DNA of 64,000 nt from contig NZ_JAFLWW010000013.1 in NCBI RefSeq assembly GCF_018555685.1, forward strand, positions 62,001 to 126,000, given 5' to 3'. This document shows positions 1-64,000 of this stretch, in pieces. Each line of letters begins with the position of its first letter. The first letter of the stretch is position 1. A program made the position numbers and the translations under genes. This DNA comes from Aminobacter anthyllidis. Lineage in GTDB: Bacteria > Pseudomonadota > Alphaproteobacteria > Rhizobiales > Rhizobiaceae. A model generated the notes under the pieces. That model searched no databases, was not told the origin of the DNA, and saw only the letters and a list, made by a program, of their open reading frames with translations.

Positions 1-825
1 GCCGACGAGCAGCGGCTGGCGCGCCGAGGGGATCTCGACCATCCACAAGGTCTGGAAGCGGGTGCAGCCAGCCATCTTGCCGGCCTCGCGCACCTCTTCG
101 GCAACGCCCTTGAGGCCGAGGATTGTCAGCCGCGCCATCGGCGGTATGGCGAAGATGACGGTGGCGATGGTGCCCGCCTTGTGGCCGACGCCGATGAACA
201 CGGCGATCGGGATCAGGTAGGAAAAATGCGGCAGCGACTGCAGCACGTTGAGCAGCGGCACGACGAGCGCTTCGAACCACTGCTTCTTGACTGCGAGAAT
301 GCCGATGCCGAAACCGATGAGACCGGCGATGGGGGCGGCGACCAGCACCACCGACAAGGTGATCATCGACAGTTCCCATTTGCCGAAGATCGCCATATAG
401 GCGACGCATCCGGCAGCGAGAAGGCCGAGCCGCCAGTCCTTGAGATACCAGCCGAGCACGCCCGACAGACCGGTCGTCATCACCCATGGCATCGCAGCGA
501 CGCCGAGCTTGGGAAAGCCGGCGACGAGCAGGCCCTCGACGAAGGCCAGCGGCCAGGTGATCAGCTCGGCAATTCCGCGCGTCAGGTCGCGGAACGAAAA
601 CAGGCCGAAGATCGCGTCGTCGCGCAGGTGGTCGACGACAGTGTTCGCCCAGTCGACGAAGGGGATCGTCCAGCCTTTGGGCACCTGCACCGCCCAGTCT
701 GGAAGCAGCGAGGCGGCGAGCAGCAGGATGGCGAATGGCATTATGACGAGCAGCGGCTTGGTCATCGAAGCCAGCGGCTTCTGCGTCTCCATCTCTTCCG
801 GTCGGATCAGCGTCGCGGCACTCAT
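1..825 (-). CDS. tmoW: TMAO/betaine-type ABC transporter permease, partial (TmoW-like)
   Basis: Partial gene: the start is at 825 and the 3' end lies beyond base 1, leaving about 275 codons. It encodes a polytopic inner-membrane protein of the ProW/OpuAB permease family. A hydrophobic segment follows the cytoplasmic N-terminus (MSAATLIRPEEMETQKPLAS), further membrane spans follow, and an EAA-type coupling loop (EVREAGKMAGCTRFQTLWMV) lies near the truncated end. The start overlaps the stop of the ATPase gene as ATGA (822-825), so the two are translationally coupled. The fold alone fits glycine betaine, proline, choline or TMAO import. The TMAO assignment is inferred from the neighbouring TorTSR-type sensors and TMAO demethylase. 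Confidence 0.8.
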   Translation of the reverse strand, partial: MSAATLIRPEEMETQKPLASMTKPLLVIMPFAILLLAASLLPDWAVQVPKGWTIPFVDWANTVVDHLRDDAIFGLFSFRDLTRGIAELITWPLAFVEGLLVAGFPKLGVAAMPWVMTTGLSGVLGWYLKDWRLGLLAAGCVAYMAIFGKWELSMITLSVVLVAAPIAGLIGFGIGILAVKKQWFEALVVPLLNVLQSLPHFSYLIPIAVFIGVGHKAGTIATVIFAIPPMARLTILGLKGVAEEVREAGKMAGCTRFQTLWMVEIPSARQPLLVG

Positions 826-1850
826 GCGCACTGTTCCTTGCCATAGAGCGCGTCGATCAGGCTGGCGCGGCTGAGCGTGCCGACGAGCGCGCCGCCGTCG
901 TCGATCACGTCGACCGGGCGCTCCGATGACAGTACCTGTCGGGCGACGGTGGCCAGCAGCGCCTGTGCATGTACCGCTGCGGCGTCGGGGGCGCGCGAGG
1001 ATGCGGGCGCCATGACTGATCGCACCGACAGCAGCCGGTCGTGGGAAACGTTGCGGGTGAATTCGGCGACATAAGGGGTGGCCGGGCAGGTGACCAGTTC
1101 TTCGGCGGTGCCGAGCTGTTCGACGACGCCGTCCTTCATGATGGCGATGCGGTCGGCGACGCGGATCGCCTCGTCGAAGTCGTGGGTGATGAAGACGATC
1201 GTCTTGTTGAGCACCTGCTGCAGGCGCAGGAACTCGTCCTGCATCTCGCGGCGGATCAGCGGGTCGAGCGCCGAGAACGGCTCGTCGAGGAACCAGACGT
1301 CGGGGCCGACGGCGAGCGAGCGGGCGATGCCGACGCGCTGCTGCTGGCCGCCGGAGAGCTCGCGCGGATAGTAGCCCTCGCGGCCCTTGAGACCGACGAG
1401 CTCGATCACTTCGCGGGCGCGCGCCTCGCGCTTCTGGCGGTCGGTGCCGCGAACCTGGAGCGGGAAGGCGACATTGTCGAGCACCGTGCGGTGCGGCAGC
1501 AAGGCGAAGTGCTGGAACACCATGCCCATCTTGTGGCGCCTGAGGTCGATCAGCTCGCGCTCGGTAGCCGCGAGGATGTCGCGGCCTTCGAACATGACCT
1601 CGCCCGATGTCGGTTCGATCAACCTTGCCAGGCAACGCAACAGCGTCGACTTGCCGGAGCCGGAGAGCCCCATGACGACGAGGATCTCGCCCGGCATGAC
1701 CTCAAACGAGACGTCTCGGACAGCCGGAATATAGCCTTCGGCGCGGATGGTTTCGATGGAGGGCGAACCGCCCTGGCGTTTGAGGAAACCGGCCGGATCG
1801 GAACCGTAGAGCTTCCAAAGGTTGCGGCATGCGATTTTGGGTTCGGACAT
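822..1850 (-). CDS. tmoV: TMAO/betaine-type ABC transporter ATP-binding protein (TmoV-like)
   Basis: The 342-aa ATPase of the importer belongs to the ProV/OpuAA family. Walker A GLSGSGKST is at about residues 61-69, signature LSGGQQQR at 166-173 and Walker B VWFLDEP at 186-192. A C-terminal extension from about residue 270 resembles a single CBS-like regulatory segment, shorter than the paired CBS domains of E. coli ProV. It energises uptake of a quaternary amine or N-oxide with the permease and binding protein on either side. The order binding protein - ATPase - permease matches the TMAO-specific TmoXVW transporters known in marine alphaproteobacteria. Specificity cannot be read from the ATPase itself. 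Confidence 0.85.
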   Translation of the reverse strand: MSEPKIACRNLWKLYGSDPAGFLKRQGGSPSIETIRAEGYIPAVRDVSFEVMPGEILVVMGLSGSGKSTLLRCLARLIEPTSGEVMFEGRDILAATERELIDLRRHKMGMVFQHFALLPHRTVLDNVAFPLQVRGTDRQKREARAREVIELVGLKGREGYYPRELSGGQQQRVGIARSLAVGPDVWFLDEPFSALDPLIRREMQDEFLRLQQVLNKTIVFITHDFDEAIRVADRIAIMKDGVVEQLGTAEELVTCPATPYVAEFTRNVSHDRLLSVRSVMAPASSRAPDAAAVHAQALLATVARQVLSSERPVDVIDDGGALVGTLSRASLIDALYGKEQCA

Positions 1851-1949
1851 GTCTGCCTCTCGCCAAGGGGGCCGATGGGTAAGCGCGGCAAGGTGGCGCC
1901 CGCATGAGCGGGCGTCACGGTGCCATGACAGGACGTATGGATGGAGCGG

Positions 1950-2903
1950 TTAGCTGGCGGAACCGAGCCAGGTCTTCCAGCGCCCTTCATTGTCGGCCAG
2001 CCATTTGTCGGCGGCCTGGTCGGGCTCCATGTTGTCGATGTCGGCGAGCTTGGCCTGGACCGCGATGTCCATGTTGGAGAAGTTGATCTTCTGCAGGATG
2101 GCGTAGGCCTTGGGCCACTTGGTGGGGAATTCCTTCCAGGCGGCGATCTTGAGATAGCCGTCCTTCGGGTTGCCGCAGTCATAGGTCAGCTCTTTGTTCG
2201 AGCCCCAGGCTGGATCGTCCTTGCACTGGGGGTCGAAGGCCGGGAACTCGACGAACTTGCCGTCGTACAGCGCCTCGACGAAATTCGGCGTCCAGTTGAA
2301 CAGGACGATGGGCTCCTTGCGCTTGAATGCGGATTCGAGTTCGGCCCACAACGCCGCGGATGAACCGGCATTGACGACCTCGAAGTTCATGCCGAGCGCT
2401 TCGACACGCTCGGAGTCATGCTTGAGCCAGTCGACCGGGCCGCCGAGGAAACGGCCCTTGGGCGCGGTTTCCGCCGTTGCGAACTTGTCGGCGCAGGCGT
2501 TCAGCGCTTCCCAAGCAGGCAGGCCGGGGCAGGCTTCCTCGACATAGGTCGGATACCACCATTCCTCGCGGGTCTTGGCGTCATGGGTGGCGGCATCGAC
2601 GACGCAGCCCTCCTTGACCACCTTCTGGAACGCGACGCCGAAGGCGCCTTCCCAGACTTCATGCACGAGGCTGACGTCGCCTTCGCACAGTGCCGTGTAG
2701 ACGACCTGGCTGTCAGCGGAGACGTATTCGACCTTGGCGCCGCCCTTCTCGAGCAGCTTGCCGACGATATGCGCGCCGACGATCTGGCTCGACCAGTTGT
2801 GCGTCGGGATCTTGATGACGTCGGTGGAATCCTCGGCGAAAGCCGTACCGGCCGCGAAAGCCATGATCGTGGCCATGGATGCGGACTTCGTGAACTTGCT
2901 CAT
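1950..2903 (-). CDS. tmoX: TMAO/betaine-type periplasmic substrate-binding protein (TmoX-like)
   Basis: This 317-aa secreted binding protein belongs to the OpuAC/ProX family. A signal peptide (MSKFTKSASMATIMAFAAG...AFA) precedes a mature part beginning EDSTDVIKIPTHNWSS. The family segment THNWSSQIVGAHIVGKLLEK and several aromatic residues typical of trimethylammonium cages are present. I place the start at 2903 rather than the in-frame ATG at 2915 because GGGAG sits six bases before it. It is the first gene of the leftward tmoXVW operon and diverges from the TorR-type regulator. The ligand is inferred to be TMAO from the adjacent Tdm and TorTSR homologues; glycine betaine or choline remain possible. 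Confidence 0.82.
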   Translation of the reverse strand: MSKFTKSASMATIMAFAAGTAFAEDSTDVIKIPTHNWSSQIVGAHIVGKLLEKGGAKVEYVSADSQVVYTALCEGDVSLVHEVWEGAFGVAFQKVVKEGCVVDAATHDAKTREEWWYPTYVEEACPGLPAWEALNACADKFATAETAPKGRFLGGPVDWLKHDSERVEALGMNFEVVNAGSSAALWAELESAFKRKEPIVLFNWTPNFVEALYDGKFVEFPAFDPQCKDDPAWGSNKELTYDCGNPKDGYLKIAAWKEFPTKWPKAYAILQKINFSNMDIAVQAKLADIDNMEPDQAADKWLADNEGRWKTWLGSAS

Positions 2904-3009
2904 TGAAGCTCCCATTGTTTTGTGTTGCGATCGTTCCCGTGGAGTTTCGGATGTGGCCTCTATGGGCCTGTGCTTTTTCCGCTCCAGCCCTGCAAAGATA
3001 GCCGGGAGA

Positions 3010-3060
3010 AGTGAACCGGTGTCGGGCGGGGTGTAAAAGTCGTGGTCCGAATTGTGAAAA
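3010..3060 (-). promoter_or_regulatory. Triple direct-repeat array upstream of tmoX (candidate TorR-type operator)
   Basis: Read toward tmoX, three octamers follow one another: TTTTCACA (3060-3053), TTTTACAC (3038-3031) and GGTTCACT (3017-3010). Their starts are 22 and 21 bp apart, about two helical turns each. The array occupies the gap between tmoX and the divergent regulator gene and lies about 105 bp before the tmoX start. An array with the same order and spacing precedes tdm (7904-7954). OmpR-family regulators bind as tandem direct repeats, so the response regulator encoded next door is the natural candidate. This is a pattern match by eye, not a proven site. Confidence 0.6.
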
Positions 3061-3091
3061 GATGTTAATATAGGCGGGAGGATAAGATGGC

Positions 3092-3826
3092 ATGCGGGTT
3101 CAACATCACATCGTGATCGTCGAGGACGACCCGGTTACGCGAGCCAAACTCGCGGGGTATTTCCTGGCCGAGGGATACAAGGTCAGCGAGGCCGGGGACG
3201 GCGAGCAGATGCGTGCCATCATGGGCAGGCACCCGGCCGACCTCTTGATGATCGACATCAACCTGCCCGGGGAGGACGGGCTCAAGCTGACCCGCGAACA
3301 GCGCGAGCGCTCCGACGTCGGTATCATCCTGGTCACTGGAAGGACCGATACCGTGGACCGGATCGTCGGGCTCGAAATCGGCGCCGACGACTATGTCACC
3401 AAGCCGGTGGAGCATCGCGAGTTGCTTGCCCGCGTAAAAGGCCTGCTGCGCCGCGTCGGCAAGGGCCGGCAGCCGATCGTGGCCTCGGGCGCGCGCCAGT
3501 TCTACGGCTGGACGCTCGAAGTGGCGCGCCGCACGCTGCAGGCAGCCGACGGCACGTTCGTCGAGCTGACCGGCGCCGAGTTCAAGCTGTTGTCGGTGCT
3601 GACCGCCAACCCCGGCCAGGTGCTGTCGCGCGAGCGGCTGTTGCATGAGATTTCAAGGCGCGAATGGGATGCCAGCGACCGCACGGTGGATGTGCTGGTC
3701 AGGCGCTTGCGGCAGAAGCTGAACGACAATCCACGCACCCCGCGCATCATCGTCACTGCCCATGGCGAGGGCTATTTCTTCGCGCCGGATGCCAACCAGC
3801 CGGCGCGTGGGGCTTCAGGCTTCTGA
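3092..3826 (+). CDS. torR: OmpR-family response regulator, TorR-like
   Basis: This 244-aa two-component regulator has an N-terminal receiver domain (VEDD acidic cluster near residue 11, phospho-acceptor Asp55 in MIDINLPG, Lys in the TKPVE loop). A C-terminal winged-helix OmpR/PhoB DNA-binding domain (FKLLSVLTANPGQVLSRERL, DRTVDVLVRRLRQKL) starts near residue 140. GGGAGGA lies nine bases before the ATG. It is convergent with the hybrid kinase gene, with only nine bases between their stops. The set regulator, hybrid kinase and periplasmic TorT-like protein matches the E. coli torR-torS-torT sensory system. The likely targets here are tmoX and tdm, whose promoters share a repeat array; no torCAD reductase genes are visible. 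Confidence 0.85.
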   Translation: MRVQHHIVIVEDDPVTRAKLAGYFLAEGYKVSEAGDGEQMRAIMGRHPADLLMIDINLPGEDGLKLTREQRERSDVGIILVTGRTDTVDRIVGLEIGADDYVTKPVEHRELLARVKGLLRRVGKGRQPIVASGARQFYGWTLEVARRTLQAADGTFVELTGAEFKLLSVLTANPGQVLSRERLLHEISRREWDASDRTVDVLVRRLRQKLNDNPRTPRIIVTAHGEGYFFAPDANQPARGASGF

Positions 3827-3835
3827 CGGCGGTCG

Positions 3836-6754
<2,919 letters not shown>

Positions 6755-6801
6755 GGCTCATATAACCATGGTTTGCGCAGCAAGCGGAAGCTGTCTAGCG
6801 T

Positions 6802-7890
6802 ATGGCGATGATTTCCCGCACCCGCCATCAGTGCCTGAACCTGCTGACCGCTGCGTGCCTGGCGCTCGGCAGCGGCCATTCCGCTGTTGCGGCCGAGGCA
6901 GTGACCAGCTGGAAACTCAATGCCTGGGAGCCGCCCTTCGACTATTCCAGGCGGCCGACCGTCATCGACTACCAGCCGGTCGCCAAGGCGGCAAAGCCGT
7001 GGCGCATCTGCGCGTCCTACCCGCATCTCAAGGATTCGTACTGGGTCAGCGTCAACTACGGCATGGTCGAGCAGGCGCGCTCGGCCGGCGTCAAGCTGAC
7101 CGTGGTCGAGGCCGGTGGTTATCCCAATCTCGAGCGCCAGATCGAGCAGATCCGCACCTGCAGCGCCAATGCCGATGCGCTGATCGTCGGCACCGTGTCC
7201 TATGAGGGCCTGACGCCGACGATCAGGGAAATTGCCAAGCGCATGCCGGTGATTGCCGCGGTCAACGACATCGACGACGCCGGCATTGCCGCCAAGTCGG
7301 GTGTTTCGTGGGAGGAGATGGGCCAGTCGATCGGCGCCTATCTCGCGCGGCTGCACCCGACAGGTTCGATGCCGGTCAGCGTCGCCTGGTTTCCGGGGCC
7401 CAAGGGCGCGGGCTGGGTCAAGTTCGTCGAGGCCGGCTTCCGGGGCGCGCTGGAGCACAGTTCGGCCAACATCGCCGCCGTCAAATGGGGCGACACCGGT
7501 GTCGAGATCCAGCTCTTGCTGATCGAGGAACTGCTCGAAGCCAATCCCGACATCGACTACATCGTCGGCAGCGCGCCGACCGCCGATGCGGCTGTCAGCA
7601 TCCTGAGGGCGCAAGGCCGCGCCAACCATGTCCAGATCCTGGCCGACTATTTCACCCACGGCACGTTCCGCGAGATCAACCGGGGCAAGGTGGTCGCAGC
7701 ACCTACTGACTCACCGCCGCTGCAGGGCCGCATCGCCATCGACCAGGCGATCCGGGCGATCGAAGGCACGCTGCGCTACCGCCATGTCGGGCCACCCGTC
7801 GAGGTGATCGACCGGACCAACGTGCAGTCGCTCGACCTCGAGCGCAGCCTTGCGCCAGCCTGGTTCAAGCCGACCTTCGAGGTCCAGTAG
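6802..7890 (+). CDS. torT: Periplasmic TMAO-sensing protein, TorT-like
   Basis: This 362-aa exported protein is of the periplasmic-binding-protein type I fold. A signal peptide (MAMISRTRHQ...SAVAAEA) is followed by SWKLNAWEPPFDYSRRPT and the two-lobed PBP body, as in TorT. In E. coli, TorT binds TMAO and passes the signal to the sensor domain of TorS. The gene lies back to back with the torS-like gene and directly upstream of tdm. The gap to tdm holds the triple repeat array, which suggests that tdm has its own promoter. The start could also be the second ATG at 6808. It is not an importer component, because no matching permease lies beside it. Confidence 0.85.
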   Translation: MAMISRTRHQCLNLLTAACLALGSGHSAVAAEAVTSWKLNAWEPPFDYSRRPTVIDYQPVAKAAKPWRICASYPHLKDSYWVSVNYGMVEQARSAGVKLTVVEAGGYPNLERQIEQIRTCSANADALIVGTVSYEGLTPTIREIAKRMPVIAAVNDIDDAGIAAKSGVSWEEMGQSIGAYLARLHPTGSMPVSVAWFPGPKGAGWVKFVEAGFRGALEHSSANIAAVKWGDTGVEIQLLLIEELLEANPDIDYIVGSAPTADAAVSILRAQGRANHVQILADYFTHGTFREINRGKVVAAPTDSPPLQGRIAIDQAIRAIEGTLRYRHVGPPVEVIDRTNVQSLDLERSLAPAWFKPTFEVQ

Positions 7891-7903
7891 CTTCAGTCAC
7901 AAC

Positions 7904-7954
7904 TTTTCACATTTGGCATGGCGATTTTCACTTATCTCGGCGGACTGGTTCACA
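7904..7954 (+). promoter_or_regulatory. Triple direct-repeat array upstream of tdm (candidate TorR-type operator)
   Basis: Three octamers in the orientation of tdm: TTTTCACA (7904-7911), TTTTCACT (7925-7932) and GGTTCACA (7947-7954), with starts 21 and 22 bp apart. The third copy ends about 53 bp before the chosen tdm start. Order, orientation and spacing match the array before tmoX (3060-3010), including the change of the third copy to GGTTCAC. The simplest reading is a common activator site for both TMAO promoters. Confidence 0.62.
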
Positions 7955-8007
7955 GCCACGGGATAGCTTGAGCTTTACGATCTCAGGATTGCTGCGAGGA
8001 GGCGGTG

Positions 8008-10380
8008 ATGGTGATGAGTGCTGAGGCATACCCTGCCGTGACGGCCGGCCCCCCGCGTCCGAGCCTGATCCTTCAGCCTGGGCTGCTTGTGCCTGGGATG
8101 GAGCGTTACCACGTGCCGGGCCGCAGTGCGGTGCTTGTTGACGTCGAGGCCGGCGACACGGTGAGCGTGCGCAATCTCGAAGGCGGCCAGGCTTGCGAGC
8201 TGGTGGCGTTCGATGCGCAGGGACGGGCCGATCCGGGTATTCTGGGCACGCGTTCGAACAGCGATGCGTCAGGACTGAAGGCGCTGCTGGTCGACGGCGA
8301 CGACAGCTTGCAGAAGTTCCGCTCAGGCCTCGCCCGCCGCAAGCTCGATCTCGGACGGGCGGAAGCCGTGCGCTTCTTCGATGGCGGCACGCCTGCCGGT
8401 GTTGAGGAAAGCTTCACCGTTGCCCGCGCCGGTTCTTTGGTCATTGCCGCGCCCGGTGCGCCGATGGCGATCGACAGCCATGACACGGCGACACCCCTTG
8501 TGGTGATGGTCAGGCGCGCGACGGTGCGTACTGCCCCTGTCGGTTTCGACCTGCCAGATCCGCTCGCCGATCCGGTGCTCGATCTCAGGGTCAGGTCGAA
8601 GACGGCGGAGAGCTATTTCGTCAAGGCCGGCGACTACATCCAGATCATCGATGTCGACGGCCGCCAGTGCACCGACTTCCAGTGCTTTTCGGCGCGCAAG
8701 CTCGACAAGGGCCGCGACCTCGCCCTCGACGTTACCGCGACGCGTTCGCTGATGGGCCACGCCTATCCGATGCCCGGCCTGCATGCCAAATATTACGATC
8801 AGGATTTCGAGCCGCTTGTCGAGGTCGTGCAGGACACCTGCGGCCGCCACGATGCTTTCGCGCTTGCCTGCTACGCCAAATATTACGACGACATCGGTTA
8901 TCCCGGCCACATCAACTGTTCCGAGAATTTCAACGGCGCGCTGACCCCGCATGGCGTCAATGCCCGCGCCGGCTGGATGGCGGTCAACTTCTTCTTCAAC
9001 ACCGGCATCGATGCGCATGGCGTGATGTTCTCCGACGAACCCTGGTCGCGGCCGGGCGACCATGTGCTGCTCAGGGCGTTGACCGACATCGTCTGCGTGT
9101 CCTCGGCCTGCCCTGACGACACCACGCCGGCCAATGGCTGGAACCTCACCGACATCCACGTCCGGACCTATTCCGGCAACACCACATTCCAGCGCGCGAT
9201 CGCCCGACGCACGACCCCGGAGGCTGAAGCCAAGATGACCCGCGAGACCGCCTTCCATTCAAGCTTTGCCAAGCACACCCGCAACTTCATCGAATACAAG
9301 GGCTTCTGGCTGCCGCAGGAATTCGCCAAGGAGGGCGCCATCGAGGAATACTGGGCCTGCCGCCAAAAGGCGGTGGTGATGGATCTTTCCGCACTGCGCA
9401 AGTTCGAGGTCACCGGCCCGGATGCCGAAGCCCTGCTGCAGTACACGCTGACCCGCGACGTCAAGAAGCTCGGTATCGGCCAGGTCGTCTACACCGCCAT
9501 GTGCTACGAGCATGGCGGCATGATCGACGACGGCACCTTGCTCAGGCTGGGCAAGGACAATTTCCGCTGGATCTGCGGCGACGACTATTCCGGCGTCTGG
9601 CTGCGCGAGCAGGCGGAGAAACTCGGGCTCAAGGTGCTGGTGCGCTCCTCGACCGACCAGATGCACAACATCGCCGTCCAGGGCCCCAACAGCCGCGACA
9701 TCCTGAAAGAGATCGTCTGGACGCCGCCGCACCAGCCGGCGCTGTCGGAGCTCGAATGGTTCCGCTTCACCATCGGCCGCATCGGCGATGCCACCGGCGT
9801 GCCGGTCGTCGTGTCACGCACCGGCTACACCGGCGAACTCGGCTACGAGGTCTGGTGCCATCCGCGCGATGCCGAAAAGGTCTTCGACGCGGTGTGGGAA
9901 GCGGGCCAGCCGCATGGGCTCAAGCCGATGGGCTTTGCCGCGCTCGACATGGTGCGCATCGAGGCCGGGCTGATCTTTGCCAATTACGAGTTCTCCGACC
10001 AGACCGACCCGTTTGAAGCCGGCATCGGCTTCACCGTGCCGCTCAAGACCAAGACCGACGACTTCATCGGCCGCGAGGCGCTGATCAGGCGCAAGGACAA
10101 CCCGATCCACAAGCTTGTCGGCCTCGACATCGATAGCAACGTCGCTGTCGGCCATGGCGACTGCGTCCATATCGGCCGCGCCCAGATCGGCATCGTCACC
10201 TCGTCGATGCGTTCGCCGGTGCTGGGCAAAAACATCGCGCTCGCCCGCGTCGACGCAACCCACGCCAATGTTGGCACCGAAGTCGAGATCGGCAAGCTCG
10301 ACGGCCAGCAAAAGCGCCTGCCGGCCAGGATCGTGCCTTTCGCCCACTACGATCCCAAGAAGGAAAAGCCACGGTCGTAG
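8008..10380 (+). CDS. tdm: Trimethylamine N-oxide demethylase (TMAO aldolase)
   Basis: This 790-aa two-part enzyme has an N-terminal region (residues about 20-400) of DUF1989 type, apparently as two related halves, with Cys278 (DTCGRHD), Cys304 (HINCSENFN), Cys363 and Cys368 as candidate zinc ligands. A C-terminal GcvT-like tetrahydrofolate-binding region (about 425-790) includes DDGTLLRLGKDNFRWICG and RIEAGLIFANYEF. This architecture and length are those of Tdm, which splits TMAO into dimethylamine and formaldehyde, with the GcvT part thought to capture formaldehyde on folate. AGGAGG (7997-8002) favours ATG 8008 over GTG 8005 or ATG 8014. A bifunctional aminomethyltransferase of another specificity is the main alternative, but the TorTSR and importer neighbours argue for TMAO. 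Confidence 0.85.
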   Translation: MVMSAEAYPAVTAGPPRPSLILQPGLLVPGMERYHVPGRSAVLVDVEAGDTVSVRNLEGGQACELVAFDAQGRADPGILGTRSNSDASGLKALLVDGDDSLQKFRSGLARRKLDLGRAEAVRFFDGGTPAGVEESFTVARAGSLVIAAPGAPMAIDSHDTATPLVVMVRRATVRTAPVGFDLPDPLADPVLDLRVRSKTAESYFVKAGDYIQIIDVDGRQCTDFQCFSARKLDKGRDLALDVTATRSLMGHAYPMPGLHAKYYDQDFEPLVEVVQDTCGRHDAFALACYAKYYDDIGYPGHINCSENFNGALTPHGVNARAGWMAVNFFFNTGIDAHGVMFSDEPWSRPGDHVLLRALTDIVCVSSACPDDTTPANGWNLTDIHVRTYSGNTTFQRAIARRTTPEAEAKMTRETAFHSSFAKHTRNFIEYKGFWLPQEFAKEGAIEEYWACRQKAVVMDLSALRKFEVTGPDAEALLQYTLTRDVKKLGIGQVVYTAMCYEHGGMIDDGTLLRLGKDNFRWICGDDYSGVWLREQAEKLGLKVLVRSSTDQMHNIAVQGPNSRDILKEIVWTPPHQPALSELEWFRFTIGRIGDATGVPVVVSRTGYTGELGYEVWCHPRDAEKVFDAVWEAGQPHGLKPMGFAALDMVRIEAGLIFANYEFSDQTDPFEAGIGFTVPLKTKTDDFIGREALIRRKDNPIHKLVGLDIDSNVAVGHGDCVHIGRAQIGIVTSSMRSPVLGKNIALARVDATHANVGTEVEIGKLDGQQKRLPARIVPFAHYDPKKEKPRS

Positions 10381-10414
10381 GCACCGCCATCGCCGCAACA
10401 ACACCCGACAACGC

Positions 10415-10441
10415 AAAAGCCCCGCAACAGCGGGGCTTTTT
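10415..10441 (+). terminator. Rho-independent terminator after tdm
   Basis: A GC-rich hairpin (AAAAGCCCCGC, loop ACA-type of four bases, GCGGGGC) is followed by five T residues, 35 bp after the tdm stop. It ends the TMAO transcription unit. Confidence 0.85.
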
Positions 10442-10973
10442 GTTGGCAGCGGTGTGTGAATTGCGACCATTCGGCTAGGCGGCGCCCTCGAAGACACGGG
10501 CCTTGCCGAGGACGGCGGCGTCGGGCGGGTCGAGGCTGTTGAGCACGCGCAGCGAAACCGTGCTCACCGACCATGGCGGCGCTGGCAGATGCGAAATGAG
10601 GGGACTTCACGGGGGGCACTCCTTGGAAGCTGAAGCTGCGTGCCGGGGCCAGGCAGGCTGCAGCAATACATGAGTAGCGTAGTCAACATGAACGCGCATG
10701 TCGACGCCGCTAGAAGCGCGCGGCACCTTGGCGACCTGGCGCGCGGTAGCACATGCGTCCAAGGTCGCCGCGCTGCAACCCATCGCGCAAGTCTAAGATC
10801 AGTGTGCCATCCGACATGCCAGGCACGGCCGAGTGCAGTTGAGTAGATCGGGCCCGGTGCGGCCTATCGACTGTAAAGACAGTTACGGCCTTTACCCAAA
10901 TCCCCTTGGCATCTTTTTTGCCATCAAGGTCGAGGGCCGCAGCGTTACCTCCGCAGAATTTTTTTGGATCCGG
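10442..10973. other. Gene-poor stretch with a possible gene remnant
   Basis: There is no convincing intact gene here. On the minus strand a reading frame ending at 10475 gives a plausible protein tail (VLNSLDPPDAAVLGKARVFE) of about 35 residues with no start or upstream continuation that I can follow; it may be the 3' scrap of a deleted gene. The rest (10590-10900) has lower coding quality in all frames. The last 100 bases before the GMC oxidoreductase stop contain two T-rich runs but no strong hairpin. It may mark an old rearrangement between the TMAO and polyol loci. Confidence 0.3.
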
Positions 10974-12590
10974 CTAGGTGCGGCGATCCCTGAGGATCAT
11001 TTCGGCTGCCCGCTCGGCGATCATGATGACAGGCGAATTGGTGTTGCCGGAGACGATTGTCGGCATGATCGAGGCGTCGACCACCCGAAGCCCCTCGAGC
11101 CCGTGCACGCGCAGCCGGTCGTCGACAACGGCCATGTTGTCTGCGCCCATCTTGCAGGTGCCGACGGGGTGGAAGATGGTCGTGCCGATGTCGCCGGCCT
11201 TGCGGAGCAGGTCTTCGTCGCTGTCGTATTGCGTGCCGGGCAGCATTTCCTCAGGTGCAAAGCGCGCGACGGCCTTGGCCTTCATCAGGCGGCGGACATG
11301 GCGCAGCGAGGCGACGGCGGTGTTGCGGTCGCCGTCGGTGGAGAGGTAGTTCGGCTGGATCTTTGTCGCCGCGCTGGGATCGGCTGATGCCATGTGCACG
11401 GTTCCCCGGCTTTCCGGGCGCAGGTTGCAGACGGACACGGTGACCGCGGGATAGCGGTGCAGCGGCTCGCCGAGCCGGTCGGTGCTGAGCGGCTGGACAT
11501 GATATTCGAGGTCGGGCGTTTCGAGGCGCGGATCGCTTTTGGCGAAGATGCCGAGCTGGCTCGGCGCCATCGACAGCGGGCCGCTGCGCTTGACCGCATA
11601 TTCGAGACCCATGGCCGCACGGCTGAACAGATTGTGGTAGCGCTGGTTGAGCGTGGCCGCACCCGTCACCTTGAACACGGTGCGGATCTGCAGATGGTCC
11701 TGCAGGTTTTCGCCGACGCCCGGCAAGGCGTGGCGGATTTCGATGCCGAGGCGTGAGAGCAGCTCGGGGCGGCCGACGCCGGAGAGTTCGAGGAGCTTCG
11801 GTGAATTGATGGCGCCGGCGGCGAGGATGGTCTGGCCTGACTTGACCTGGTGCAGTTGCCCGTCCTTGCGGAAGACAAGGCCGGTGATGCGACGGCCGTC
11901 GAAGGTCAGCCGCTCGGTCTCGGCACCGGTGACTACACGCAGGTTCTGGCGATCGGTTATGCCGCGCAGGAATGCCTTGGAAGTGTTCCAGCGCGCGCCC
12001 CTCTTCTGGTTGACCTCGAAATAGCCGGAGCCTTCATTGGTGCCGGTGTTGAAGTCATCGGTGCGCGGTATGCCGAGTTCTTCGGCGGCGTCGCGGAAGG
12101 CGTCGAGGATCGGCCAGGACAGGCGCTGCTTTTCGATGCGCCACTCGCCGCCCGCACCATGCATGGCGCTGTTGCCGCCATGATAATCCTCCGACTTCAG
12201 GAAGTAGGGCAGCACGTCGTCCCAGCCCCAGCCGACATTGCCGGCCTGGCGCCAGCCATCATAGTCGGCGGCCTGGCCGCGCATGTAGATCATGCCGTTG
12301 ATCGACGAGCAGCCGCCCAGCACCTTGCCGCGGGGATAGTTGAGGCTGCGGCCGTTGAGGCCGGCTTCCGGCTCGGTCTTCATCAGCCAGTCGGTGCGTG
12401 GGTTGCCCATGCAGTAGAGGTAGCCGATCGGGATGTTGACCCAGTGGTAGCGGTCGGAGCCGCCGGCTTCGAGCAAAAGCACGCGGTTTTTGGGATCGGC
12501 TGACAGCCGGTTGGCGAGCACGCAGCCGGCGGAGCCGGCACCGACGATGACGTAGTCGTAGTCACCAAATGAGGACGAAACTTCGGTCAC
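10974..12590 (-). CDS. GMC-family FAD oxidoreductase (choline/alcohol dehydrogenase type)
   Basis: This 538-aa flavoenzyme has the N-terminal FAD-binding signature DYVIVGAGSAGCVLANRLS, GMC motif 1 around GKVLGGCSSINGMIYMRG, and the C-terminal HPVGTCKMG and VVDASIMPTIVSGNTNSP motifs that carry the active-site His/Asn region. It resembles BetA choline dehydrogenase, but the family includes many polyol and alcohol dehydrogenases. It is the last gene of the polyol operon and starts with GTG overlapping the kinase stop by four bases. That coupling suggests a role in oxidising the imported polyol or a pathway alcohol rather than choline. Confidence 0.8.
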   Translation of the reverse strand: MTEVSSSFGDYDYVIVGAGSAGCVLANRLSADPKNRVLLLEAGGSDRYHWVNIPIGYLYCMGNPRTDWLMKTEPEAGLNGRSLNYPRGKVLGGCSSINGMIYMRGQAADYDGWRQAGNVGWGWDDVLPYFLKSEDYHGGNSAMHGAGGEWRIEKQRLSWPILDAFRDAAEELGIPRTDDFNTGTNEGSGYFEVNQKRGARWNTSKAFLRGITDRQNLRVVTGAETERLTFDGRRITGLVFRKDGQLHQVKSGQTILAAGAINSPKLLELSGVGRPELLSRLGIEIRHALPGVGENLQDHLQIRTVFKVTGAATLNQRYHNLFSRAAMGLEYAVKRSGPLSMAPSQLGIFAKSDPRLETPDLEYHVQPLSTDRLGEPLHRYPAVTVSVCNLRPESRGTVHMASADPSAATKIQPNYLSTDGDRNTAVASLRHVRRLMKAKAVARFAPEEMLPGTQYDSDEDLLRKAGDIGTTIFHPVGTCKMGADNMAVVDDRLRVHGLEGLRVVDASIMPTIVSGNTNSPVIMIAERAAEMILRDRRT

Positions 12591-14113
12591 GATTGCGCCT
12601 GCCCGGATGCCTGTTCGGGGGCGATGCGCTGCCAGATCGGCGTCATCGCCTGGTTGATCTCGCCATACAGGCGATAGCGCCTGGAATACACAGGGGCAAT
12701 CGCGCCATTAGGCGTATAGTGCCGGGCTGCCGCCGTCATTGCGGTCGCGCCGGCGCTGTAGTCTGCAAAGATGCCGACGCCGCTAGCCGCCGCAATCGCC
12801 GCACCGAGCGCACCGGTCTCGCGGCTGCGCGCCACGGTGACGGGAACGCCAAGCACGTCGGCGAAGATCTGCGGCCAGATGGCACTGCGCGAGCCGCCGC
12901 CCGACAATATGACCTCGTCGAAGACCGCGCCCGCCTTGCGCAAGGTTTCGACGTGGCGCCTGTGCTCGAAGGCGACGCCTTCGAACAAAGCGCGCAGCAT
13001 GTGGGCGCGCGTGTGCCAGCCGGCGATGCCGTAGAAGCCGGCGCGGGCGTGGCCGTTCTGCTGCGAGCCGTAGAGGAACGGGTGGTAGATCGGGATGTCA
13101 CTGTTGGGATCGACCGAGGCGACGAGTTCGCTGCACAGTTCGAACGGCGAGGCGCTGGCGTCATGTCCGTGTTCGAGGAACTCGCGAACGATCCATTCGA
13201 GATTCGCGGCCGACGTCGCGCTCGATTCGATCGCCAGATAGCGGCTGGGGTCGAAGGTCGAGAGCATGAAGATCGAGGGGTCGCGGATCGGTTCGTCCGT
13301 GATGACCTGGTTGACGCTCCAGGTGCCGGCGATGATCGAAGCCGCGCCGGTGCGGGTGACGCCGGAGCCGACGGCACTGGCGACGACGTCGAACAGCCCG
13401 GCGACGACGGGCGTGCCGGCGCGCAGGCCGGTGAGTGCCGCGACCTCCGGTGTGACGTGGCCGGCGATCTCGGCCGACTCCAGCACCGGCGGCAAAAGCT
13501 CCATGCAGTCGCCGAGGCCATAGGCGGCGAGCAGGTCGTGGTCGTAGCGGCGGCCGGGCATCTGCAGCAGGCCGCAGCCCGACATGTCTGACGTGTCGGT
13601 CGAGCGCGCGCCGGTGAGCCGGTTGACGACAAAATCCTTGCACAGGAACACCGTGCCGATGCGGCTGAAAAGCTCCGGCGCATGGCGCTTGATCCAGGCG
13701 AGCAGGGTCGGCGTCTGTGCTGCCCACGGCTTTTGCAGGCAATGGACATAGGTGCGCTCGCCGACATCGTGTCGAGCCCATTCGTCGACGATGCCGACAG
13801 CGCGCGTGTCGAGCGACTGGATGCCGACCAGCGGTGCACCGTCACGGTCGAGCGCGTAGAGGCCGTTGCCATGCCCGGCGCAGCCGATGGCGACGATCTC
13901 GCTTGGGTCGATGCCGGCCTGGTCGATGCACTCGCCGATGACGGCGACCGCGTTGCGCCAGAGCTCGTCGAGGTCGCGCTCGACATGGCCTGGCTTCGGC
14001 ATGCAGGAGTGGCCGTCACGGGCGGCGAGCGCGAGTTCGCGCCCCGACAGGTCGAAGATGATCGCCTTGATGACGGTGTTGCCCGCATCGAGGCCGAGAA
14101 TATACGTGCCCAT
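12587..14113 (-). CDS. FGGY-family carbohydrate kinase (L-xylulose/erythritol kinase-like)
   Basis: This 508-aa kinase of the FGGY family has the N-terminal phosphate-binding segment GLDAGNTVIKAIIFD, the catalytic-base region near RDLDELW and the C-terminal ATP motif region ILSGGGSRSAIWPQIFADVL. Overall it reads closer to L-xylulokinase (LyxK) and erythritol kinase than to xylulokinase, for example PVVAGLFDVVASAVGSGVT and the YGIAGWHTRAHMLRALFEG block. GGGAGGAG lies about six bases before the ATG. It would phosphorylate the imported sugar or polyol in the cytoplasm, feeding the GlpD-like dehydrogenase and aldolase encoded upstream. The exact substrate is not determined by sequence. Confidence 0.78.
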   Translation of the reverse strand: MGTYILGLDAGNTVIKAIIFDLSGRELALAARDGHSCMPKPGHVERDLDELWRNAVAVIGECIDQAGIDPSEIVAIGCAGHGNGLYALDRDGAPLVGIQSLDTRAVGIVDEWARHDVGERTYVHCLQKPWAAQTPTLLAWIKRHAPELFSRIGTVFLCKDFVVNRLTGARSTDTSDMSGCGLLQMPGRRYDHDLLAAYGLGDCMELLPPVLESAEIAGHVTPEVAALTGLRAGTPVVAGLFDVVASAVGSGVTRTGAASIIAGTWSVNQVITDEPIRDPSIFMLSTFDPSRYLAIESSATSAANLEWIVREFLEHGHDASASPFELCSELVASVDPNSDIPIYHPFLYGSQQNGHARAGFYGIAGWHTRAHMLRALFEGVAFEHRRHVETLRKAGAVFDEVILSGGGSRSAIWPQIFADVLGVPVTVARSRETGALGAAIAAASGVGIFADYSAGATAMTAAARHYTPNGAIAPVYSRRYRLYGEINQAMTPIWQRIAPEQASGQAQS

Positions 14114-14137
14114 TTGGCTCCTCCCGATGCCGCTGAC

Positions 14138-14980
14138 CTAGGCCTGCTTGTACAGGTCGAAGGCCGTGGCACCATCCGCACCGTCGTGGATGATCGCCAT
14201 CAGTCCGCGCACGACAGCGCTCGGATTGGCATGCTGGTAGATATTGCGGCCATAGACCATCCCCATCGCGCCCTGCGCCATCAGTGCTGCCGACTTGTCG
14301 AACACGGCGCGCAGGTCTTCCTTGCCGCCGCCACGGACAAGCACCGGGCAGCGCGCTGCCTCGACGACACGGTGGAAGTCGTTGGGATCGGTGGTCGGGT
14401 CGGCCTTGATGATGTCGGCGCCCATCTCGCGGGCGAGCCGCGTCAGGGTGACGATCTTTTCGGCGTCGCCGTCGACCATGTAGCCGCCGCTCTGGTCGAC
14501 CGGCAGCATGGCCAGCGGCTCGATCATCAGCGGCAGGCCGTATTTCTCGCAGTCGGCGCGGACACGGGCGATGTTCTGGACGCACTGGCGAAACAGGTCC
14601 GGCTCGTCGGGCAGCATGAACAGGTTGACGACGACGCAGGCCGCATCCATCTCGATGGCGCCGAGCAGCGGCTCGGCCTCGTTCTGCAGCACCGCCCACA
14701 TCGCCCGGTGGCGGATCTTGTTGTAGGGGTTGCCCATGTCGATGCGCATGACCAGCGCCGGCTTGTCCTTACCCGGCACCGCCTGCAGCAGGTCGGCCTG
14801 GCCATAGTTCATCTGGATGGCGTCGGGGCCGGCCTTGACCAACTGGGCGACCACGCCAGCCATGTCTTCGAGCCCGTTGAGAAAGCTCGGCTCGTTGCAG
14901 ACGCCGTGATCGATGGCGACGTCGAGGCAGCGGCCGCCCGTGAAGAGCCGGTTCATGCGGACTTTGTGGTTCAGGCGCAT
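14138..14980 (-). CDS. Class I aldolase of the LsrF/FbaB/DeoC-like family
   Basis: This 280-aa TIM-barrel aldolase has its Schiff-base lysine region in DIIKADPTTD and the phosphate-binding end in PVLVRGGGKEDLRAVFDKS, as in LsrF and archaeal-type class I fructose-bisphosphate aldolases. I choose ATG 14980, preceded by GGAG at six bases; the longer frame upstream overlaps the previous gene. The start overlaps the end of the GlpD-like gene by ten bases. In this operon it probably cleaves the ketose phosphate made by the kinase and dehydrogenase into a C3 phosphate and an aldehyde. Confidence 0.78.
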   Translation of the reverse strand: MRLNHKVRMNRLFTGGRCLDVAIDHGVCNEPSFLNGLEDMAGVVAQLVKAGPDAIQMNYGQADLLQAVPGKDKPALVMRIDMGNPYNKIRHRAMWAVLQNEAEPLLGAIEMDAACVVVNLFMLPDEPDLFRQCVQNIARVRADCEKYGLPLMIEPLAMLPVDQSGGYMVDGDAEKIVTLTRLAREMGADIIKADPTTDPNDFHRVVEAARCPVLVRGGGKEDLRAVFDKSAALMAQGAMGMVYGRNIYQHANPSAVVRGLMAIIHDGADGATAFDLYKQA

Positions 14981-16683
14981 AGGGCGCTCCTTGTGTCGTT
15001 CGTCTGGGAGAGATCGGAAATGGAAATGCCGTGCTGGCGGGCGAGCAAGGCTAGGAAGGCTGTGCGTTCGTCGGTTGCCTGGGCCGTGCTCCAGCCTTTG
15101 CAATCGGCCAGGATGTCGAGCACGGCCTCGATGAGGGCAAGGCTGAGGCCGCCCGAAATGGCGATGGTGGTGCGGCGCAGGAAGATGTCGGCCAGGCATT
15201 CGACCTGCTCGCGCGCGACGATCAGGCGGATCTCGCCTGTGGAGTAGGTCGATCCGGCCAGCATCGGGTCAGAGGCGAGGTCGGCTATGAAATCCACCGC
15301 CGAAGTGCCGTAGCGCTCAAGCAGCACTTTTGCGCGTTCGGCTGGCACGCCATGCTTGGCGCCAAAGGCGACACACCATTTTTCCGGGTCGGCGGGAAAG
15401 TCGCGTCCGCCGCCGATGGCGAGATCTTCGGTGCCGGTGCTGCGCTTGAGGCCAAGCCGCTCCAGCGCCATGTCGGCCGCCATCTCGCCGAAGGAGCGGA
15501 AGGTCGTCCACTTGCCGCCGATCATGCACAGAGTTGCCGGCAGGTCGCCGCTTGGCTCCACGAACTCGCAGAAATGATCACGCGGGATGCGTCCGGTGAA
15601 GCTGTCGTCGCTGGCGGGCAAGGGACGCACGCCGGAGAAGCGGAAGACGATCTCGCTGTCGGCAATGGCGATCGAGGGGAACACGAAGGCGAGCGACTGC
15701 AGGATGTAGCTGCGCTCGTCGTCGTCGCAGCGGACCTGGTCGGGATCGTCGACGCGGATGTCGGTCGAGCCGATCAGCACCTTGCCGAGATAAGGAAACA
15801 GGATGCAGATGCGCCCATCCTCGTTTTCGTAATAGACCATGTGGCCGCCAAGCGCGTCATGCAGTTCGGCGTTGTCGACGATCAGGTGCGAACCCTTGGT
15901 GCCGCCCATCATGCGCGGTGCTGAAGCGCCGATGGCCTTGTTGGTCAGGTCGATCCAGCCGCCGGTGGCGTTGATGATCAGTTTCGGGCGGACCGGCAGC
16001 ACCTCACCGGTCAAGCTGTCAGTGAGGACAAGGCCGTCGTCAGATGCGGCGACGGTGGCGTAGTTCAGGGCGCGCGCGGTTGGGCCCGATGCCATGGCGT
16101 CGAACAGCATTTCCAGGCCGAGGCGCTCGGGACGGCTGACCCAGGCGTCGTAATAGGTGGCTGAGCTGCGGATGTCGGGATTGATCGCAGGCCATGCCTT
16201 GAGGGTTTCGGCGCGCCCCCGGAAGCGGTGCTTCGGCATCAACCGCCTCGCTGCCGTGAACAGGTCGTACATGGTCAGGCCGGCCTTGATCACCAGCGCG
16301 CCGCGACGGCTGGGATTACGCGTCAGGCCAAGAAAGCGGACGGCACCATTGGCGATGCCGGAAAAGGTGTCGAAGATCGGCACCGTCGTTGGCAGCGGCG
16401 CGACATAATGCGGTGCGTTCTTCAGCAGCCGGTCGCGCTCGACCAGCGATTCCCGCACCAGCTTGAACTCGCCGTTTTCGAGATAGCGCAAGCCACCATG
16501 CACCATGCGCGACAGCGCCGCGCTGGCGCCCGAGCAATAGTCGCCCTTCTCGGCGAGCACGACGTCGATGCCTTGCAGGGCCAGCTCCCGGAACACCGAG
16601 ATGCCGTTGATGCCGCCGCCTATCACAAGCACGGCAATATCGGGCCGCTCCCGCAGAGCGGCGAGTGTGTCGTTGCGGTTCAT
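14971..16683 (-). CDS. FAD-dependent glycerol-3-phosphate dehydrogenase family protein (GlpD/EryB-like)
   Basis: This 570-aa protein has an N-terminal dinucleotide-binding site (VLVIGGGINGISVFRELAL), the GlpD signature SRMVHGGLRYLENGEF, the substrate-region block STDIRVDD, FSGVRPLPASDD, and a C-terminal DAO_C-type domain (residues about 390-540). GlpD, and the paralogue EryB that oxidises erythritol phosphate, share this plan. I start at ATG 16683 (MNRNDTLAALRERPD); the upstream in-frame extension overlaps non-coding bases and looks unlike protein. With the kinase and aldolase next to it, the likely substrate is a polyol phosphate rather than glycerol 3-phosphate. Confidence 0.8.
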   Translation of the reverse strand: MNRNDTLAALRERPDIAVLVIGGGINGISVFRELALQGIDVVLAEKGDYCSGASAALSRMVHGGLRYLENGEFKLVRESLVERDRLLKNAPHYVAPLPTTVPIFDTFSGIANGAVRFLGLTRNPSRRGALVIKAGLTMYDLFTAARRLMPKHRFRGRAETLKAWPAINPDIRSSATYYDAWVSRPERLGLEMLFDAMASGPTARALNYATVAASDDGLVLTDSLTGEVLPVRPKLIINATGGWIDLTNKAIGASAPRMMGGTKGSHLIVDNAELHDALGGHMVYYENEDGRICILFPYLGKVLIGSTDIRVDDPDQVRCDDDERSYILQSLAFVFPSIAIADSEIVFRFSGVRPLPASDDSFTGRIPRDHFCEFVEPSGDLPATLCMIGGKWTTFRSFGEMAADMALERLGLKRSTGTEDLAIGGGRDFPADPEKWCVAFGAKHGVPAERAKVLLERYGTSAVDFIADLASDPMLAGSTYSTGEIRLIVAREQVECLADIFLRRTTIAISGGLSLALIEAVLDILADCKGWSTAQATDERTAFLALLARQHGISISDLSQTNDTRSALCA

Positions 16684-16702
16684 GTGGGCTGTGCCTTTTC
16701 GC

Positions 16703-17698
16703 TCAGGCATCCATGGAGGTGAGATGCGTGGCGATTGCCGTGTCGATGATTGCCAGTTCGTCCGCGCCAAGCGTGATCTCGCCGGCCCGGGCATTGTCGA
16801 TCGCCTGTTCGGCATTGCGCGCACCGCACAGGCCGAAAGTGATGCCGGGCTGGGCGAGTGTCCAGGCGATGACGATCTGGGCCATTGACGCCTTGTGCTG
16901 TTCGGCGATCGGGGCGATGGCGAGCTTGAGGTTTGCCACCTTCTGCCGGTTGGCGGCGGAGAAGCGCGGATTGCCCTTGCGCTGGTCGTCGCCGCTGAAT
17001 TCGCGCGACGGGTCGATCATGCCTGTCAGCAGGCCGAGCGCCAGCGAGGAGTAGCTGAGCGTGGCGACGTCGTTGCGCTGCGTGATCGGCAGCAGGGTCT
17101 GTTCGATCTCGCGGTCGATCATCGAATAGCGTTCCTGAATCGCGTCGATCTGGCCGGCGGCGACATAGTTCTCGAGGTCCTCGGCGCTGACATTGGAAGC
17201 GCCGATGGCGCGGATTTTTCCTTCCGCCTTGAGCTTTTCGAGCGTCGCCATGGTGTCAGTGATCGGCGTCGTCGGGTCCTGCCAATGGGTGATGTAGAGG
17301 TCGATGTAGTCGGTGCCGAGGCGGCGCATGCTCTGCTCGAGCTCATGGGCGATGCCGTCGGCGCCGAGATAGCGGTGCACCGGCTTGCCATCCTGGTCGA
17401 AGAAGTGGTTGCCCTTGCCGGAGTGCCAATTGAGCCCGCATTTGGTGGCGATGACGACCTTGTCGCGCTTGCCCCTGATCGCCTTGCCGACAATCTCTTC
17501 GCTGCGGCCGAGGCCATAGGCGGGCGCGGTGTCGATCAGGCTGATGCCTGCTTCAATGGAGGCTTCGATGGCACGGATCGAGGCCTGCTCGTCGGTACCG
17601 CCCCACATCCAGCCGCCAATCGCCCAGGTGCCGAGGCCTACGGCCGATGCGGAGACGTCGGAGCGGCCGATGCGGCGTTGGATTTGTCGGGAGCTCAT
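16703..17698 (-). CDS. Aldo/keto reductase
   Basis: This 331-aa NAD(P)H-dependent TIM-barrel oxidoreductase shows the catalytic tetrad as Asp56 and Tyr61 (LIDTAPAYGLG), Lys86 (IATKCGLN) and His138 (LYITHWQDP). The NADP-binding end is at FGLCGARNAEQAIDNA. The start overlaps the stop of the SorC regulator as ATGA. Its place between regulator and dehydrogenase suggests interconversion of the polyol and its aldehyde or ketone, or reduction of the aldehyde released by the aldolase. Confidence 0.85.
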   Translation of the reverse strand: MSSRQIQRRIGRSDVSASAVGLGTWAIGGWMWGGTDEQASIRAIEASIEAGISLIDTAPAYGLGRSEEIVGKAIRGKRDKVVIATKCGLNWHSGKGNHFFDQDGKPVHRYLGADGIAHELEQSMRRLGTDYIDLYITHWQDPTTPITDTMATLEKLKAEGKIRAIGASNVSAEDLENYVAAGQIDAIQERYSMIDREIEQTLLPITQRNDVATLSYSSLALGLLTGMIDPSREFSGDDQRKGNPRFSAANRQKVANLKLAIAPIAEQHKASMAQIVIAWTLAQPGITFGLCGARNAEQAIDNARAGEITLGADELAIIDTAIATHLTSMDA

Positions 17699-18675
17699 GC
17701 TGCCTCCTGTTCGGCAAGGTCGAGAATCTGGAGGCTTGTCGCCTCGTCGGTGACGATGGTGTCGAGATGGCTGCCGCGCATGGCGCTGAGGATCGGCGCT
17801 GCCTTGCTCGGGCCGCTGGCGATGCCGATCGAACGCGGGATGGTGGCGAATTCGTCCAGTGTCAGCGACACCAGTGAACGGTTGAGCGCGTAGCTGCAGA
17901 GCTTGCCATTGTGGTCGATGAGGTGGGCGAGCAATTCGCCTGATGCGCCCGACTGCTCGATGGCGCGGCGGTCGGCGCTCGAGGACGGATGCAGGTCGTA
18001 ATAGCTGGAGTCGTCGGTCAGGATCGAGCCGATGCCGACGACCGCGACATCGGCCTCGCGCGCCTTGCGGAAGACGTCGGCGACCGAGCGCACGCCCATC
18101 AGCATCTCGCGCTGCTCCGGCGTGTCGGCAAACAGCGGCGCATGGACCTGGTAGGCGCGGCCGCCGAGCTTGTCGGCCATCAGCGACGCGACGTGATTGA
18201 CGTCGGTGTAGTGCTTGCCCTGGACGAGGCCGGTTGCCGGGATGACCTCGACGTCGTAGCGGCGGCCGGGCTTCAGCCCGGCAACAAGCGCGCTGACGCC
18301 CTTGCCGCCAGTGATCGAGATGGTGTCGCCGTCCTTGATGGTGTCGAGCAGCAGGCTGGCCGCCGCTTCGCCGACACGCTGCAAGGCGGTCTGCGGATTG
18401 TCCGATACCGATGGCACGACCACGGCGCGTTCGATGCCGCCGAGTGCAACAAGACGTGCTTCGATGTCGACGAGATGGTCGATCGGCGACTTGATCTTGA
18501 TCTCGACGAGGCCGAGCTGGTGGCCGCGCTTGATCAGCCGGTTGACGGTGGCGTGCGAGATGCCGAGTTCCCGGGCGATGTCGGCCTGGGTTTTGCCTTC
18601 GACATAATGCAGCACGAGCGCCTGGTGCATCTGGCGGACGGTCGATATGTCGTCGCGGGTGTTCGGGGGTGCCAT
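17695..18675 (-). CDS. SorC/DeoR-type sugar-responsive transcriptional regulator
   Basis: This 326-aa protein has an N-terminal helix-turn-helix (GKTQADIARELGISHATVNR, residues about 30-50) and a C-terminal SorC sugar-phosphate-binding domain (DGDTISITGGKGVSALV, VGIGSILTDDSSYY, RSIGIASGPSKAAPI). SorC-family members such as EryD, SorC and LsrR answer to phosphorylated sugars or polyols. I start at ATG 18675, 15 bases after the permease stop. It lies inside the operon it presumably controls. The best operator candidate is the palindrome TGAAATATATTTCA at 22505-22518. Confidence 0.83.
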   Translation of the reverse strand: MAPPNTRDDISTVRQMHQALVLHYVEGKTQADIARELGISHATVNRLIKRGHQLGLVEIKIKSPIDHLVDIEARLVALGGIERAVVVPSVSDNPQTALQRVGEAAASLLLDTIKDGDTISITGGKGVSALVAGLKPGRRYDVEVIPATGLVQGKHYTDVNHVASLMADKLGGRAYQVHAPLFADTPEQREMLMGVRSVADVFRKAREADVAVVGIGSILTDDSSYYDLHPSSSADRRAIEQSGASGELLAHLIDHNGKLCSYALNRSLVSLTLDEFATIPRSIGIASGPSKAAPILSAMRGSHLDTIVTDEATSLQILDLAEQEAA

Positions 18676-18692
18676 GATGTCGTCTCGCCTGC

Positions 18693-19679
18693 TCAGGACT
18701 TCTTGCGGTGCAGGAAGTGGTCGATGGAGACGGCGGCGAGCAGGATGCAGCCCTTGATCATGTCCTGCCAGTAGACGGACACGTCGAGCAGGATCAGCGA
18801 GCTGGTGACCACCGACAGCAGCGCCATGCCGAGGATGGCGCCGAAGATGGTGCCGGAGCCACCGTTGAGCGAGGCGCCGCCGATCACGGCTGCTGCGATG
18901 ATGTTGAGCTCCATGCCGGCGCCAAAGGTCGGCGTTGCTGCGCCAAAGCGGGCCATGTAGATGACGCCGGCAAGGCCTGCGAGGGTCGAGCACAGCACCG
19001 TCACCCAGAATTTCACCTGCTTGGTCTTGATGCCGGAGAACTGCGCCGCCTTCTCGTTGGAGCCGGTGTAGAACACCTTGCGGAAGGCGGTGGCGCGACG
19101 CAGCAGGAAGTCGAAGATCGCAACGACGACGACGAAGATGATGATGACATAGGGCAGGCCGTGGAAGCTGCCCTGGCCGATGGCCTTGAAGGCGGGCGGC
19201 AAGGTGAACAGCGACAGCGGCGTGCCCTTGGTGATGACCAGGCACAGGCCGCGCACGATGACCATCGCCGCAAGCGAGGTGATGAAGTGGTTCAAGCCGA
19301 CAATGGTGACGAAGAAGCCCATGGCGGCACCGATCAGGGCGCTGACGCCGATGCCGATCAGGCTTGCTGTCCACGGGTCGAGCCCGGCGAGGAACAATGC
19401 GCCCGAGACGACCATCGAGAAACACACCACCGAGCCGACCGACAGGTCGATGCCGCCGACGATCAGCAGGATGGTCATGCCGACGACGACGATGCCCTCG
19501 ATCGAGAAGCTCATCAGCATGGCGCGGAAATTGCCCCATGTCAGGAAGTGCGGCGAGGCAAAGCTCATGGCGATGCACAGCGCCAGGATGATGACGATCA
19601 GGCCGGCTTCGCGCATCGAGGCGAGGCGGGCGAAGTTGATGCGCCCGCTGCCATCGGGTGCCTTGATCTCGGCGTGCAT
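18693..19679 (-). CDS. Ribose/polyol-type ABC transporter permease (RbsC family)
   Basis: This 328-aa inner-membrane permease has about eight to ten hydrophobic spans. Its family blocks are GIDLSVGSVVCFSMVVSGAL and the conserved cytoplasmic stretch GLNHFITSLAAMVIVRGLCL, and NGGSGTIFGAILGMALLSVV lies near the end. ATG 19679 is chosen because GGGAG stands eight bases upstream; the longer frame runs into the ATPase gene. It forms the channel of the importer with the duplicated ATPase and the binding protein upstream. Confidence 0.88.
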   Translation of the reverse strand: MHAEIKAPDGSGRINFARLASMREAGLIVIILALCIAMSFASPHFLTWGNFRAMLMSFSIEGIVVVGMTILLIVGGIDLSVGSVVCFSMVVSGALFLAGLDPWTASLIGIGVSALIGAAMGFFVTIVGLNHFITSLAAMVIVRGLCLVITKGTPLSLFTLPPAFKAIGQGSFHGLPYVIIIFVVVVAIFDFLLRRATAFRKVFYTGSNEKAAQFSGIKTKQVKFWVTVLCSTLAGLAGVIYMARFGAATPTFGAGMELNIIAAAVIGGASLNGGSGTIFGAILGMALLSVVTSSLILLDVSVYWQDMIKGCILLAAVSIDHFLHRKKS

Positions 19680-19698
19680 CAGGGTTTCTCCCGTTTCT

Positions 19699-21237
19699 CT
19701 AGGCGACATTTTGGGCCTGCTTTTCTTGATTGGACGAATTCTGGACGCCCGATGCGAGCATGATGATGGCTTCTTCGCCGAGTTCGTCGGCGCCAAGCTC
19801 GCCGGCGATCCGGCCTTCGCGCACCACCATGACGCGGTCGCACAGGCCGATCAGCTCCGGCAGCTCCGAGGAAATGACGACGATGCCGACGCCCTTGGCG
19901 GCAAGCTGGCGCAACAGGCGATGGATCTCGACCTTGGCGCCGACATCGATGCCGCGCGTCGGCTCGTCCATGATGATGACCTTGGGGTCGATCGACAGCT
20001 GCCTGGCGATCGCCACCTTCTGCTGGTTGCCGCCGCTGAGCGTCGACACCCTGGCGTCGATGCCGGCCATGCGCACGCCGAGGCGCTTGGTCAGGTCGGT
20101 GGCCTGGCGGTCTTCCGCCTTGCGGTCGAGCAGGCCGAGCGAACCGGTCAGCTTGCCAAGGTCAAGCGCGGAGACGTTTGCCGCGATCGGCATGTCGAGG
20201 AACACGCCGGAACCCTTGCGGTCTTCCGAGAGGTAGACGAGGCCGGCCTTGACGGCGTCGCTGTAGTTGCGGATGCGAAGTACCGTGCCGTCGAGCGCGA
20301 CGGTTCCTGAAGTCGCCGGTCTCAGGCCGCAGATGGTCTGGGCGATCTCGCTGCGGCCAGCACCTATCAGGCCGCCGATGCCGAGGATTTCGCCGGCGCG
20401 CAGTTGCAGGTTCACGTCAGCGAAGCGGTCGCCGTCTGAAAGGCCTTCGACCGAAAGCAGCAGGCGGCCGGGTTCCAGCGGCGCCAGCTTGTCGGGATAG
20501 AGCTGGGTGATCTCGCGGCCGACCATCTTGCGCACGACGTCGTCGGGTGAGCTTTCGGCGATCGGGTCGGTGGCGACATAGTGGCCGTCGCGGAAGACGG
20601 TGATGCGGTTGCACAGCGAGAAGATCTCGGCCATGCGATGGCTGATATAGACCACCGAGATGCCGCGATCCCTGAGGCCGCGCACGATGCCAAACAGCCG
20701 TTGCGCTTCGCCTTCGGTCAGTGCCGCGGTGGGTTCGTCGAGCATCAGCACCTTGCAGTCGAGCGTCAGCGCCTTGGCGATCTCGACGAGCTGCTGGTTG
20801 GAAATGGAAAGGTCGGCGACCTTGGTGCGCACCGGAATGGGCGCAAGCAGGTCCATCACCTTCTGCGCGTCGGCATGAAGCTTGTTGAAATTCATCAGCG
20901 GTGCGCGCCGCGCGTTGATCGCGGCCATGTAGATGTTTTCGGCGACCGTCGCGTCCTGGCAGAGCGCGATCTCCTGGTGGACGAGTGCGATGCCGAGGCG
21001 CTGGGCTGCCGCAGGCGAAGGGATCGAAACAGCCGTGCCGTCGATCAGGATCTCGCCGCGGTCGGGCTGCAGCACGCCGGCGATCATGTTCATCAGCGTT
21101 GATTTGCCGGCACCGTTTTCGCCGCACAGCGCGTGGATCTCGCCGCGCCTGAGCGAAAATTGCACGTCGCTGAGCGCCTTTACCGGCCCGAACGCCTTGG
21201 ACAGGCCGCGTATTTCAAGAATGGGCGTCTCAGTCAC
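19699..21237 (-). CDS. Sugar/polyol ABC transporter ATP-binding protein with two ATPase domains (RbsA family)
   Basis: This 512-aa protein carries two ABC domains. The first has Walker [10 protein letters not shown] and a degenerate signature ([15 protein letters not shown]) with Walker [12 protein letters not shown]. The second has a replaced Walker A ([10 protein letters not shown]), signature LSGGNQQK and Walker [13 protein letters not shown]. This asymmetry is normal for RbsA, MglA and XylG. GTG 21237 is the start, with GGAG six bases before it; the nearby ATG is out of frame. It powers the importer. Confidence 0.87.
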
Positions 21238-21323
21238 GCCATGCTCCTGCGATGGGCGCTGCAAAGGGGAAGGGGACCAAGGCCCCCTTCCGGGTTTTCT
21301 GCCGTGAAAGGCCGGGGACGAGC

Positions 21324-22355
21324 TTATTCCTCGATGCCCTTGGTGCCGCGGCGCTTGAGATACTTGTCCCAATAGAAGTCGTCGGCGTTTTCGGCTGTGA
21401 CGATGGAGAAGCCGTTGTCGACGAAGGGCACGCTCATGCCGTTGGCACCCGAACGCTTGGTGTCGTTCATCGGGTCGATCAGGTCTGGGTGCTTGGCCAG
21501 CCACAGAAGCATGAAGCCCATGTAGCCCTGCATGCCCTGGTTGGGGTTGACCGAGCCGTAGATCTCGCCGGCCTTGATCATGTCGAGGATCTTGGCGTTG
21601 ACGTCGGCGAGCATGACCTTGATCTTGCCGCCGCCTTCCTTGGCCGCCTGGGCAGCACCGATGGCGGAGTTGGCTTCCGGCATGAAGACCGCGCCGAGGT
21701 CGGGATGCGCCTGCGCCAGGGAGAGCACGGCCTGATAGGCCTTGGTCGGATCCTGGTTCGAGGCCGCGCGGCCGACCAGCTTCATGTCGGGCCACTTGGC
21801 TTCCATGCGGGCGATGAAGGCCGAGACGCGCTTGTCGTGGTTGTCCTGGCCGGGGTTTTCCAGCACGGCATACTCGCCCTTGCCGTCCATCGCCTTGGCA
21901 ACGGCGTCTGCGGCATAGGTGCCTTCGGCCAGATTGTCCGAGGTGATGAAGGAGACGCGCTTGGAATTGGGCGAGTCGGCGGCGAAGGTGACCACCGCGG
22001 TGCCCTGCTCGATGGCGCGGTTGATCGGCTCGATGAACGGGTCGGAGTTCATCGGGTGGACAAGGATGCCGGCTGGCTTCTGGGCCAGCGCCTGGTCGAA
22101 GGTGGCGATCTGCTTGTTGACGTCGTATTCGGGCGTGCCGGTATATTCCGTCTCGCAGCCGAACTGCTGGCCGGCCTGCTTGAACATCTCGTAGACCGGG
22201 AACCAGTATTCGACGCCCGAGACCATGACGTTCATGACGTATTTTTCACCCGGCTCGCACTTGAACGGGTTGGCGGTTTCGGCAAGCGCCTGGGTCGAAG
22301 CCAAACAGGTCGACGCAGCCGCCGCGATTGCGAGCGTGCTCAAAAATTTGCGCAA
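21324..22355 (-). CDS. Sugar/polyol periplasmic substrate-binding protein (RbsB/PBP type I)
   Basis: This 343-aa exported binding protein is the first gene of the polyol operon. A signal peptide ([19 protein letters not shown]...ALA) precedes [20 protein letters not shown]. The PBP type I core includes [20 protein letters not shown] and [21 protein letters not shown] place the start at TTG 22355 because GGGAGG stands five bases ahead of it; ATG 22379 would put that ribosome site inside the gene. The ligand cannot be named from sequence; a pentitol, tetritol or related sugar fits the downstream enzymes. Confidence 0.82.
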
Positions 22356-22462
22356 GTTTCCTCCCTTGGCCGAAGCCATCCTCAATGACCGTCGCGGCCG
22401 CCCGAGGCGCCGCTATGTGGATTGATTGCCGCCGGACTTCCTCCCGAAAGCCGACGATGTGG

Positions 22463-22518
22463 AGATTACAGGGTCTCAACGATGAGTCAATAAAATTCAT
22501 ATGTTGAAATATATTTCA
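22463..22518 (-). promoter_or_regulatory. Promoter and operator of the polyol operon
   Basis: Read leftward, TTGACT (22490-22485) and TAATCT (22468-22463) are spaced by 16 bp and form a good sigma-70-type promoter about 110 bp before the binding-protein gene. Just upstream stands the perfect 14-bp palindrome TGAAATATATTTCA (22518-22505), followed by a second partial dyad TTCATATGTTGAA. The AT-rich island stands out in GC-rich DNA. The SorC-type regulator of the operon is the likely ligand. Confidence 0.6.
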
Positions 22519-22588
22519 CTTCTTTTGGCTTGTACAGCCGAATTTGCCGGCGGTTTTGGCTTCGGCCTCAGCCTGGCATGGGTCTGTT

Positions 22589-23527
22589 TCAGCCGACCTT
22601 CTCGACATAATAGCGCGGGATGCGCTTACCTTCGCGGCCACGGTAGAATTCGATGCAGAATTCGACAAAGGCCTTGAAGCGGCGCGAGACGTGGCGGCGG
22701 CGCGAATAGATGAGATTGATCGCCGTTTCCGGCGACCGCCATTGCGGCAACACCGGAACAAGAATGCCGTTCTCGCACTCGGTCTCGACGAAAAACCCCG
22801 GCAGATAGGCCAGGCCCTCGCCGGCGACGGCGAAATATTTGAGCGTCCAGTAGTCGTTGGCGATGCAATTGGCGGCCGGCAGGATGTCGATCTCGCTTCG
22901 CCCGTTCTGCGCCAGATACCAGGATTGCGGCCGTGTCGGCTGACGGAAGATCAGCCCGCGATGCGCGCCCAGTTCGTCGGTCGTCTCAGGCGTGCCATGG
23001 CGGGCGAGATAGTCGGGGCTGGCGTAGAGCCCGTAGGACGCTGTCGACAGGCGGCGGCTGATGTAGTCGACATCTGACGGCTCGCCCCAATGGAAGATGC
23101 CGTCCAAGGCCTGTTCGGTCACATCGGAGAAGGGCTGGCGCGAGGTCAGGAAAACGACATCGAGATTGACCTGCGGATATTGCTGGCGGAAGGCATAAAG
23201 CAGTTCCGAGGTGATGGTCGTGCCGAACTCGCCGGTCGAGCCGACGCGCAGCGTGCCGGCCACCTCCTGGCGCATTTCGGCAAGGGCGGTCGCTGCGTCC
23301 TCGCAACTGGCCTGGATGCGCCTGGCGTGGCGCAAAAGCTCCGAGCCGGCATCGGTGACGTGGAGATGATGACCCTCGCGGACGAACAGCTCCATGCCGA
23401 ACTCGTCCTCCAGCTGCCGGATGCGATGGCTGAGTGTCGATTTGGGCAGCCGGTGAAGCCGTGATGCCGCTGAGATCGAGCGCGCGTCGGCGACCTTCAC
23501 GAAACAGTCGATGACCGAGAGGTCCAT
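22589..23527 (-). CDS. LysR-family transcriptional regulator
   Basis: This 312-aa regulator has an N-terminal winged HTH (FVKVADARSISAASRLHRLP, then LSHRIRQLEDEFGMELFVRE) and a LysR effector-binding domain (GTLRVGSTGEFGTTITSELL through the C-terminus). Start at ATG 23527, after a weak GGA. It diverges from the first adenine-deaminase-like gene over about 100 bp, the usual layout for a LysR gene and its target. The target is therefore probably the purine block 23632-28757. The effector is unknown. Confidence 0.85.
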   Translation of the reverse strand: MDLSVIDCFVKVADARSISAASRLHRLPKSTLSHRIRQLEDEFGMELFVREGHHLHVTDAGSELLRHARRIQASCEDAATALAEMRQEVAGTLRVGSTGEFGTTITSELLYAFRQQYPQVNLDVVFLTSRQPFSDVTEQALDGIFHWGEPSDVDYISRRLSTASYGLYASPDYLARHGTPETTDELGAHRGLIFRQPTRPQSWYLAQNGRSEIDILPAANCIANDYWTLKYFAVAGEGLAYLPGFFVETECENGILVPVLPQWRSPETAINLIYSRRRHVSRRFKAFVEFCIEFYRGREGKRIPRYYVEKVG

Positions 23528-23533
23528 ATTTCG

Positions 23534-23581
23534 TCCAATCCATTGGATGATCTGTCCAATAAATAGCCGACTTCGGCCAAT
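23534..23581. promoter_or_regulatory. TCCAAT repeat cluster between the LysR gene and the purine genes
   Basis: TCCAAT and ATTGGA form an inverted repeat with a CC spacer at 23534-23547. A further TCCAAT is at 23555-23560 and GCCAAT at 23576-23581, so copies recur about every 21 bp. The cluster fills the divergent promoter region and overlaps the start region of the LysR gene, as expected for an autoregulated LysR-type site. Confidence 0.45.
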
Positions 23582-23631
23582 TGTGTAAACGGCATCGGCT
23601 CGAAATACTCCCATCAACCAGGGAGGTTCGA

Positions 23632-25446
23632 TTGACTGATATCAGGGAATTCATACGTGCGGCGTCGGGGCGGGAAGCCAAGGCGACATTGGCGGTGTGT
23701 GGCGGCAGGCTGGTCAACGTCGTGTCGGAGGAAATCTACCAGGCCGACATCGCCGTCTACGGCAACCGCATCATCGCCGTTGGCGACATCTCCGATCACA
23801 TCGGCCCCGACACCGAGATCGTCGACGCATCGGGGAAGTACCTCTGCCCCGGCATGATCGATGGCCATCTTCACGTCGAATGCTCGAAACTGTCGATCAC
23901 CAGCTTCGCCAAGGCCGTGGTGCCGCTCGGCACGACCTCGATCGTCACCGGGCTCGACCAGATCATCGTGGTCGGTGGTCCCGCGGCGGCACGTGAGTTC
24001 CTCGACGAGGCCAAGCAGACGCCGCTGAAGGTGTTCTGGGGCGCGCCCTGCAAGACGCCCTACACCATGCCGCGCTCGACCGTCGGTCATTATTTCGGGC
24101 CGGCCGACCATGCCGCGACCCATCACTGGCCCGAATGCGTCGGCATCTGGGAGACGGTGCGCGAATTCATCCAGGAAGAAGATCCGGATGTGATGAAGGC
24201 GCTCGAAATCGCCGAAAAGAGCCGGCTTCCGGTGCTCGGCTGCTGCCCGATGACGCGCGGTGCAAGGCTCAACGGCTACCAGCAGGCACGCGTGCGCGCC
24301 GACCATGAAAGCTATTCGCCGGAGGAGATGCTGGAGAAGCTGCGCGCCGGCATGCATGTGGTGGTGCGCGAGTCGTCGATTTCGCATTTCCTATCCGACA
24401 ATCTGCGCATCGTCACCGAGATGGGCGTGAAAGCCCTGCGCCGCATCAGCTTCTGCACCGACGACGTGGTGGCAAGCGACATCCTTGTCCGCGGCCATCT
24501 CGACAACATGGTGCGCATGGCGATCGCGATGGGCATCTCGCCGATGGCGGCGATCCAGATGGCAACGATCAACGGTGCCGATGCGCTCAGGATCGACGAG
24601 AAGGTCGGATCGATTTCGCCCGGCCGCTCGGCCGACATCCTTGTTGTCAACGACCTGCGCGAGTTCCGCATCGAAGCGGTGATCGCCAACGGTGCGGTCG
24701 CGGCGCGGGACGGCAAGATGGCGGTCGAGCTGTCGCCGCCGCCGCGCAGCGAAGGGCTGCTTCGCTCGATCAAGGTTGCTCCGATCTCCGTCGATGACAT
24801 TGCCGTCCCCTACGAGGGCGAAGGCAATTCCGCCCGGGCCATGGCGATTGCGGTCACACCCGAAAAGGTCTTTGTCCGCACAAAGCGCGAGGTGACGCTC
24901 CCGGTGCGCAACGGCCGGGTGCTCGCCGATCTCGACCAGAACATCCAATACGTCACCGTTGTCGAGCGCTATGGCAAGACGCAGCACCGGCCCGTGGCCT
25001 TCACCTCGGGCTTCGGCCTCAAGGCCGGTGCCATGGCGAGTTCGACAGCACCCGACGACAACAACATCATCTGCGTCGGCACCAGCCCCGAAGACATGAC
25101 GGTGGCCATCAATCATCTCATCGCCAACAATGGCGGGCAGGTGGTGGTCAAGGATGGAGAAATCCTCGAGTTCCTCCATCTTCCGATCGGCGGCATCGTC
25201 TCCGACATCGAACCTCAGGAAATGGCCGCCATCGAAGGCAGGCTCGACGATGCGGCGCGCAGCCTCGGCTGCGATCTGCCGTGGCCGTTCATGTACATGT
25301 TCGTGCTGCAGATCACCGCGATACCCGACTACGCCATCACCGATCTGGGGGTGATCGACTGCGTCAAGCTGACGGTGACGTCGCCGATCCTCGAACCCAA
25401 TCTCGAGCCCACCCTCGAACAAGGAAGGGCCGTGGCAGCGGAGTGA
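23632..25446 (+). CDS. Divergent adenine-deaminase-family amidohydrolase
   Basis: This 604-aa protein aligns along its length with the adenine deaminase (Ade) family: the first metal motif as GHLHVECSKLS, the middle stretch with DHESYSPEEM and FCTDDVV, and the C-terminal Ade domain with TSGFGLKAGAMASSTAPDDN. Compared with the canonical copy at 26967, DPHEIANVLG is replaced by GLDQIIVVGG, GGHYASPDLG has no clear match, and CTDDSH has become CTDDVV. Substrate or metal use has therefore probably changed. TTG 23632 is the start, with GGGAGG five bases upstream. It is followed by an NCS2 permease gene in the same direction, so a purine-like substrate is likely. Confidence 0.75.
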   Translation: MTDIREFIRAASGREAKATLAVCGGRLVNVVSEEIYQADIAVYGNRIIAVGDISDHIGPDTEIVDASGKYLCPGMIDGHLHVECSKLSITSFAKAVVPLGTTSIVTGLDQIIVVGGPAAAREFLDEAKQTPLKVFWGAPCKTPYTMPRSTVGHYFGPADHAATHHWPECVGIWETVREFIQEEDPDVMKALEIAEKSRLPVLGCCPMTRGARLNGYQQARVRADHESYSPEEMLEKLRAGMHVVVRESSISHFLSDNLRIVTEMGVKALRRISFCTDDVVASDILVRGHLDNMVRMAIAMGISPMAAIQMATINGADALRIDEKVGSISPGRSADILVVNDLREFRIEAVIANGAVAARDGKMAVELSPPPRSEGLLRSIKVAPISVDDIAVPYEGEGNSARAMAIAVTPEKVFVRTKREVTLPVRNGRVLADLDQNIQYVTVVERYGKTQHRPVAFTSGFGLKAGAMASSTAPDDNNIICVGTSPEDMTVAINHLIANNGGQVVVKDGEILEFLHLPIGGIVSDIEPQEMAAIEGRLDDAARSLGCDLPWPFMYMFVLQITAIPDYAITDLGVIDCVKLTVTSPILEPNLEPTLEQGRAVAAE

Positions 25447-25508
25447 GGAACGCTGCCCGGCCTTGGCCAATTGGCCGCGTCGGAACCAGACAACAAGGGG
25501 AGGAATAC

Positions 25509-26906
25509 ATGAACTACCAGCCGCAGATTTCAGCGAGAGCGGGCGCGCAGCCATCCTGGCTGCACGCCGTCCTCGACCGCCATTTTCAATTCACCAGGCT
25601 CGGCTCCACGATGCGGACCGAGATCCTGGCCGGCCTGACGACATTCCTGGCCGCGTCCTATGTCATCGTCGTCAATCCTTCGATCCTGGCTCATGCCGGC
25701 ATCCCGTTTTCGGCAGGCGTGACAGCGACCGTGCTGGTCAGCTTCATCGGCAGCTGCGCGATGGGGCTTTATGCGCGCAGCCCGATCCTTGTCGCGCCGG
25801 GCATGGGCATCAACGCGCTGTTTGCCTACACGATGGTGATCGGCGCCAAGGTGCCGCTGGAAATCGCGCTCGGCTGCGTGTTGTGGGCCGGCGTGCTGTT
25901 CACCATCATGGCGGTGCTCAATCTCAGAAGCACTGTCATCGAGGCGATCCCGACTGACCTTCGTTACGGCATCGCCTGCGGCATCGGCCTGTTCATCGCG
26001 CTGATCGGCCTGGTCAATGCCAAGTTCATCGTCTCCAACCCCGACACGATTGTCGGCCTGACCACCTTCAATCCCGTCACCTTGACCTTCATTGCCGGGT
26101 TCATCGTGACGGTGGGGCTGGTCGTCCGGCGCGTGCCGGGCGCGATGATGGCCGGCATGATCCTGACGACGCTGATTTCGATCCCGATCGGCCGCTGGTG
26201 GGGCAATGGCAGCGCGTTTTCGCCCGAGGCGCCCGACGTGACGACGCTGGTCAACTGGAGCGGCCTGTCGGCAGCGCCGGACTTCAGCTTCGTCTGGCAG
26301 GTCGACCTGCTCGGCGCGCTGCAGGTCGCCTACATCCCGTTCATCTTCGTGTTCCTGTTCACCAATTTCGTCGAGGCGCTGTCGACCTTTCTCGGGCTGG
26401 CCGAGGCGGCCAACCTCAAGGACGAGGACGGCATGCCGCGCAACATCAAGGAATCGATGCATGTCGATGCGGTCGCGGCGCTGATCTCCGCGCCTCTCGG
26501 CACCAGCCCGGCAACTGTCTATCTGGAGTCAGGTGCAGGCATCGCGCAGGGTGGACGCTCGGGCCTTGTGGCGCTTGTCGCCGGGCTGCTGTTTCTGCCA
26601 TTCCTGTTCCTGTCGCCGCTGCTGTCGCTGGTGCCGGCCATCGCCACGGCACCGGTTCTCATCCTGACCGGACTGTTCATGTCCGAGCCGATGGGCCGAA
26701 TCCGCTGGTCGGATGCCGAAGAGGCCATTCCCGCCTTCCTCGCCATCGTGCTGATCCCGCTGACCTTTTCGATCACGCTTGGGCTGTCGCTGGCGATCAT
26801 CGCCTATGTGCTGCTCAAGCTGGTCGTCGGCAAGGCCGGCGAGGTCAAGCCGATCATGTGGTTCGTCGCACTGCTTGCGGCCGCACTCGTCGCACAGATC
26901 CAGTAG
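25509..26906 (+). CDS. NCS2-family purine permease (AzgA/GhxP-like)
   Basis: This 465-aa polytopic proton symporter of the AzgA-like branch has RTEILAGLTTFLAASYVIVV at the first span, the substrate-region block GMGINALFAYTMVIG and the motif ALISAPLGTSPATVYLESGA. ATG 25509 follows GGGGAGGAA. It lies between two adenine-deaminase-family genes and presumably imports adenine, hypoxanthine or a related base for them. Confidence 0.88.
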   Translation: MNYQPQISARAGAQPSWLHAVLDRHFQFTRLGSTMRTEILAGLTTFLAASYVIVVNPSILAHAGIPFSAGVTATVLVSFIGSCAMGLYARSPILVAPGMGINALFAYTMVIGAKVPLEIALGCVLWAGVLFTIMAVLNLRSTVIEAIPTDLRYGIACGIGLFIALIGLVNAKFIVSNPDTIVGLTTFNPVTLTFIAGFIVTVGLVVRRVPGAMMAGMILTTLISIPIGRWWGNGSAFSPEAPDVTTLVNWSGLSAAPDFSFVWQVDLLGALQVAYIPFIFVFLFTNFVEALSTFLGLAEAANLKDEDGMPRNIKESMHVDAVAALISAPLGTSPATVYLESGAGIAQGGRSGLVALVAGLLFLPFLFLSPLLSLVPAIATAPVLILTGLFMSEPMGRIRWSDAEEAIPAFLAIVLIPLTFSITLGLSLAIIAYVLLKLVVGKAGEVKPIMWFVALLAAALVAQIQ

Positions 26907-26966
26907 CAGCCATGGCGGGCGTTTCGGCGCCCGCCAGACGCTCGGCTTTCAAAGGATATCGTTCAC

Positions 26967-28757
26967 ATGCTTCTGCCTTGGTCTGAAACCGCCCCGCGAC
27001 TTGTCGACGTGGCGATGGGGCGGACACCAGCCGATCTGGTGATCCGCAACGGCAAATGGGTCAACGTCTATTCCGGCGAGATCGTGCCGCACACTGACAT
27101 CGCGATCACGGCCGGACGCTTCGCTTATGTCGGGCCTGACGCTGGCCATACGATCGGCGACAAAACCACTGTCGTGAACGCCGAAGGCCGCTATCTCGTG
27201 CCGGGCCTGTGCGACGGCCACATGCACGTCGAAAGCGGCCTGGTGACGGTGACCGAGTTCGCCCGCGCCGTCATTCCACATGGCACGACGACGATGTTCA
27301 TCGACCCGCACGAGATCGCCAATGTGCTTGGCCTGTTCGGCGTGCGGCTGATGAACGAGGAGGCGCAAAGCCTGCCGATCAACGTCCTGGTGCAGGTGCC
27401 GAGCTGCGTGCCGAGCGCGCCGGGACTGGAAACGGCGGGAGCGCAGCTCAGTGCCGACGATGTCAGGGAGGCGCTGGCCTGGCCGAACATCATTGGGCTT
27501 GGCGAAATGATGAATTTTCCCGGCGTTGCGGCCAACGACGCCAAGATGGTGGCCGAGATCGCCGCCACCCAAGCGGCGGGCCTGACCGTCGGCGGCCACT
27601 ATGCCTCGCCCGATCTCGGCCGCGCCTTCCACGCCTATGTCGCTGGCGGTCCCGCCGACGACCATGAGGGCACGACGGTCGAGGACGCCATTGCCCGTGT
27701 CCGCCAAGGCATGCGGGCGATGCTGCGGCTGGGCTCGGCCTGGTACGATGTCGCCGCGCAAATCAAGGCGATCACCGAGCGCGGCATCGACCCGCGAAAT
27801 TTCATTCTCTGCACCGACGACAGCCATTCGGGCACGTTGGTCAATGACGGACACATGAACCGGGTGGTCCGCCATGCCATCGCGCAAGGGCTGAAACCGG
27901 TCACCGCGATCCAGATGGCGACGCTGAACACCGCCCAGCATTTCGGCATGGAACGCGAGCTGGGGTCGATCGCGCCGGGCCGGCGCGCCGATCTGATCAT
28001 CACTTCGGACCTGGCCTCATTGCCGGTCGAGATGGTGTTCGCGCGCGGCAAGCTGTTGGCCAGGGACGGTGCGCTGGCCACTGATATGCCAGCCTACGCC
28101 TATCCGGATAGCGCCAAGAACACGGTGAAGCTTGGCAAGAAGCTTGTAGCCGAGGACTTCGACATTGCCGCGCCCGCTGCTCGCGAAGTCAAGGTGCGTG
28201 TCATCGGCGTTGTCGAGAACCAGGCGCCGACCAAGGCACTGGTCCGGCAGCTTCCGGTCGCGCACGGCATCGTTGGCATGGACCGTTCCAACGACGTCTG
28301 CCAGATCGCGCTCGTCGAACGCCACAAGGCGACCGGCGAGGTGGTCAATGCCTTCGTCTCGGGCTTCGGCTACACCAAGGATTGCGCCATGGCCTCGACC
28401 GTTGCGCATGACAGCCACCACATCATCGTCGTTGGCACCAACAAGGCCGACATGGCGAAAGCCGCCAACCGGCTGCAGCAGGTCGGCGGCGGCATCGTGA
28501 TGATCAGCGAGGGCGAGGAACTCGCGCTGGTCGAGCTGCCGGTTGCCGGCCTGATGTCGGACGAGCGCGCCGAATTGGTCGCGGTGAAGGCCGGCAGGCT
28601 GGTCGAGGCGATGCGCGCATGCGGCTGCCAGCTCAACAACGCCTATATGCAGCACTCGCTGCTGGCGCTCGTCGTGATCCCGGAACTGCGCATCTCCGAC
28701 AAGGGGCTGGTCGACGTGACGAAGTTCGAGAAAACCGACGTCATCATCACGAACTGA
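26967..28757 (+). CDS. ade: Adenine deaminase
   Basis: This 596-aa metal-dependent amidohydrolase converts adenine to hypoxanthine and ammonia. The family motifs are intact: CDGHMHVESGLVTV (HxH), IDPHEIANVLG, IGLGEMMNFPGV (Glu ligand), GGHYASPDLG, DDHEGTT, ICTDDSHSGT (Asp), and the C-terminal SGFGYTKDCAMASTVAHDSH. Length matches E. coli Ade (588 aa). It starts 60 bp after the permease stop, with AAAGGA upstream, so import and deamination are probably co-transcribed. Confidence 0.9.
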   Translation: MLLPWSETAPRLVDVAMGRTPADLVIRNGKWVNVYSGEIVPHTDIAITAGRFAYVGPDAGHTIGDKTTVVNAEGRYLVPGLCDGHMHVESGLVTVTEFARAVIPHGTTTMFIDPHEIANVLGLFGVRLMNEEAQSLPINVLVQVPSCVPSAPGLETAGAQLSADDVREALAWPNIIGLGEMMNFPGVAANDAKMVAEIAATQAAGLTVGGHYASPDLGRAFHAYVAGGPADDHEGTTVEDAIARVRQGMRAMLRLGSAWYDVAAQIKAITERGIDPRNFILCTDDSHSGTLVNDGHMNRVVRHAIAQGLKPVTAIQMATLNTAQHFGMERELGSIAPGRRADLIITSDLASLPVEMVFARGKLLARDGALATDMPAYAYPDSAKNTVKLGKKLVAEDFDIAAPAAREVKVRVIGVVENQAPTKALVRQLPVAHGIVGMDRSNDVCQIALVERHKATGEVVNAFVSGFGYTKDCAMASTVAHDSHHIIVVGTNKADMAKAANRLQQVGGGIVMISEGEELALVELPVAGLMSDERAELVAVKAGRLVEAMRACGCQLNNAYMQHSLLALVVIPELRISDKGLVDVTKFEKTDVIITN

Positions 28758-28778
28758 TCGCTGCCCTGGAGTAGGCTG

Positions 28779-28814
28779 ATAACTCGGCCAGCCAGAAGTG
28801 GCGGGCCGAGTTAT
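28779..28814 (+). repeat. Perfect 11-bp inverted repeat after ade
   Basis: ATAACTCGGCC (28779-28789) and GGCCGAGTTAT (28804-28814) form an 11-bp perfect stem with a 14-base loop, 21 bp beyond the ade stop. No T-run follows, so it may be a transcript-end stabiliser or a weak bidirectional terminator. Confidence 0.55.
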
Positions 28815-29078
28815 GCCTTGCGGGCTCGTCATTTTGCTCGCCTGCGCTTGCTCGCGTCTCTGGGCGCGCGGCGGCGGACAGGATTCGATTGATCGATGCC
28901 GCGACTGCTGACAGTGCCCGGCTAACGCTCCGAAAAGTTGCTGCGATCATGGGCGTTGGCGAACGCGAATTTTCCGCTTGCCAAGGAGATTAGAAAATAT
29001 CACCTTCTCCATGTGATGCATCAGTTGCAAAATCCAGGACATCAAAGTCTGGCTGATCGCTCAATGGAGAGGGTTCTT
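28815..29078 (+). promoter_or_regulatory. Upstream region of the NitT/TauT-type ABC operon
   Basis: No gene is supported here. The perfect palindrome TGATGCATCA at 29014-29023, about 55 bp before the binding-protein start, is a fair candidate operator for the GntR regulator encoded at 31730. The surrounding 60 bp is more AT-rich than the genes. I see no confident -35/-10 pair. Confidence 0.35.
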
Positions 29079-30095
29079 ATGGTTGCCGTCAATCGTCGCG
29101 GATTTCTTGTCTCAACACTTGCGGCTGGCCTTCTGGCCGGCGCGGCAGGCGGTGCGCTTGGCCAGGACAAGCCCAAGATCGAATTCCTCTATTCGCCCTT
29201 TGCCGACTACGCGCCGTTCTTCCTGGCCGAGGACCTCGGCTATTTCGACGAATATGGCGTCGACGTGACGCTGTCGCCGAAGAGCGGCACTGCCGAGACG
29301 ATCCAGATGCTGGCCTCGGGCAATGTCCAGGCCGGTGCCGCGACCTGGGGTGCCGGGCTGTTCAATTCGATCAATGCGGGCGCAACGGTCGCCATTGTCG
29401 CGACCTCGGCCAAGATGCCGAACACGGTGCCGTCGCCGTCGCCCTTCATGGTTTCGCAGGCCGCCTGGGACGCCGGCATCCGCACGGTGCAGGACCTGAA
29501 AGGCAAGCGCGTCGGCATTCCCGGGCCTGGCGGCTTCGGCATGTATTCGGTCGCCAAGGCGCTGGAAAAGGGCGGGCTGACCGTCGACGACGTCGAGGCG
29601 ATCTACCTGCCGCCGCCCGCCACCGCCGCCGCCTTTGCCAATGGCGGCCTCGAGGCCGGCTGGAGCATCGAGCCCTTCGCCCTGCAACTCGAACGCGAGG
29701 GCCTGGGTCGCCGCCTGGTCGAAGACCATACCTTCGGCACCGAACTGGGCTTCATCGCCTTCAACAAGGAGTTCGTGCAGCAGAATGAAGGTGCCGTCGT
29801 CAACTTCCTCGCCGCCTATCTCAAGGCAGCGCGCCAGCTCGACAATGGCGGCTGGAAGGACGAGAAAGTGCTCGACATCGTTGCCCGCTACACCGGCACC
29901 GAAAAGTCGCTGCTGCAGGGCATTGCCTACACCATTCGTTCCGAGGACGGGTCGATCGACCTGAACTCGGTGCGCGAGCAGGAGGCGTTTTTCCGCAAGC
30001 GCGGCGACCTTGAATACAACGGCGATGTCGACATCAACTCGGTCTATCGCAGCGACCTGCTGAAGCGCGCCAACGAACTGGTGGTCAAGAAGTGA
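29079..30095 (+). CDS. NitT/TauT-family ABC transporter substrate-binding protein
   Basis: This 338-aa exported binding protein has a twin-arginine-like or Sec signal (VNRRGFLVSTLAAGLLAGAA) followed by the NMT1/SsuA fold: FLYSPFADYAPFFLAEDLGY, a GNVQAG box and DLKGKRVGIPGPGGFGMYSV. Start at ATG 29079, with GGAGAGGG six bases ahead; ATG 29064 lies within that ribosome site. The family takes nitrate, taurine, sulfonates, pyrimidine precursors and aromatic or heterocyclic acids. The ligand is not evident; the genes downstream (Ldh-family, BAAT-like) hint at a small organic acid or an amide or ester. Confidence 0.83.
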   Translation: MVAVNRRGFLVSTLAAGLLAGAAGGALGQDKPKIEFLYSPFADYAPFFLAEDLGYFDEYGVDVTLSPKSGTAETIQMLASGNVQAGAATWGAGLFNSINAGATVAIVATSAKMPNTVPSPSPFMVSQAAWDAGIRTVQDLKGKRVGIPGPGGFGMYSVAKALEKGGLTVDDVEAIYLPPPATAAAFANGGLEAGWSIEPFALQLEREGLGRRLVEDHTFGTELGFIAFNKEFVQQNEGAVVNFLAAYLKAARQLDNGGWKDEKVLDIVARYTGTEKSLLQGIAYTIRSEDGSIDLNSVREQEAFFRKRGDLEYNGDVDINSVYRSDLLKRANELVVKK

Positions 30096-30898
30096 CCCAG
30101 GCCGCGTTGCCGCTGGGGGCGGGTATGATGAGCGAGACGGCGATCGAGGTGCGCAACCTCACCAAGGCCTTCTACGACGCCGACAGCGACCGCACCACGG
30201 TCGCCGCCTATGAGGTCGAGTTCGAGGTCAAGCGCGGCGAGTTCGTCTGCATCGTCGGCCCCAGCGGCTGTGGCAAGACAACCGTGCTGCGCATCCTTGC
30301 CGGGCTTGAAACCAAGCTCGGCGGCAGCATCGACATGAAGAGCGAAAACCCGCCGGCGATGGTGTTCCAGGAAGCCTCGGTGCTGCCCTGGCTCACCGTG
30401 CGTGAAAATGTCGGCTTTCCGCTCAGCCTGAAGGGCGTTGCCGCAGCAAAACGCCGCGCGCGGGTCGACGAACTGCTTGAGCTGACTGGTTTGACCGATT
30501 TCGCCGATGCGCTGCCGCACAGGCTTTCCGGCGGCATGAAGCAGCGCGTGTCGGTGGCGCGCGCGCTGGTCGACGACCGCGAGATCCTGTTGATGGACGA
30601 GCCGTTCGGCGCGCTCGACGAGCAGACTCGGCTGGTGCTGCAGCAGGAATTGCTGCGCATCTGGGAGACGACGGGAAAGACCGTCGTGTTCATCACCCAC
30701 AGCGTCGACGAAGCGCTGACGCTCGCCGACCGCGTGCTGGTGATGTCGCCGCGCCCCGGCACCATCATCGCCGATCTTGCCGTGCCCTTCGACCGGCCGC
30801 GTGATGTCGTCGAGATGCGCCGCGACAAGCGGTTCTGGGATCTCACCTACGAGGTCTGGCGCCTGCTGGCCTCAAGCTCGACGGAGCACCAGGCATGA
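30092..30898 (+). CDS. NitT/TauT-family ABC transporter ATP-binding protein
   Basis: This ATPase of up to 268 aa belongs to the SsuB/TauB family: Walker A GPSGCGKTT, Q-loop VFQEASVLPWLTV, signature LSGGMKQR, Walker B ILLMDEPFGALD, and the switch His in FITHSVDEAL. GTG 30092 overlaps the preceding stop by four bases; ATG 30125 (MMSETAIEV) is a credible alternative start. It drives the importer formed with the genes on both sides. Confidence 0.88.
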   Translation: MTQAALPLGAGMMSETAIEVRNLTKAFYDADSDRTTVAAYEVEFEVKRGEFVCIVGPSGCGKTTVLRILAGLETKLGGSIDMKSENPPAMVFQEASVLPWLTVRENVGFPLSLKGVAAAKRRARVDELLELTGLTDFADALPHRLSGGMKQRVSVARALVDDREILLMDEPFGALDEQTRLVLQQELLRIWETTGKTVVFITHSVDEALTLADRVLVMSPRPGTIIADLAVPFDRPRDVVEMRRDKRFWDLTYEVWRLLASSSTEHQA

Positions 30899-31710
30899 GC
30901 CTCGTCACTGCAAAACTGACCGAAGAGCAGATCCGCGAGCTCAAGGCACCGGCCCAGCGCGAGCGGCTGTTCCGCTCCATTTCCTATTTCAGCCCGCTCC
31001 TGTTGCTGCTGCTGTGGGAGGTCGCCTCGCAGCTCAATGTCATCGACAGGCGCTTTTTTCCGCCGCCCAGCGCGATTGCCGGCACCGCCTGGCAGATGAT
31101 CGCCAGCTTCGAAATCTTCGACCATGTCGGCGCGACGCTGCGCCGTGTTTCGGTCGGTTACGTCATGGGCGCCATTCCAGGCATCCTGCTTGGCCTGTTC
31201 CTTGGCCTGTCGCAGCCGGCGCGGCGCGTGCTCGGTCCGATCTTCGCTGCGCTCTATCCGGTGCCGAAGATCGCCATCCTGCCGCTGATCCTGTTGATCT
31301 TCGGCGTCGGCGACGCCTCGAAATTCGTCGTCATCGCCATCGGCGTGTTTTTCCTGCTGCTCTACAACACCATGGGCGGGGTGATGCAGACGCCGCAAAT
31401 CTATCTCGACGTCGCCAAGAACGCCGGTGCCACGCGCTTGCAGACCTTCTTCCGCATCGCGCTGCCATCGGCGCTTCCCAACATCTTCACCGGGCTCAGG
31501 CTTGCGGCAGGTTCGTCCTACATCATCATCGCGGCGGCCGAATTCCTCGGCGCGCGCAGCGGCGTCGGCTTCTTCATCTGGGCGTCGTGGCAGACCTTCG
31601 CGGTGTCGCGCATGTTCGTCGGCATCGTTGTGATTTCGGCGCTCGGCTACTTCACCATCCTCGCGCTGGAGCTGATCGAGCGCAAGCTCGTGCCCTGGGC
31701 GAAGCATTGA
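30895..31710 (+). CDS. NitT/TauT-family ABC transporter permease
   Basis: This 271-aa inner-membrane permease of the SsuC/TauC type has about six hydrophobic spans. The EAA loop region is DVAKNAGATRLQTFFRIALP, and the ending GYFTILALELIERKLVPW is typical of the family. ATGA overlap with the ATPase stop indicates coupled translation. The GntR gene begins 19 bp later. Confidence 0.88.
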   Translation: MSLVTAKLTEEQIRELKAPAQRERLFRSISYFSPLLLLLLWEVASQLNVIDRRFFPPPSAIAGTAWQMIASFEIFDHVGATLRRVSVGYVMGAIPGILLGLFLGLSQPARRVLGPIFAALYPVPKIAILPLILLIFGVGDASKFVVIAIGVFFLLLYNTMGGVMQTPQIYLDVAKNAGATRLQTFFRIALPSALPNIFTGLRLAAGSSYIIIAAAEFLGARSGVGFFIWASWQTFAVSRMFVGIVVISALGYFTILALELIERKLVPWAKH

Positions 31711-31729
31711 GGAACTGAGGAGCAAGCGC

Positions 31730-32443
31730 ATGACCGTCGAGGCCGACCCCACTGCCCATGCCCCTGTTTCGGAGCGCATCTATCTGGCGCTGCGCCAAGA
31801 GATCATGCGCTGCGAGATCGTGCCGGGGACGACGCTCGACGCAGCCTCCATTGCAAGCAAATACGAGGTCTCGAAGACGCCGGTGCGCGACGCCATGCAG
31901 AGGCTCGCAGCCGACGGGCTTGTCATGATCCTGCCGCGCAGCGGCTATCGCGTCGCGCCGATCACCTTCCAGGCCGTGCACGACATTCTCGACATGCGTG
32001 CGGCGATCGGGCCGCATGCGGCCCGACAGGCGGCCCGCTACGCCACGCCGGCCGAAATTGCCCTGCTGCGCCAGATCGTCAGGGAATATGCCGAGCCGAT
32101 GGATATCGGCACCATGCAGCAGGTGGCGCGGCGCTTTCACCTCACTATTGCCCGCTGCAGCCGCAACAAGCGTGTCGTCACCCTCTCCGAGACCCTGTTT
32201 GACGAGCTCGAACGCCTGCTGCGCTTCGCCATCGATTTCACCGTCAAGGCCGGCGAGCATTCCGATGAGCACACCGCACTCGTCGATGCGATCGCAGCCG
32301 GCGACGGCGAGCGGGCCGCCGCGATCGAATTCGCCCATATCAAGCACTCCAGGGAATTCCTGATCGAGCGCCTGATGACGCTGGGCTACCTGTCGGCAAG
32401 CGAGATCCAGCTTGGCGGCACAGCGCGGAGCCCGGCCGAATGA
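31730..32443 (+). CDS. GntR-family regulator with FCD domain
   Basis: This 237-aa regulator has an N-terminal winged HTH (SIASKYEVSKTPVRDAMQRL, residues about 38-60) and an FCD all-helical effector domain with metal-ligand candidates (Asp in DILDMRAAIG, His in RRFHLTIARCS, His in EHSDEHTALVDAI). FadR/VanR-type regulators of this kind bind organic acids. The gene sits between the ABC importer and the Ldh-family gene and overlaps the latter by four bases. It therefore probably represses this catabolic operon. Confidence 0.86.
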   Translation: MTVEADPTAHAPVSERIYLALRQEIMRCEIVPGTTLDAASIASKYEVSKTPVRDAMQRLAADGLVMILPRSGYRVAPITFQAVHDILDMRAAIGPHAARQAARYATPAEIALLRQIVREYAEPMDIGTMQQVARRFHLTIARCSRNKRVVTLSETLFDELERLLRFAIDFTVKAGEHSDEHTALVDAIAAGDGERAAAIEFAHIKHSREFLIERLMTLGYLSASEIQLGGTARSPAE

Positions 32444-33354
32444 TCGCGATTCCTGATGCGGCAGCCCGGCTGGCGACGGCGCTGGGCGGCCGTGCGGCAG
32501 CAGAGCTTGCTGCTTCGGCCCTGGTCGAGGCCGATGCGCTCGGCTTGCCGCGCTTCGGCATCGCCATGCTCGATGAATGGACTGTTGATGCCGCCCCCGT
32601 GCCAGTGGGCGAGGGCGCGCAGGCCATCAACTGGCTCGACTGCACCTCCTGCTTTGCGCCGCTGGCGGTTGCCAGCGCCACACTCGACCTCGCCGGGACG
32701 GCGCGGCAGTTCGGCGTCGCTGCTGTCTTCCTGCGCGGCGTCAGGGGCTTTGGCCGGCTTGCGCCGTTCGTCCGTCATCTCGCCGATGCCGGACTGCTTG
32801 CCATCGCTGGCGCCGAGGGCCCGCCTTTCGTCGCGCCACATGGCGGCAGCCGTCCGGTGATCGGCACCAATCCGTTGGCGCTTGCCATCGGGCAGGGCTC
32901 GAACCGCGTCGTCATCGACGTCGCCACCAGCACGGCCACCATGGCGGATATCCGCAATGCCCGTGTCTCCAGGGCGCCCTTGCCTGACGGCATGGCGCTC
33001 GACGGCGAAGGGCGGCCGACCAGCATCGCCAGCGAGGTTGCGGCGTTGCTGCCGCGCGGCGGCCAGATCGGCTCGCTGCTCGGGCTGGTGGTCGAGCTGA
33101 TGGCCGGCGTCGCCGGCGGCGGCAGAGGTGACCCGAAAGGCCGCGGTGTTTTCATCCTCGCCTTCGATCCGGCCCGGGCCGGAGAAGATGTCGAGTGGCA
33201 AGCCCGGCTTGCCGGCTTGAAGCGCGACTGGACGACAGGCGGTGGTCACTGGCCGCGCGGCGGCAGCCTGCCATCCGAAGCCGAGCTGGACGACGATTTC
33301 GCCAAGCGCCTCGACGCCCATCTCGCCCGCATGACCGGCCCCGCAGGCCGATGA
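32440..33354 (+). CDS. Ldh-family (malate/lactate dehydrogenase-like) oxidoreductase, atypical
   Basis: This 304-aa protein is of the PF02615 family, recognised by VIGTNPLALAIGQG, VIDVATSTATMADIRNA and the GQIGSLLGLVVELMAGVAGG end. It is about 35-40 aa shorter than usual. The residues normally carrying catalysis seem lost: the usual DSHG box reads DALGLPRFG and the usual NHFG box reads RGFGRLAPF. It may be an altered enzyme, a binding protein or a decayed copy, though the frame is intact and overlaps the GntR gene by ATGA. Real relatives include ureidoglycolate dehydrogenase and piperideine-carboxylate reductase. Confidence 0.65.
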   Translation: MIAIPDAAARLATALGGRAAAELAASALVEADALGLPRFGIAMLDEWTVDAAPVPVGEGAQAINWLDCTSCFAPLAVASATLDLAGTARQFGVAAVFLRGVRGFGRLAPFVRHLADAGLLAIAGAEGPPFVAPHGGSRPVIGTNPLALAIGQGSNRVVIDVATSTATMADIRNARVSRAPLPDGMALDGEGRPTSIASEVAALLPRGGQIGSLLGLVVELMAGVAGGGRGDPKGRGVFILAFDPARAGEDVEWQARLAGLKRDWTTGGGHWPRGGSLPSEAELDDDFAKRLDAHLARMTGPAGR

Positions 33355-33385
33355 TCACGCCGGCCACTTACCTGCAGAGATCCAG

Positions 33386-34708
33386 ATGACGACAAAGCCT
33401 GTTTCCGCGCCTGTTTTTTCCATCGATGCCGTCGACGGCCTGATCGACGAGCCGCGCCGGATCGTCGTCTCCGGCCTCGCGCCGGACGAACTGGTTGCCA
33501 TCTCCGCCCGCACGACACGGGCGCGCGGCGTGACCTGGATGAGCCAGGCGACCTTCATGGCCGACGCGCAAGGCGTGGTCGATCTGGGCCGCGATGCGCC
33601 GGTCGGCGGCGACTATGCGGAAGTCGCGGCAATGGGGCTGATCTGGAGCCAGCAGCCGGTCGACAGCACGAGCGCCGAGCTCTTCCCAGACGATGTCATG
33701 CAGCCGCTCAAGACGAAGCTGACGGCCGAAACCGCAGCCGGCATCAAGGCCGAGGCCAGGCTTGACCAGCGCTTCGCCGCGCCAGGGGTCGAGCGTCGCG
33801 ACATTCGCGAGGACGGGCTGGTCGGCACGCTGTTCACCCCGGCCGGGCCGGGCCCTCATCCTGTCGTGGTGGTGCTCAACGGCTCGGGCGGCGGCATCAA
33901 CGAACCGCGCGCCGCCTTGCTTGCTTCCCGTGGTTACCGGGCCTTTGCGCTCGGCTATTTCAAGGCACCGGGGCTGTCGCCTTTCATCACCGAGACACCG
34001 CTTGAATATCTCGAGACCGGCCTGCGCTGGGCGCGCCGGAAACTGCAGCCGAAAGACGGCTTCGTTGCGGTCAGCGGCCAGTCGCGCGGCGGCGAGCTCG
34101 CGCTGCTGCTGGGCGCCACCTTCCCGGAGCTGGTCTCCGCCGTGATCGCATTCGTTCCAGGTGCTGTGGTCCATGGCGCCCAAGGTGCCGGCGATCCGGC
34201 GCGCGGCGGCTGGCAAGGCACCACCTGGACCAGGGGTGGCATTCCCCTGCCGCATCTGTGGCAGGACAATGCCGCCGTGCACTGGCACCCCTGGGCCGGC
34301 GAGGCTCCGCCCAGCCGGCACCACTCGGTCTTCTTCGAGGGGCTGAAGGACACCGCACTTGTGGCGCGGGCGCGCATTCCGGTCGAAAACATCGCGGGCC
34401 CGGTGCTGCTGATCTCGGGCCGCGACGACCGCGCCTGGCCGTCCAGCCTCTATTCCCGCATGGTCGTCTCGATGCTGAGGAAGCACGACCATCCGCATCT
34501 GGTCCGCCATCTCGACTTCGATGATGCCGGCCACGCCATCAACCTGCCGATCGTGCCGTCGACGCAGCTGAGCCGCCTGCACCCGGTCTCGAAGGTCCCC
34601 TACACCAATGGCGGCACGCCCTCCGGCAATTCCAGGGCCGACGACGGTTCATGGCACGGCATGCTCGCCTTCCTCGGCGAGATCACCGGTGCTGCCGGTC
34701 AAGGCTGA
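33386..34708 (+). CDS. BAAT/acyl-CoA thioesterase-like alpha/beta hydrolase
   Basis: This 440-aa protein has an N-terminal beta-sandwich of the acyl-CoA thioester hydrolase/BAAT type (residues about 15-140) and a C-terminal alpha/beta-hydrolase domain. The nucleophile elbow GQSRGGE places Ser233 as nucleophile. Asp in SGRDDRAWPS and His in DDAGHAINLP complete a triad. Bacterial members are mostly uncharacterised, with thioesterase, amidase or acyltransferase activity possible. It follows the Ldh-like gene by 31 bp in the same operon and may release or transfer an acyl group of the imported substrate. Confidence 0.72.
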   Translation: MTTKPVSAPVFSIDAVDGLIDEPRRIVVSGLAPDELVAISARTTRARGVTWMSQATFMADAQGVVDLGRDAPVGGDYAEVAAMGLIWSQQPVDSTSAELFPDDVMQPLKTKLTAETAAGIKAEARLDQRFAAPGVERRDIREDGLVGTLFTPAGPGPHPVVVVLNGSGGGINEPRAALLASRGYRAFALGYFKAPGLSPFITETPLEYLETGLRWARRKLQPKDGFVAVSGQSRGGELALLLGATFPELVSAVIAFVPGAVVHGAQGAGDPARGGWQGTTWTRGGIPLPHLWQDNAAVHWHPWAGEAPPSRHHSVFFEGLKDTALVARARIPVENIAGPVLLISGRDDRAWPSSLYSRMVVSMLRKHDHPHLVRHLDFDDAGHAINLPIVPSTQLSRLHPVSKVPYTNGGTPSGNSRADDGSWHGMLAFLGEITGAAGQG

Positions 34709-34766
34709 GCCCGCCTGAATCCTCACGCGCAAGCAGACTGCTGAATTCTTCAATAGGGAGACGAAC

Positions 34767-35657
34767 ATGCCCACAAAAGAACATTTGGAAGGCCAGTGGC
34801 GCGAATGGCGCTATGCCCATGTCGCCAAGATGTTCCGGCCCTATGGCTGGACCTCGCTGGTGGCCCAGTACTGGCTGGAAGCTGGCGACAAGGATGTCAG
34901 CTTCGACCTGCTTCCCGGCACCTGGTCGGTCGAGGACGGCAAGGTCATGTTCACCCCGCCGGCCTCGGGGCCGAACCTCTCGGTCAATGGCAAGTATCCG
35001 ACAGAGCCGGTCGAAATCATCCCGGGCCGCAACCAGACCTATGGCCACGGCAAGAGCGAGCCGGTCTACTTCGGCGTCAACGAGGTCGAGGCCATCCTGC
35101 GCAGCAAGAATGACGGCCAGTCCCTCTATGGTGTGCGGGTGCGTGATCCCAGGGTGGCGACGACAGTGGAAGAGGCAGGTGTCAGCGCATTCGATTACGA
35201 CCCCGCCTGGCGTGTTGCAGGCACCTACACGCCGACCGCGCTTACCGAATACGAGGCGGAAACGGTGGAAGCCGGCGTGCGTGAATCGACGCCACGCATC
35301 GGCACCTTCACTTTCGAGCACCAAGGCAGGAGCTACAGCATAGAGCTGATCGGCAAGGACACGGCGACCGGTTTGCAGCCAGTGGCGCATGTTCGCGACC
35401 GGACCAGTGGCCCGGTCACCTATGGTGCCGGCCGCGTCATCGAGCTGCAGTTCACCGACGAGACGAACACCCGCATCGACTGGATTGATTTCAACTATGC
35501 GGTCGCGCTGCCGTGCGCATTCACCAACTTCGTCACCTGTCCGCTGGTTCCGCGCGAAAACCAGCTCGATTTCGAAGTGCTCGCGGGCGAGAAGCGTCCC
35601 TCGCGGGATGTGGCCAGGACAATGACCTATCAGGTTGGAACGAACGGCGCTCGCTGA
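34767..35657 (+). CDS. DUF1684-family protein
   Basis: This 296-aa protein of the DUF1684 family is recognised by the block around DRTSGPVTYGAGRVIELQF, DFNYAVALPCAFTNFVTCPL and PRENQLDFEVLAGEK near the C-terminus, with conserved Cys residues. No signal peptide is visible. The biochemical role of the family is not known to me. It is the last gene of the block, 58 bp after the hydrolase. Confidence 0.7.
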   Translation: MPTKEHLEGQWREWRYAHVAKMFRPYGWTSLVAQYWLEAGDKDVSFDLLPGTWSVEDGKVMFTPPASGPNLSVNGKYPTEPVEIIPGRNQTYGHGKSEPVYFGVNEVEAILRSKNDGQSLYGVRVRDPRVATTVEEAGVSAFDYDPAWRVAGTYTPTALTEYEAETVEAGVRESTPRIGTFTFEHQGRSYSIELIGKDTATGLQPVAHVRDRTSGPVTYGAGRVIELQFTDETNTRIDWIDFNYAVALPCAFTNFVTCPLVPRENQLDFEVLAGEKRPSRDVARTMTYQVGTNGAR

Positions 35658-35811
35658 CATCGAGGTGCTACAGCGCAGCGCGGAACGGCTGCGGGACTGC
35701 GATGCACTTTGCCAGGCGCTTGAGCGCATTCCTCGCCAGTTGCGTGGCGGGGTGACAGACGCGCCTGCATTTGTCATCACTGGGCTTTCGGCAAGGAGGC
35801 TCGGGCGATGA
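35635..35811 (+). CDS. Possible small protein coupled to a downstream HTH gene
   Basis: An open frame of up to 58 codons (TTG 35635 or GTG 35665) reads as plausible protein (EVLQRSAERLRDCDALCQAL...[11 protein letters not shown]). It overlaps the tail of the DUF1684 gene, and its TGA overlaps the ATG of the next gene as ATGA. That coupling and the sensible helical composition suggest a real gene. There is no good ribosome site at TTG, and the start is uncertain. Confidence 0.35.
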   Translation: MERTALADIEVLQRSAERLRDCDALCQALERIPRQLRGGVTDAPAFVITGLSARRLGR

Positions 35812-36110
35812 TAACGGGATCGATGTGCAGAGCGGCGCGGGCTCTGGTGGAGATCAGCCGGTCACGGCTCGCCGCCGCGTCCCATGTCGAAGAGGCGGTG
35901 ATCGAGGCGTTCGAACGCAAGATCGGCGTCCCCAGCGATGCCGCGATCAGCGCCCTGGAAACGGCGCTGGAGACGTTCGGCGCGGTCTTCATTCCCGAAG
36001 AAGGCGCCAACGGTGCCGGGGTTCGCCTGAAATTCAGCCGCTCGGTGACCCGGCGGCTGTCAACACTCGAAGGTGAGGGCGGGCCAGCGGCCAGCGACGA
36101 GGTCCCCTGA
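35808..36110 (+). CDS. Small helix-turn-helix (XRE-like) protein
   Basis: This 100-aa protein has a compact N-terminal HTH ([20 protein letters not shown], then [16 protein letters not shown]) and the segment [20 protein letters not shown]. This is the pattern of the small Xre-type proteins found in many rhizobia. It starts four bases inside the preceding small frame. Targets are unknown. Confidence 0.6.
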
Positions 36111-36142
36111 AGGCCAAAGTTCGACAATCCGGAGCGTCATCC

Positions 36143-36871
36143 ATGCGGTTCGTGCTGGCCTTGCTGCTTTCGATGATTTCGTCGGTTGCCCTCGCCCGCG
36201 ACTGCGTGGTCCTGCTGCATGGGCTGGGGCGTACGGACGTGTCCTTCCTTTTGATGGAGGAGACGCTCAGCAAAGCCGATTTCGCCGTCGTCAACGAAAC
36301 CTATCCCTCGGTCGAGGCGCCGATCGGCCAGTTGGACGCCCATGTTGATGCGTCTGTGGCCAAGTGCGGTAACGCAGGCAGGATCAGCTTCGTCACGCAT
36401 TCGATGGGCGGCATTCTGCTCAGGGCCTGGCTGATCGGCAACCGTCCGGCAAATCTCGGTCGCGTCGTCATGCTCGCGCCGCCCAATCATGGCTCCGAAG
36501 TCGTCGACACGCTTGGCGGCCTCAAGTTGTTCGAGATGCTCAACGGCCCCGCCGGCATGCAGCTCGGCACGGGGCCGGACAGCGTCCCGAACCAGCTGGG
36601 TGCAGCGGATTTCGAGGTCGGCATCATCGCCGGCGACCGCAGCGTGAACCCGATCCTGTCGACAATGTTCGACGGGCCCAATGACGGCAAGGTGTCGGTG
36701 GAAAGCACAAGGCTCGCCGGCATGGCCGACCATATCGTTCTGCCGACCACCCATACCTTCATGATGAACAATCCGCTGGTCATCGCCCAGACGATCAATT
36801 TCCTGCGCGACGGGCGTTTCGACCATCGGCTGACGCTTGGCGAGCTGTTGCGGCGTGGGCTCGGCAATTGA
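36143..36871 (+). CDS. Exported lipase/esterase-like alpha/beta hydrolase
   Basis: This 242-aa protein with a Sec signal ([18 protein letters not shown]) is followed directly by the oxyanion strand [11 protein letters not shown] and the nucleophile elbow VTHSMGGI. The Asp/His partners probably lie near [12 protein letters not shown] and [10 protein letters not shown]. It resembles PGAP1/lipase-class hydrolases acting in the periplasm or outside the cell on acyl esters. It ends 60 bp from the convergent glycosyltransferase gene. Confidence 0.75.
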
Positions 36872-36931
36872 GCGAAATTGGCCTGCCGGGCCGCTTGCCG
36901 AAATGTGCAGCCCGACGCCGCAGGATCGATC

Positions 36932-38020
36932 TCATCGGCCGCGATAATCGTTGATCAGCATCCGCTCGAAATCCAGGCCGCGCTGCCAGTTGTTGAGGCC
37001 GCGATAGACAGCGTGGCCATAGTCTTCCGGCAGGTCGACCTGGCCGTCGGTTTCCACAAGCACGCAGGCGCGCAGCCGTTTGCGATGCTCGTGGACCTTG
37101 TCGAGGGTGATGGCGCGGACCCGTTCGGGTGGCACATTCCGCGCCTTCATCTCGGCGACGCCATCGCGAACCGCTTCCTCCGTCGGCTCGACCGTCAGCC
37201 ACGTCTCGGGGGTGCCGAAGATATGGCGACCACCGATGGAGGGTGTCGAGACGACAGGCAGTCCGGCGAGCAGGTATTCGATGCTGGCATACATCGCCCC
37301 TTCCTCGGCCGAGAGGCACAGACCGGTGGCGCTGGCGGCCATGGCCGTGTTGATCGTCCCCCACAGCAGCTTTTCGATGCGGGAATCATCGTGCGGATTG
37401 AGGAAATGATGCGCGGGCATCATCCGCTTGAGTTCCTTGAGCAGTTCCGCGGTCTGTCGTCTTCCGGTCAGCCTGGACTCGTAGAAGACATGCGCCGCGC
37501 TTGGCACAAGACGGGCGAGGTGACGCCGTTTCCACGGACTGATCATCGCATTGTAGAACGCATCGTAGACCCGTTCGACGCCTGGAACGGGCTTGAACGT
37601 CTCTTCGTCAGCCAGGGCGTTGTGGCTGCAAAATACAGCGTTGAGTCCGTTTTCGCGAAACAGCGCGACTTCCTCGAGTTCATTGCACATGAAGACGAAG
37701 CGATGTTCGGGATGGCAGCGGCGATAGAGGCGCTGGGCGGTCAGCGTCCGCAGGACCTGCCTCTCCTTGCGCATGGCCCAGGTGAACCAGACGAGAAGAA
37801 GAGTGGGCTGCCCGGCGAGGCGTGGGCCAAGGTAGTTCGCCACGCCAAGTGGCGCGTGATTGAGCATCGAAGAGCAGAATACGGGGTATGATCCGTCGTC
37901 GAGCCGGCCCGCCGCCATCCTAAGGTCGTCTCCTGCCCGGGCCGCGGCATCGGGCGCAAAGCTGCGATCCGCATGGATGTGGGTGCGAAATGCCAGCCTC
38001 AATCTGTTCTTGAACCGCAT
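36932..38020 (-). CDS. Glycosyltransferase, GT-B fold (group 1-like)
   Basis: This 362-aa protein has a C-terminal half with the retaining GT4-like nucleotide-sugar block CLSAEEGAMYASIEYLLAGL followed by PVVSTPSIGGR. The Glu-rich EEGAMYASIEY stretch corresponds to the usual EX7E region. I start at ATG 38020 (MRFKNRLRLAF), preceded by GGA. An upstream extension to 38176 is open but unlike a glycosyltransferase. It diverges from the PqqD/HprK/GT2 operon across 238 bp and probably serves the same glycan or modification system. Confidence 0.68.
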   Translation of the reverse strand: MRFKNRLRLAFRTHIHADRSFAPDAAARAGDDLRMAAGRLDDGSYPVFCSSMLNHAPLGVANYLGPRLAGQPTLLLVWFTWAMRKERQVLRTLTAQRLYRRCHPEHRFVFMCNELEEVALFRENGLNAVFCSHNALADEETFKPVPGVERVYDAFYNAMISPWKRRHLARLVPSAAHVFYESRLTGRRQTAELLKELKRMMPAHHFLNPHDDSRIEKLLWGTINTAMAASATGLCLSAEEGAMYASIEYLLAGLPVVSTPSIGGRHIFGTPETWLTVEPTEEAVRDGVAEMKARNVPPERVRAITLDKVHEHRKRLRACVLVETDGQVDLPEDYGHAVYRGLNNWQRGLDFERMLINDYRGR

Positions 38021-38243
38021 GATTTCCGGGGGGCGACTGAGTTTCAAGACGCATCTATCGCACGTCGATGGCGCCGCCGAGAAGGCCTTGGCCGGTACAC
38101 CGGCGACGAGTTCTTGGACACCACCATTCAACAATCTGGGGATGAATGTTGCGGTTGATGGTACAACCGCGTACACACCGCCGCCGGGGGCTGCTAATAT
38201 GCGCCCGTTCTTGTATAAGCGCGCAGTCTTGTATGTAGCCTAG
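38019..38243 (+). other. Candidate short peptide gene ahead of the PqqD-like gene
   Basis: A 74-codon frame in the divergent gap ends 15 bp before the PqqD-like start; its tail includes SSWTPPFNNLGMNVAVDGTT and PFLYKRAVLYVA. Third-position GC is lower than in the neighbours, no ribosome site is seen at ATG 38019, and internal ATGs exist. It is listed only because PqqD-type proteins usually bind a precursor peptide and this is where one would be expected. It may equally be non-coding leader. Confidence 0.2.
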
Positions 38244-38258
38244 GGGTAGGTTGGGTTG

Positions 38259-38684
38259 ATGGGGTTTTCGGCGATCTACGCGGTCTCAAGCACTGACATC
38301 GTCTACGAAACTTTTGATGGCGACGCGGTTGTGCTCGACCTCGCCAGCGGCAGGTATTTCGGGTTTTCCGACAGCGGCAGTTGCGTGTGGGAAGCCCTGA
38401 TCGCGCAGGTTCCGCCGGCGAGCCTTGTCGGCCGCGCCTGTGGTGGTGGCGAGCTTTCCGCCGATGATCTCGACGCTTTTGTCGCCAGGCTGACCGAATT
38501 CGGATTGCTTTCGTTGGCACCGGAAGCGGCAGCCTCAGCCCTTTCGCCCGACCTTGCCGGGCGTCTTGCCACAGCCCGCGAAGCGCTCAGGATCGACATG
38601 CACGACGAACTGGCCGACCTGGTGATGGTCGACCCGATCCATGATGTCGACGAGCCCGCCGGCTGGCCGGTGGTGAAGCAATAG
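38259..38684 (+). CDS. PqqD-family protein (RRE-type) of an HprK-associated system
   Basis: This 141-aa protein has an N-terminal PqqD-like domain (VYETFDGDAVVLDLASGRYF, then GFSDSGSCVWEAL, residues about 12-50), the fold that recognises leader peptides in RiPP systems. The C-terminus is acidic and ends in DPIHDVDEPAGWPVVKQ, which looks like a distinct functional tail. ATG 38259 follows GGGGTAGG. It heads a five-gene operon with an HprK-like kinase, two GT2 enzymes and a nucleotidyltransferase. It resembles the PqqD-like member of gene sets annotated as the HPr-rel-A system, whose function is not known to me. Confidence 0.7.
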   Translation: MGFSAIYAVSSTDIVYETFDGDAVVLDLASGRYFGFSDSGSCVWEALIAQVPPASLVGRACGGGELSADDLDAFVARLTEFGLLSLAPEAAASALSPDLAGRLATAREALRIDMHDELADLVMVDPIHDVDEPAGWPVVKQ

Positions 38685-38735
38685 CGCCGGCCTTATGCGC
38701 AGCTTTCGGTTCTCATTTCCTGCCTTAAGGTGCAT

Positions 38736-39785
38736 ATGCGACGCGTAACCCTTGATGGTCTTGCCGACTATGCGCGCGGGTTGCTCGCTGCGTGCGATGC
38801 CAATGCCGCAGCCTTTCCGGTGCTCAGTCGCGTCGACCTGCCTGGCCTTGGCATCGACGTCTTTTCCGATCATGGCGAGTTGGCAACGGCCCTTGCGCAT
38901 GGCATGGCGACGGCCAGTCTTGCCGAGCAAGGGCAGCGCGTCAGGATATTCCTGGCGCATCCCGGCATAGGCTCGATACCCAGACCCGCCTTGTGGGGCG
39001 AGGCGCTGTTCAATCCGCACATGTTTGCCGAACGACTCGAGGCCCACGGCTTGCGCGGCAACTATTTCCATGACCTCCACTACTGGCAGTTCTACGACGT
39101 CGAAAGGCGGCTGGGCGTGCAGCTGATGCTGTCCGCCGATGGCTGTCCGCCATGGGAATTCGGCGCGCCGTTGCGGTGCTTCCTGCACTGGGAATATGCC
39201 GCGCGCGGCATGCGCCTGACGCACGCCGGAACGCTTGGCGTTGGTGGCAGGGGTGTGCTTTTGGCCGGCGCCGGTGGGGCGGGCAAATCGGGGACGGTCG
39301 TCTCGGGTCTTTTGGCCGGGCTCGACAGCGTTGGCGACGACTATGTGCTGATGAAACTGGACGGCGACCGTTCGATGGCGCGGCCACTGTTCACGACGCT
39401 GAAGCAGGATCCCGCGGGTTTCGACAGGCTTGGGCTTGCCAGATGGCTGCCCGATCCGGGGCCGCTCAACTGGCAAGGCAAGCACCAGTTCAGGGTGCGG
39501 GACGTTTGTTCGCGTGGCCTGGCCGACGAACTCGATATCGTGGCGCTGCTGGTGCCCAGGATTTCAGGCGCGGAGCGCAGCGCGATCACGCCCGTCGCGC
39601 GCAAGGAGGCGCTGATGGCGCTGGCGCCGTCCGGCATCGCGCAGACGCCGGGTGAGCGCGAGAGCGGTTTTCGCTTCTTTGGCGAGCTGACACGCCGGCT
39701 TCCATGTTACGATCTGGCATTGGGTACGCGCGGCGACGAGATCGCGGAGACGATCGCTGCGTTTCTGGACAGGGGCATTCCATGA
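38736..39785 (+). CDS. HprK-related kinase
   Basis: This 349-aa protein has a central P-loop LLAGAGGAGKSGTVV (residues about 176-190), followed by VGDDYVLMKLDGD as in the HPr kinase/phosphorylase fold. The N-terminal 150 residues (with EFGAPLRCFLHWEYAARGM) are specific to this subfamily and not a canonical HprK N-domain. No HPr or PTS gene is nearby, so the target is probably something other than HPr. ATG 38736 follows TAAGG. Its stop overlaps the next start as ATGA. Confidence 0.72.
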   Translation: MRRVTLDGLADYARGLLAACDANAAAFPVLSRVDLPGLGIDVFSDHGELATALAHGMATASLAEQGQRVRIFLAHPGIGSIPRPALWGEALFNPHMFAERLEAHGLRGNYFHDLHYWQFYDVERRLGVQLMLSADGCPPWEFGAPLRCFLHWEYAARGMRLTHAGTLGVGGRGVLLAGAGGAGKSGTVVSGLLAGLDSVGDDYVLMKLDGDRSMARPLFTTLKQDPAGFDRLGLARWLPDPGPLNWQGKHQFRVRDVCSRGLADELDIVALLVPRISGAERSAITPVARKEALMALAPSGIAQTPGERESGFRFFGELTRRLPCYDLALGTRGDEIAETIAAFLDRGIP

Positions 39786-40543
39786 AGCTGGGCGTCGTCT
39801 TGCCCGTCTACAATCGCGAGACCTATGTCGGCTCGGCGCTGCGCTCGGTGCTGCGCCAGCGCGAGGCGGCGGACCTCGATGTCATCGTCATCGATGACGG
39901 CTCGACCGACGGCACCGCTGAAGCCGTGCGCTCGTTCATCGCTGGTGGTGCGCCGATCCGCATGTTTTCGCAGGCCAATGCGGGTGTGACCAAGGCGCGC
40001 AATGCCGGGCTGCGCCAGCTGGCGAACGATACCGAGTTCGTGACCTTCATCGATTCGGACGACATTTCGCCGCCCGGCCGTTTTGCTGCCGACCTTGCCT
40101 ACTTCAAGGCCGATCCGGCGCTCGAGCTGACCTATTCCTACATGCGGATGGTCGACCAGATCGACGATGAAACGCTGGAGCCAGTCGCGGGATGCGACGA
40201 CCGCATTTTCCGTGGCGTTCACCTGTCGGCCGGTATCTATCGGCGCAGCCTTGTCGAGCGGATCGGCGAATTCGACGAGGACCTGGCGCAGGCCGAAGAC
40301 ACCGACTTCCTGTTTCGCATTTTCGAGCAGCGGGCACGGCACGTCTTTCCCGAAACGATCGCCCTCTACTACCGCCGCCACGAGTACAATCTGACGCGCA
40401 ACGTCGCGGAGTCGCGGAGGGAATTCCTCAAGGCGATGCAGAAGTCGATGCGGCGCCGCAAGGCCGATCCCACGCTCGGTGACCTCAGGGGGTTCGTGCA
40501 GGTGACACACCCGTCCGGCGAGGGTGCTCCGCTGCGGCCATGA
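39782..40543 (+). CDS. GT2-family glycosyltransferase
   Basis: This 253-aa GT-A fold enzyme has the N-terminal nucleotide-binding segment VVLPVYNRETYVGSALRSVL, the VIDDGSTDGT motif, the DXD-type metal site TFIDSDDISP and the catalytic-side block EFDEDLAQAEDTDFLFRIFE. There are no membrane spans, so it is cytosolic or peripherally bound. It starts four bases inside the kinase gene and overlaps the following GT2 gene by ATGA. Confidence 0.84.
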   Translation: MKLGVVLPVYNRETYVGSALRSVLRQREAADLDVIVIDDGSTDGTAEAVRSFIAGGAPIRMFSQANAGVTKARNAGLRQLANDTEFVTFIDSDDISPPGRFAADLAYFKADPALELTYSYMRMVDQIDDETLEPVAGCDDRIFRGVHLSAGIYRRSLVERIGEFDEDLAQAEDTDFLFRIFEQRARHVFPETIALYYRRHEYNLTRNVAESRREFLKAMQKSMRRRKADPTLGDLRGFVQVTHPSGEGAPLRP

Positions 40544-41217
40544 CCTACTACAGTGTCGTCATCCCCGCCTACAATGCGGCCCGCACCATCGCCGAGACGC
40601 TGCGCTCGGTCGTAGCGCAGAGCCTCGCCCCTGCCGAGATCATCGTCGTCGATGATGGCTCGACGGACGAAACCGAGCTGGCGGCGCGCCAGTCAGGCGT
40701 CGAATTCATCTACATCAGGCAGGACAATGCCGGCCCGGGCAGCGCAACGACCCGAGGGTTTGCGCATTGCGCGCATCCCCACATTGCCACGGTGGATGCC
40801 GACGACCTGTGGCTGCCCGAAAAGATCGAGCGGCAGTTCCGCAGATTGGAGGAGATGCCGCAGTTGGCGGCCGTCTTCACGCTCTGGCGTACGTTCAGGC
40901 ATGGTGAACCCGATGACGGCAAGGGCACTGTCGGCCCGGGATGGTCGCGAACCACGATGCTGGTTCGCCGCGACGTGGCGCTTGCAGTCGGGCCGGTGAT
41001 TGATCCGCCCGGCAACCGGGGCGACATGGTCGACTGGCTGGGCCGCGCCCGCGAGGACGGCCACCAGCTCGGCATGATCGACGAGGTGCTTTCGCTGCGG
41101 CGGATACTGCCTGGCAGCATGTCCTATGGCCGCGATCCCGACCGCGACCGCGGCTATCTCGAAGTGGCGCGGATGGCGATGCTGCGGCGCAAGCTCAAGA
41201 ACGCCGGGCAAGGCTGA
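40540..41217 (+). CDS. GT2-family glycosyltransferase
   Basis: This 225-aa GT-A enzyme has SVVIPAYNAARTIAETLRSV, IIVVDDGSTDETE and the metal motif ATVDADDLWLP. The C-terminal region, with DMVDWLGRAREDGHQLGMID and SLRRILPGSMS, is short for the family, and part of the acceptor domain may be reduced. It is coupled to both neighbours (ATGA before, TGATG after). Donor and acceptor are unknown. Confidence 0.82.
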   Translation: MTYYSVVIPAYNAARTIAETLRSVVAQSLAPAEIIVVDDGSTDETELAARQSGVEFIYIRQDNAGPGSATTRGFAHCAHPHIATVDADDLWLPEKIERQFRRLEEMPQLAAVFTLWRTFRHGEPDDGKGTVGPGWSRTTMLVRRDVALAVGPVIDPPGNRGDMVDWLGRAREDGHQLGMIDEVLSLRRILPGSMSYGRDPDRDRGYLEVARMAMLRRKLKNAGQG

Positions 41218-42698
41218 TGGCGACGACCACTCGCCGCATTGGCCGGCGCTTTCCCGATTATGGCTGGGCCTGGCCGACAAATGGTCTCGACCGGCTGCTC
41301 AAGGCCGTGCTGTTGCCAGACCAGATTGCGGCTCAGGCGCAGGCGTCGAAATGGCTCGATGCCAACGACATCGATGCGGTCGAATTTCGCGAGCACAGGT
41401 TGCTTGCGGCAATCGCCGACCGGTTCGGCAAGGCGCTCGCTGCGCATCTTGCCTATCCGCGCCTTGCCGGCCTGCAGAAGATGCTGTGGACCAAGTCGCG
41501 GCTCGCCATGCGTGAGGCCGAGCCGGCGCTGAAGGCGATGGTCGGGGCAGGCGCACCGATCATGCTGCTCAAGGGCGCAAGCCGCATCGCCGTCGAACCG
41601 GCGGCGCAGCGTGGCCGTGTCGCTCACGACATCGACATTCTCGTGCGCCCGGAGCACATGGCGGTTGCCTTCGACGTGCTGCGCCAGCGCGACTGGAAAG
41701 TGTCGACGGGCGTCAGCCCGCAATATCTCAGGCCTCGGCTTGGCGCCGTGCGCTCGATGAACTTCTTCATGGGCAGCTATGGCGACATCGACCTGCATCA
41801 GGCTGCCTACGATTGGTCGCAGGCCGACGATGCGGACGACGAGGCGGTCTGGAGGCGTGCGTTGCCGGCGACATTTTCAGGTCTCGACGTCCTGGTGCCG
41901 TCAGCCGCCGACCGGGTGGCTTTGGCGATCGGTCATGGCGGGCTGGACGCTCATACCCACAGCGACTGGCTGGTCGACAGCGCCGTGGCGATCCGCGCCT
42001 GCGAAATCGACTGGGCGGTGTTTTGCGAGGTCATCGCACGCCGGCATCTTGCCGTGCCGGCCGCGGTCGCGCTGACCTATCTCGAAGCCGAGATGTCCGT
42101 GCCGGTTCCCTGTGACGTTCTGGAACGCATCGTGGCGATGGCCGACCGCGCCGGCGCTTCCCGGATAGGCTCGCTGCTGCAGGCCAAGCCGCGGACCGAT
42201 TTCAAGGGGCTGACCTGGCTCTCGCGCGGCGTTGCCAAGCAATTGCGCATGCGCAAGAAACGTGCCGTCCGCGAACGCGAACTGCCTGGCGTCGAGTGGC
42301 ATGGCCGTCGCGCCGCGCTGTCGGCGGAAGTGAAGCCCGACGGCTTTGCCCTGTCGCAGCGGCTGCAGATTCCGCGCCAGTTTGCCTCCGGCGAAGCGGC
42401 CGAGATCGAGATCGTGGTGCGGCTGGATGCGCCGCCGATGCGCCGTCGCATCGAGATGGAGCTCAATGGCGGCGAGCACCATTTTGCGCGGCTGAGATAT
42501 CGCAAGCTCGGCAAATCGGGAGGGGCGATGACGTTGCGTTTTCGCGGCACCATTCGTCCCGCCGAAGCCGATGGCGATCTGACGCTTGCCGCTCGTCCAT
42601 CGCGGCAGTTCCGGGACTGGGAGCACGAGCGGACCGTTGCAACCTATGGCGCGGTGCCGTTCCAGGTCGTCTCGGTGAAAGTGTCGCCGGCGCCTTGA
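41217..42698 (+). CDS. Nucleotidyltransferase-fold protein (PF14907-like)
   Basis: This 493-aa protein has a nucleotidyltransferase-type domain at residues about 90-290: LLKGASRIAVEP, the metal-binding VAHDIDILVRPEHM (DxD) and the partner acidic residue in GDIDLHQAAYDW. The C-terminal 150 residues form a predicted beta-rich module of unknown type. Such proteins are found with PqqD-like and HprK-like partners in uncharacterised gene sets. The start overlaps the GT2 stop by one base (TGATG), closing the operon. Confidence 0.7.
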   Translation: MATTTRRIGRRFPDYGWAWPTNGLDRLLKAVLLPDQIAAQAQASKWLDANDIDAVEFREHRLLAAIADRFGKALAAHLAYPRLAGLQKMLWTKSRLAMREAEPALKAMVGAGAPIMLLKGASRIAVEPAAQRGRVAHDIDILVRPEHMAVAFDVLRQRDWKVSTGVSPQYLRPRLGAVRSMNFFMGSYGDIDLHQAAYDWSQADDADDEAVWRRALPATFSGLDVLVPSAADRVALAIGHGGLDAHTHSDWLVDSAVAIRACEIDWAVFCEVIARRHLAVPAAVALTYLEAEMSVPVPCDVLERIVAMADRAGASRIGSLLQAKPRTDFKGLTWLSRGVAKQLRMRKKRAVRERELPGVEWHGRRAALSAEVKPDGFALSQRLQIPRQFASGEAAEIEIVVRLDAPPMRRRIEMELNGGEHHFARLRYRKLGKSGGAMTLRFRGTIRPAEADGDLTLAARPSRQFRDWEHERTVATYGAVPFQVVSVKVSPAP

Positions 42699-42854
42699 GC
42701 CCGCCCGCGGATCAATCCCAAAGCGTTTCGGGCGTCTATGCAAGTTCGATTGAACTCGTGCCTGTTGAAATGCAGTCATGTCCTTACGATCAGATCTTTC
42801 GCAGATCGCCGCCAGGGCAGCAAATGCTGGCCTTGCATAGTCCTGGATTGCGAC
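42699..42854 (+). other. Gap between the nucleotidyltransferase gene and the B12-controlled promoter
   Basis: I see no gene in this 156-bp stretch. There is a short dyad near GATCAGATC...GCAGATCG (about 42789-42810) but no clear terminator with a T-run for the upstream operon. Confidence 0.4.
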
Positions 42855-42882
42855 TTGACTTTACCTTGCCCGGCGATAGTTT
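42855..42882 (+). promoter_or_regulatory. Promoter of the cobalamin-riboswitch operon
   Basis: TTGACT (42855-42860) and TAGTTT (42877-42882) are separated by 16 bp. The expected transcript start at about 42889 falls right where the riboswitch begins, which supports the call. Confidence 0.55.
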
Positions 42883-42889
42883 GCCGCCG

Positions 42890-43060
42890 TCATGGTCTTC
42901 CATCCCCGGGTGGAAGCTAAGAGGGAATCCGGTGAGAAACCGGAGCTGACCCGCAACTGTAAGCGGTGAGCCGATCGCCCCTGTGTCACTGGCATTTGCG
43001 TGCTGGGAAGACGGGTGATGAAGGCTACGACCCGCGAGCCAGGAGACCTGCCTGACAGAG
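42890..43060 (+). promoter_or_regulatory. Cobalamin riboswitch
   Basis: The segment contains the conserved core elements of the adenosylcobalamin aptamer in order: AGAGGGAATCCGGTGAGAAA near 42920, the GCTGACCCGCAACTGTAAGC block near 42945, GTCACTGG, GGGAAGACGG near 43005, and the B12 box GAGCCAGGAGACCTGCC at about 43035-43052. It lies in the leader of a FecBCD-type importer, about 290 nt before the first start codon. Binding of cobalamin normally reduces expression of uptake genes, so the transporter is probably for corrinoid or a cobalt compound. Confidence 0.93.
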
Positions 43061-43350
43061 TGAGATTCCGTGGTCGGGGTGTGCCACAGGAGTGACGGTT
43101 CCAGCTCGGAAGCCATGTTCGGCTTTCGTCGGGCCCGCATTTCCGCAGCCTCGTCCTGGCAGGTAGAGGTTGGCTCGGCGATGACGGGAAGATCGGTTTC
43201 CCCAGGATATCGAGAGCTTCAGCGGGCGCTTTTCGCGTCGCCGGCTGTCGTTGCTTTGCCACGCCCGCGCGCCCTGTCCCTTTCATTCGGCCTGCCCGCG
43301 CGGAAGCGGGCTTTCGGACGTTGCGCCCTACATTCTTGGATGGAGAGATC
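43061..43350 (+). other. Long leader between riboswitch and transporter gene
   Basis: About 290 nt of leader without a supported gene. It is long for a simple expression platform. The only obvious late hairpin is GCCCGC-GCGGAA-GCGGGC (43294-43311) followed by TTTCGG, 37 nt before the start codon. Anti-terminator pairing with the aptamer is not evident by eye. Confidence 0.45.
43294..43316 (+). terminator. Hairpin in the riboswitch leader (possible attenuator)
   Basis: A six-bp GC stem with a GCGGAA loop is followed by only three T residues. It could act as a weak attenuator of the importer operon, or shape the ribosome-binding region. Confidence 0.3.
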
Positions 43351-44400
43351 ATGAAAATCAGACAGTTAGTCATATGGCTGGCGCTGACGCTTGCGTCAGC
43401 CGTCGGCATTGCGCCGGCAATGGCGGAAACCTTCATCGACGATGCCGGCCGCACGGTCGAGCTGGCACTGCCGGTCAAGCGCGCCGTCATCTTCAACCGC
43501 TACGCCGTCGAGTTCGCCCGCGCCATCGGCGCCATCGACAAGGTCGTCGGCGTCGATGCGAGCACGATGCGCGACCCGGCCTACTGGCCGCAGTTCAAGG
43601 AAACCGACATCGTCGGCCAGGGCCAGACACAGCCCAACTACGAGGCGATCGTCGCGCTGAAGCCCGACGTGGTGATCATCCCGCGCAACGGCGTCTACGA
43701 GGAAGCGGCGCGACAGCTCGAAGCCTTCGGCATCCCGGTTTTGGTGGTCACCGCCTGGGACACGCTCCAGCATGTGCAGAACGTGACATTGTTCGGCAAG
43801 CTGTTCGACGAGAAGGAAAAGGCCGACGCGCTGAACGCCTATTACACCAGGTACATGGACCTGCTGGCAGAGCGCCTGAAGGGCGTCGAACGCAGACGCG
43901 TCTATCTCGAGGAAGTGCGTGACCTGGTGACCGTCACGCCCGGCTCGGGCTGGCACGACATGATCGAGGCCGGCGGCGGCATCAACGTCTTCGGCGACAT
44001 CGACATCAAGAAGGAGCCGTCGTCGCGCGGCAATGAAAACAGCTTCACCGTAGATCCCGAGGAGATCATCGCGCGCAAGCCGGATCTGGTGATCAAGCTG
44101 CAGCCCGGATCCTACAAGACCATTCCGGAAGCCAAGTTCGTCGACGGCTGGAAGGCGATCGTCGCACGCGAGGAGATCGTGGGTACGCCGGCAGGGCAGG
44201 CGGGCAATGTCCGCTTGATCAACTACTACCTCGCCGGAGGTTCGTCCAAGGTGACGGGTGCGCTGCAGGTCGCCAAGTGGCTTTACCCCGAGCTGTTCGC
44301 CGACGTCGATCCGGAAGCGGCGATGAAGGAATGGATCGAGACCTTTCAGGGTCTGCCGTTCGAGGGACGCATGACCTACCAGGGCGCCGCCGTGAACTGA
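43351..44400 (+). CDS. FecB/BtuF-type ABC transporter substrate-binding protein
   Basis: This 349-aa exported protein has the signal peptide MKIRQLVIWLALTLASAVGI...AMA, then TFIDDAGRTVELALPVKRAV and the PBP type III fold (EAIVALKPDVVIIPRNGVYE, GNENSFTVDPEEIIARKPDL). GGAGAG precedes ATG 43351. The family carries ferric siderophores, haem, corrinoids and metal chelates. Control by the cobalamin riboswitch points to a corrinoid or cobalt ligand. Confidence 0.82.
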   Translation: MKIRQLVIWLALTLASAVGIAPAMAETFIDDAGRTVELALPVKRAVIFNRYAVEFARAIGAIDKVVGVDASTMRDPAYWPQFKETDIVGQGQTQPNYEAIVALKPDVVIIPRNGVYEEAARQLEAFGIPVLVVTAWDTLQHVQNVTLFGKLFDEKEKADALNAYYTRYMDLLAERLKGVERRRVYLEEVRDLVTVTPGSGWHDMIEAGGGINVFGDIDIKKEPSSRGNENSFTVDPEEIIARKPDLVIKLQPGSYKTIPEAKFVDGWKAIVAREEIVGTPAGQAGNVRLINYYLAGGSSKVTGALQVAKWLYPELFADVDPEAAMKEWIETFQGLPFEGRMTYQGAAVN

Positions 44401-44466
44401 CGACCGGACGCGCTGCCGCCAGTCCTGGCTGCGGCGCGTTTCCACCAATGCGCTGAGGTGAGCCCC

Positions 44467-45573
44467 ATGGATATCGCAACGACCGCCGGCCTGCCGAATG
44501 GCCATGCCGCGCTAGGCAGCGCCCGGCGCTACCGGCAAGCAGGACGCTGGCGGCTCGCGGTCATCGTATTGTCTGCGCTTGCGCTTTTCGTGCTGGCCGG
44601 TGCCGTGGCCGTCGTCGGGATATCCGAAACCGGTCTTGCGACCTTGCTTGCGATCGTCGTCGAAAAGCTCTCCTTCGGCTATGTCAAGGCAAACGCCGAT
44701 CCGCAGCAGGCTCGGGTGCTGCTCTATCTTCGCCTGCCACGCGTCGTCATGGCCATGGTGGCGGGCGGTTCGCTGGCATTCGCCGGCGTGCTGATGCAGG
44801 CGATCACGCGCAATCCGCTGGTCAGTCCCTACACGATCGGCGTGTCTTCGGCGGCGGCCTTCGGCGCTTCTGTCGCCATCATGTTCGGCGTCGGCTTCAG
44901 CGCAGCCGGCCTCTATTTCGTGCCGCTGACTGCTTTCCTCTTTGCCCTTGGCTGTGCCGTGCTGGTGTTCTCCATGGCTTGGCTGCGCGGCATGGGTGCC
45001 CAGACAATGGTGCTGACCGGCATCGCGCTGATGTACCTGTTCAGCGCGATGACGGCGGCCGTGCAGTTCGTCGCCACCCAGGAGCAGCTTGCACGTGTCG
45101 TTCACTGGACCTTCGGCAGCCTCAACGGCATCGGCTGGGACGCGGTTGCGGTTGCTGGCCTCGCGCTGCTGATCGCCCTGCCGCTGGCCCAGGCCAAGGC
45201 CTGGCAGTTCAACGCGCTGACGAGTGCCGGCGATGACGTATCACGTTCGCTCGGCATCAATGTCGCGATGCTGCGCGGGCTTGCGGTGGTCTTGTCGGTG
45301 GTGGTCTCGGCGGTTGTCATCAGCTTCACCGGCGTGATCGGCTTCGTCGGCCTGATCGGGCCGCATGTCGGGCGCCTGATCATCGGCAGCGACCATCGTT
45401 ATCTCATTCCTTTTGCCTCGATCTGCGGTGCGGCCCTGCTGCTGCTCGCCGACACGCTGGGGCGCATGGCGTTCAGCCCGACGGTCATTCCCGTTGGCAT
45501 CGTCGTCGCCTTCGTCGGCGTGCCGCTGTTCCTGCACCTGATCCTGTCGCGCCGCTCGGAGTATTTTTCATGA
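44467..45573 (+). CDS. FecCD/BtuC-type ABC transporter permease
   Basis: This 368-aa inner-membrane protein has about nine to ten spans. Family blocks are LPRVVMAMVAGGSLAFAGVL, MQAITRNPLVSPYTIGVSSA and the coupling end TGVIGFVGLIGPHVGRLIIG. I choose ATG 44467, preceded by GAGGTGA; GTG 44458 is in frame upstream. It forms the channel with the ATPase that overlaps its stop by four bases. Confidence 0.88.
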   Translation: MDIATTAGLPNGHAALGSARRYRQAGRWRLAVIVLSALALFVLAGAVAVVGISETGLATLLAIVVEKLSFGYVKANADPQQARVLLYLRLPRVVMAMVAGGSLAFAGVLMQAITRNPLVSPYTIGVSSAAAFGASVAIMFGVGFSAAGLYFVPLTAFLFALGCAVLVFSMAWLRGMGAQTMVLTGIALMYLFSAMTAAVQFVATQEQLARVVHWTFGSLNGIGWDAVAVAGLALLIALPLAQAKAWQFNALTSAGDDVSRSLGINVAMLRGLAVVLSVVVSAVVISFTGVIGFVGLIGPHVGRLIIGSDHRYLIPFASICGAALLLLADTLGRMAFSPTVIPVGIVVAFVGVPLFLHLILSRRSEYFS

Positions 45574-46343
45574 GCGCCCATCTTTCGATCGAGCAAGTCG
45601 GCTTCGGCTATGGCGCGCGGCAGGTCTTGCGCGACGTTTCCGTGGAGTTGGCAAAGGGAGACATCCTCGGTCTCATCGGGCCGAACGGCGCTGGCAAGTC
45701 GACGCTGGTCCGGATCGTGCTCGGCCTGGCCTCGCCGTCATCCGGACGAGTCTTGCTCGATGGCAAGGACATGCGCGGGATGACGCCCAAGGCACGGGCG
45801 CGCCGCATCGCCTATGTGCCGCAATCGTCGCCGCTCAGTTTTCCGGCGACGGTGTTCGAGACCTGCCTGCTCGGCCGTACGCCACATATGGGCGCGAGCC
45901 CGAGCCGCAAGGATCTCGCCGTCGTCGAGGATCTCCTGGGGCGGCTGAGACTCGAGGATTTCGCCTTTCGTCCGATGTCGGAACTCAGCGGCGGCGAACG
46001 CCAGCGCGTGATGCTGGCGCGTGCGCTGGCGCAGGAAACCGATGTGCTGGTTCTCGACGAGCCGACAAGCGCGCTGGACATAGGCAACCAGCTTTTCACG
46101 CTCCGCGTGGTGGCCGAGATCGCGCGGGAAAGAGGCGTTACCGCCCTTGTCGCCATCCACGACCTGTCGCTTGCCGCCCGGTTTTCCGACAGCCTGCTTT
46201 TGCTCGACAAGGGTGCGGTCGTGGGCCATGGCGACTGGCAAGAAACGCTCACTGAAGCGAGGGTTCGCGACGTCTACGGTGTCGATGTCGAGATTGGCAT
46301 TCTAAGAGGCGTGCCGGTCTTTGCCCCGCATGAGCTGACCTGA
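45570..46343 (+). CDS. FecE/BtuD-type ABC transporter ATP-binding protein
   Basis: This 257-aa ATPase has Walker A GPNGAGKST, Q-loop YVPQSSPLSFPATVFE, signature LSGGERQR, Walker B VLVLDEPTSALD and the switch in AIHDLSLAARF. It is coupled to the permease by ATGA and to the following flavin oxidoreductase by TGATG. It energises corrinoid or metal-chelate uptake. Confidence 0.9.
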   Translation: MSAHLSIEQVGFGYGARQVLRDVSVELAKGDILGLIGPNGAGKSTLVRIVLGLASPSSGRVLLDGKDMRGMTPKARARRIAYVPQSSPLSFPATVFETCLLGRTPHMGASPSRKDLAVVEDLLGRLRLEDFAFRPMSELSGGERQRVMLARALAQETDVLVLDEPTSALDIGNQLFTLRVVAEIARERGVTALVAIHDLSLAARFSDSLLLLDKGAVVGHGDWQETLTEARVRDVYGVDVEIGILRGVPVFAPHELT

Positions 46344-47344
46344 TGCGCCTCGACATTGCCGGGTTTGCCCGGGGCGGTCGCACCGAGGGCCATGAAAGGC
46401 TGCTTGGTCTTTGCGAAAAGATCGACGGCCTGGGCTTCGACGGCATCTGGTTCAACGAGTTTCACTTCCAGGACCCGCCCCAGGCCTATCCCTCGACCTT
46501 GATCCTGGCTTCGGCGATCCTTGCCCGGACCCGGCGGCTGAGGGTAGGAACCTCCATCGTCGTCACGCCGCTCTATCACCCATACATGCTGGCCGAGGAG
46601 GTTGCGCAACTGCACTGGCAGAGCGGCGGCCGCTTCGATCTGGGCATAGGCCGTGGCACGCATCCGGCGACGCTTGAAGCATTGGGAATTCCAGCGGAGA
46701 GCACCCGGGATCGTTTCGAGCAATCCTTCCGGATCATGCGCGACGTTTGGACAATTGGCGCAAGGATAGAGGAAGGCGCGTGCTGGCCAGTCTCGAAAGT
46801 CACCGTCGGGCCGCTTCTGGCCCGCGAGACGGTGCCGCTCTATGTCGCGGGAAGCTCGCGTGACACGCTCGGCTTTGCCGCACGCGAGGGGTTGCCGCTG
46901 CTGCTCAGCCTCGACCCGCCGGAGGCCGCGCAACTTGCCACCTATCGGGCAATTCTCGCGGAGGAGGGACATGACTGCCGGTTGCGGGCGTCCTCGCTGT
47001 CGCGCTACGTCTGCATCGCGCCGACGACCGCGCAGGCGATGGCGAAACTCGACGAGCTGGTCCCGCGGCTATTCGAACGCCGGCTGGCCTCGGCGCGGGC
47101 CGCCGGGCGGCCCACCGACCAGATCGTGATGCCCGACAGACAGACGGCCATGGCCCGGCAGGTCATCGCGGGTTCACCGGAGGACTGCGCCGCGCAATTG
47201 AACGCACTTGCCTCAAGCAGCGGCATCGACGCCGTCCGGCTGGTCTTCAATGGCAATGGCATATTGGACATGCCGGCAGCTGTCGCCGACATGGAGCTCT
47301 TCGGACGCGAGGTGCTGCCGGCCTTGCGGCCCGTTCAGGACTGA
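46343..47344 (+). CDS. LLM-class (luciferase-like) flavin-dependent oxidoreductase
   Basis: This 333-aa TIM-barrel protein of the bacterial luciferase superfamily has DGIWFNEFHFQDPPQAYPST, TSIVVTPLYHPYMLAEEVAQ, RFDLGIGRGTHP and VPLYVAGSSRDTLGFAA. It probably uses reduced FMN or F420-like flavin for oxygen-dependent or reductive chemistry. The start is fused to the ATPase stop (TGATG), so it belongs to the riboswitch-controlled operon. It may process the imported corrinoid, its axial ligand or a metallophore; no enzyme of that type is established to my knowledge. Confidence 0.8.
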   Translation: MRLDIAGFARGGRTEGHERLLGLCEKIDGLGFDGIWFNEFHFQDPPQAYPSTLILASAILARTRRLRVGTSIVVTPLYHPYMLAEEVAQLHWQSGGRFDLGIGRGTHPATLEALGIPAESTRDRFEQSFRIMRDVWTIGARIEEGACWPVSKVTVGPLLARETVPLYVAGSSRDTLGFAAREGLPLLLSLDPPEAAQLATYRAILAEEGHDCRLRASSLSRYVCIAPTTAQAMAKLDELVPRLFERRLASARAAGRPTDQIVMPDRQTAMARQVIAGSPEDCAAQLNALASSSGIDAVRLVFNGNGILDMPAAVADMELFGREVLPALRPVQD

Positions 47345-47351
47345 GGATTTC

Positions 47352-48596
47352 TCAGGCCGCCTTTTCGGCTGCATCGGCACGGTCTGCCTTGCGCGCCACC
47401 ACCCAACCGAGCAGTGCCGCGCCAAGCAGCACGGCGGCCGCGAGATAGAAGGCGAGCCCCGGATAGGGCATCGACGTGCCGTCCCGCACGGTCCACGCAT
47501 AGACGGCGCCGAAGAACAGCGGCGAGGCGACACCGGCGATGCTCGCCACGCTCATGTTGGCGCCCTGCAACTGACCTTGCTCGGAATCGGTGACGCGTTG
47601 GGTCATCAGCGACTGCGTCGTCGGCATGGCGAGGCCCCAAAGTGCGTTCGGGATGATCGCCAGGGTGAACCAGAAGCCGCTCGGTGCCAGGCCCATGCAG
47701 GCGATGCCGAAGGCGCCGGCGAACAGGCCGAAGACCATGGTGGCGCGGTCGCCGAAGCGTTTGACGACAGGGCCGACGATCAGGCCCTGGACGATCATGT
47801 CGAGCACGCCGACCATCGCGAGCAGCGTGCCGACCTCCCAGGCATGCCAGTTGTAGCGGTAGGCGGCATAAAGCACGAAAACCGCCGAAAAGACGTGATG
47901 GGCGAAATGCAGCAGGAATGTCACCGCGGCGAGCCCGGTCAACTCAGGATGCGAGCGCAGCAGCATCATGGCGCCGAACGGATTGGCGCGGCGCCAGGAA
48001 AACGCCATGCGCTTTTCGCGCGGCAGCGATTCCGGCAGGACGAAGGCGCCGTAGAGGAAGGCAAGCCCGCTCATCGCCGCCGCCACCCAGAACGGGGCGC
48101 GTGGCGAGATCTCGCCGAGGAAGCCGCCCATCAGCGGACCGGCGACGAAACCGGCGCTGAAGGCGGCGCCGATCAGGCCGTAGGCGCGGGCGCGGCCCTC
48201 GGGCGGGGTGATGTCGGCCATGTAGGCGAACACGGTGGTGAAGCTCGACGAGGTGATGCCGGCAACGATGCGGCCGAGCGCCAGCCACCACAGGTTCGGC
48301 GCCAGCGCCATCAGCACGTAGTCGGCGGCGAGGCCTGCCGTCGACAAAAGGATGACGGGGCGGCGGCCGTAGCGGTCCGACAGCGAACCGATGATCGGCG
48401 AGCAGATGAACTGCATGAAGGCCCACAGCGCGATGAAGACGCCATTGATCCAGCCGGCATCGGCGTTGGAACCCGCGAACTCCTCGATAAGCGAGGGCAG
48501 CACCGGAATGATGATGCCCATGGCGACGATGTCGAGGACGGCGGTGACGAAGATGAAGGCGATCGCCGCCTGGCGCCGCGAACCAGTGATGGACAT
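47352..48596 (-). CDS. TetA-like MFS drug efflux transporter
   Basis: This 414-aa transporter has 12 predicted spans. MFS motif A is at GSLSDRYGRRPV between spans 2 and 3, LGRIVAGITSSSFTTVFAYM lies at span 4, and GLIGAAFSAGFVAGPLMGGF at motif C. It resembles class TetA/TCR efflux proteins, but specificity for tetracycline is not assured. It is convergent with the flavin oxidoreductase gene, with seven bases between stops. No TetR gene is adjacent. Confidence 0.8.
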   Translation of the reverse strand: MSITGSRRQAAIAFIFVTAVLDIVAMGIIIPVLPSLIEEFAGSNADAGWINGVFIALWAFMQFICSPIIGSLSDRYGRRPVILLSTAGLAADYVLMALAPNLWWLALGRIVAGITSSSFTTVFAYMADITPPEGRARAYGLIGAAFSAGFVAGPLMGGFLGEISPRAPFWVAAAMSGLAFLYGAFVLPESLPREKRMAFSWRRANPFGAMMLLRSHPELTGLAAVTFLLHFAHHVFSAVFVLYAAYRYNWHAWEVGTLLAMVGVLDMIVQGLIVGPVVKRFGDRATMVFGLFAGAFGIACMGLAPSGFWFTLAIIPNALWGLAMPTTQSLMTQRVTDSEQGQLQGANMSVASIAGVASPLFFGAVYAWTVRDGTSMPYPGLAFYLAAAVLLGAALLGWVVARKADRADAAEKAA

Positions 48597-48812
48597 GATG
48601 GTGGCCTCGATGGACGAGCCTTATAAAACAAGCTGGCGTGCGATCCAGCCGTGGCAGGGAATATTATCGAAACCTACTGACATTGGGGCAAGAACGCGCG
48701 AAGCAGTGAACCAACACTTCCCGTAGCGGGACTGCCGGCCTACAAATGCGGTCGGATTCGAGACACGGACGTGCCCCGCGCCGTTCTACAAGTCTGCCAA
48801 CACCACAGCGCC
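48597..48812 (+). other. Gap upstream of the aldehyde dehydrogenase
   Basis: I see no gene or clear promoter in this part of the 313-bp gap; the remainder is the palindromic element listed next. Confidence 0.4.
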
Positions 48813-48894
48813 GCGCGTCCCATTGGACGCGCAAAGGACGCTGTAGCAATTTGAAATCGTGCATGAACCGAAAACCGATTTCGGGTTCATGCAC
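48813..48894. repeat. Paired palindromes (RIME-like intergenic element)
   Basis: Two palindromes lie 26 bp apart. The first is GCGCGTCC-CATT-GGACGCGC (48813-48832). The second is a long hairpin, GTGCATGAACC...GGTTCATGCAC (48859-48894), whose inner arms CGAAA/TTTCG also pair. This double-palindrome layout resembles rhizobial intergenic mosaic elements. The end is 15 bp from the dehydrogenase start, so it lies in that gene's leader. Confidence 0.65.
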
Positions 48895-48909
48895 CAGGGA
48901 GAGCCTGCC

Positions 48910-50358
48910 ATGCTGCGCAAGACGGATTTCTTCATCGACGGAAAATGGGTCGCGCCCACGGTCGCGAAAGAGCTCGAAGTCATCAACCCTGCCGACGAGC
49001 AGGCCTTCGCGGTGATCTCGCTGGGCTCCGCTGCCGATGTCGACAAAGCGGTTGCGGCAGCGCAGCGCGCTTTCCCGGCATGGAGCACAACCAGCCGCGA
49101 ACAACGTGTGGCGCTGCTCGAAAAGCTGCTCGCCGCCTATAACAGGCGGGTGCGCGACATGGCCCAGGCGATTTCCTGGGAGATGGGCGCGCCGATCAGG
49201 CTGGCGCTGGAATCGCAGGCAGCCAGCGGCTCGGGCCACATCGAGAGCTTCATCGACGTGCTGAAGGGCTTCGAATTCGAGGAGCCGCTCAACGAGAAGA
49301 ACCCGCAGGAGCGCATCGTGCGCGAGCCGATCGGCGTGTGCGGGCTGATCACCCCGTGGAACTGGCCGATGAACCAGGTGGCGCTGAAGGTCGTGCCGGC
49401 GCTCGCAGCAGGCTGCACGGTGGTTTTGAAGCCGTCGGAAATCGCGCCGATGTCGTCGATCGTGTTTGCCGAGATGATGGAGGAAGCGGGCTTCCCGGCC
49501 GGCGTGTTCAACATGGTCAATGGCGACGGGCCGACAGTCGGCGAGGCGATGTCGCGCCACCCCGGCATCGACATGATGTCGTTCACCGGCTCGACCCGCG
49601 CCGGCGTGGCCGTCACCAAGGCTGCCGCCGAGACGGTCAAGCGCGTGGCGCTGGAGCTGGGCGGCAAGTCGCCCAACATCGTCTTCGACGACGCCGACCT
49701 GACCGACGCTGTGACACGCGGGCTGGCGCATTGCTTCGAGAATACCGGCCAGTCCTGCAACGCGCCGACGCGCATGCTGGTGCAGCGCCCGGTCTATGCC
49801 AAGGCCGTCGATATCGCGGCGAAATATGCGGCCACCGTCAAGGTCGGCAACCCGGCGGAGGATGGCGATCATATCGGCCCGCTGTCGTCGGACGTGCAGT
49901 TCGACAAGGTGCAGGCCATAATCGACGCTGGCATCAAGGAAGGCGCGCGCGTCGTTGCCGGCGGGCTCGGCCGGCCCGAAGGCTTCAACCGCGGCTATTA
50001 TGTGCGCCCGACGGTATTTGCCGACGCCAACAACGACATGCGCATCGCCCGCGAGGAGATCTTCGGGCCGGTGGTGGCGATGATCCCGTTTGAAACGGAA
50101 GAAGAAGCTATCGCCATTGCCAACGACACGCCCTACGGCCTGTCGGCCTATGTCCAGACCAGCGACAAGGCCCGCGCCCAGCGCGTGGCGCGCAAGCTGC
50201 GCGCCGGCATGGTGCAGATCAACGGCACCGACCGCCCCTATGGGAGCCCCTTCGGCGGCTACAAGCAATCTGGCCTCGGCCGCGAGGGCGGCAAGTGGGG
50301 GCTGGAAGACTTCCTCGAGGTCAAGGCGATCAGCGGGTTTGAGGAAGGGTTGGGCTAG
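48910..50358 (+). CDS. Aldehyde dehydrogenase family protein
   Basis: This 482-aa NAD(P)-dependent enzyme has catalytic Glu in LELGGKSPNIVF and catalytic Cys in ENTGQSCNAPTR. The cofactor site is at FTGSTRAGVAV, and PWNWPMNQVALKVVPALAAG and EEIFGPVVAMIPF are conserved family blocks. Start at ATG 48910, after GGGAGAG. It stands alone between palindromic repeats, so the substrate aldehyde is not indicated. Confidence 0.88.
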   Translation: MLRKTDFFIDGKWVAPTVAKELEVINPADEQAFAVISLGSAADVDKAVAAAQRAFPAWSTTSREQRVALLEKLLAAYNRRVRDMAQAISWEMGAPIRLALESQAASGSGHIESFIDVLKGFEFEEPLNEKNPQERIVREPIGVCGLITPWNWPMNQVALKVVPALAAGCTVVLKPSEIAPMSSIVFAEMMEEAGFPAGVFNMVNGDGPTVGEAMSRHPGIDMMSFTGSTRAGVAVTKAAAETVKRVALELGGKSPNIVFDDADLTDAVTRGLAHCFENTGQSCNAPTRMLVQRPVYAKAVDIAAKYAATVKVGNPAEDGDHIGPLSSDVQFDKVQAIIDAGIKEGARVVAGGLGRPEGFNRGYYVRPTVFADANNDMRIAREEIFGPVVAMIPFETEEEAIAIANDTPYGLSAYVQTSDKARAQRVARKLRAGMVQINGTDRPYGSPFGGYKQSGLGREGGKWGLEDFLEVKAISGFEEGLG

Positions 50359-50376
50359 GAGGCTACGGCTGAAAAT

Positions 50377-50503
50377 GCCCCCTCATCCGGCCCTTCGGGC
50401 CACCTTCTCCCCGGTGGGGAGAAGAGCAAGCGGGGACGGCGCCGATCTCCTCTCCCCACCGGGGGGAGGTCGTCCGAGCGGAGCGGAGGCCGGGTGAGGG
50501 GGC
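50377..50503. repeat. Palindromic intergenic repeat
   Basis: The ends GCCCCCTCATCCGGC (50377-50391) and GCCGGGTGAGGGGGC (50489-50503) are near-perfect inverted copies. Inside are nested dyads (GGCCCTTCGGGCC and CCCCGGTGGGGAG...CTCCCCACCGGGG). This is the common type of long folded repeat seen between genes in Mesorhizobium-like genomes. It separates convergent genes and may end transcription from both sides. Confidence 0.75.
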
Positions 50504-50514
50504 AAGAGCGCCCG

Positions 50515-51240
50515 TCAGCCCTCGTTCCTTCTCAAATAATCCTCGGCGATCTCGCGCATCCTGGCGCCGTCGATGCTGTCGGCATGGCCGCCATGGGCGA
50601 CGCGTACCGGCAGGGCGGTGAGCCTGCGCATGGTCGCGCAATAGGCGGCGCGGTTCGAATCCGGCATGTCGTCGACCAACAGCCCGCCATGGATGGCGTC
50701 GCCTGAGAACAGCGTGCCGTAACGTTCGTCGAACAGGCCGATCGATCCCGGCGAATGGCCGGGCAGATGCAGCACGGTGAAGGTGCGGTCGCCAAGCTCG
50801 ATCACGTCGCCTTCGTCGAGCAGGCGATGCAGCGGCGCGGGCTTGATCGTGTAGTCGGCGGAACTCCAGGCGGGATGGGGCAGTTGCGACACCGCGCCGG
50901 GAAAGTTGCGGAACATGTGGGCGTAGGTAGCCTCGTCAGGCATCGTCTCGAAGAATGGTGCTTCGATGCGCGGACCGGCGCGCCAGGCGAATTCGTGCAG
51001 CGAACCGACATGATCGAGATGGACATGGGTGGCAACGACGAGAAGCGGCTTGCCCGGGGTCGTGTCGATTTCGGGCGCAAGCGCACAGATGCCCATGCCG
51101 GTATCGACCAGCATGTCGCACTCGCTGCCGCCCACCAGCCAGATGTTGGCGCGGCAATAGTCGGTGACGAACGGCTCGGTCAGCATCGTCGTTGCCTTGT
51201 CGACGATGCTTTTCGAAAACCAGCCGGGGCGGGTTGTCAC
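50515..51240 (-). CDS. MBL-fold metallo-hydrolase
   Basis: This 241-aa metallo-beta-lactamase-fold protein has the zinc motif THVHLDH, the later His in HLPGHSPGSIGLFD and the Asp ligand in LFSGDAIHGG. It resembles glyoxalase II-like and lactonase-like hydrolases. The start overlaps the stop of the phosphofructokinase gene by four bases, so the two form an operon. The substrate is unknown. Confidence 0.82.
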   Translation of the reverse strand: MTTRPGWFSKSIVDKATTMLTEPFVTDYCRANIWLVGGSECDMLVDTGMGICALAPEIDTTPGKPLLVVATHVHLDHVGSLHEFAWRAGPRIEAPFFETMPDEATYAHMFRNFPGAVSQLPHPAWSSADYTIKPAPLHRLLDEGDVIELGDRTFTVLHLPGHSPGSIGLFDERYGTLFSGDAIHGGLLVDDMPDSNRAAYCATMRRLTALPVRVAHGGHADSIDGARMREIAEDYLRRNEG

Positions 51241-52403
51241 ACGAACGGCCTGCCGATCTTGAAGCGGCCGGGCACCAGCCGCCTGAAATAGTCCATGCCC
51301 TTTTCAGACACGTGATTGATGTCCGGCAGCATGTAGTCGTCGGGCATGTGCCGGGTCTTGCCGGCGACGTTGGCCAGCGGCACCAGCTTGAGCACGGTCT
51401 TGCCGCCCTCGTATTTCAGCGCTACCGAACCGCCGCCCTTGTCGGCCGCATCGATGGCGAAGACGCCGGCATCGAAAGCTTCCTGCGCGTCGACGGCGTT
51501 GACCGCGCCGATATAGCCACGCGGCATGTAGCCGAGTGCGTCGACACGGGCGCGCTTGCCGGGCAGACCCTCGGCGAGCGCGTTCTCAAAAGCCCGGCTC
51601 AGGTCGCTGCCGGACAGCTTGATGTTGCCATGGGCGTCGCGCTCCAGCTTGTCAGCCGGCACGATGCTCTCGACAAGCGCCTTGCCGTCGGCGGTGCTCA
51701 CGCCTTCGGAGACCGCAACGACGCAGCGACGATGGCGGGCCAGCGTCTCCTTCACCTCGTCGATGAAGCGCGGCACCGAAAAGGCGCGCTCCGGAACGTA
51801 GATCAGATGCGGCCCGTCGGTGTCTTCGTCGCGCCAGGCGGCGGCCGCGGCGGTCAGGAAGCCGGCGTGGCGGCCCATGACGATGCCGACATAGATGCCT
51901 GGTAGGGCGCGGAAATCGAGATCGACGCTGAGGAAGGCGCCGGCGACGAACTCCGCCGCTGAGATGAAGCCCGGCGTGTGGTCGTTTTCCTCGAGATCGT
52001 TGTCGATGGTCTTGGGCGCATGCACGAAGGCCATGCTGCCCCGCGCCGCTTCGGTCAGGATCTGCTGGGTGCCGGCGGTGTCGTTGCCGCCAATGTAGAT
52101 GAAGGCCTGCGCGTCGGCCTTCTTGAGGCCCTCAAGCACCAGGTCGCAATAGGCGGCATCGGGCTTGTCACGGGTGCTGCCAAGTGCTGCGCCCGGGGTC
52201 GCGGCAATGCGCAGCAACTGCTCCTCGACTATGTCGGTCAGGTCGACATAGTCGCCGTCGCGGATGCCGCGTACGCCGTGGCGCGAACCGAGCACGCGCG
52301 CCTTGGGATGGCGCCGGCGGATTTCGAGCACCGCGCCCGCCATCGTCTGGTTGATCACCGCGGTCGGTCCGCCGCCTTGTGCAATCACGAATGTCGAGGG
52401 CAT
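51237..52403 (-). CDS. pfp: Diphosphate-dependent phosphofructokinase-type enzyme
   Basis: This 388-aa member of the PfkA family has the phosphoryl-donor site YIGGNDTAGT and the catalytic PKTIDNDL. Asp in GGND (instead of Gly in GGDG) and Lys in PKTIDND (instead of Gly) mark the PPi-dependent group. GIVMGRHAGFLTAAAA is the fructose-phosphate side. ATG 52403 follows GGGGAGG. Many alphaproteobacteria lack ATP-PfkA, so this may give reversible fructose 6-phosphate phosphorylation or act on sedoheptulose 7-phosphate. Confidence 0.84.
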   Translation of the reverse strand: MPSTFVIAQGGGPTAVINQTMAGAVLEIRRRHPKARVLGSRHGVRGIRDGDYVDLTDIVEEQLLRIAATPGAALGSTRDKPDAAYCDLVLEGLKKADAQAFIYIGGNDTAGTQQILTEAARGSMAFVHAPKTIDNDLEENDHTPGFISAAEFVAGAFLSVDLDFRALPGIYVGIVMGRHAGFLTAAAAAWRDEDTDGPHLIYVPERAFSVPRFIDEVKETLARHRRCVVAVSEGVSTADGKALVESIVPADKLERDAHGNIKLSGSDLSRAFENALAEGLPGKRARVDALGYMPRGYIGAVNAVDAQEAFDAGVFAIDAADKGGGSVALKYEGGKTVLKLVPLANVAGKTRHMPDDYMLPDINHVSEKGMDYFRRLVPGRFKIGRPFV

Positions 52404-52560
52404 GGTCGTCCTCCCCAGGGGTGCCGAAAATGGCCGCCGGAACGGCACTGTTTTCCGGCACATTCGCCCTTCTGGCGAAGGGACGCAATGGGAGATTCAA
52501 CCGGTTTTGAAGGTTTCGAGAATGGCACGACCGCAGCTGTCGCTCCGGCCCAGTTGCCGG

Positions 52561-53289
52561 TTAGCCGACGACGATCGGCGTCTTGCCGTTGACGCGGCTG
52601 TAGAGGTCGATGACGTCCTGGTTGATCATGCGCACGCAACCCGACGACATCGCCTGGCCGATCGTCCACCATTCCGGCGAGCCGTGGACACGGTAGCCGG
52701 TGTCCTGGCCGTCCTTGTAGATGTAGAGCGCACGCGCCCCGAGCGGATTGTCGAGGCCCCCAGGCTGGCCGCCGGCCCACTTCACCAGCTCCGGCTTGCG
52801 CGCGATCATCTCGCGCGGCGGCGTCCAGGTCGGCCACTTCTTGCCGTACTGGATGTTGGCGCGGCCGTTCCACAAGAAGCCGTCGCGGCCGATGCCGACG
52901 CCGTAGCGTATGGCTTCGCCGCCGGGCTGGACCAGATAGAGGAAGCGTTCCTGCAGCTTGACCACGATGGTGCCTGGCGCTTCGCCGGTCGGATCGACGA
53001 CGATCTGGCGGCGGAACTTCGGGTCGACCTTGGCGAACGGGATTTCCGGCAGCTGATATCCTTCGTCGGTGAAGGACGCGTACATCACATTGGGGCTGGT
53101 GACCTGCTTGTCGACGCTGATCTGGGGACGAACCGACCCGGTGGCCATGTTGTCGAGACCCATCGCCGGCATTTCGAAATCCAAGCTGCGGCTGCAGCCG
53201 GCGACAAGGCCGGCGGCACCGAGGCCGAACAGCACCTTGCGGCGCGATGCGAGTTGCGGGGTGAGGTCGGATTTCGGCGATTTCGACAC
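52561..53289 (-). CDS. L,D-transpeptidase (ErfK/YbiS/YcfS/YnhG family)
   Basis: This protein of about 242 aa has a Tat- or lipoprotein-like N-terminus (SRRKVLFGLGAAGLVAGCSR) and a catalytic YkuD domain: HGSPEWWTIGQAMSSGCVRM holds the catalytic His, Ser-Gly and Cys. It would cross-link peptidoglycan or attach proteins to it in the periplasm. Start is uncertain: GTG 53289 has a GGAA upstream, whereas ATG 53367 has no ribosome site and gives an odd N-terminus. Confidence 0.85.
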   Translation of the reverse strand: MSKSPKSDLTPQLASRRKVLFGLGAAGLVAGCSRSLDFEMPAMGLDNMATGSVRPQISVDKQVTSPNVMYASFTDEGYQLPEIPFAKVDPKFRRQIVVDPTGEAPGTIVVKLQERFLYLVQPGGEAIRYGVGIGRDGFLWNGRANIQYGKKWPTWTPPREMIARKPELVKWAGGQPGGLDNPLGARALYIYKDGQDTGYRVHGSPEWWTIGQAMSSGCVRMINQDVIDLYSRVNGKTPIVVG

Positions 53290-53467
53290 GGCACAGTTCC
53301 ACTCTATACGCGGGGGCGGCCAGGCACCGGGGGCAGGCCCCGGCTGGATGGAATGCATTTTCACCATTCATGGTTGAAAAAGCATGAACGCCACATGCCG
53401 CCCGTTAAGGGCTTTACATCGGCGCGGAGCCGGAGCTTGATCCCGTTTTCAACGAGGGAGAGTTTGC

Positions 53468-54091
53468 ATGTCGTTCGAAAGCTGGGCCGCCTTTGCCGCC
53501 GCGTCCGCGGTGCTGCTGGTCATTCCCGGCCCCACCATTCTGTTGGTCGTATCCTACGCGCTCGGCCAGGGCTGGCGCACCGCGCTGCCGATGGCAGTCG
53601 GCGTGGCGCTGGGCGACTTCACCGCCATGACGCTGTCGATGCTCGGCATCGGCGCTCTGCTCGCTGCTTCCGCCACCATCTTTACCATCGTGAAGTGGAT
53701 CGGCGCGGCTTATCTGGTCTATCTCGGCATCAAGCTGTTTCGCGCCGGAGGGTCGCTCGACGCCAAGCCGCGCACGGATGCCGCATCGGCCGTCAAGATG
53801 ATGGCGCATGCCTGGATCGTGACGGCGCTGAACCCGAAGAGCATCACTTTCTTCGTCGCCTTCCTGCCGCAGTTTCTCGACCGCAGCGGCGATTTCTGGA
53901 CGCAGATGCTGATCTTCGAGCTGACCTTCCTGACGCTCGCCTTCGCCAATGCCTTCGGTTACGCGCTGGTGGCGGCGCGCGCGCGCAGTGTCGTTTCCAA
54001 CCCGCGCGCCATCCGCATCTTCAACCGCACCGGCGGCACGTTGCTGGTCGGCGCGGGCATTGCAGCGGCGGTCGCGCGGCCAGGGCACTGA
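53468..54091 (+). CDS. LysE/RhtB-family amino acid exporter
   Basis: This 207-aa membrane protein has about six spans. Family blocks are LLVIPGPTILLVVSYALGQG, YLVYLGIKLFR and ALNPKSITFFVAFLPQFLD. It probably exports amino acids or derivatives. A purine-rich AGGGAGAG precedes the ATG. The TPR-protein gene starts 11 bp later. Confidence 0.86.
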   Translation: MSFESWAAFAAASAVLLVIPGPTILLVVSYALGQGWRTALPMAVGVALGDFTAMTLSMLGIGALLAASATIFTIVKWIGAAYLVYLGIKLFRAGGSLDAKPRTDAASAVKMMAHAWIVTALNPKSITFFVAFLPQFLDRSGDFWTQMLIFELTFLTLAFANAFGYALVAARARSVVSNPRAIRIFNRTGGTLLVGAGIAAAVARPGH

Positions 54092-54101
54092 GGGACCTGC
54101 A

Positions 54102-55424
54102 ATGGCGAAAGACGGGCTCGGTTTTGCGCTGAGCGGCGCCGACGAGGCGGCAGCAGCGCATTACGAGCGCGGGGTGAGCGAACTCCAGCGCTTCGCCGGC
54201 GATCCGGTCGGCTCCGCCGACAAGGCAATCGCTGCCGCGCCCGACTTCGTCATGGCGCATGTGCTGAAGGGCTGGCTCTACGGCCTGTCCACCGAGCGCG
54301 AGGCAATGGCGGTCGCACATGACTGCCATGCCGCCGCCCTAGGGCTTGCCGCTACCGCGCGCGAGAAGGCGCATGTCGCAGCCCTTGGCCGTCTCGCGGC
54401 CGGGCATTGGCACGAGGCCGGGCACATCCTCGGAGAACTGGCGGCCGAGCATCCGACCGATGCGCTGGCGCTGCAGGCCGGGCACCAGATCGACTTCTTC
54501 ACCGGCAATGCCCCGATGTTGCGCGACCGCATCGCCAAGGCGATGCCGTCATGGGACAAGGGCATGCCCGGCTATCATGCCATCCTCGGCATGCAGGCCT
54601 TCGGCTTCGAGGAGATGGGCGACTACATCAGGGCCGAGGCGTTGGGCCGCGAGGCGGTGGCGCTCGAACCGCGCGATGGCTGGGCCCAGCATGCGGTGGC
54701 GCATGTGATGGAGATGCAGAGCCGACAGCGCGACGGCATTGCCTGGATGCGCGGCAACACCGACGCCTGGACGAAGGAGAGCTTTCTCCAGGTCCACAAC
54801 TGGTGGCACCTGGCGCTGTTCCACTACGATCTCGGCGAGACCGACGAGGTTCTCGCCCTTTATGACGGGCCGATCTACGGGGCGCAGTCGAAGCTGGCGC
54901 TCAACATGGTCGATGCCTCGGCGATCCTGTGGCGGCTGCATCTCGGCGGCGTCGACGTCGGCGCGCGCTGGGCTGGCCTCGCGGCGAACTGGGCACCGAA
55001 GGCCGCCGCCGGCAACTACGCCTTCAACGACGCGCACGCGATGATGGCCTTCGTCGGCGCCGGGCTGGAAACGCCGGCCAGGGCGATGCTCGATGCCCAG
55101 CGCGAGGCGATCGCCCGCGACGACGACAATGCCGCCTTCACCAGGGATGTCGGCCACCCCGTCACGCTGGCGATCAAGGCCTTCGGCGAAGGGCGTTATG
55201 GCGAGACGGTGCGGCTGCTCGAACCTGTCCGGGCCATCGCCCACCGCTTCGGCGGCAGCCATGCCCAGCGCGACGTGATCGAGCTGACGCTGATCGAGGC
55301 GGCGCTGCGTGGCGGCAATGACGCGCTGGCGGTCAGGTTGGCCGCGGCGCGCCATCATGCGCGGCCGGCAAGTCCGCTGTCGGGCCTGTTCGTCCAACGC
55401 GCGGCGCTTCTTGCGCATGGCTGA
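54102..55424 (+). CDS. Tetratricopeptide-repeat protein, TTC38-like
   Basis: This 440-aa protein consists of helical repeats with TPR-like spacing (VGSADKAIAAAPDFVMAHVL, EMGDYIRAEALGREAVALEP, EGRYGETVRLLEPVRAIAHR). A central block, DAWTKESFLQVHNWWHLALF then HYDLGETDEVL, is characteristic of the TTC38 family. No signal or membrane span is seen. Start at ATG 54102; the longer frame upstream lies within the LysE gene. The function of bacterial TTC38 proteins is not known to me. Confidence 0.72.
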   Translation: MAKDGLGFALSGADEAAAAHYERGVSELQRFAGDPVGSADKAIAAAPDFVMAHVLKGWLYGLSTEREAMAVAHDCHAAALGLAATAREKAHVAALGRLAAGHWHEAGHILGELAAEHPTDALALQAGHQIDFFTGNAPMLRDRIAKAMPSWDKGMPGYHAILGMQAFGFEEMGDYIRAEALGREAVALEPRDGWAQHAVAHVMEMQSRQRDGIAWMRGNTDAWTKESFLQVHNWWHLALFHYDLGETDEVLALYDGPIYGAQSKLALNMVDASAILWRLHLGGVDVGARWAGLAANWAPKAAAGNYAFNDAHAMMAFVGAGLETPARAMLDAQREAIARDDDNAAFTRDVGHPVTLAIKAFGEGRYGETVRLLEPVRAIAHRFGGSHAQRDVIELTLIEAALRGGNDALAVRLAAARHHARPASPLSGLFVQRAALLAHG

Positions 55425-55454
55425 GCCGGCTGGCCGGTTGCCGACAGGCGTTCG

Positions 55455-55483
55455 ATTTATTTTTTGCGAGTTCCGAAATAAAT
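55455..55483. promoter_or_regulatory. Inverted repeat upstream of xylB (candidate XylR-type operator)
   Basis: ATTTATTT (55455-55462) and AAATAAAT (55476-55483) form a perfect 8-bp dyad around a 13-bp centre, about 155 bp before xylB. AT-rich dyads of this shape are typical binding sites of ROK-family XylR repressors. No xylR gene is in the window. Confidence 0.45.
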
Positions 55484-55638
55484 GTCGACCCAACCCCCGA
55501 ATGTTTGCTAATAAGCAGCGTCCGTCGGAGGAACGGGACGATGGCCTGGCCGTTTCTGCCTGTTTGGCGATGAAGGCCGACCAATGACGTGAGAGGACGG
55601 ACGCTTGCCGTCCGCGTCGCTCATTCGGGAGGAATGGC

Positions 55639-57090
55639 ATGTATCTCGGGCTCGATCTCGGCACGTCAGGCGTCAAGGCGCTGTTGATGGATGCCGACCA
55701 GAAGATCATTGGTTCCGGCCATGGTTCACTCGATGTCTCCAGGCCGCATCACGGCTGGTCCGAGCAGGACCCGGCCGACTGGATCCGCGCCACGGAAGAG
55801 GCGATCGCCGAGCTCAAGGCGGCACATCCCCGCGAAATCGCCGCCGTGCGCGGCATCGGCCTGTCCGGCCAGATGCATGGCGCGACGCTGCTCGACACAG
55901 CGGGAAAGGTGCTGCGCCCCTGCATCCTGTGGAACGATACGCGCAGCTTTGCCGAGGCTGCCAGCCTCGACGCCGACCCGCGCTTCCGCAAGATCACAGG
56001 CAACATCGTCTTCCCCGGCTTCACCGCGCCCAAGCTCGCCTGGGTGAAGGCCAACGAGCCCCAGGTTTTCGCCAAGGTGGCGAAGGTGCTGTTGCCCAAG
56101 GACTATCTCCGGCTGTGGCTGGCAGGCGAATACATTTCCGAAATGTCTGATTCCGCCGGCACAGCGTGGCTCGACGTCGCGGCCCGGCGCTGGTCGCCTG
56201 AGCTTCTGGCCGCCACCGGTCTTGGCACCGAACATATGCCGTCGCTGGTCGAAGGCACCGATCGTGCCGGGACGCTACGCGGCGAACTGGCGTCGAAATG
56301 GGGCATGGGGCAGGGCGTGGTGATCTCAGGCGGCGCCGGCGACAACGCCGCTTCCGCCTGCGGCATGGGCACGGTCAAGCCGGGCGCGGCCTTCGTGTCG
56401 CTCGGCACGTCGGGCGTGCTGTTTGCCGCCAATGGCGCCTATTTGCCGAATCCGGAAAGTGCCGTGCACACGTTCTGTCATGCGCTGCCCAACGCCTGGC
56501 ACCAGATGGGCGTCATCCTGTCGGCGACGGATTCGCTCAACTGGCTGAGCAACATCACCGGCAAGGACGCGGCCGAACTGACCGGCGAACTGGGCGATGC
56601 ATTGCGTGCGCCCTCGGGCGTGACATTCCTGCCCTATCTCTCGGGCGAGCGCACGCCGCACAACGATGCCGCAATCCGCGGCTCCTTCACCGGTCTCGCC
56701 CATGAGATCGACCGGGCCGGGCTTACCCAGGCCGTGCTCGAGGGCGTGGCCTTTGCCTTCCGTGACAGCCTCGAGGCGTTGGCCAAGGCCGGCACGACGC
56801 TGACTAGGGTAACGGCCATCGGCGGCGGCTCGCGCTCGCGCTACTGGCTGAAGTCGATCGCCACAGCACTCGGGCTGCCGGTCGACATTCCCGCCGACGG
56901 CGATTTCGGCGCGGCCTTCGGTGCCGCGCGCCTCGGCCTCATCGCAGCCGAGGGTGCCGATCCGCACCAGGTCTGCACGCCGCCCGACACGGCCGAAACC
57001 ATCGAACCGGTGGCAGCGCTGGCAGGCGCCTATGACGAGGCCTACCAGCGCTACCGCAAGCTTTATCCGGCGATCCGGGGGACGATGTGA
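55639..57090 (+). CDS. xylB: Xylulokinase
   Basis: This 483-aa FGGY kinase phosphorylates D-xylulose to D-xylulose 5-phosphate. YLGLDLGTSGVKALLMDADQ is the phosphate loop, GIGLSGQMHGATLLD and LWNDTR are the substrate side, and TAIGGGSRSRYWLKSIATAL is the ATP side. GGGAGGA lies at good spacing before the ATG. Xylose isomerase lies 520 bp downstream in the same direction, separated by an oppositely oriented small gene. Confidence 0.92.
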   Translation: MYLGLDLGTSGVKALLMDADQKIIGSGHGSLDVSRPHHGWSEQDPADWIRATEEAIAELKAAHPREIAAVRGIGLSGQMHGATLLDTAGKVLRPCILWNDTRSFAEAASLDADPRFRKITGNIVFPGFTAPKLAWVKANEPQVFAKVAKVLLPKDYLRLWLAGEYISEMSDSAGTAWLDVAARRWSPELLAATGLGTEHMPSLVEGTDRAGTLRGELASKWGMGQGVVISGGAGDNAASACGMGTVKPGAAFVSLGTSGVLFAANGAYLPNPESAVHTFCHALPNAWHQMGVILSATDSLNWLSNITGKDAAELTGELGDALRAPSGVTFLPYLSGERTPHNDAAIRGSFTGLAHEIDRAGLTQAVLEGVAFAFRDSLEALAKAGTTLTRVTAIGGGSRSRYWLKSIATALGLPVDIPADGDFGAAFGAARLGLIAAEGADPHQVCTPPDTAETIEPVAALAGAYDEAYQRYRKLYPAIRGTM

Positions 57091-57101
57091 ACGGCGATAG
57101 A

Positions 57102-57461
57102 TCAGCCCGGCACCTTGTCGAGGAAGCCGGTGATGAGGCCCAGGCGGCCGTCCTTGATCGTGGCGAAATCGGAGCCTTCGATCACGGCTTCCGCGCCATC
57201 GGGACCAAGGCCCCAGGAAAAACGGATGTTGTCGCCGAAGCCGTCGGCCTTGCCCTTGAGCTTGAAGCGGAAGCCGGGGAACTGGCCATGCACGCCGGCG
57301 ATCAGCGCGTCGATTCCGGCATGGCCGTCGCCCTGCATGATCGGGTCGCGATAGCTGACGCCGGTCGTGAAGACGGCCTCGACAAGCGCCTTGCGGGCGG
57401 CGGCATTGGTCTCGTTCCAGGCAGCGAAGTAGGCTTCGGCGATGGCGTTGTAGTCGGTCAT
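57102..57461 (-). CDS. SnoaL/NTF2-like protein
   Basis: This 119-aa protein of the NTF2-like cone fold (IAEAYFAAWNETNAAARKAL, then YRDPIMQGDGHAGIDALIAG) is typical of small binding or isomerase-like domains. ATG 57461 follows GGAGAG. It is inserted between xylB and xylA on the opposite strand, with 11 bp to the xylB stop. A role in xylose metabolism is not implied by the sequence. Confidence 0.75.
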   Translation of the reverse strand: MTDYNAIAEAYFAAWNETNAAARKALVEAVFTTGVSYRDPIMQGDGHAGIDALIAGVHGQFPGFRFKLKGKADGFGDNIRFSWGLGPDGAEAVIEGSDFATIKDGRLGLITGFLDKVPG

Positions 57462-57612
57462 TTCTGCTCTCCGTCTGACACGTCTTGGTTGACGCGACCC
57501 TTTTCGCAGCAGGCTCGACTGAAACCAATTACGCCTGAGGTAATCGAATACGGAAATTCGGCGACTGCCCCGAAACGGGCGGTCATGCGTACTCACTGAA
57601 AGGAGTTCTCCC

Positions 57613-58923
57613 ATGAGCACCGGCTATTTCGGCGACATCAAGCCTGTCCGCTATGAAGGCCCCGACAGCACCAATCCGCTGGCCTATCGCCACTACAATG
57701 CCGACGAGGTGGTGCTGGGCAAGCGGCTGGAAGACCATCTGCGCTTTGCCGTCGCCTACTGGCACACATTTGCCTGGCCGGGCGGCGATCCGTTCGGCGG
57801 CCAGACCTTCGAGCGGCCCTGGTTTGGCGAGACGATGGAGAACGCCAAGCTGAAGGCCGACGTCGCCTTCGAGTTGTTCTCGTTGCTGGGCGTTCCCTAT
57901 TACTGCTTCCACGACGCCGACGTGCGGCCCGAGGGCGCCACCTTCGCCGAGAGCGCCAAGCGCCTCGACGAGATCGCCGACTATTTCGAAGGCAAGATGG
58001 CCAAGACCGGCGTCAAGCTGTTGTGGGGCACGGCGAACCTGTTTTCCAACCGCCGCTTCATGGCGGGTGCCGCGACCAACCCCGATCCCGATGTCTTTGC
58101 CTATGCCGCGGCGACGGTGAAGCATTGCATGGACGTCACCAAGCGGCTCAAGGGCGAGAACTATGTGCTGTGGGGCGGGCGCGAGGGCTATGAGACGCTG
58201 CTCAACACCGACATGGGCCGCGAGCTCGACCAGCTCGGCCGCTTCCTCAACCTCGTCGTCGACTACAAGCACAGAAGCGGCTTCACCGGCACGATCCTGA
58301 TCGAGCCGAAGCCACAGGAGCCGACCAAGCACCAGTACGATTACGACGTCGCCACCGTTTATGGCTTCCTCAAGAAGTACGGGCTGGAGAACGAGGTGAA
58401 GGTCAATATCGAGCAGGGCCATGCGATCCTCGCCGGCCATTCCTTCGAACACGAGCTGGCGACCGCCAATGCGCTCGGCATCTTCGGCTCCATCGACATG
58501 AACCGCAACGACTACCAGTCGGGCTGGGACACCGACCAGTTCCCCAACAACGTGCCCGAGATGGCGCTGGCTTATTACCAGGTGCTAGCGGGCGGCGGCT
58601 TCAAATCAGGCGGCACCAATTTCGACGCCAAGCTGCGCCGCCAGTCGCTCGATCCCGAGGATTTGCTGGTCGCCCATGTCGGCGGCATGGACGCCTGCGC
58701 GCGCGGCCTCAAGGCCGCGGCGAAGATGATCGAGGACAAGGCGCTGTCGGCTCCGCTCGACGCCCGCTACGCCGGTTGGAATTCTGCCGAAGCCAAGGCG
58801 ATGCTGGCTGGCGAGCGCAGCCTCGAACAGATCGCCGCGCGCGTCGTTGCTGATGGCATCGAGCCGCAGCCCAAGTCGGGCCGGCAGGAGTATCTGGAGA
58901 ACGTCGTCAACCGCTACGTCTGA
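57613..58923 (+). CDS. xylA: Xylose isomerase
   Basis: This 436-aa enzyme converts D-xylose to D-xylulose. The catalytic His is in [13 protein letters not shown], metal ligands in [17 protein letters not shown] (Glu) and [16 protein letters not shown] (Asp), and conserved Lys and Trp lie along the barrel. Length and motifs match class II xylose isomerases. AAAGGAG precedes ATG 57613, and a terminator follows. Confidence 0.94.
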
Positions 58924-58944
58924 CGGGCTCGCAGGCGATCACAG

Positions 58945-58979
58945 ATGGCGCTGGCCCCTCGGGCTGGCGCCATTTTTTG
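58945..58979 (+). terminator. Terminator after xylA
   Basis: The arms ATGGCGCTGGCCC and GGGCTGGCGCCAT pair with two imperfect positions and a short loop, and a run of six T follows at 58973-58978. Confidence 0.75.
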
Positions 58980-59047
58980 TCCGCGCTGTCCGATGCCCAA
59001 ACGCAGGGCTGCTGCTAGACGAGCGCCTTAAGAGCAGGAGCGACAGC

Positions 59048-59533
59048 ATGGACAAGCGCAACACCTTGGTGCGGCCGGCAAAGACAGAGGACTTCGCCGA
59101 GGTGAAGCAGGTGCTGGCCGATACGTTCGAGAGCACCTGGCGGCCGGAGATCACCGAGGCGGCTGCCGATCGCTATCTCTCGTCCGATGTCGGCGGTCGT
59201 TATGTCGATGAAAATGGTCTCGCCTTCTGGGTGGCCGAGGTCGACGGCCAGCTCGCTGGCATGGTCCACTGGAGCGGCGACTTCATCGAAGCACTGCACG
59301 TCGCCGGCAGGTTCCAGCGCCTCGGTCTCGGCAGGCTGCTTCTGGCGCGGGCAGAGCAGGAGATCGGCCAGGCCGGTTTTCCAAAGGTGCGGCTCGAAAC
59401 CGATACCTTCAACCAGCAGAGCCAGGGCTTCTATCGCGCCATGGGTTATGTCGAGACGGCGCGTTATCCCGACGAGGAGTGGGACAGCGGGCTGACCACG
59501 GTGCTGTTCGAAAAGCCGCTCAAAGCCGGCTAG
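59048..59533 (+). CDS. GNAT-family N-acetyltransferase
   Basis: This 161-aa protein has the acetyl-CoA-binding segment VAGRFQRLGLGRLLLARAEQ and FYRAMGYVETAR at the C-terminal strand. ATG 59048 follows AGGAG. The acceptor is unknown, and it lies alone after the xyl genes. Confidence 0.82.
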   Translation: MDKRNTLVRPAKTEDFAEVKQVLADTFESTWRPEITEAAADRYLSSDVGGRYVDENGLAFWVAEVDGQLAGMVHWSGDFIEALHVAGRFQRLGLGRLLLARAEQEIGQAGFPKVRLETDTFNQQSQGFYRAMGYVETARYPDEEWDSGLTTVLFEKPLKAG

Positions 59534-59633
59534 GAATCGGTCTGGTTGAGGCCTGTGCCGGCGCACACGCCTGCCCCCGAATTGCCTCTTTCTTGCCCTC
59601 AAGACGCCCGTCGAATCAGGGACTTAGCGCCCC

Positions 59634-59867
59634 ATGAGACGGGAACAAGAGACTTTCACCGGCAATACCCACGATCCGGCAATCGAAGCGCTGCTCGGCA
59701 GCGCTGGCGATGTGTCGTTCGTCGACAGGCTGATGGCGCTGCCGCCTCCGTCGCTGGAGCCGGAGCTTTCTGACGAGTGGACGCGGGCGGTGACGATGCG
59801 GCTTGAGGCCGTGCTTGCCCGAAACATGCGGACGCATATCGATACCGACGGCCGCGCCGCGGCCTGA
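59634..59867 (+). CDS. Small conserved-looking hypothetical protein
   Basis: This 77-aa acidic N-terminal/helical protein (DPAIEALLGSAGDVSFVDRL, MALPPPSLEPELSDEW) has no known domain. Codon use fits the neighbours. No clear ribosome site is seen, and the start may differ. Confidence 0.4.
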   Translation: MRREQETFTGNTHDPAIEALLGSAGDVSFVDRLMALPPPSLEPELSDEWTRAVTMRLEAVLARNMRTHIDTDGRAAA

Positions 59868-59917
59868 TCCCGACAGCGTGGTTTGACGAACCAAGGGCGG
59901 TCGGCCATCCTTCTTGC

Positions 59918-60688
59918 ATGATACGCGCGGTGCTGCTCGATCTCTCGGGCGTCGTCTATGACGGCGACACGCCGATACCAGGCGCGGTGGCAGCCATCGG
60001 GCGGCTCCGTGCCGAGGGCCTGCCAATCCGTTTCGTCTCCAACACGACGCGTTCGCCGCACCGGGCGATCGTTGCGCAACTTGCCAGCCTTGGCGTTGCC
60101 GTCGGCGACGAAGAATTGTTCACGCCGGCGCGCGCGGCTGTCGAGTGGCTCGCCCGTGAAGGTTGCGCGCCGCAGCTGCTGGTCCATCCAGACCTCGTGC
60201 CCGAATTCGCCGGCAAGATGTTCGGCGACCGAAGGGCCGTGGTGGTCGGCGATGCCGCCGACGCCTTCACCTATGCCGCGATGAACGTCGCCTTCCGCCA
60301 GCTCATCGACGGTGCCGAGTTTGTCGCGCTTGCGGTCAACCGCACCTTCAAGGACGCCGATGGCGGGCTTAGCCTCGATGCCGGCGCTTTCGTCGCGGCG
60401 CTCGAATTCGCCGCCGGCAAGCAGGCGACGGTGCTGGGCAAGCCGTCGCGCGACTTCTTCCACGCGGCGCTTGCCGGGCTGGACTGCATGCTGGGGCAAG
60501 CGGTGATGGTCGGCGACGACGCCGAAAGCGATGTTGCCGGTGCCCTGAGGGCGGGCATCGGCTCGGCCCTTCTGGTGCGAACCGGCAAGTATCGCGCCGG
60601 CGACGAGAGCCGCCATGCGCCACATCCGACTGCGGTGGTGGATGATCTGCCCGGTGCGGTGGATTGGATCCTTCGCAAGCGTGGCTAG
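59918..60688 (+). CDS. HAD-superfamily subfamily IIA phosphatase (LHPP/NagD-like)
   Basis: This 256-aa hydrolase has motif I LDLSGVVYDGD, where the second Asp of the usual DxD is replaced by Ser as in the LHPP branch. It also has motif II FVSNTTRSP, the Lys of motif III in VLGKPSRDFF and motif IV VMVGDDAESDVAGAL. A phosphatase for a small phosphate ester or phospho-amino acid is likely. Confidence 0.82.
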   Translation: MIRAVLLDLSGVVYDGDTPIPGAVAAIGRLRAEGLPIRFVSNTTRSPHRAIVAQLASLGVAVGDEELFTPARAAVEWLAREGCAPQLLVHPDLVPEFAGKMFGDRRAVVVGDAADAFTYAAMNVAFRQLIDGAEFVALAVNRTFKDADGGLSLDAGAFVAALEFAAGKQATVLGKPSRDFFHAALAGLDCMLGQAVMVGDDAESDVAGALRAGIGSALLVRTGKYRAGDESRHAPHPTAVVDDLPGAVDWILRKRG

Positions 60689-60732
60689 CCGCCGTGGCCT
60701 GCATCCTACTTCTCGCAGGTGCGTACGAGGTT

Positions 60733-60866
60733 ACCCCCACCCCTAACCCCTCCCCACAAGGGGAGGGGATTCTCAAGCTGCTTAGTCCAGGCAAGATGTT
60801 CTCACCATTTGATGGCGCGACGCAAAGCCTCCCTCCCCCTTGTGGGGAGGGATTGAGGGTGGGGGT
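60733..60866. repeat. Palindromic intergenic repeat
   Basis: The ends ACCCCCACCC (60733-60742) and GGGTGGGGGT (60857-60866) are inverted copies. Inner dyads CCCCTCCCC...GGGGAGGGG and CCTCCCCCTTGTGGGGAGG are also present. It is of the same class as the element at 50377 but a different sequence. It lies between convergent genes. Confidence 0.72.
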
Positions 60867-60900
60867 CTGAAGCCGCGAGACCGAGCCTTTAGGGTGCCGT

Positions 60901-61881
60901 TCACCCCCGCCGCATCCTCACCGGGGCCGTTCCGAACGCATTCGAGAAACTGCGGGAAAATGCGGCGGCGGAGGAAAAGCCGGTCCGCTCGGCGACTTCG
61001 GCCATGCTGACACGCGTGTCGACCACCAGCCTTCGCGCCGCATTCAATCTCAGCCTGAGATAGTAGGCGCCGGGCGTCTCGCCGATCGAGGCGCGGAAGA
61101 TGCTTTCGAGCGTGCGGGCAGTCACGCCGGCACGTTTGGCAATCGCTGCAATCGTCAGCGGCTGGTCGACATGCGCTTCCATCAGCCGGATCGCCTGGGC
61201 GAGACGTGGGTCGTAGCCGTCGAGCCGGCCGAGGGAGACCAGCGGTTGCGCGTCGGTGGCGGCACGCGATTGGTCGTAGATGAAGACGCTGGCGACATCG
61301 AGCGCGGTGGCCATGCCGAGGCGCGAGCGCACCAGATGCAGCATCAGATCGAAGGTTGGTGCCGCACCGCCCGAGGTGAACACCGGCCCGTCGATGATGT
61401 AGCGGTCGGGGCGGACCTCGACATCGGGGAATGCCGAGGCGAAATCCTCCATGTCCTCCCAGTGTGTGGTTGCGGCGCGGCCTTCCAAAAGCCCGGCGCG
61501 GGCGACGAGCCAGGTGCCGGCCTCGATGCCGCCGGCCGCACGCGCCTGGCGGGCGCAGCGCCTGATGCCGGCCAGCAGCTTCGACGTGGTGTAACCTTGC
61601 GTTCCAAAGCCGGCGATGACCATCAGCACGTCGCAGGCCTCGTCGGGGTCGAAGGCGCTCGAGACCGCCACCGGCAGGCCGCAGGTGGTGATCGCCGGTT
61701 CGCCGGTGGCGGAAACCAGCCGGAAGTCGAAATGCGTCTCGCCGGCGATGCGGTTGGCGGCGCGCAGCGGGTCGACGGCCGACGCCACGCACATGATGGA
61801 CGCGCCGGAGAACACCAGCATCGTCACCTTGAGCGGCGAGCGCTCCTCGCGAAAGATTGTCGGCTTTTCGCTTTTTGCCAT
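60901..61881 (-). CDS. cdhR: GlxA/AraC-family regulator of carnitine catabolism (CdhR-like)
   Basis: This 326-aa regulator has an N-terminal DJ-1/PfpI-like domain (VLMVIAGFGTQGYTTSKLLA, residues about 85-180) and a C-terminal AraC HTH pair (LTIAAIAKRAGVTARTLESI, VSMAEVAERTGFSSAAAFSR). GlxA-type proteins including CdhR and GbdR sense amines such as carnitine and betaine. It diverges over 76 bp from the dehydrocarnitine cleavage gene, as in the Pseudomonas cdh locus. Confidence 0.82.
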   Translation of the reverse strand: MAKSEKPTIFREERSPLKVTMLVFSGASIMCVASAVDPLRAANRIAGETHFDFRLVSATGEPAITTCGLPVAVSSAFDPDEACDVLMVIAGFGTQGYTTSKLLAGIRRCARQARAAGGIEAGTWLVARAGLLEGRAATTHWEDMEDFASAFPDVEVRPDRYIIDGPVFTSGGAAPTFDLMLHLVRSRLGMATALDVASVFIYDQSRAATDAQPLVSLGRLDGYDPRLAQAIRLMEAHVDQPLTIAAIAKRAGVTARTLESIFRASIGETPGAYYLRLRLNAARRLVVDTRVSMAEVAERTGFSSAAAFSRSFSNAFGTAPVRMRRG

Positions 61882-61957
61882 TTGCCTTTCGTAAAACGCA
61901 AAACAAGTCGACGCAAGCGGCGCGATGATCCGTCAAGTTTCGTAAGGGAGGAATGCG
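61882..61957. promoter_or_regulatory. Divergent promoter region of the carnitine locus
   Basis: Two direct copies of TTTCGTAA are at 61887-61894 and 61938-61945, 51 bp apart; the second abuts the GGGAGGA ribosome site of the cleavage gene. They may be part of a CdhR site, but with two copies of eight bases this could be chance. Confidence 0.3.
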
Positions 61958-62875
61958 ATGCCGCTCGAGATGAACCGCGAGGTTTTCATTACCTGTGCCG
62001 TGACCGGGTCCGGCGGCACGCAGGATCGTAGCCATCTGGTGCCGCGCTCGCCCAAGCAGATCGCCGATTCGGCCATCGAGGCGGCCAAGGCGGGAGCTGC
62101 GATCGTCCACTGCCACGTCCGTGACCCCGATACCGGCAAGCCGCGCCGCGACATCCATCTCTACCGCGAGGTGACCGAGCGCATCCGTGAAGCAAACGTC
62201 GACGTGGTGCTGAACCTGACCGCCGGCATGGGCGGAGACATGGTGTTCGGCGGCGTCGAGACCCCGCTGCCGCTGAAGGAGGCCGGCACCGACATGGGCG
62301 GCGCCACCAACCGCGTCGAGCATGTGCGCCAGTGCCTGCCGGAGATCTGCACGCTCGACTGCGGCACGATGAATTTCGCCGAAGCCGACTACGTCATGAC
62401 CAACACGCCGGGCATGCTGCGCGCCATGGGCGGCATGATGACCGCGATGGGCGTCAAGCCCGAGATCGAGGCCTTCGACACCGGCCACCTATGGTTCGCC
62501 AAGCAGCTGGTGGAGGAGGGCGTGCTTGCGCCCGACGCGCTGGTGCAGCTGTGCATGGGCGTGCCGTGGGGTGCACCCGACGACCTCAACACCTTCATGG
62601 CGATGGTCAACAACGTACCGAAGAGCTGGACCTTCTCGGCCTTTTCGCTCGGCCGCAACCAGATGGCCTATGCGGCGGCCGCTGTGCTGGCCGGCGGCAA
62701 TGTGCGCGTCGGCCTCGAGGACAATCTCTGGCTCGACAAGGGCGTGCTCGCCACCAACGCGCAGCTGGTCGAAAAGGCGGTGACAGTCATCGAGACGCTC
62801 GGCGCGCGGGTGATCGGGCCGGAAGAGGTGCGCAAGAAGCTCAACCTTGTCAAGCGCGCGCCGCTGGCGGCTTGA
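61958..62875 (+). CDS. cdhC: 3-dehydrocarnitine cleavage enzyme (BKACE family)
   Basis: This 305-aa TIM-barrel enzyme of the beta-keto acid cleavage (Kce/DUF849) family has VFITCAVTGSG, the metal His pair in AAIVHCHVRDPDTG, NLTAGMGGDM, and the catalytic region MGVPWGAPDDLNTFMAMVNN. It condenses a beta-keto acid with acetyl-CoA; with carnitine dehydrogenase next to it the substrate is probably 3-dehydrocarnitine, giving betainyl-CoA and acetoacetate. ATG 61958 follows GGGAGGA. Confidence 0.85.
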   Translation: MPLEMNREVFITCAVTGSGGTQDRSHLVPRSPKQIADSAIEAAKAGAAIVHCHVRDPDTGKPRRDIHLYREVTERIREANVDVVLNLTAGMGGDMVFGGVETPLPLKEAGTDMGGATNRVEHVRQCLPEICTLDCGTMNFAEADYVMTNTPGMLRAMGGMMTAMGVKPEIEAFDTGHLWFAKQLVEEGVLAPDALVQLCMGVPWGAPDDLNTFMAMVNNVPKSWTFSAFSLGRNQMAYAAAAVLAGGNVRVGLEDNLWLDKGVLATNAQLVEKAVTVIETLGARVIGPEEVRKKLNLVKRAPLAA

Positions 62876-62912
62876 TCGCTGCAAGTTCAAATCTGCCGGG
62901 AGGGGTATTTTC

Positions 62913-63992
62913 GTGAGCACAATTTCCAAAGCAGCCGCCATCGGCGGCGGGGTCATCGGCGCCGGCTGGGTGGCGCGGCTACTGCTCAACGGCATCGACG
63001 TGTCGATCTTCGATCCCGATCCGGAGGCTTCCCGCAAGGTCGGCGAAGTGATGAAGGGCGCGCGCCGCGCCTACAAGCAGATGCTGCCCGGCGGCCTGCC
63101 CAAGGAAGGCACGCTGACCTTCGCCAAGACCATCGCGGAAGCCGTGGCGGACGCCGACTTCATCCAGGAAAGCGTGCCTGAACGGCTCGACCTCAAGCAC
63201 AAGGTGCTGGCCGAGATCGATCTACATGCGCCTGCCAATGCGATCATCGGCTCGTCCACCTCGGGCATCAAGCCGTCTGACATGCAGGTGGCGATGAAGA
63301 AGCACCCTGAAAGACTGGTGGTCGGGCATCCGTTCAACCCAGTCTATCTCCTGCCCATCGTCGAGATCGTTGGCGGCGCCCAGACGTTCCCTGAAGCGAT
63401 CGAAGTCGCCAAGGAGATCTATTCCTCGATCGGCATGAAGCCGGTCGTCATCCGCAAGGAGATCGAAGCCTTCGTCGGCGACCGCCTGCTGGAGGCGGCA
63501 TGGCGCGAGGCGCTGTGGCTGATCAAGGACGGCATCTGCTCGGTCGAGGAACTCGACGACATCATGCGCTACGGCTTTGGCCTGCGCTGGGCCCAGATGG
63601 GCATGTTCCAGGTCTATCGGGTCGCTGGCGGCGAGGCGGGCATGCGCCACTTCATGGCCCAGTTCGGGCCGTGCCTGAAATGGCCGTGGACCAAGCTGAT
63701 GGACGTGCCGGAGTTCAACGACGAGCTTGTCGACCTGATCGCCACCCAGTCGGACGAGCAGTCCGACAAGTGGTCGATCCGCGAGCTGGAAAAGATCCGC
63801 GACGACAATCTCGTCGCGATCATGGATGCGCTGTCGAAGCAGAACAAGGGCAAGGGCTGGGGCGCCGGCGCGCTCTACAAGGACTACACGAAACAACTCG
63901 CCGCCCAAGCCAAGCCCAAGGTCTCCAAGGCCGCCGAAAAGGCCAAGGCAAGCAAGCCGGTGAAGAAGGCTGCGGCCAAGAAGAAGGGCTGA
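62913..63992 (+). CDS. cdhA: L-carnitine 3-dehydrogenase
   Basis: This 359-aa NAD-dependent enzyme of the 3-hydroxyacyl-CoA dehydrogenase fold oxidises L-carnitine to 3-dehydrocarnitine. KAAAIGGGVIGAGWVARLLL is the NAD site, GHPFNPVYLLPIVEIVGG and RLLEAAWREALWL are family blocks, and FGLRWAQMGMFQVYRVAGG is typical of carnitine dehydrogenases. GTG 62913 follows GGGAGGGG. The last about 40 residues form a Lys/Ala-rich tail (KVSKAAEKAKASKPVKKAAA) not needed for the fold. A next gene seems to start at ATG 63997, probably the thioesterase usual in this locus. Confidence 0.87.
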   Translation: MSTISKAAAIGGGVIGAGWVARLLLNGIDVSIFDPDPEASRKVGEVMKGARRAYKQMLPGGLPKEGTLTFAKTIAEAVADADFIQESVPERLDLKHKVLAEIDLHAPANAIIGSSTSGIKPSDMQVAMKKHPERLVVGHPFNPVYLLPIVEIVGGAQTFPEAIEVAKEIYSSIGMKPVVIRKEIEAFVGDRLLEAAWREALWLIKDGICSVEELDDIMRYGFGLRWAQMGMFQVYRVAGGEAGMRHFMAQFGPCLKWPWTKLMDVPEFNDELVDLIATQSDEQSDKWSIRELEKIRDDNLVAIMDALSKQNKGKGWGAGALYKDYTKQLAAQAKPKVSKAAEKAKASKPVKKAAAKKKG

Positions 63993-64000
63993 GACGATGC

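What the first reader, a model, noticed from the sequence alone, without database searches (positions are those of the whole stretch)
1..10380. TorTSR-type sensing system wired to TMAO import and demethylation instead of TMAO respiration
Seen: TmoXVW-type importer, TorR, TorS and TorT homologues and a Tdm-architecture enzyme (DUF1989 plus GcvT) lie together. Known: TorTSR controls torCAD anaerobic reductase in enterobacteria; Tdm makes dimethylamine and formaldehyde from TMAO. Inference: here the sensor has been recruited to a carbon and nitrogen catabolic regulon. No torCAD genes are in the window.
Basis: partly seen in the sequence, partly recalled or inferred. Interest (0 to 1): 0.8.

Follow-up and report, generated by a model that had tools for sequence, protein, structure and literature searches.

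The report
TMAO sensor controlling import and demethylation
A bacterial sensor system best known for switching on anaerobic breathing with the fish osmolyte TMAO appears here to switch on instead the uptake of TMAO and an enzyme that breaks it down, probably through a DNA switch laid out like the one in E. coli.

Summary
In detail: window 1-10380 carries tmoWVX (importer), torR, torS, torT and tdm (TMAO demethylase). The organism groups with Aminobacter. No torCAD was found in the stretches checked; the genome has two BisC-type reductase genes, one 11.5 kb left of the window, with no TorC or TorD match nearby.

DNA supports the wiring. Between tmoX and torR lies an 80-bp operator: a -10-like hexamer, then four half-sites spaced 22, 21 and 10 bp. 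A model trained on loci outside the Aminobacter group ranks two sites first in the 64-kb window: that gap and the torT-tdm gap. In 13 kb of E. coli it ranks the torR-torC gap (the tor boxes) first, with identical spacing. The genome's second tdm lacks the operator.

In a genome scan seeded with this TorT type, 70 of 80 loci had torT, torS and tmo genes together, in Alpha- and Gammaproteobacteria. Tdm occurred in 46 of the 50 genomes tested, against 34 of 385 sampled class genomes. The operator before tdm was seen only in the Aminobacter group; elsewhere the importer is the shared target.

Verdict: new variant of a known kind. TMAO as signal and TorR binding are inferred, not measured.

The parts
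1..831 (-). tmoW, ABC permease (first 277 of 665 aa; the rest lies left of the window, L009 10834-12831)
822..1850 (-). tmoV, ABC ATP-binding protein of the ProV/choline/TMAO type
   Evidence: TIGR01186 344.7 bits
1950..2915 (-). tmoX, periplasmic TMAO-binding protein
   Evidence: 4xz6, E 3.7e-119; 7 of 7 TMAO pocket residues kept, counted by hand
2991..3070 (+). operator 1: four half-sites spaced 22-21-10 between tmoX and torR; predicted tmoX -10 TATCTT (minus strand) at 2995-3000
   Evidence: held-out 80-bp model 47.5 bits, rank 1 in the window; core 20-mer at 3051-3070
3092..3826 (+). torR, OmpR-type response regulator
   Evidence: NF008034 TorR over cut-off; 55% identical to E. coli TorR
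3836..6754 (-). torS, hybrid kinase with TorS sensor, HisKA, receiver and Hpt domains
   Evidence: TIGR02956 over cut-off, PF21689
6802..7890 (+). torT, periplasmic TMAO-sensor protein
   Evidence: NF008185 over cut-off; 3o1h E 1.2e-60; groups with TorS-linked TorTs
7894..7973 (-). operator 2 between torT and tdm, same 22-21-10 layout and same orientation to tdm as operator 1 has to tmoX; predicted tdm -10 TAGCTT (plus strand) at 7964-7969
   Evidence: held-out 80-bp model 17.7 bits, rank 2 in the window, next -21.3; conserved in five relatives
8005..10380 (+). tdm, TMAO demethylase (DUF1989 plus GcvT)
   Evidence: NF053776 1263 bits; 9q59 over the whole length

Best explanation
This is a TMAO-inducible scavenging unit. 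TorT with periplasmic TMAO makes TorS phosphorylate TorR through its relay; TorR~P binds a four-box operator in the tmoX-torR gap and a matching one before tdm, and activates tmoXVW (uptake of TMAO into the cytoplasm) and tdm (TMAO to dimethylamine and formaldehyde). Shown: genes, families, TmoX pocket, the shared operator and its identity in layout with the E. coli tor boxes. Inferred: TMAO as the signal, binding of this TorR to these boxes, activation as the sign of control, and the physiology.
For: Families and structures. Operator: 20-bp model trained without the window puts its two best sites of 64 kb at tmoX-torR (29.9) and torT-tdm (16.3), third 8.1; 80-bp model from 43 loci outside the Aminobacter group gives 47.5 and 17.7, third -21.3, and its best E. 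coli site in 13 kb is the torR-torC gap (17.8, next -14.0); spacing 22-21-10 and 14 bp to a -10-like hexamer in all three. CTGTTCATAT is a TorR site by gel shift (PMC9239176, passages, Salmonella) and stands in that E. coli gap. Synteny: 70 of 80 scanned loci. Tdm in 46 of 50 of these genomes against 34 of 385. TorT positions W170 and R290 shared by 76 of 76 importer-linked and 5 of 5 TorA-linked rows.
Against: No expression or binding data. Operator 2 is weaker than operator 1. Upstream of tdm elsewhere in TorTSR-bearing genomes 0 of 39 regions reach 13 bits, and L129, where tdm follows torT directly, has no box there (5.5 bits). The box-carrying torT-tdm gaps come from one group of related genera. 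TmoW matches a choline-permease model. A TorA-linked TorTSR locus of Leisingera caerulea lacks the operator.
Confidence: 0.82

Rival explanations
1. TorTSR controls only the importer tmoXVW; tdm beside torT is run by other regulators and the box before it has no role.
For: In other groups the box is at tmoX-torR and not before tdm: 0 of 39 upstream regions reach 13 bits; L129 has tdm after torT without a box. In Ruegeria tdm is under TmaR (PMC13390433, parts 1-4 of 6).
Against: The box before tdm keeps all four half-sites, spacing, orientation and a -10-like hexamer, and its half-sites are the conserved islands of the gap in six relatives. Of six loci of this group without the box, none shows tdm after torT, one being cut at its contig end.
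Confidence: 0.1
2. TorT senses something other than TMAO, for instance another N-oxide, a sulfoxide or a betaine, and the unit serves that compound.
For: Many proteins called TorT are binding proteins of sugar-type ABC operons (28 of 40 re-read places); TmoW matches a choline-permease model.
Against: This TorT lies with TorS-linked TorTs, apart from the ABC-linked clade, and keeps W170 and R290. TmoX keeps the whole TMAO pocket and is far under the choline-binding cut-off (38 against 379 bits). Tdm is a TMAO demethylase by its model.
Confidence: 0.06
3. The real target of this TorTSR is a TMAO or S-oxide reductase elsewhere in the genome.
For: Two genes of the BisC/TorA family exist: C5:48210-50483, 11.5 kb left of the window, and C2:182026-184287.
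Against: Both are under the family cut-off (914.9 and 952.1 against 1017.6), start without an evident signal sequence by eye, and lie among other genes; no TorC or TorD match in those stretches. The box pattern, up to two mismatches, has no match near either.
Confidence: 0.02

Closest known systems
TorTSR-torCAD of Escherichia coli
   Same: TorT, TorS, TorR; target operon divergent from torR; operator with half-sites spaced 22-21-10 and a -10-like hexamer 14 bp away.
   Different: The target operon is an importer instead of the TorCAD reductase, a second operator stands before tdm, and the order of torS and torT is exchanged.
TorA-linked TorTSR of Hyphomicrobiales and Azospirillum (L059, L060, L062, L063, L302)
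   Same: torT, torR and torS with the operator in the gap at torA: first-ranked site in 5 of 5.
   Different: A TorA-type reductase stands where tmoXVW stands here.
TmoXWV-Tdm pathway of Ruegeria pomeroyi and Tdm/TmoP of Methylocella
   Same: Same importer and demethylase families; the TmoX pocket is kept.
   Different: There tdm is activated by the AraC-type TmaR, which answers a late catabolite of monomethylamine, and tmm is repressed by TmoR (PMC13390433, parts 1-4 of 6); no TorTSR is mentioned in those parts.

Membership tests
TorTSR sensing system | TorT, TorS and TorR homologues together, over curated cut-offs | tested here: met
   TorT passes NF008185 and misses TIGR02955 by 1 bit; TorS passes TIGR02956 and misses NF008543
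TorTSR sensing system | TorS sensor domain and His-Asp-His relay residues | tested here: met
   PF21689, HisKA, receiver and Hpt; the three residues align with E. coli TorS by eye
TorTSR sensing system | TorT binds TMAO | not testable with these tools
   Conserved aromatic positions W81, Y107, W170, Y283. That such residues form the TMAO site of Vibrio TorT is recalled, from no call
TorR regulon | tor-box operator before the target | tested here: met
   two operators with the E. coli spacing
TorTSR-torCAD respiration system | torCAD as target | tested here: not met
   no TorA, TorC or TorD hit in the window; two BisC-type genes elsewhere. A whole-genome search for TorC and TorD was not made
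TMAO demethylase Tdm | DUF1989 plus GcvT architecture over the family cut-off | tested here: met
   1263 against 1100 bits
TMAO demethylase Tdm | Two Asp that are changed to Ala in structure 9q5a are present | tested here: met
   by eye on the two alignments
TMAO demethylase Tdm | TMAO turned into dimethylamine and formaldehyde | not testable with these tools
   needs an assay
TmoXVW importer | TmoX aromatic box and the Glu that binds the TMAO oxygen | tested here: met
   7 of 7 residues, counted by hand
TmoXVW importer | Permease and ATPase specific for TMAO | tested here: inconclusive
   TmoV passes the general betaine/choline model, TmoW the choline-permease model; no TMAO-specific model appeared

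The most novel reading that the evidence does not exclude
TorTSR is a portable TMAO-sensing module whose target operon is exchanged at one fixed promoter while the -10 and the four-box 22-21-10 operator are kept. In many aerobic marine and soil Proteobacteria its job is to sense TMAO outside the cell for uptake and demethylation, and anaerobic respiration in enterobacteria is only one of its uses.
Probability: 0.6. Interest if true: 0.72.

Novelty: new variant of a known kind. Interest (0 to 1): 0.62.

Why it matters
How bacteria switch on TMAO catabolism was described for Ruegeria in 2026 as an internal response to a late catabolite (PMC13390433, parts 1-4 of 6). Here is a second logic, sensing TMAO outside the cell with a dedicated receptor, seen from Aminobacter to Roseovarius and Oceanospirillaceae. 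An operator kept in layout from E. coli torCAD to an alphaproteobacterial importer is a clear case of target exchange under one regulator, and it makes TorR regulons predictable from sequence. It also warns that a 'TMAO reductase system' annotation need not mean TMAO respiration.

Tried and rejected
Rejected. (1) torCAD just outside the window as the target: only a BisC-type gene is there. (2) Counting each TorT-family hit as a sensor: in the order sample 38 of 397 genomes had a hit, 42 places; I re-read 40 (the own place and G038:C370 were left out): 28 ABC-linked, 4 TorA-linked, 2 importer-linked, 6 other. (3) tdm beside torT as a general rule: tdm is within the fetched stretch in 20 of 80 loci, partly cut at contig or locus ends. 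(4) A box before tdm in all TorTSR genomes: 0 of 39 upstream regions reach 13 bits, highest 12.8; one of the 39 was only 177 bases long. (5) The third exact box in this genome (C3) as a third target of its own: it belongs to a 3.7-kb cassette that in two Aminobacter species lies in the tmoX-torR gap.

Not settled. The direction of evolution: on a tree of 57 TorT rows (about half of the importer-linked ones) the importer type needs 1 change and the TorA type 2, and the basal order is open. Vibrio loci L300 and L301 show torS and torT but no TorA match and no convincing operator in the stretch fetched; TorA-linked L304 lacks the operator. In 12 kindred genomes the box pattern (one mismatch) also matched once at G406:C14:58550, which I did not follow. 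In one search, 14 of 79 sites at 13 bits or more in the 80 loci lay elsewhere; two of these are the left-hand cassette copies in L099 and L100. The random 700-base background contained true sites and was not used. Of the 20 control stretches, L261 and L262 come from genomes with this TorS, so 18 are controls; one of them (L257) reached 13.3 bits. No structure prediction was run.

Literature. Searches listed no paper that I could see tying TorTSR to tmoXVW or tdm; the library lacks preprints and most subscription journals. Seen: PMC13390433, parts 1-4 of 6; passages only of PMC8918994, PMC4543880, PMC7574528, PMC4949985, PMC9239176 and PMC5520151; the rest as search listings.
Full report
WHAT IS THERE. 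The window is G000:C5:62001-126000 of a 6.7-Mb genome in 30 contigs. From left to right: tmoW (cut by the edge), tmoV and tmoX on the minus strand; torR on plus; torS on minus; torT and tdm on plus, tdm ending at 10380. TmoV's general family, TorR, TorS, TorT (one of two models; the other is 1 bit short) and Tdm pass curated cut-offs, and domains agree. TmoX aligns with 4xz6, which PMC8918994 names as the TMAO-bound TmoX of Ruegeria; the seven pocket residues it lists (passages) are all kept, counted by hand. TorT aligns with TorT 3o1h (a structure labelled as a sugar-binding protein, 4yhs, scores higher), Tdm over its whole length with 9q59. TmoW passes only a choline-permease model. After tdm comes a GMC-type dehydrogenase.

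WHO IT IS. The best TorT matches among named genomes are Aminobacter (A. carboxidus 90%, A. ciceronei 89%, A. niigataensis 88%, A. aganoensis 86%), then Mesorhizobium and Pseudaminobacter. The organism groups with Aminobacter by this gene; no other marker was tested.

IS torCAD NEAR? A whole-genome search for the BisC/TorA family found two long members, both under the family cut-off. One lies 11.5 kb left of the window, between an aldehyde-dehydrogenase-like and a LysR-like gene; the other on C2. Neither starts with an evident signal sequence, and tblastn with E. coli TorC and TorD finds nothing in those stretches. The whole genome was not searched for TorC or TorD.

TorT IS A MIXED NAME. In 397 genomes of the order, 38 have a TorT-family hit. 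Of 40 re-read places, 28 are binding proteins beside a sugar-type ABC operon, often with a 5-oxoprolinase gene as in two annotated plasmids, 4 are TorA-linked, 2 importer-linked and 6 other. A tree of 127 TorT rows puts the 30 ABC-linked rows, with two 'other' rows, apart from the TorS-linked ones. Trp170 is in 76 of 76 importer-linked and 5 of 5 TorA-linked rows and in 1 of 30 ABC-linked rows; Arg290 in 76 of 76, 5 of 5 and 2 of 30.

THE MODULE IS WIDESPREAD. The genome scan used six importer-linked TorTs, so it favours that type by design; of 360 confirmed relatives the best 80 were kept. Of the 80 loci, 70 have TorT, TorS and tmo genes near by, 8 TorS without tmo genes in the stretch, 2 neither. 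They include Hyphomicrobiales, Rhodobacterales, Rhodospirillales and Gammaproteobacteria such as Oceanospirillaceae. None has a TorA match of 200 bits in its stretch. Plasmids of Paracoccus aminophilus, P. yeei, Leisingera thetidis and Gemmobacter fulvus carry the same order. tdm is in the stretch in 20 of 80 loci: right after torT in 5, after tmoW like an operon in 8, before tmoX in 4 gammaproteobacterial loci, elsewhere in 3.

Tdm GOES WITH IT. In 385 class genomes 34 have it at 1e-150. In that sample four genomes have TorS over the cut-off; three of these four have Tdm, against 31 of the other 381 (Fisher p 0.002). Two of the 50 have a BisC/TorA hit over its cut-off, 14 a lower one at 1e-200 or better included.

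THE OPERATOR. Of the divergent tmoX-torR gaps, 64 were taken (the window, L076, L093-L095 and 59 of the 80 loci). TGTTAA is in 57 of 64 against 6.3 expected in shuffles, TGTGAA in 50 against 9.3. A 20-bp model trained with the window left out puts its two best sites of the whole window in the tmoX-torR gap (29.9 bits) and the torT-tdm gap (16.3); the third is 8.1. Lining up the 53 gaps with a strong core and enough flank shows a longer layout: a -10-like TAnnnT in the tmoX direction, then half-sites spaced 22, 21 and 10; 46 of 53 have each element. The first two half-sites and the -10 were not used to choose the gaps. The E. coli torR-torC gap has the same spacings and a TAAGAT hexamer at the same 14 bp; it holds CTGTTCATAT and CCGTTCATCC, which PMC9239176 gives as tor boxes of Salmonella, the first bound by TorR (passages). 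The array before tdm faces tdm as the first faces tmoX.

TEST ON DATA NOT USED. An 80-bp model from the 43 loci outside the Aminobacter/Mesorhizobium group gives in the window 47.5 (tmoX-torR) and 17.7 (torT-tdm), then -21.3; in 13 kb of E. coli 17.8 at the torR-torC gap, then -14.0; in four TorA-linked Hyphomicrobiales loci the torR-torA gap first each time (2.1, 43.1, 23.4, 24.6); in 200 shuffles of 5.1 kb at best -12.3. The torA-torT gap of Azospirillum scores 18.2 and the P. yeei tmoX-torR gap 72.5; TorA-linked Leisingera caerulea has no convincing site. The region of this genome's second tdm has none.

WHERE tdm HAS THE BOX. A box just after torT is in the window and in L099, L100, L102, L103 and L108. 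In the first five tdm follows; in L108 the contig ends there and a tdm begins at the end of another contig. In six kindred genomes without that box (L101, L104-L107, L109) no tdm follows torT in the stretch, L109 being cut. L129, a Kiloniellales locus, has tdm after torT and no box. Before tdm elsewhere, 0 of 39 regions reach 13 bits; some of these lie in a tmoW-tdm run where read-through from tmoX is possible. So the shared target is the importer, and a direct operator before tdm is a feature of the Aminobacter group.

HOW IT PROBABLY WORKS. TorT with TMAO activates TorS, TorS phosphorylates TorR, TorR~P activates tmoXVW and tdm; import brings TMAO to Tdm in the cytoplasm. A second route on C12 has trimethylamine monooxygenase, tdm2, TMAO permease, folD and formate-tetrahydrofolate ligase without the operator. 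The two Tdm copies are 96% identical. That one copy serves TMAO met outside and the other TMAO made inside is inference.

KNOWN OR NEW. Each part is known; control of tdm by TmaR and of tmm by TmoR is described in Ruegeria (PMC13390433). In the searches named under Tried and rejected I saw no paper tying TorTSR to the importer or to tdm. By protein families and operator the unit belongs to TorTSR; by its target it is not a TMAO respiration system.

Noticed in passing
L263 4138-7788 (G000:C3); L099 about 2258-6120; L100 about 2410-6180: A 3.7-kb cassette (OmpR-type regulator, kinase, 371-aa protein without a Pfam hit) carries a tor-like box; in A. carboxidus and A. ciceronei it sits inside the tmoX-torR gap with a core copy on each side, 91% identical over 3,762 bp to the copy on C3 here.
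   Followed up: partly
G000:C12:816894-831000 (L192, L193): Second, 96% identical tdm in a cluster with trimethylamine monooxygenase, TMAO permease, folD and formate-tetrahydrofolate ligase, without the operator.
   Followed up: partly
L051 3655-14513 and L009 8075-9124 (left of the window): Further OpuAC-type binding proteins, a TmoV- and TmoW-like pair (51% and 35%), a SnoaL-GcvT fusion, an aldehyde dehydrogenase and a BisC-type gene: a second methylated-compound cluster.
   Followed up: no
L053-L058, L096, L097 and other ABC-linked loci: Proteins annotated TorT are binding proteins of a sugar-type ABC operon, often with 5-oxoprolinase genes; the TorT name is probably wrong there.
   Followed up: partly
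L304 (Leisingera caerulea plasmid) and L094 (Leisingera thetidis plasmid): Same torR-torS-torT layout in one genus, with a molybdopterin oxidoreductase in one and tmoWVX in the other at the torR-divergent position.
   Followed up: partly
L102: Mesorhizobium sp. 1M-11 has tdm on both sides of the locus, and its genome four full-length tdm hits.
   Followed up: no
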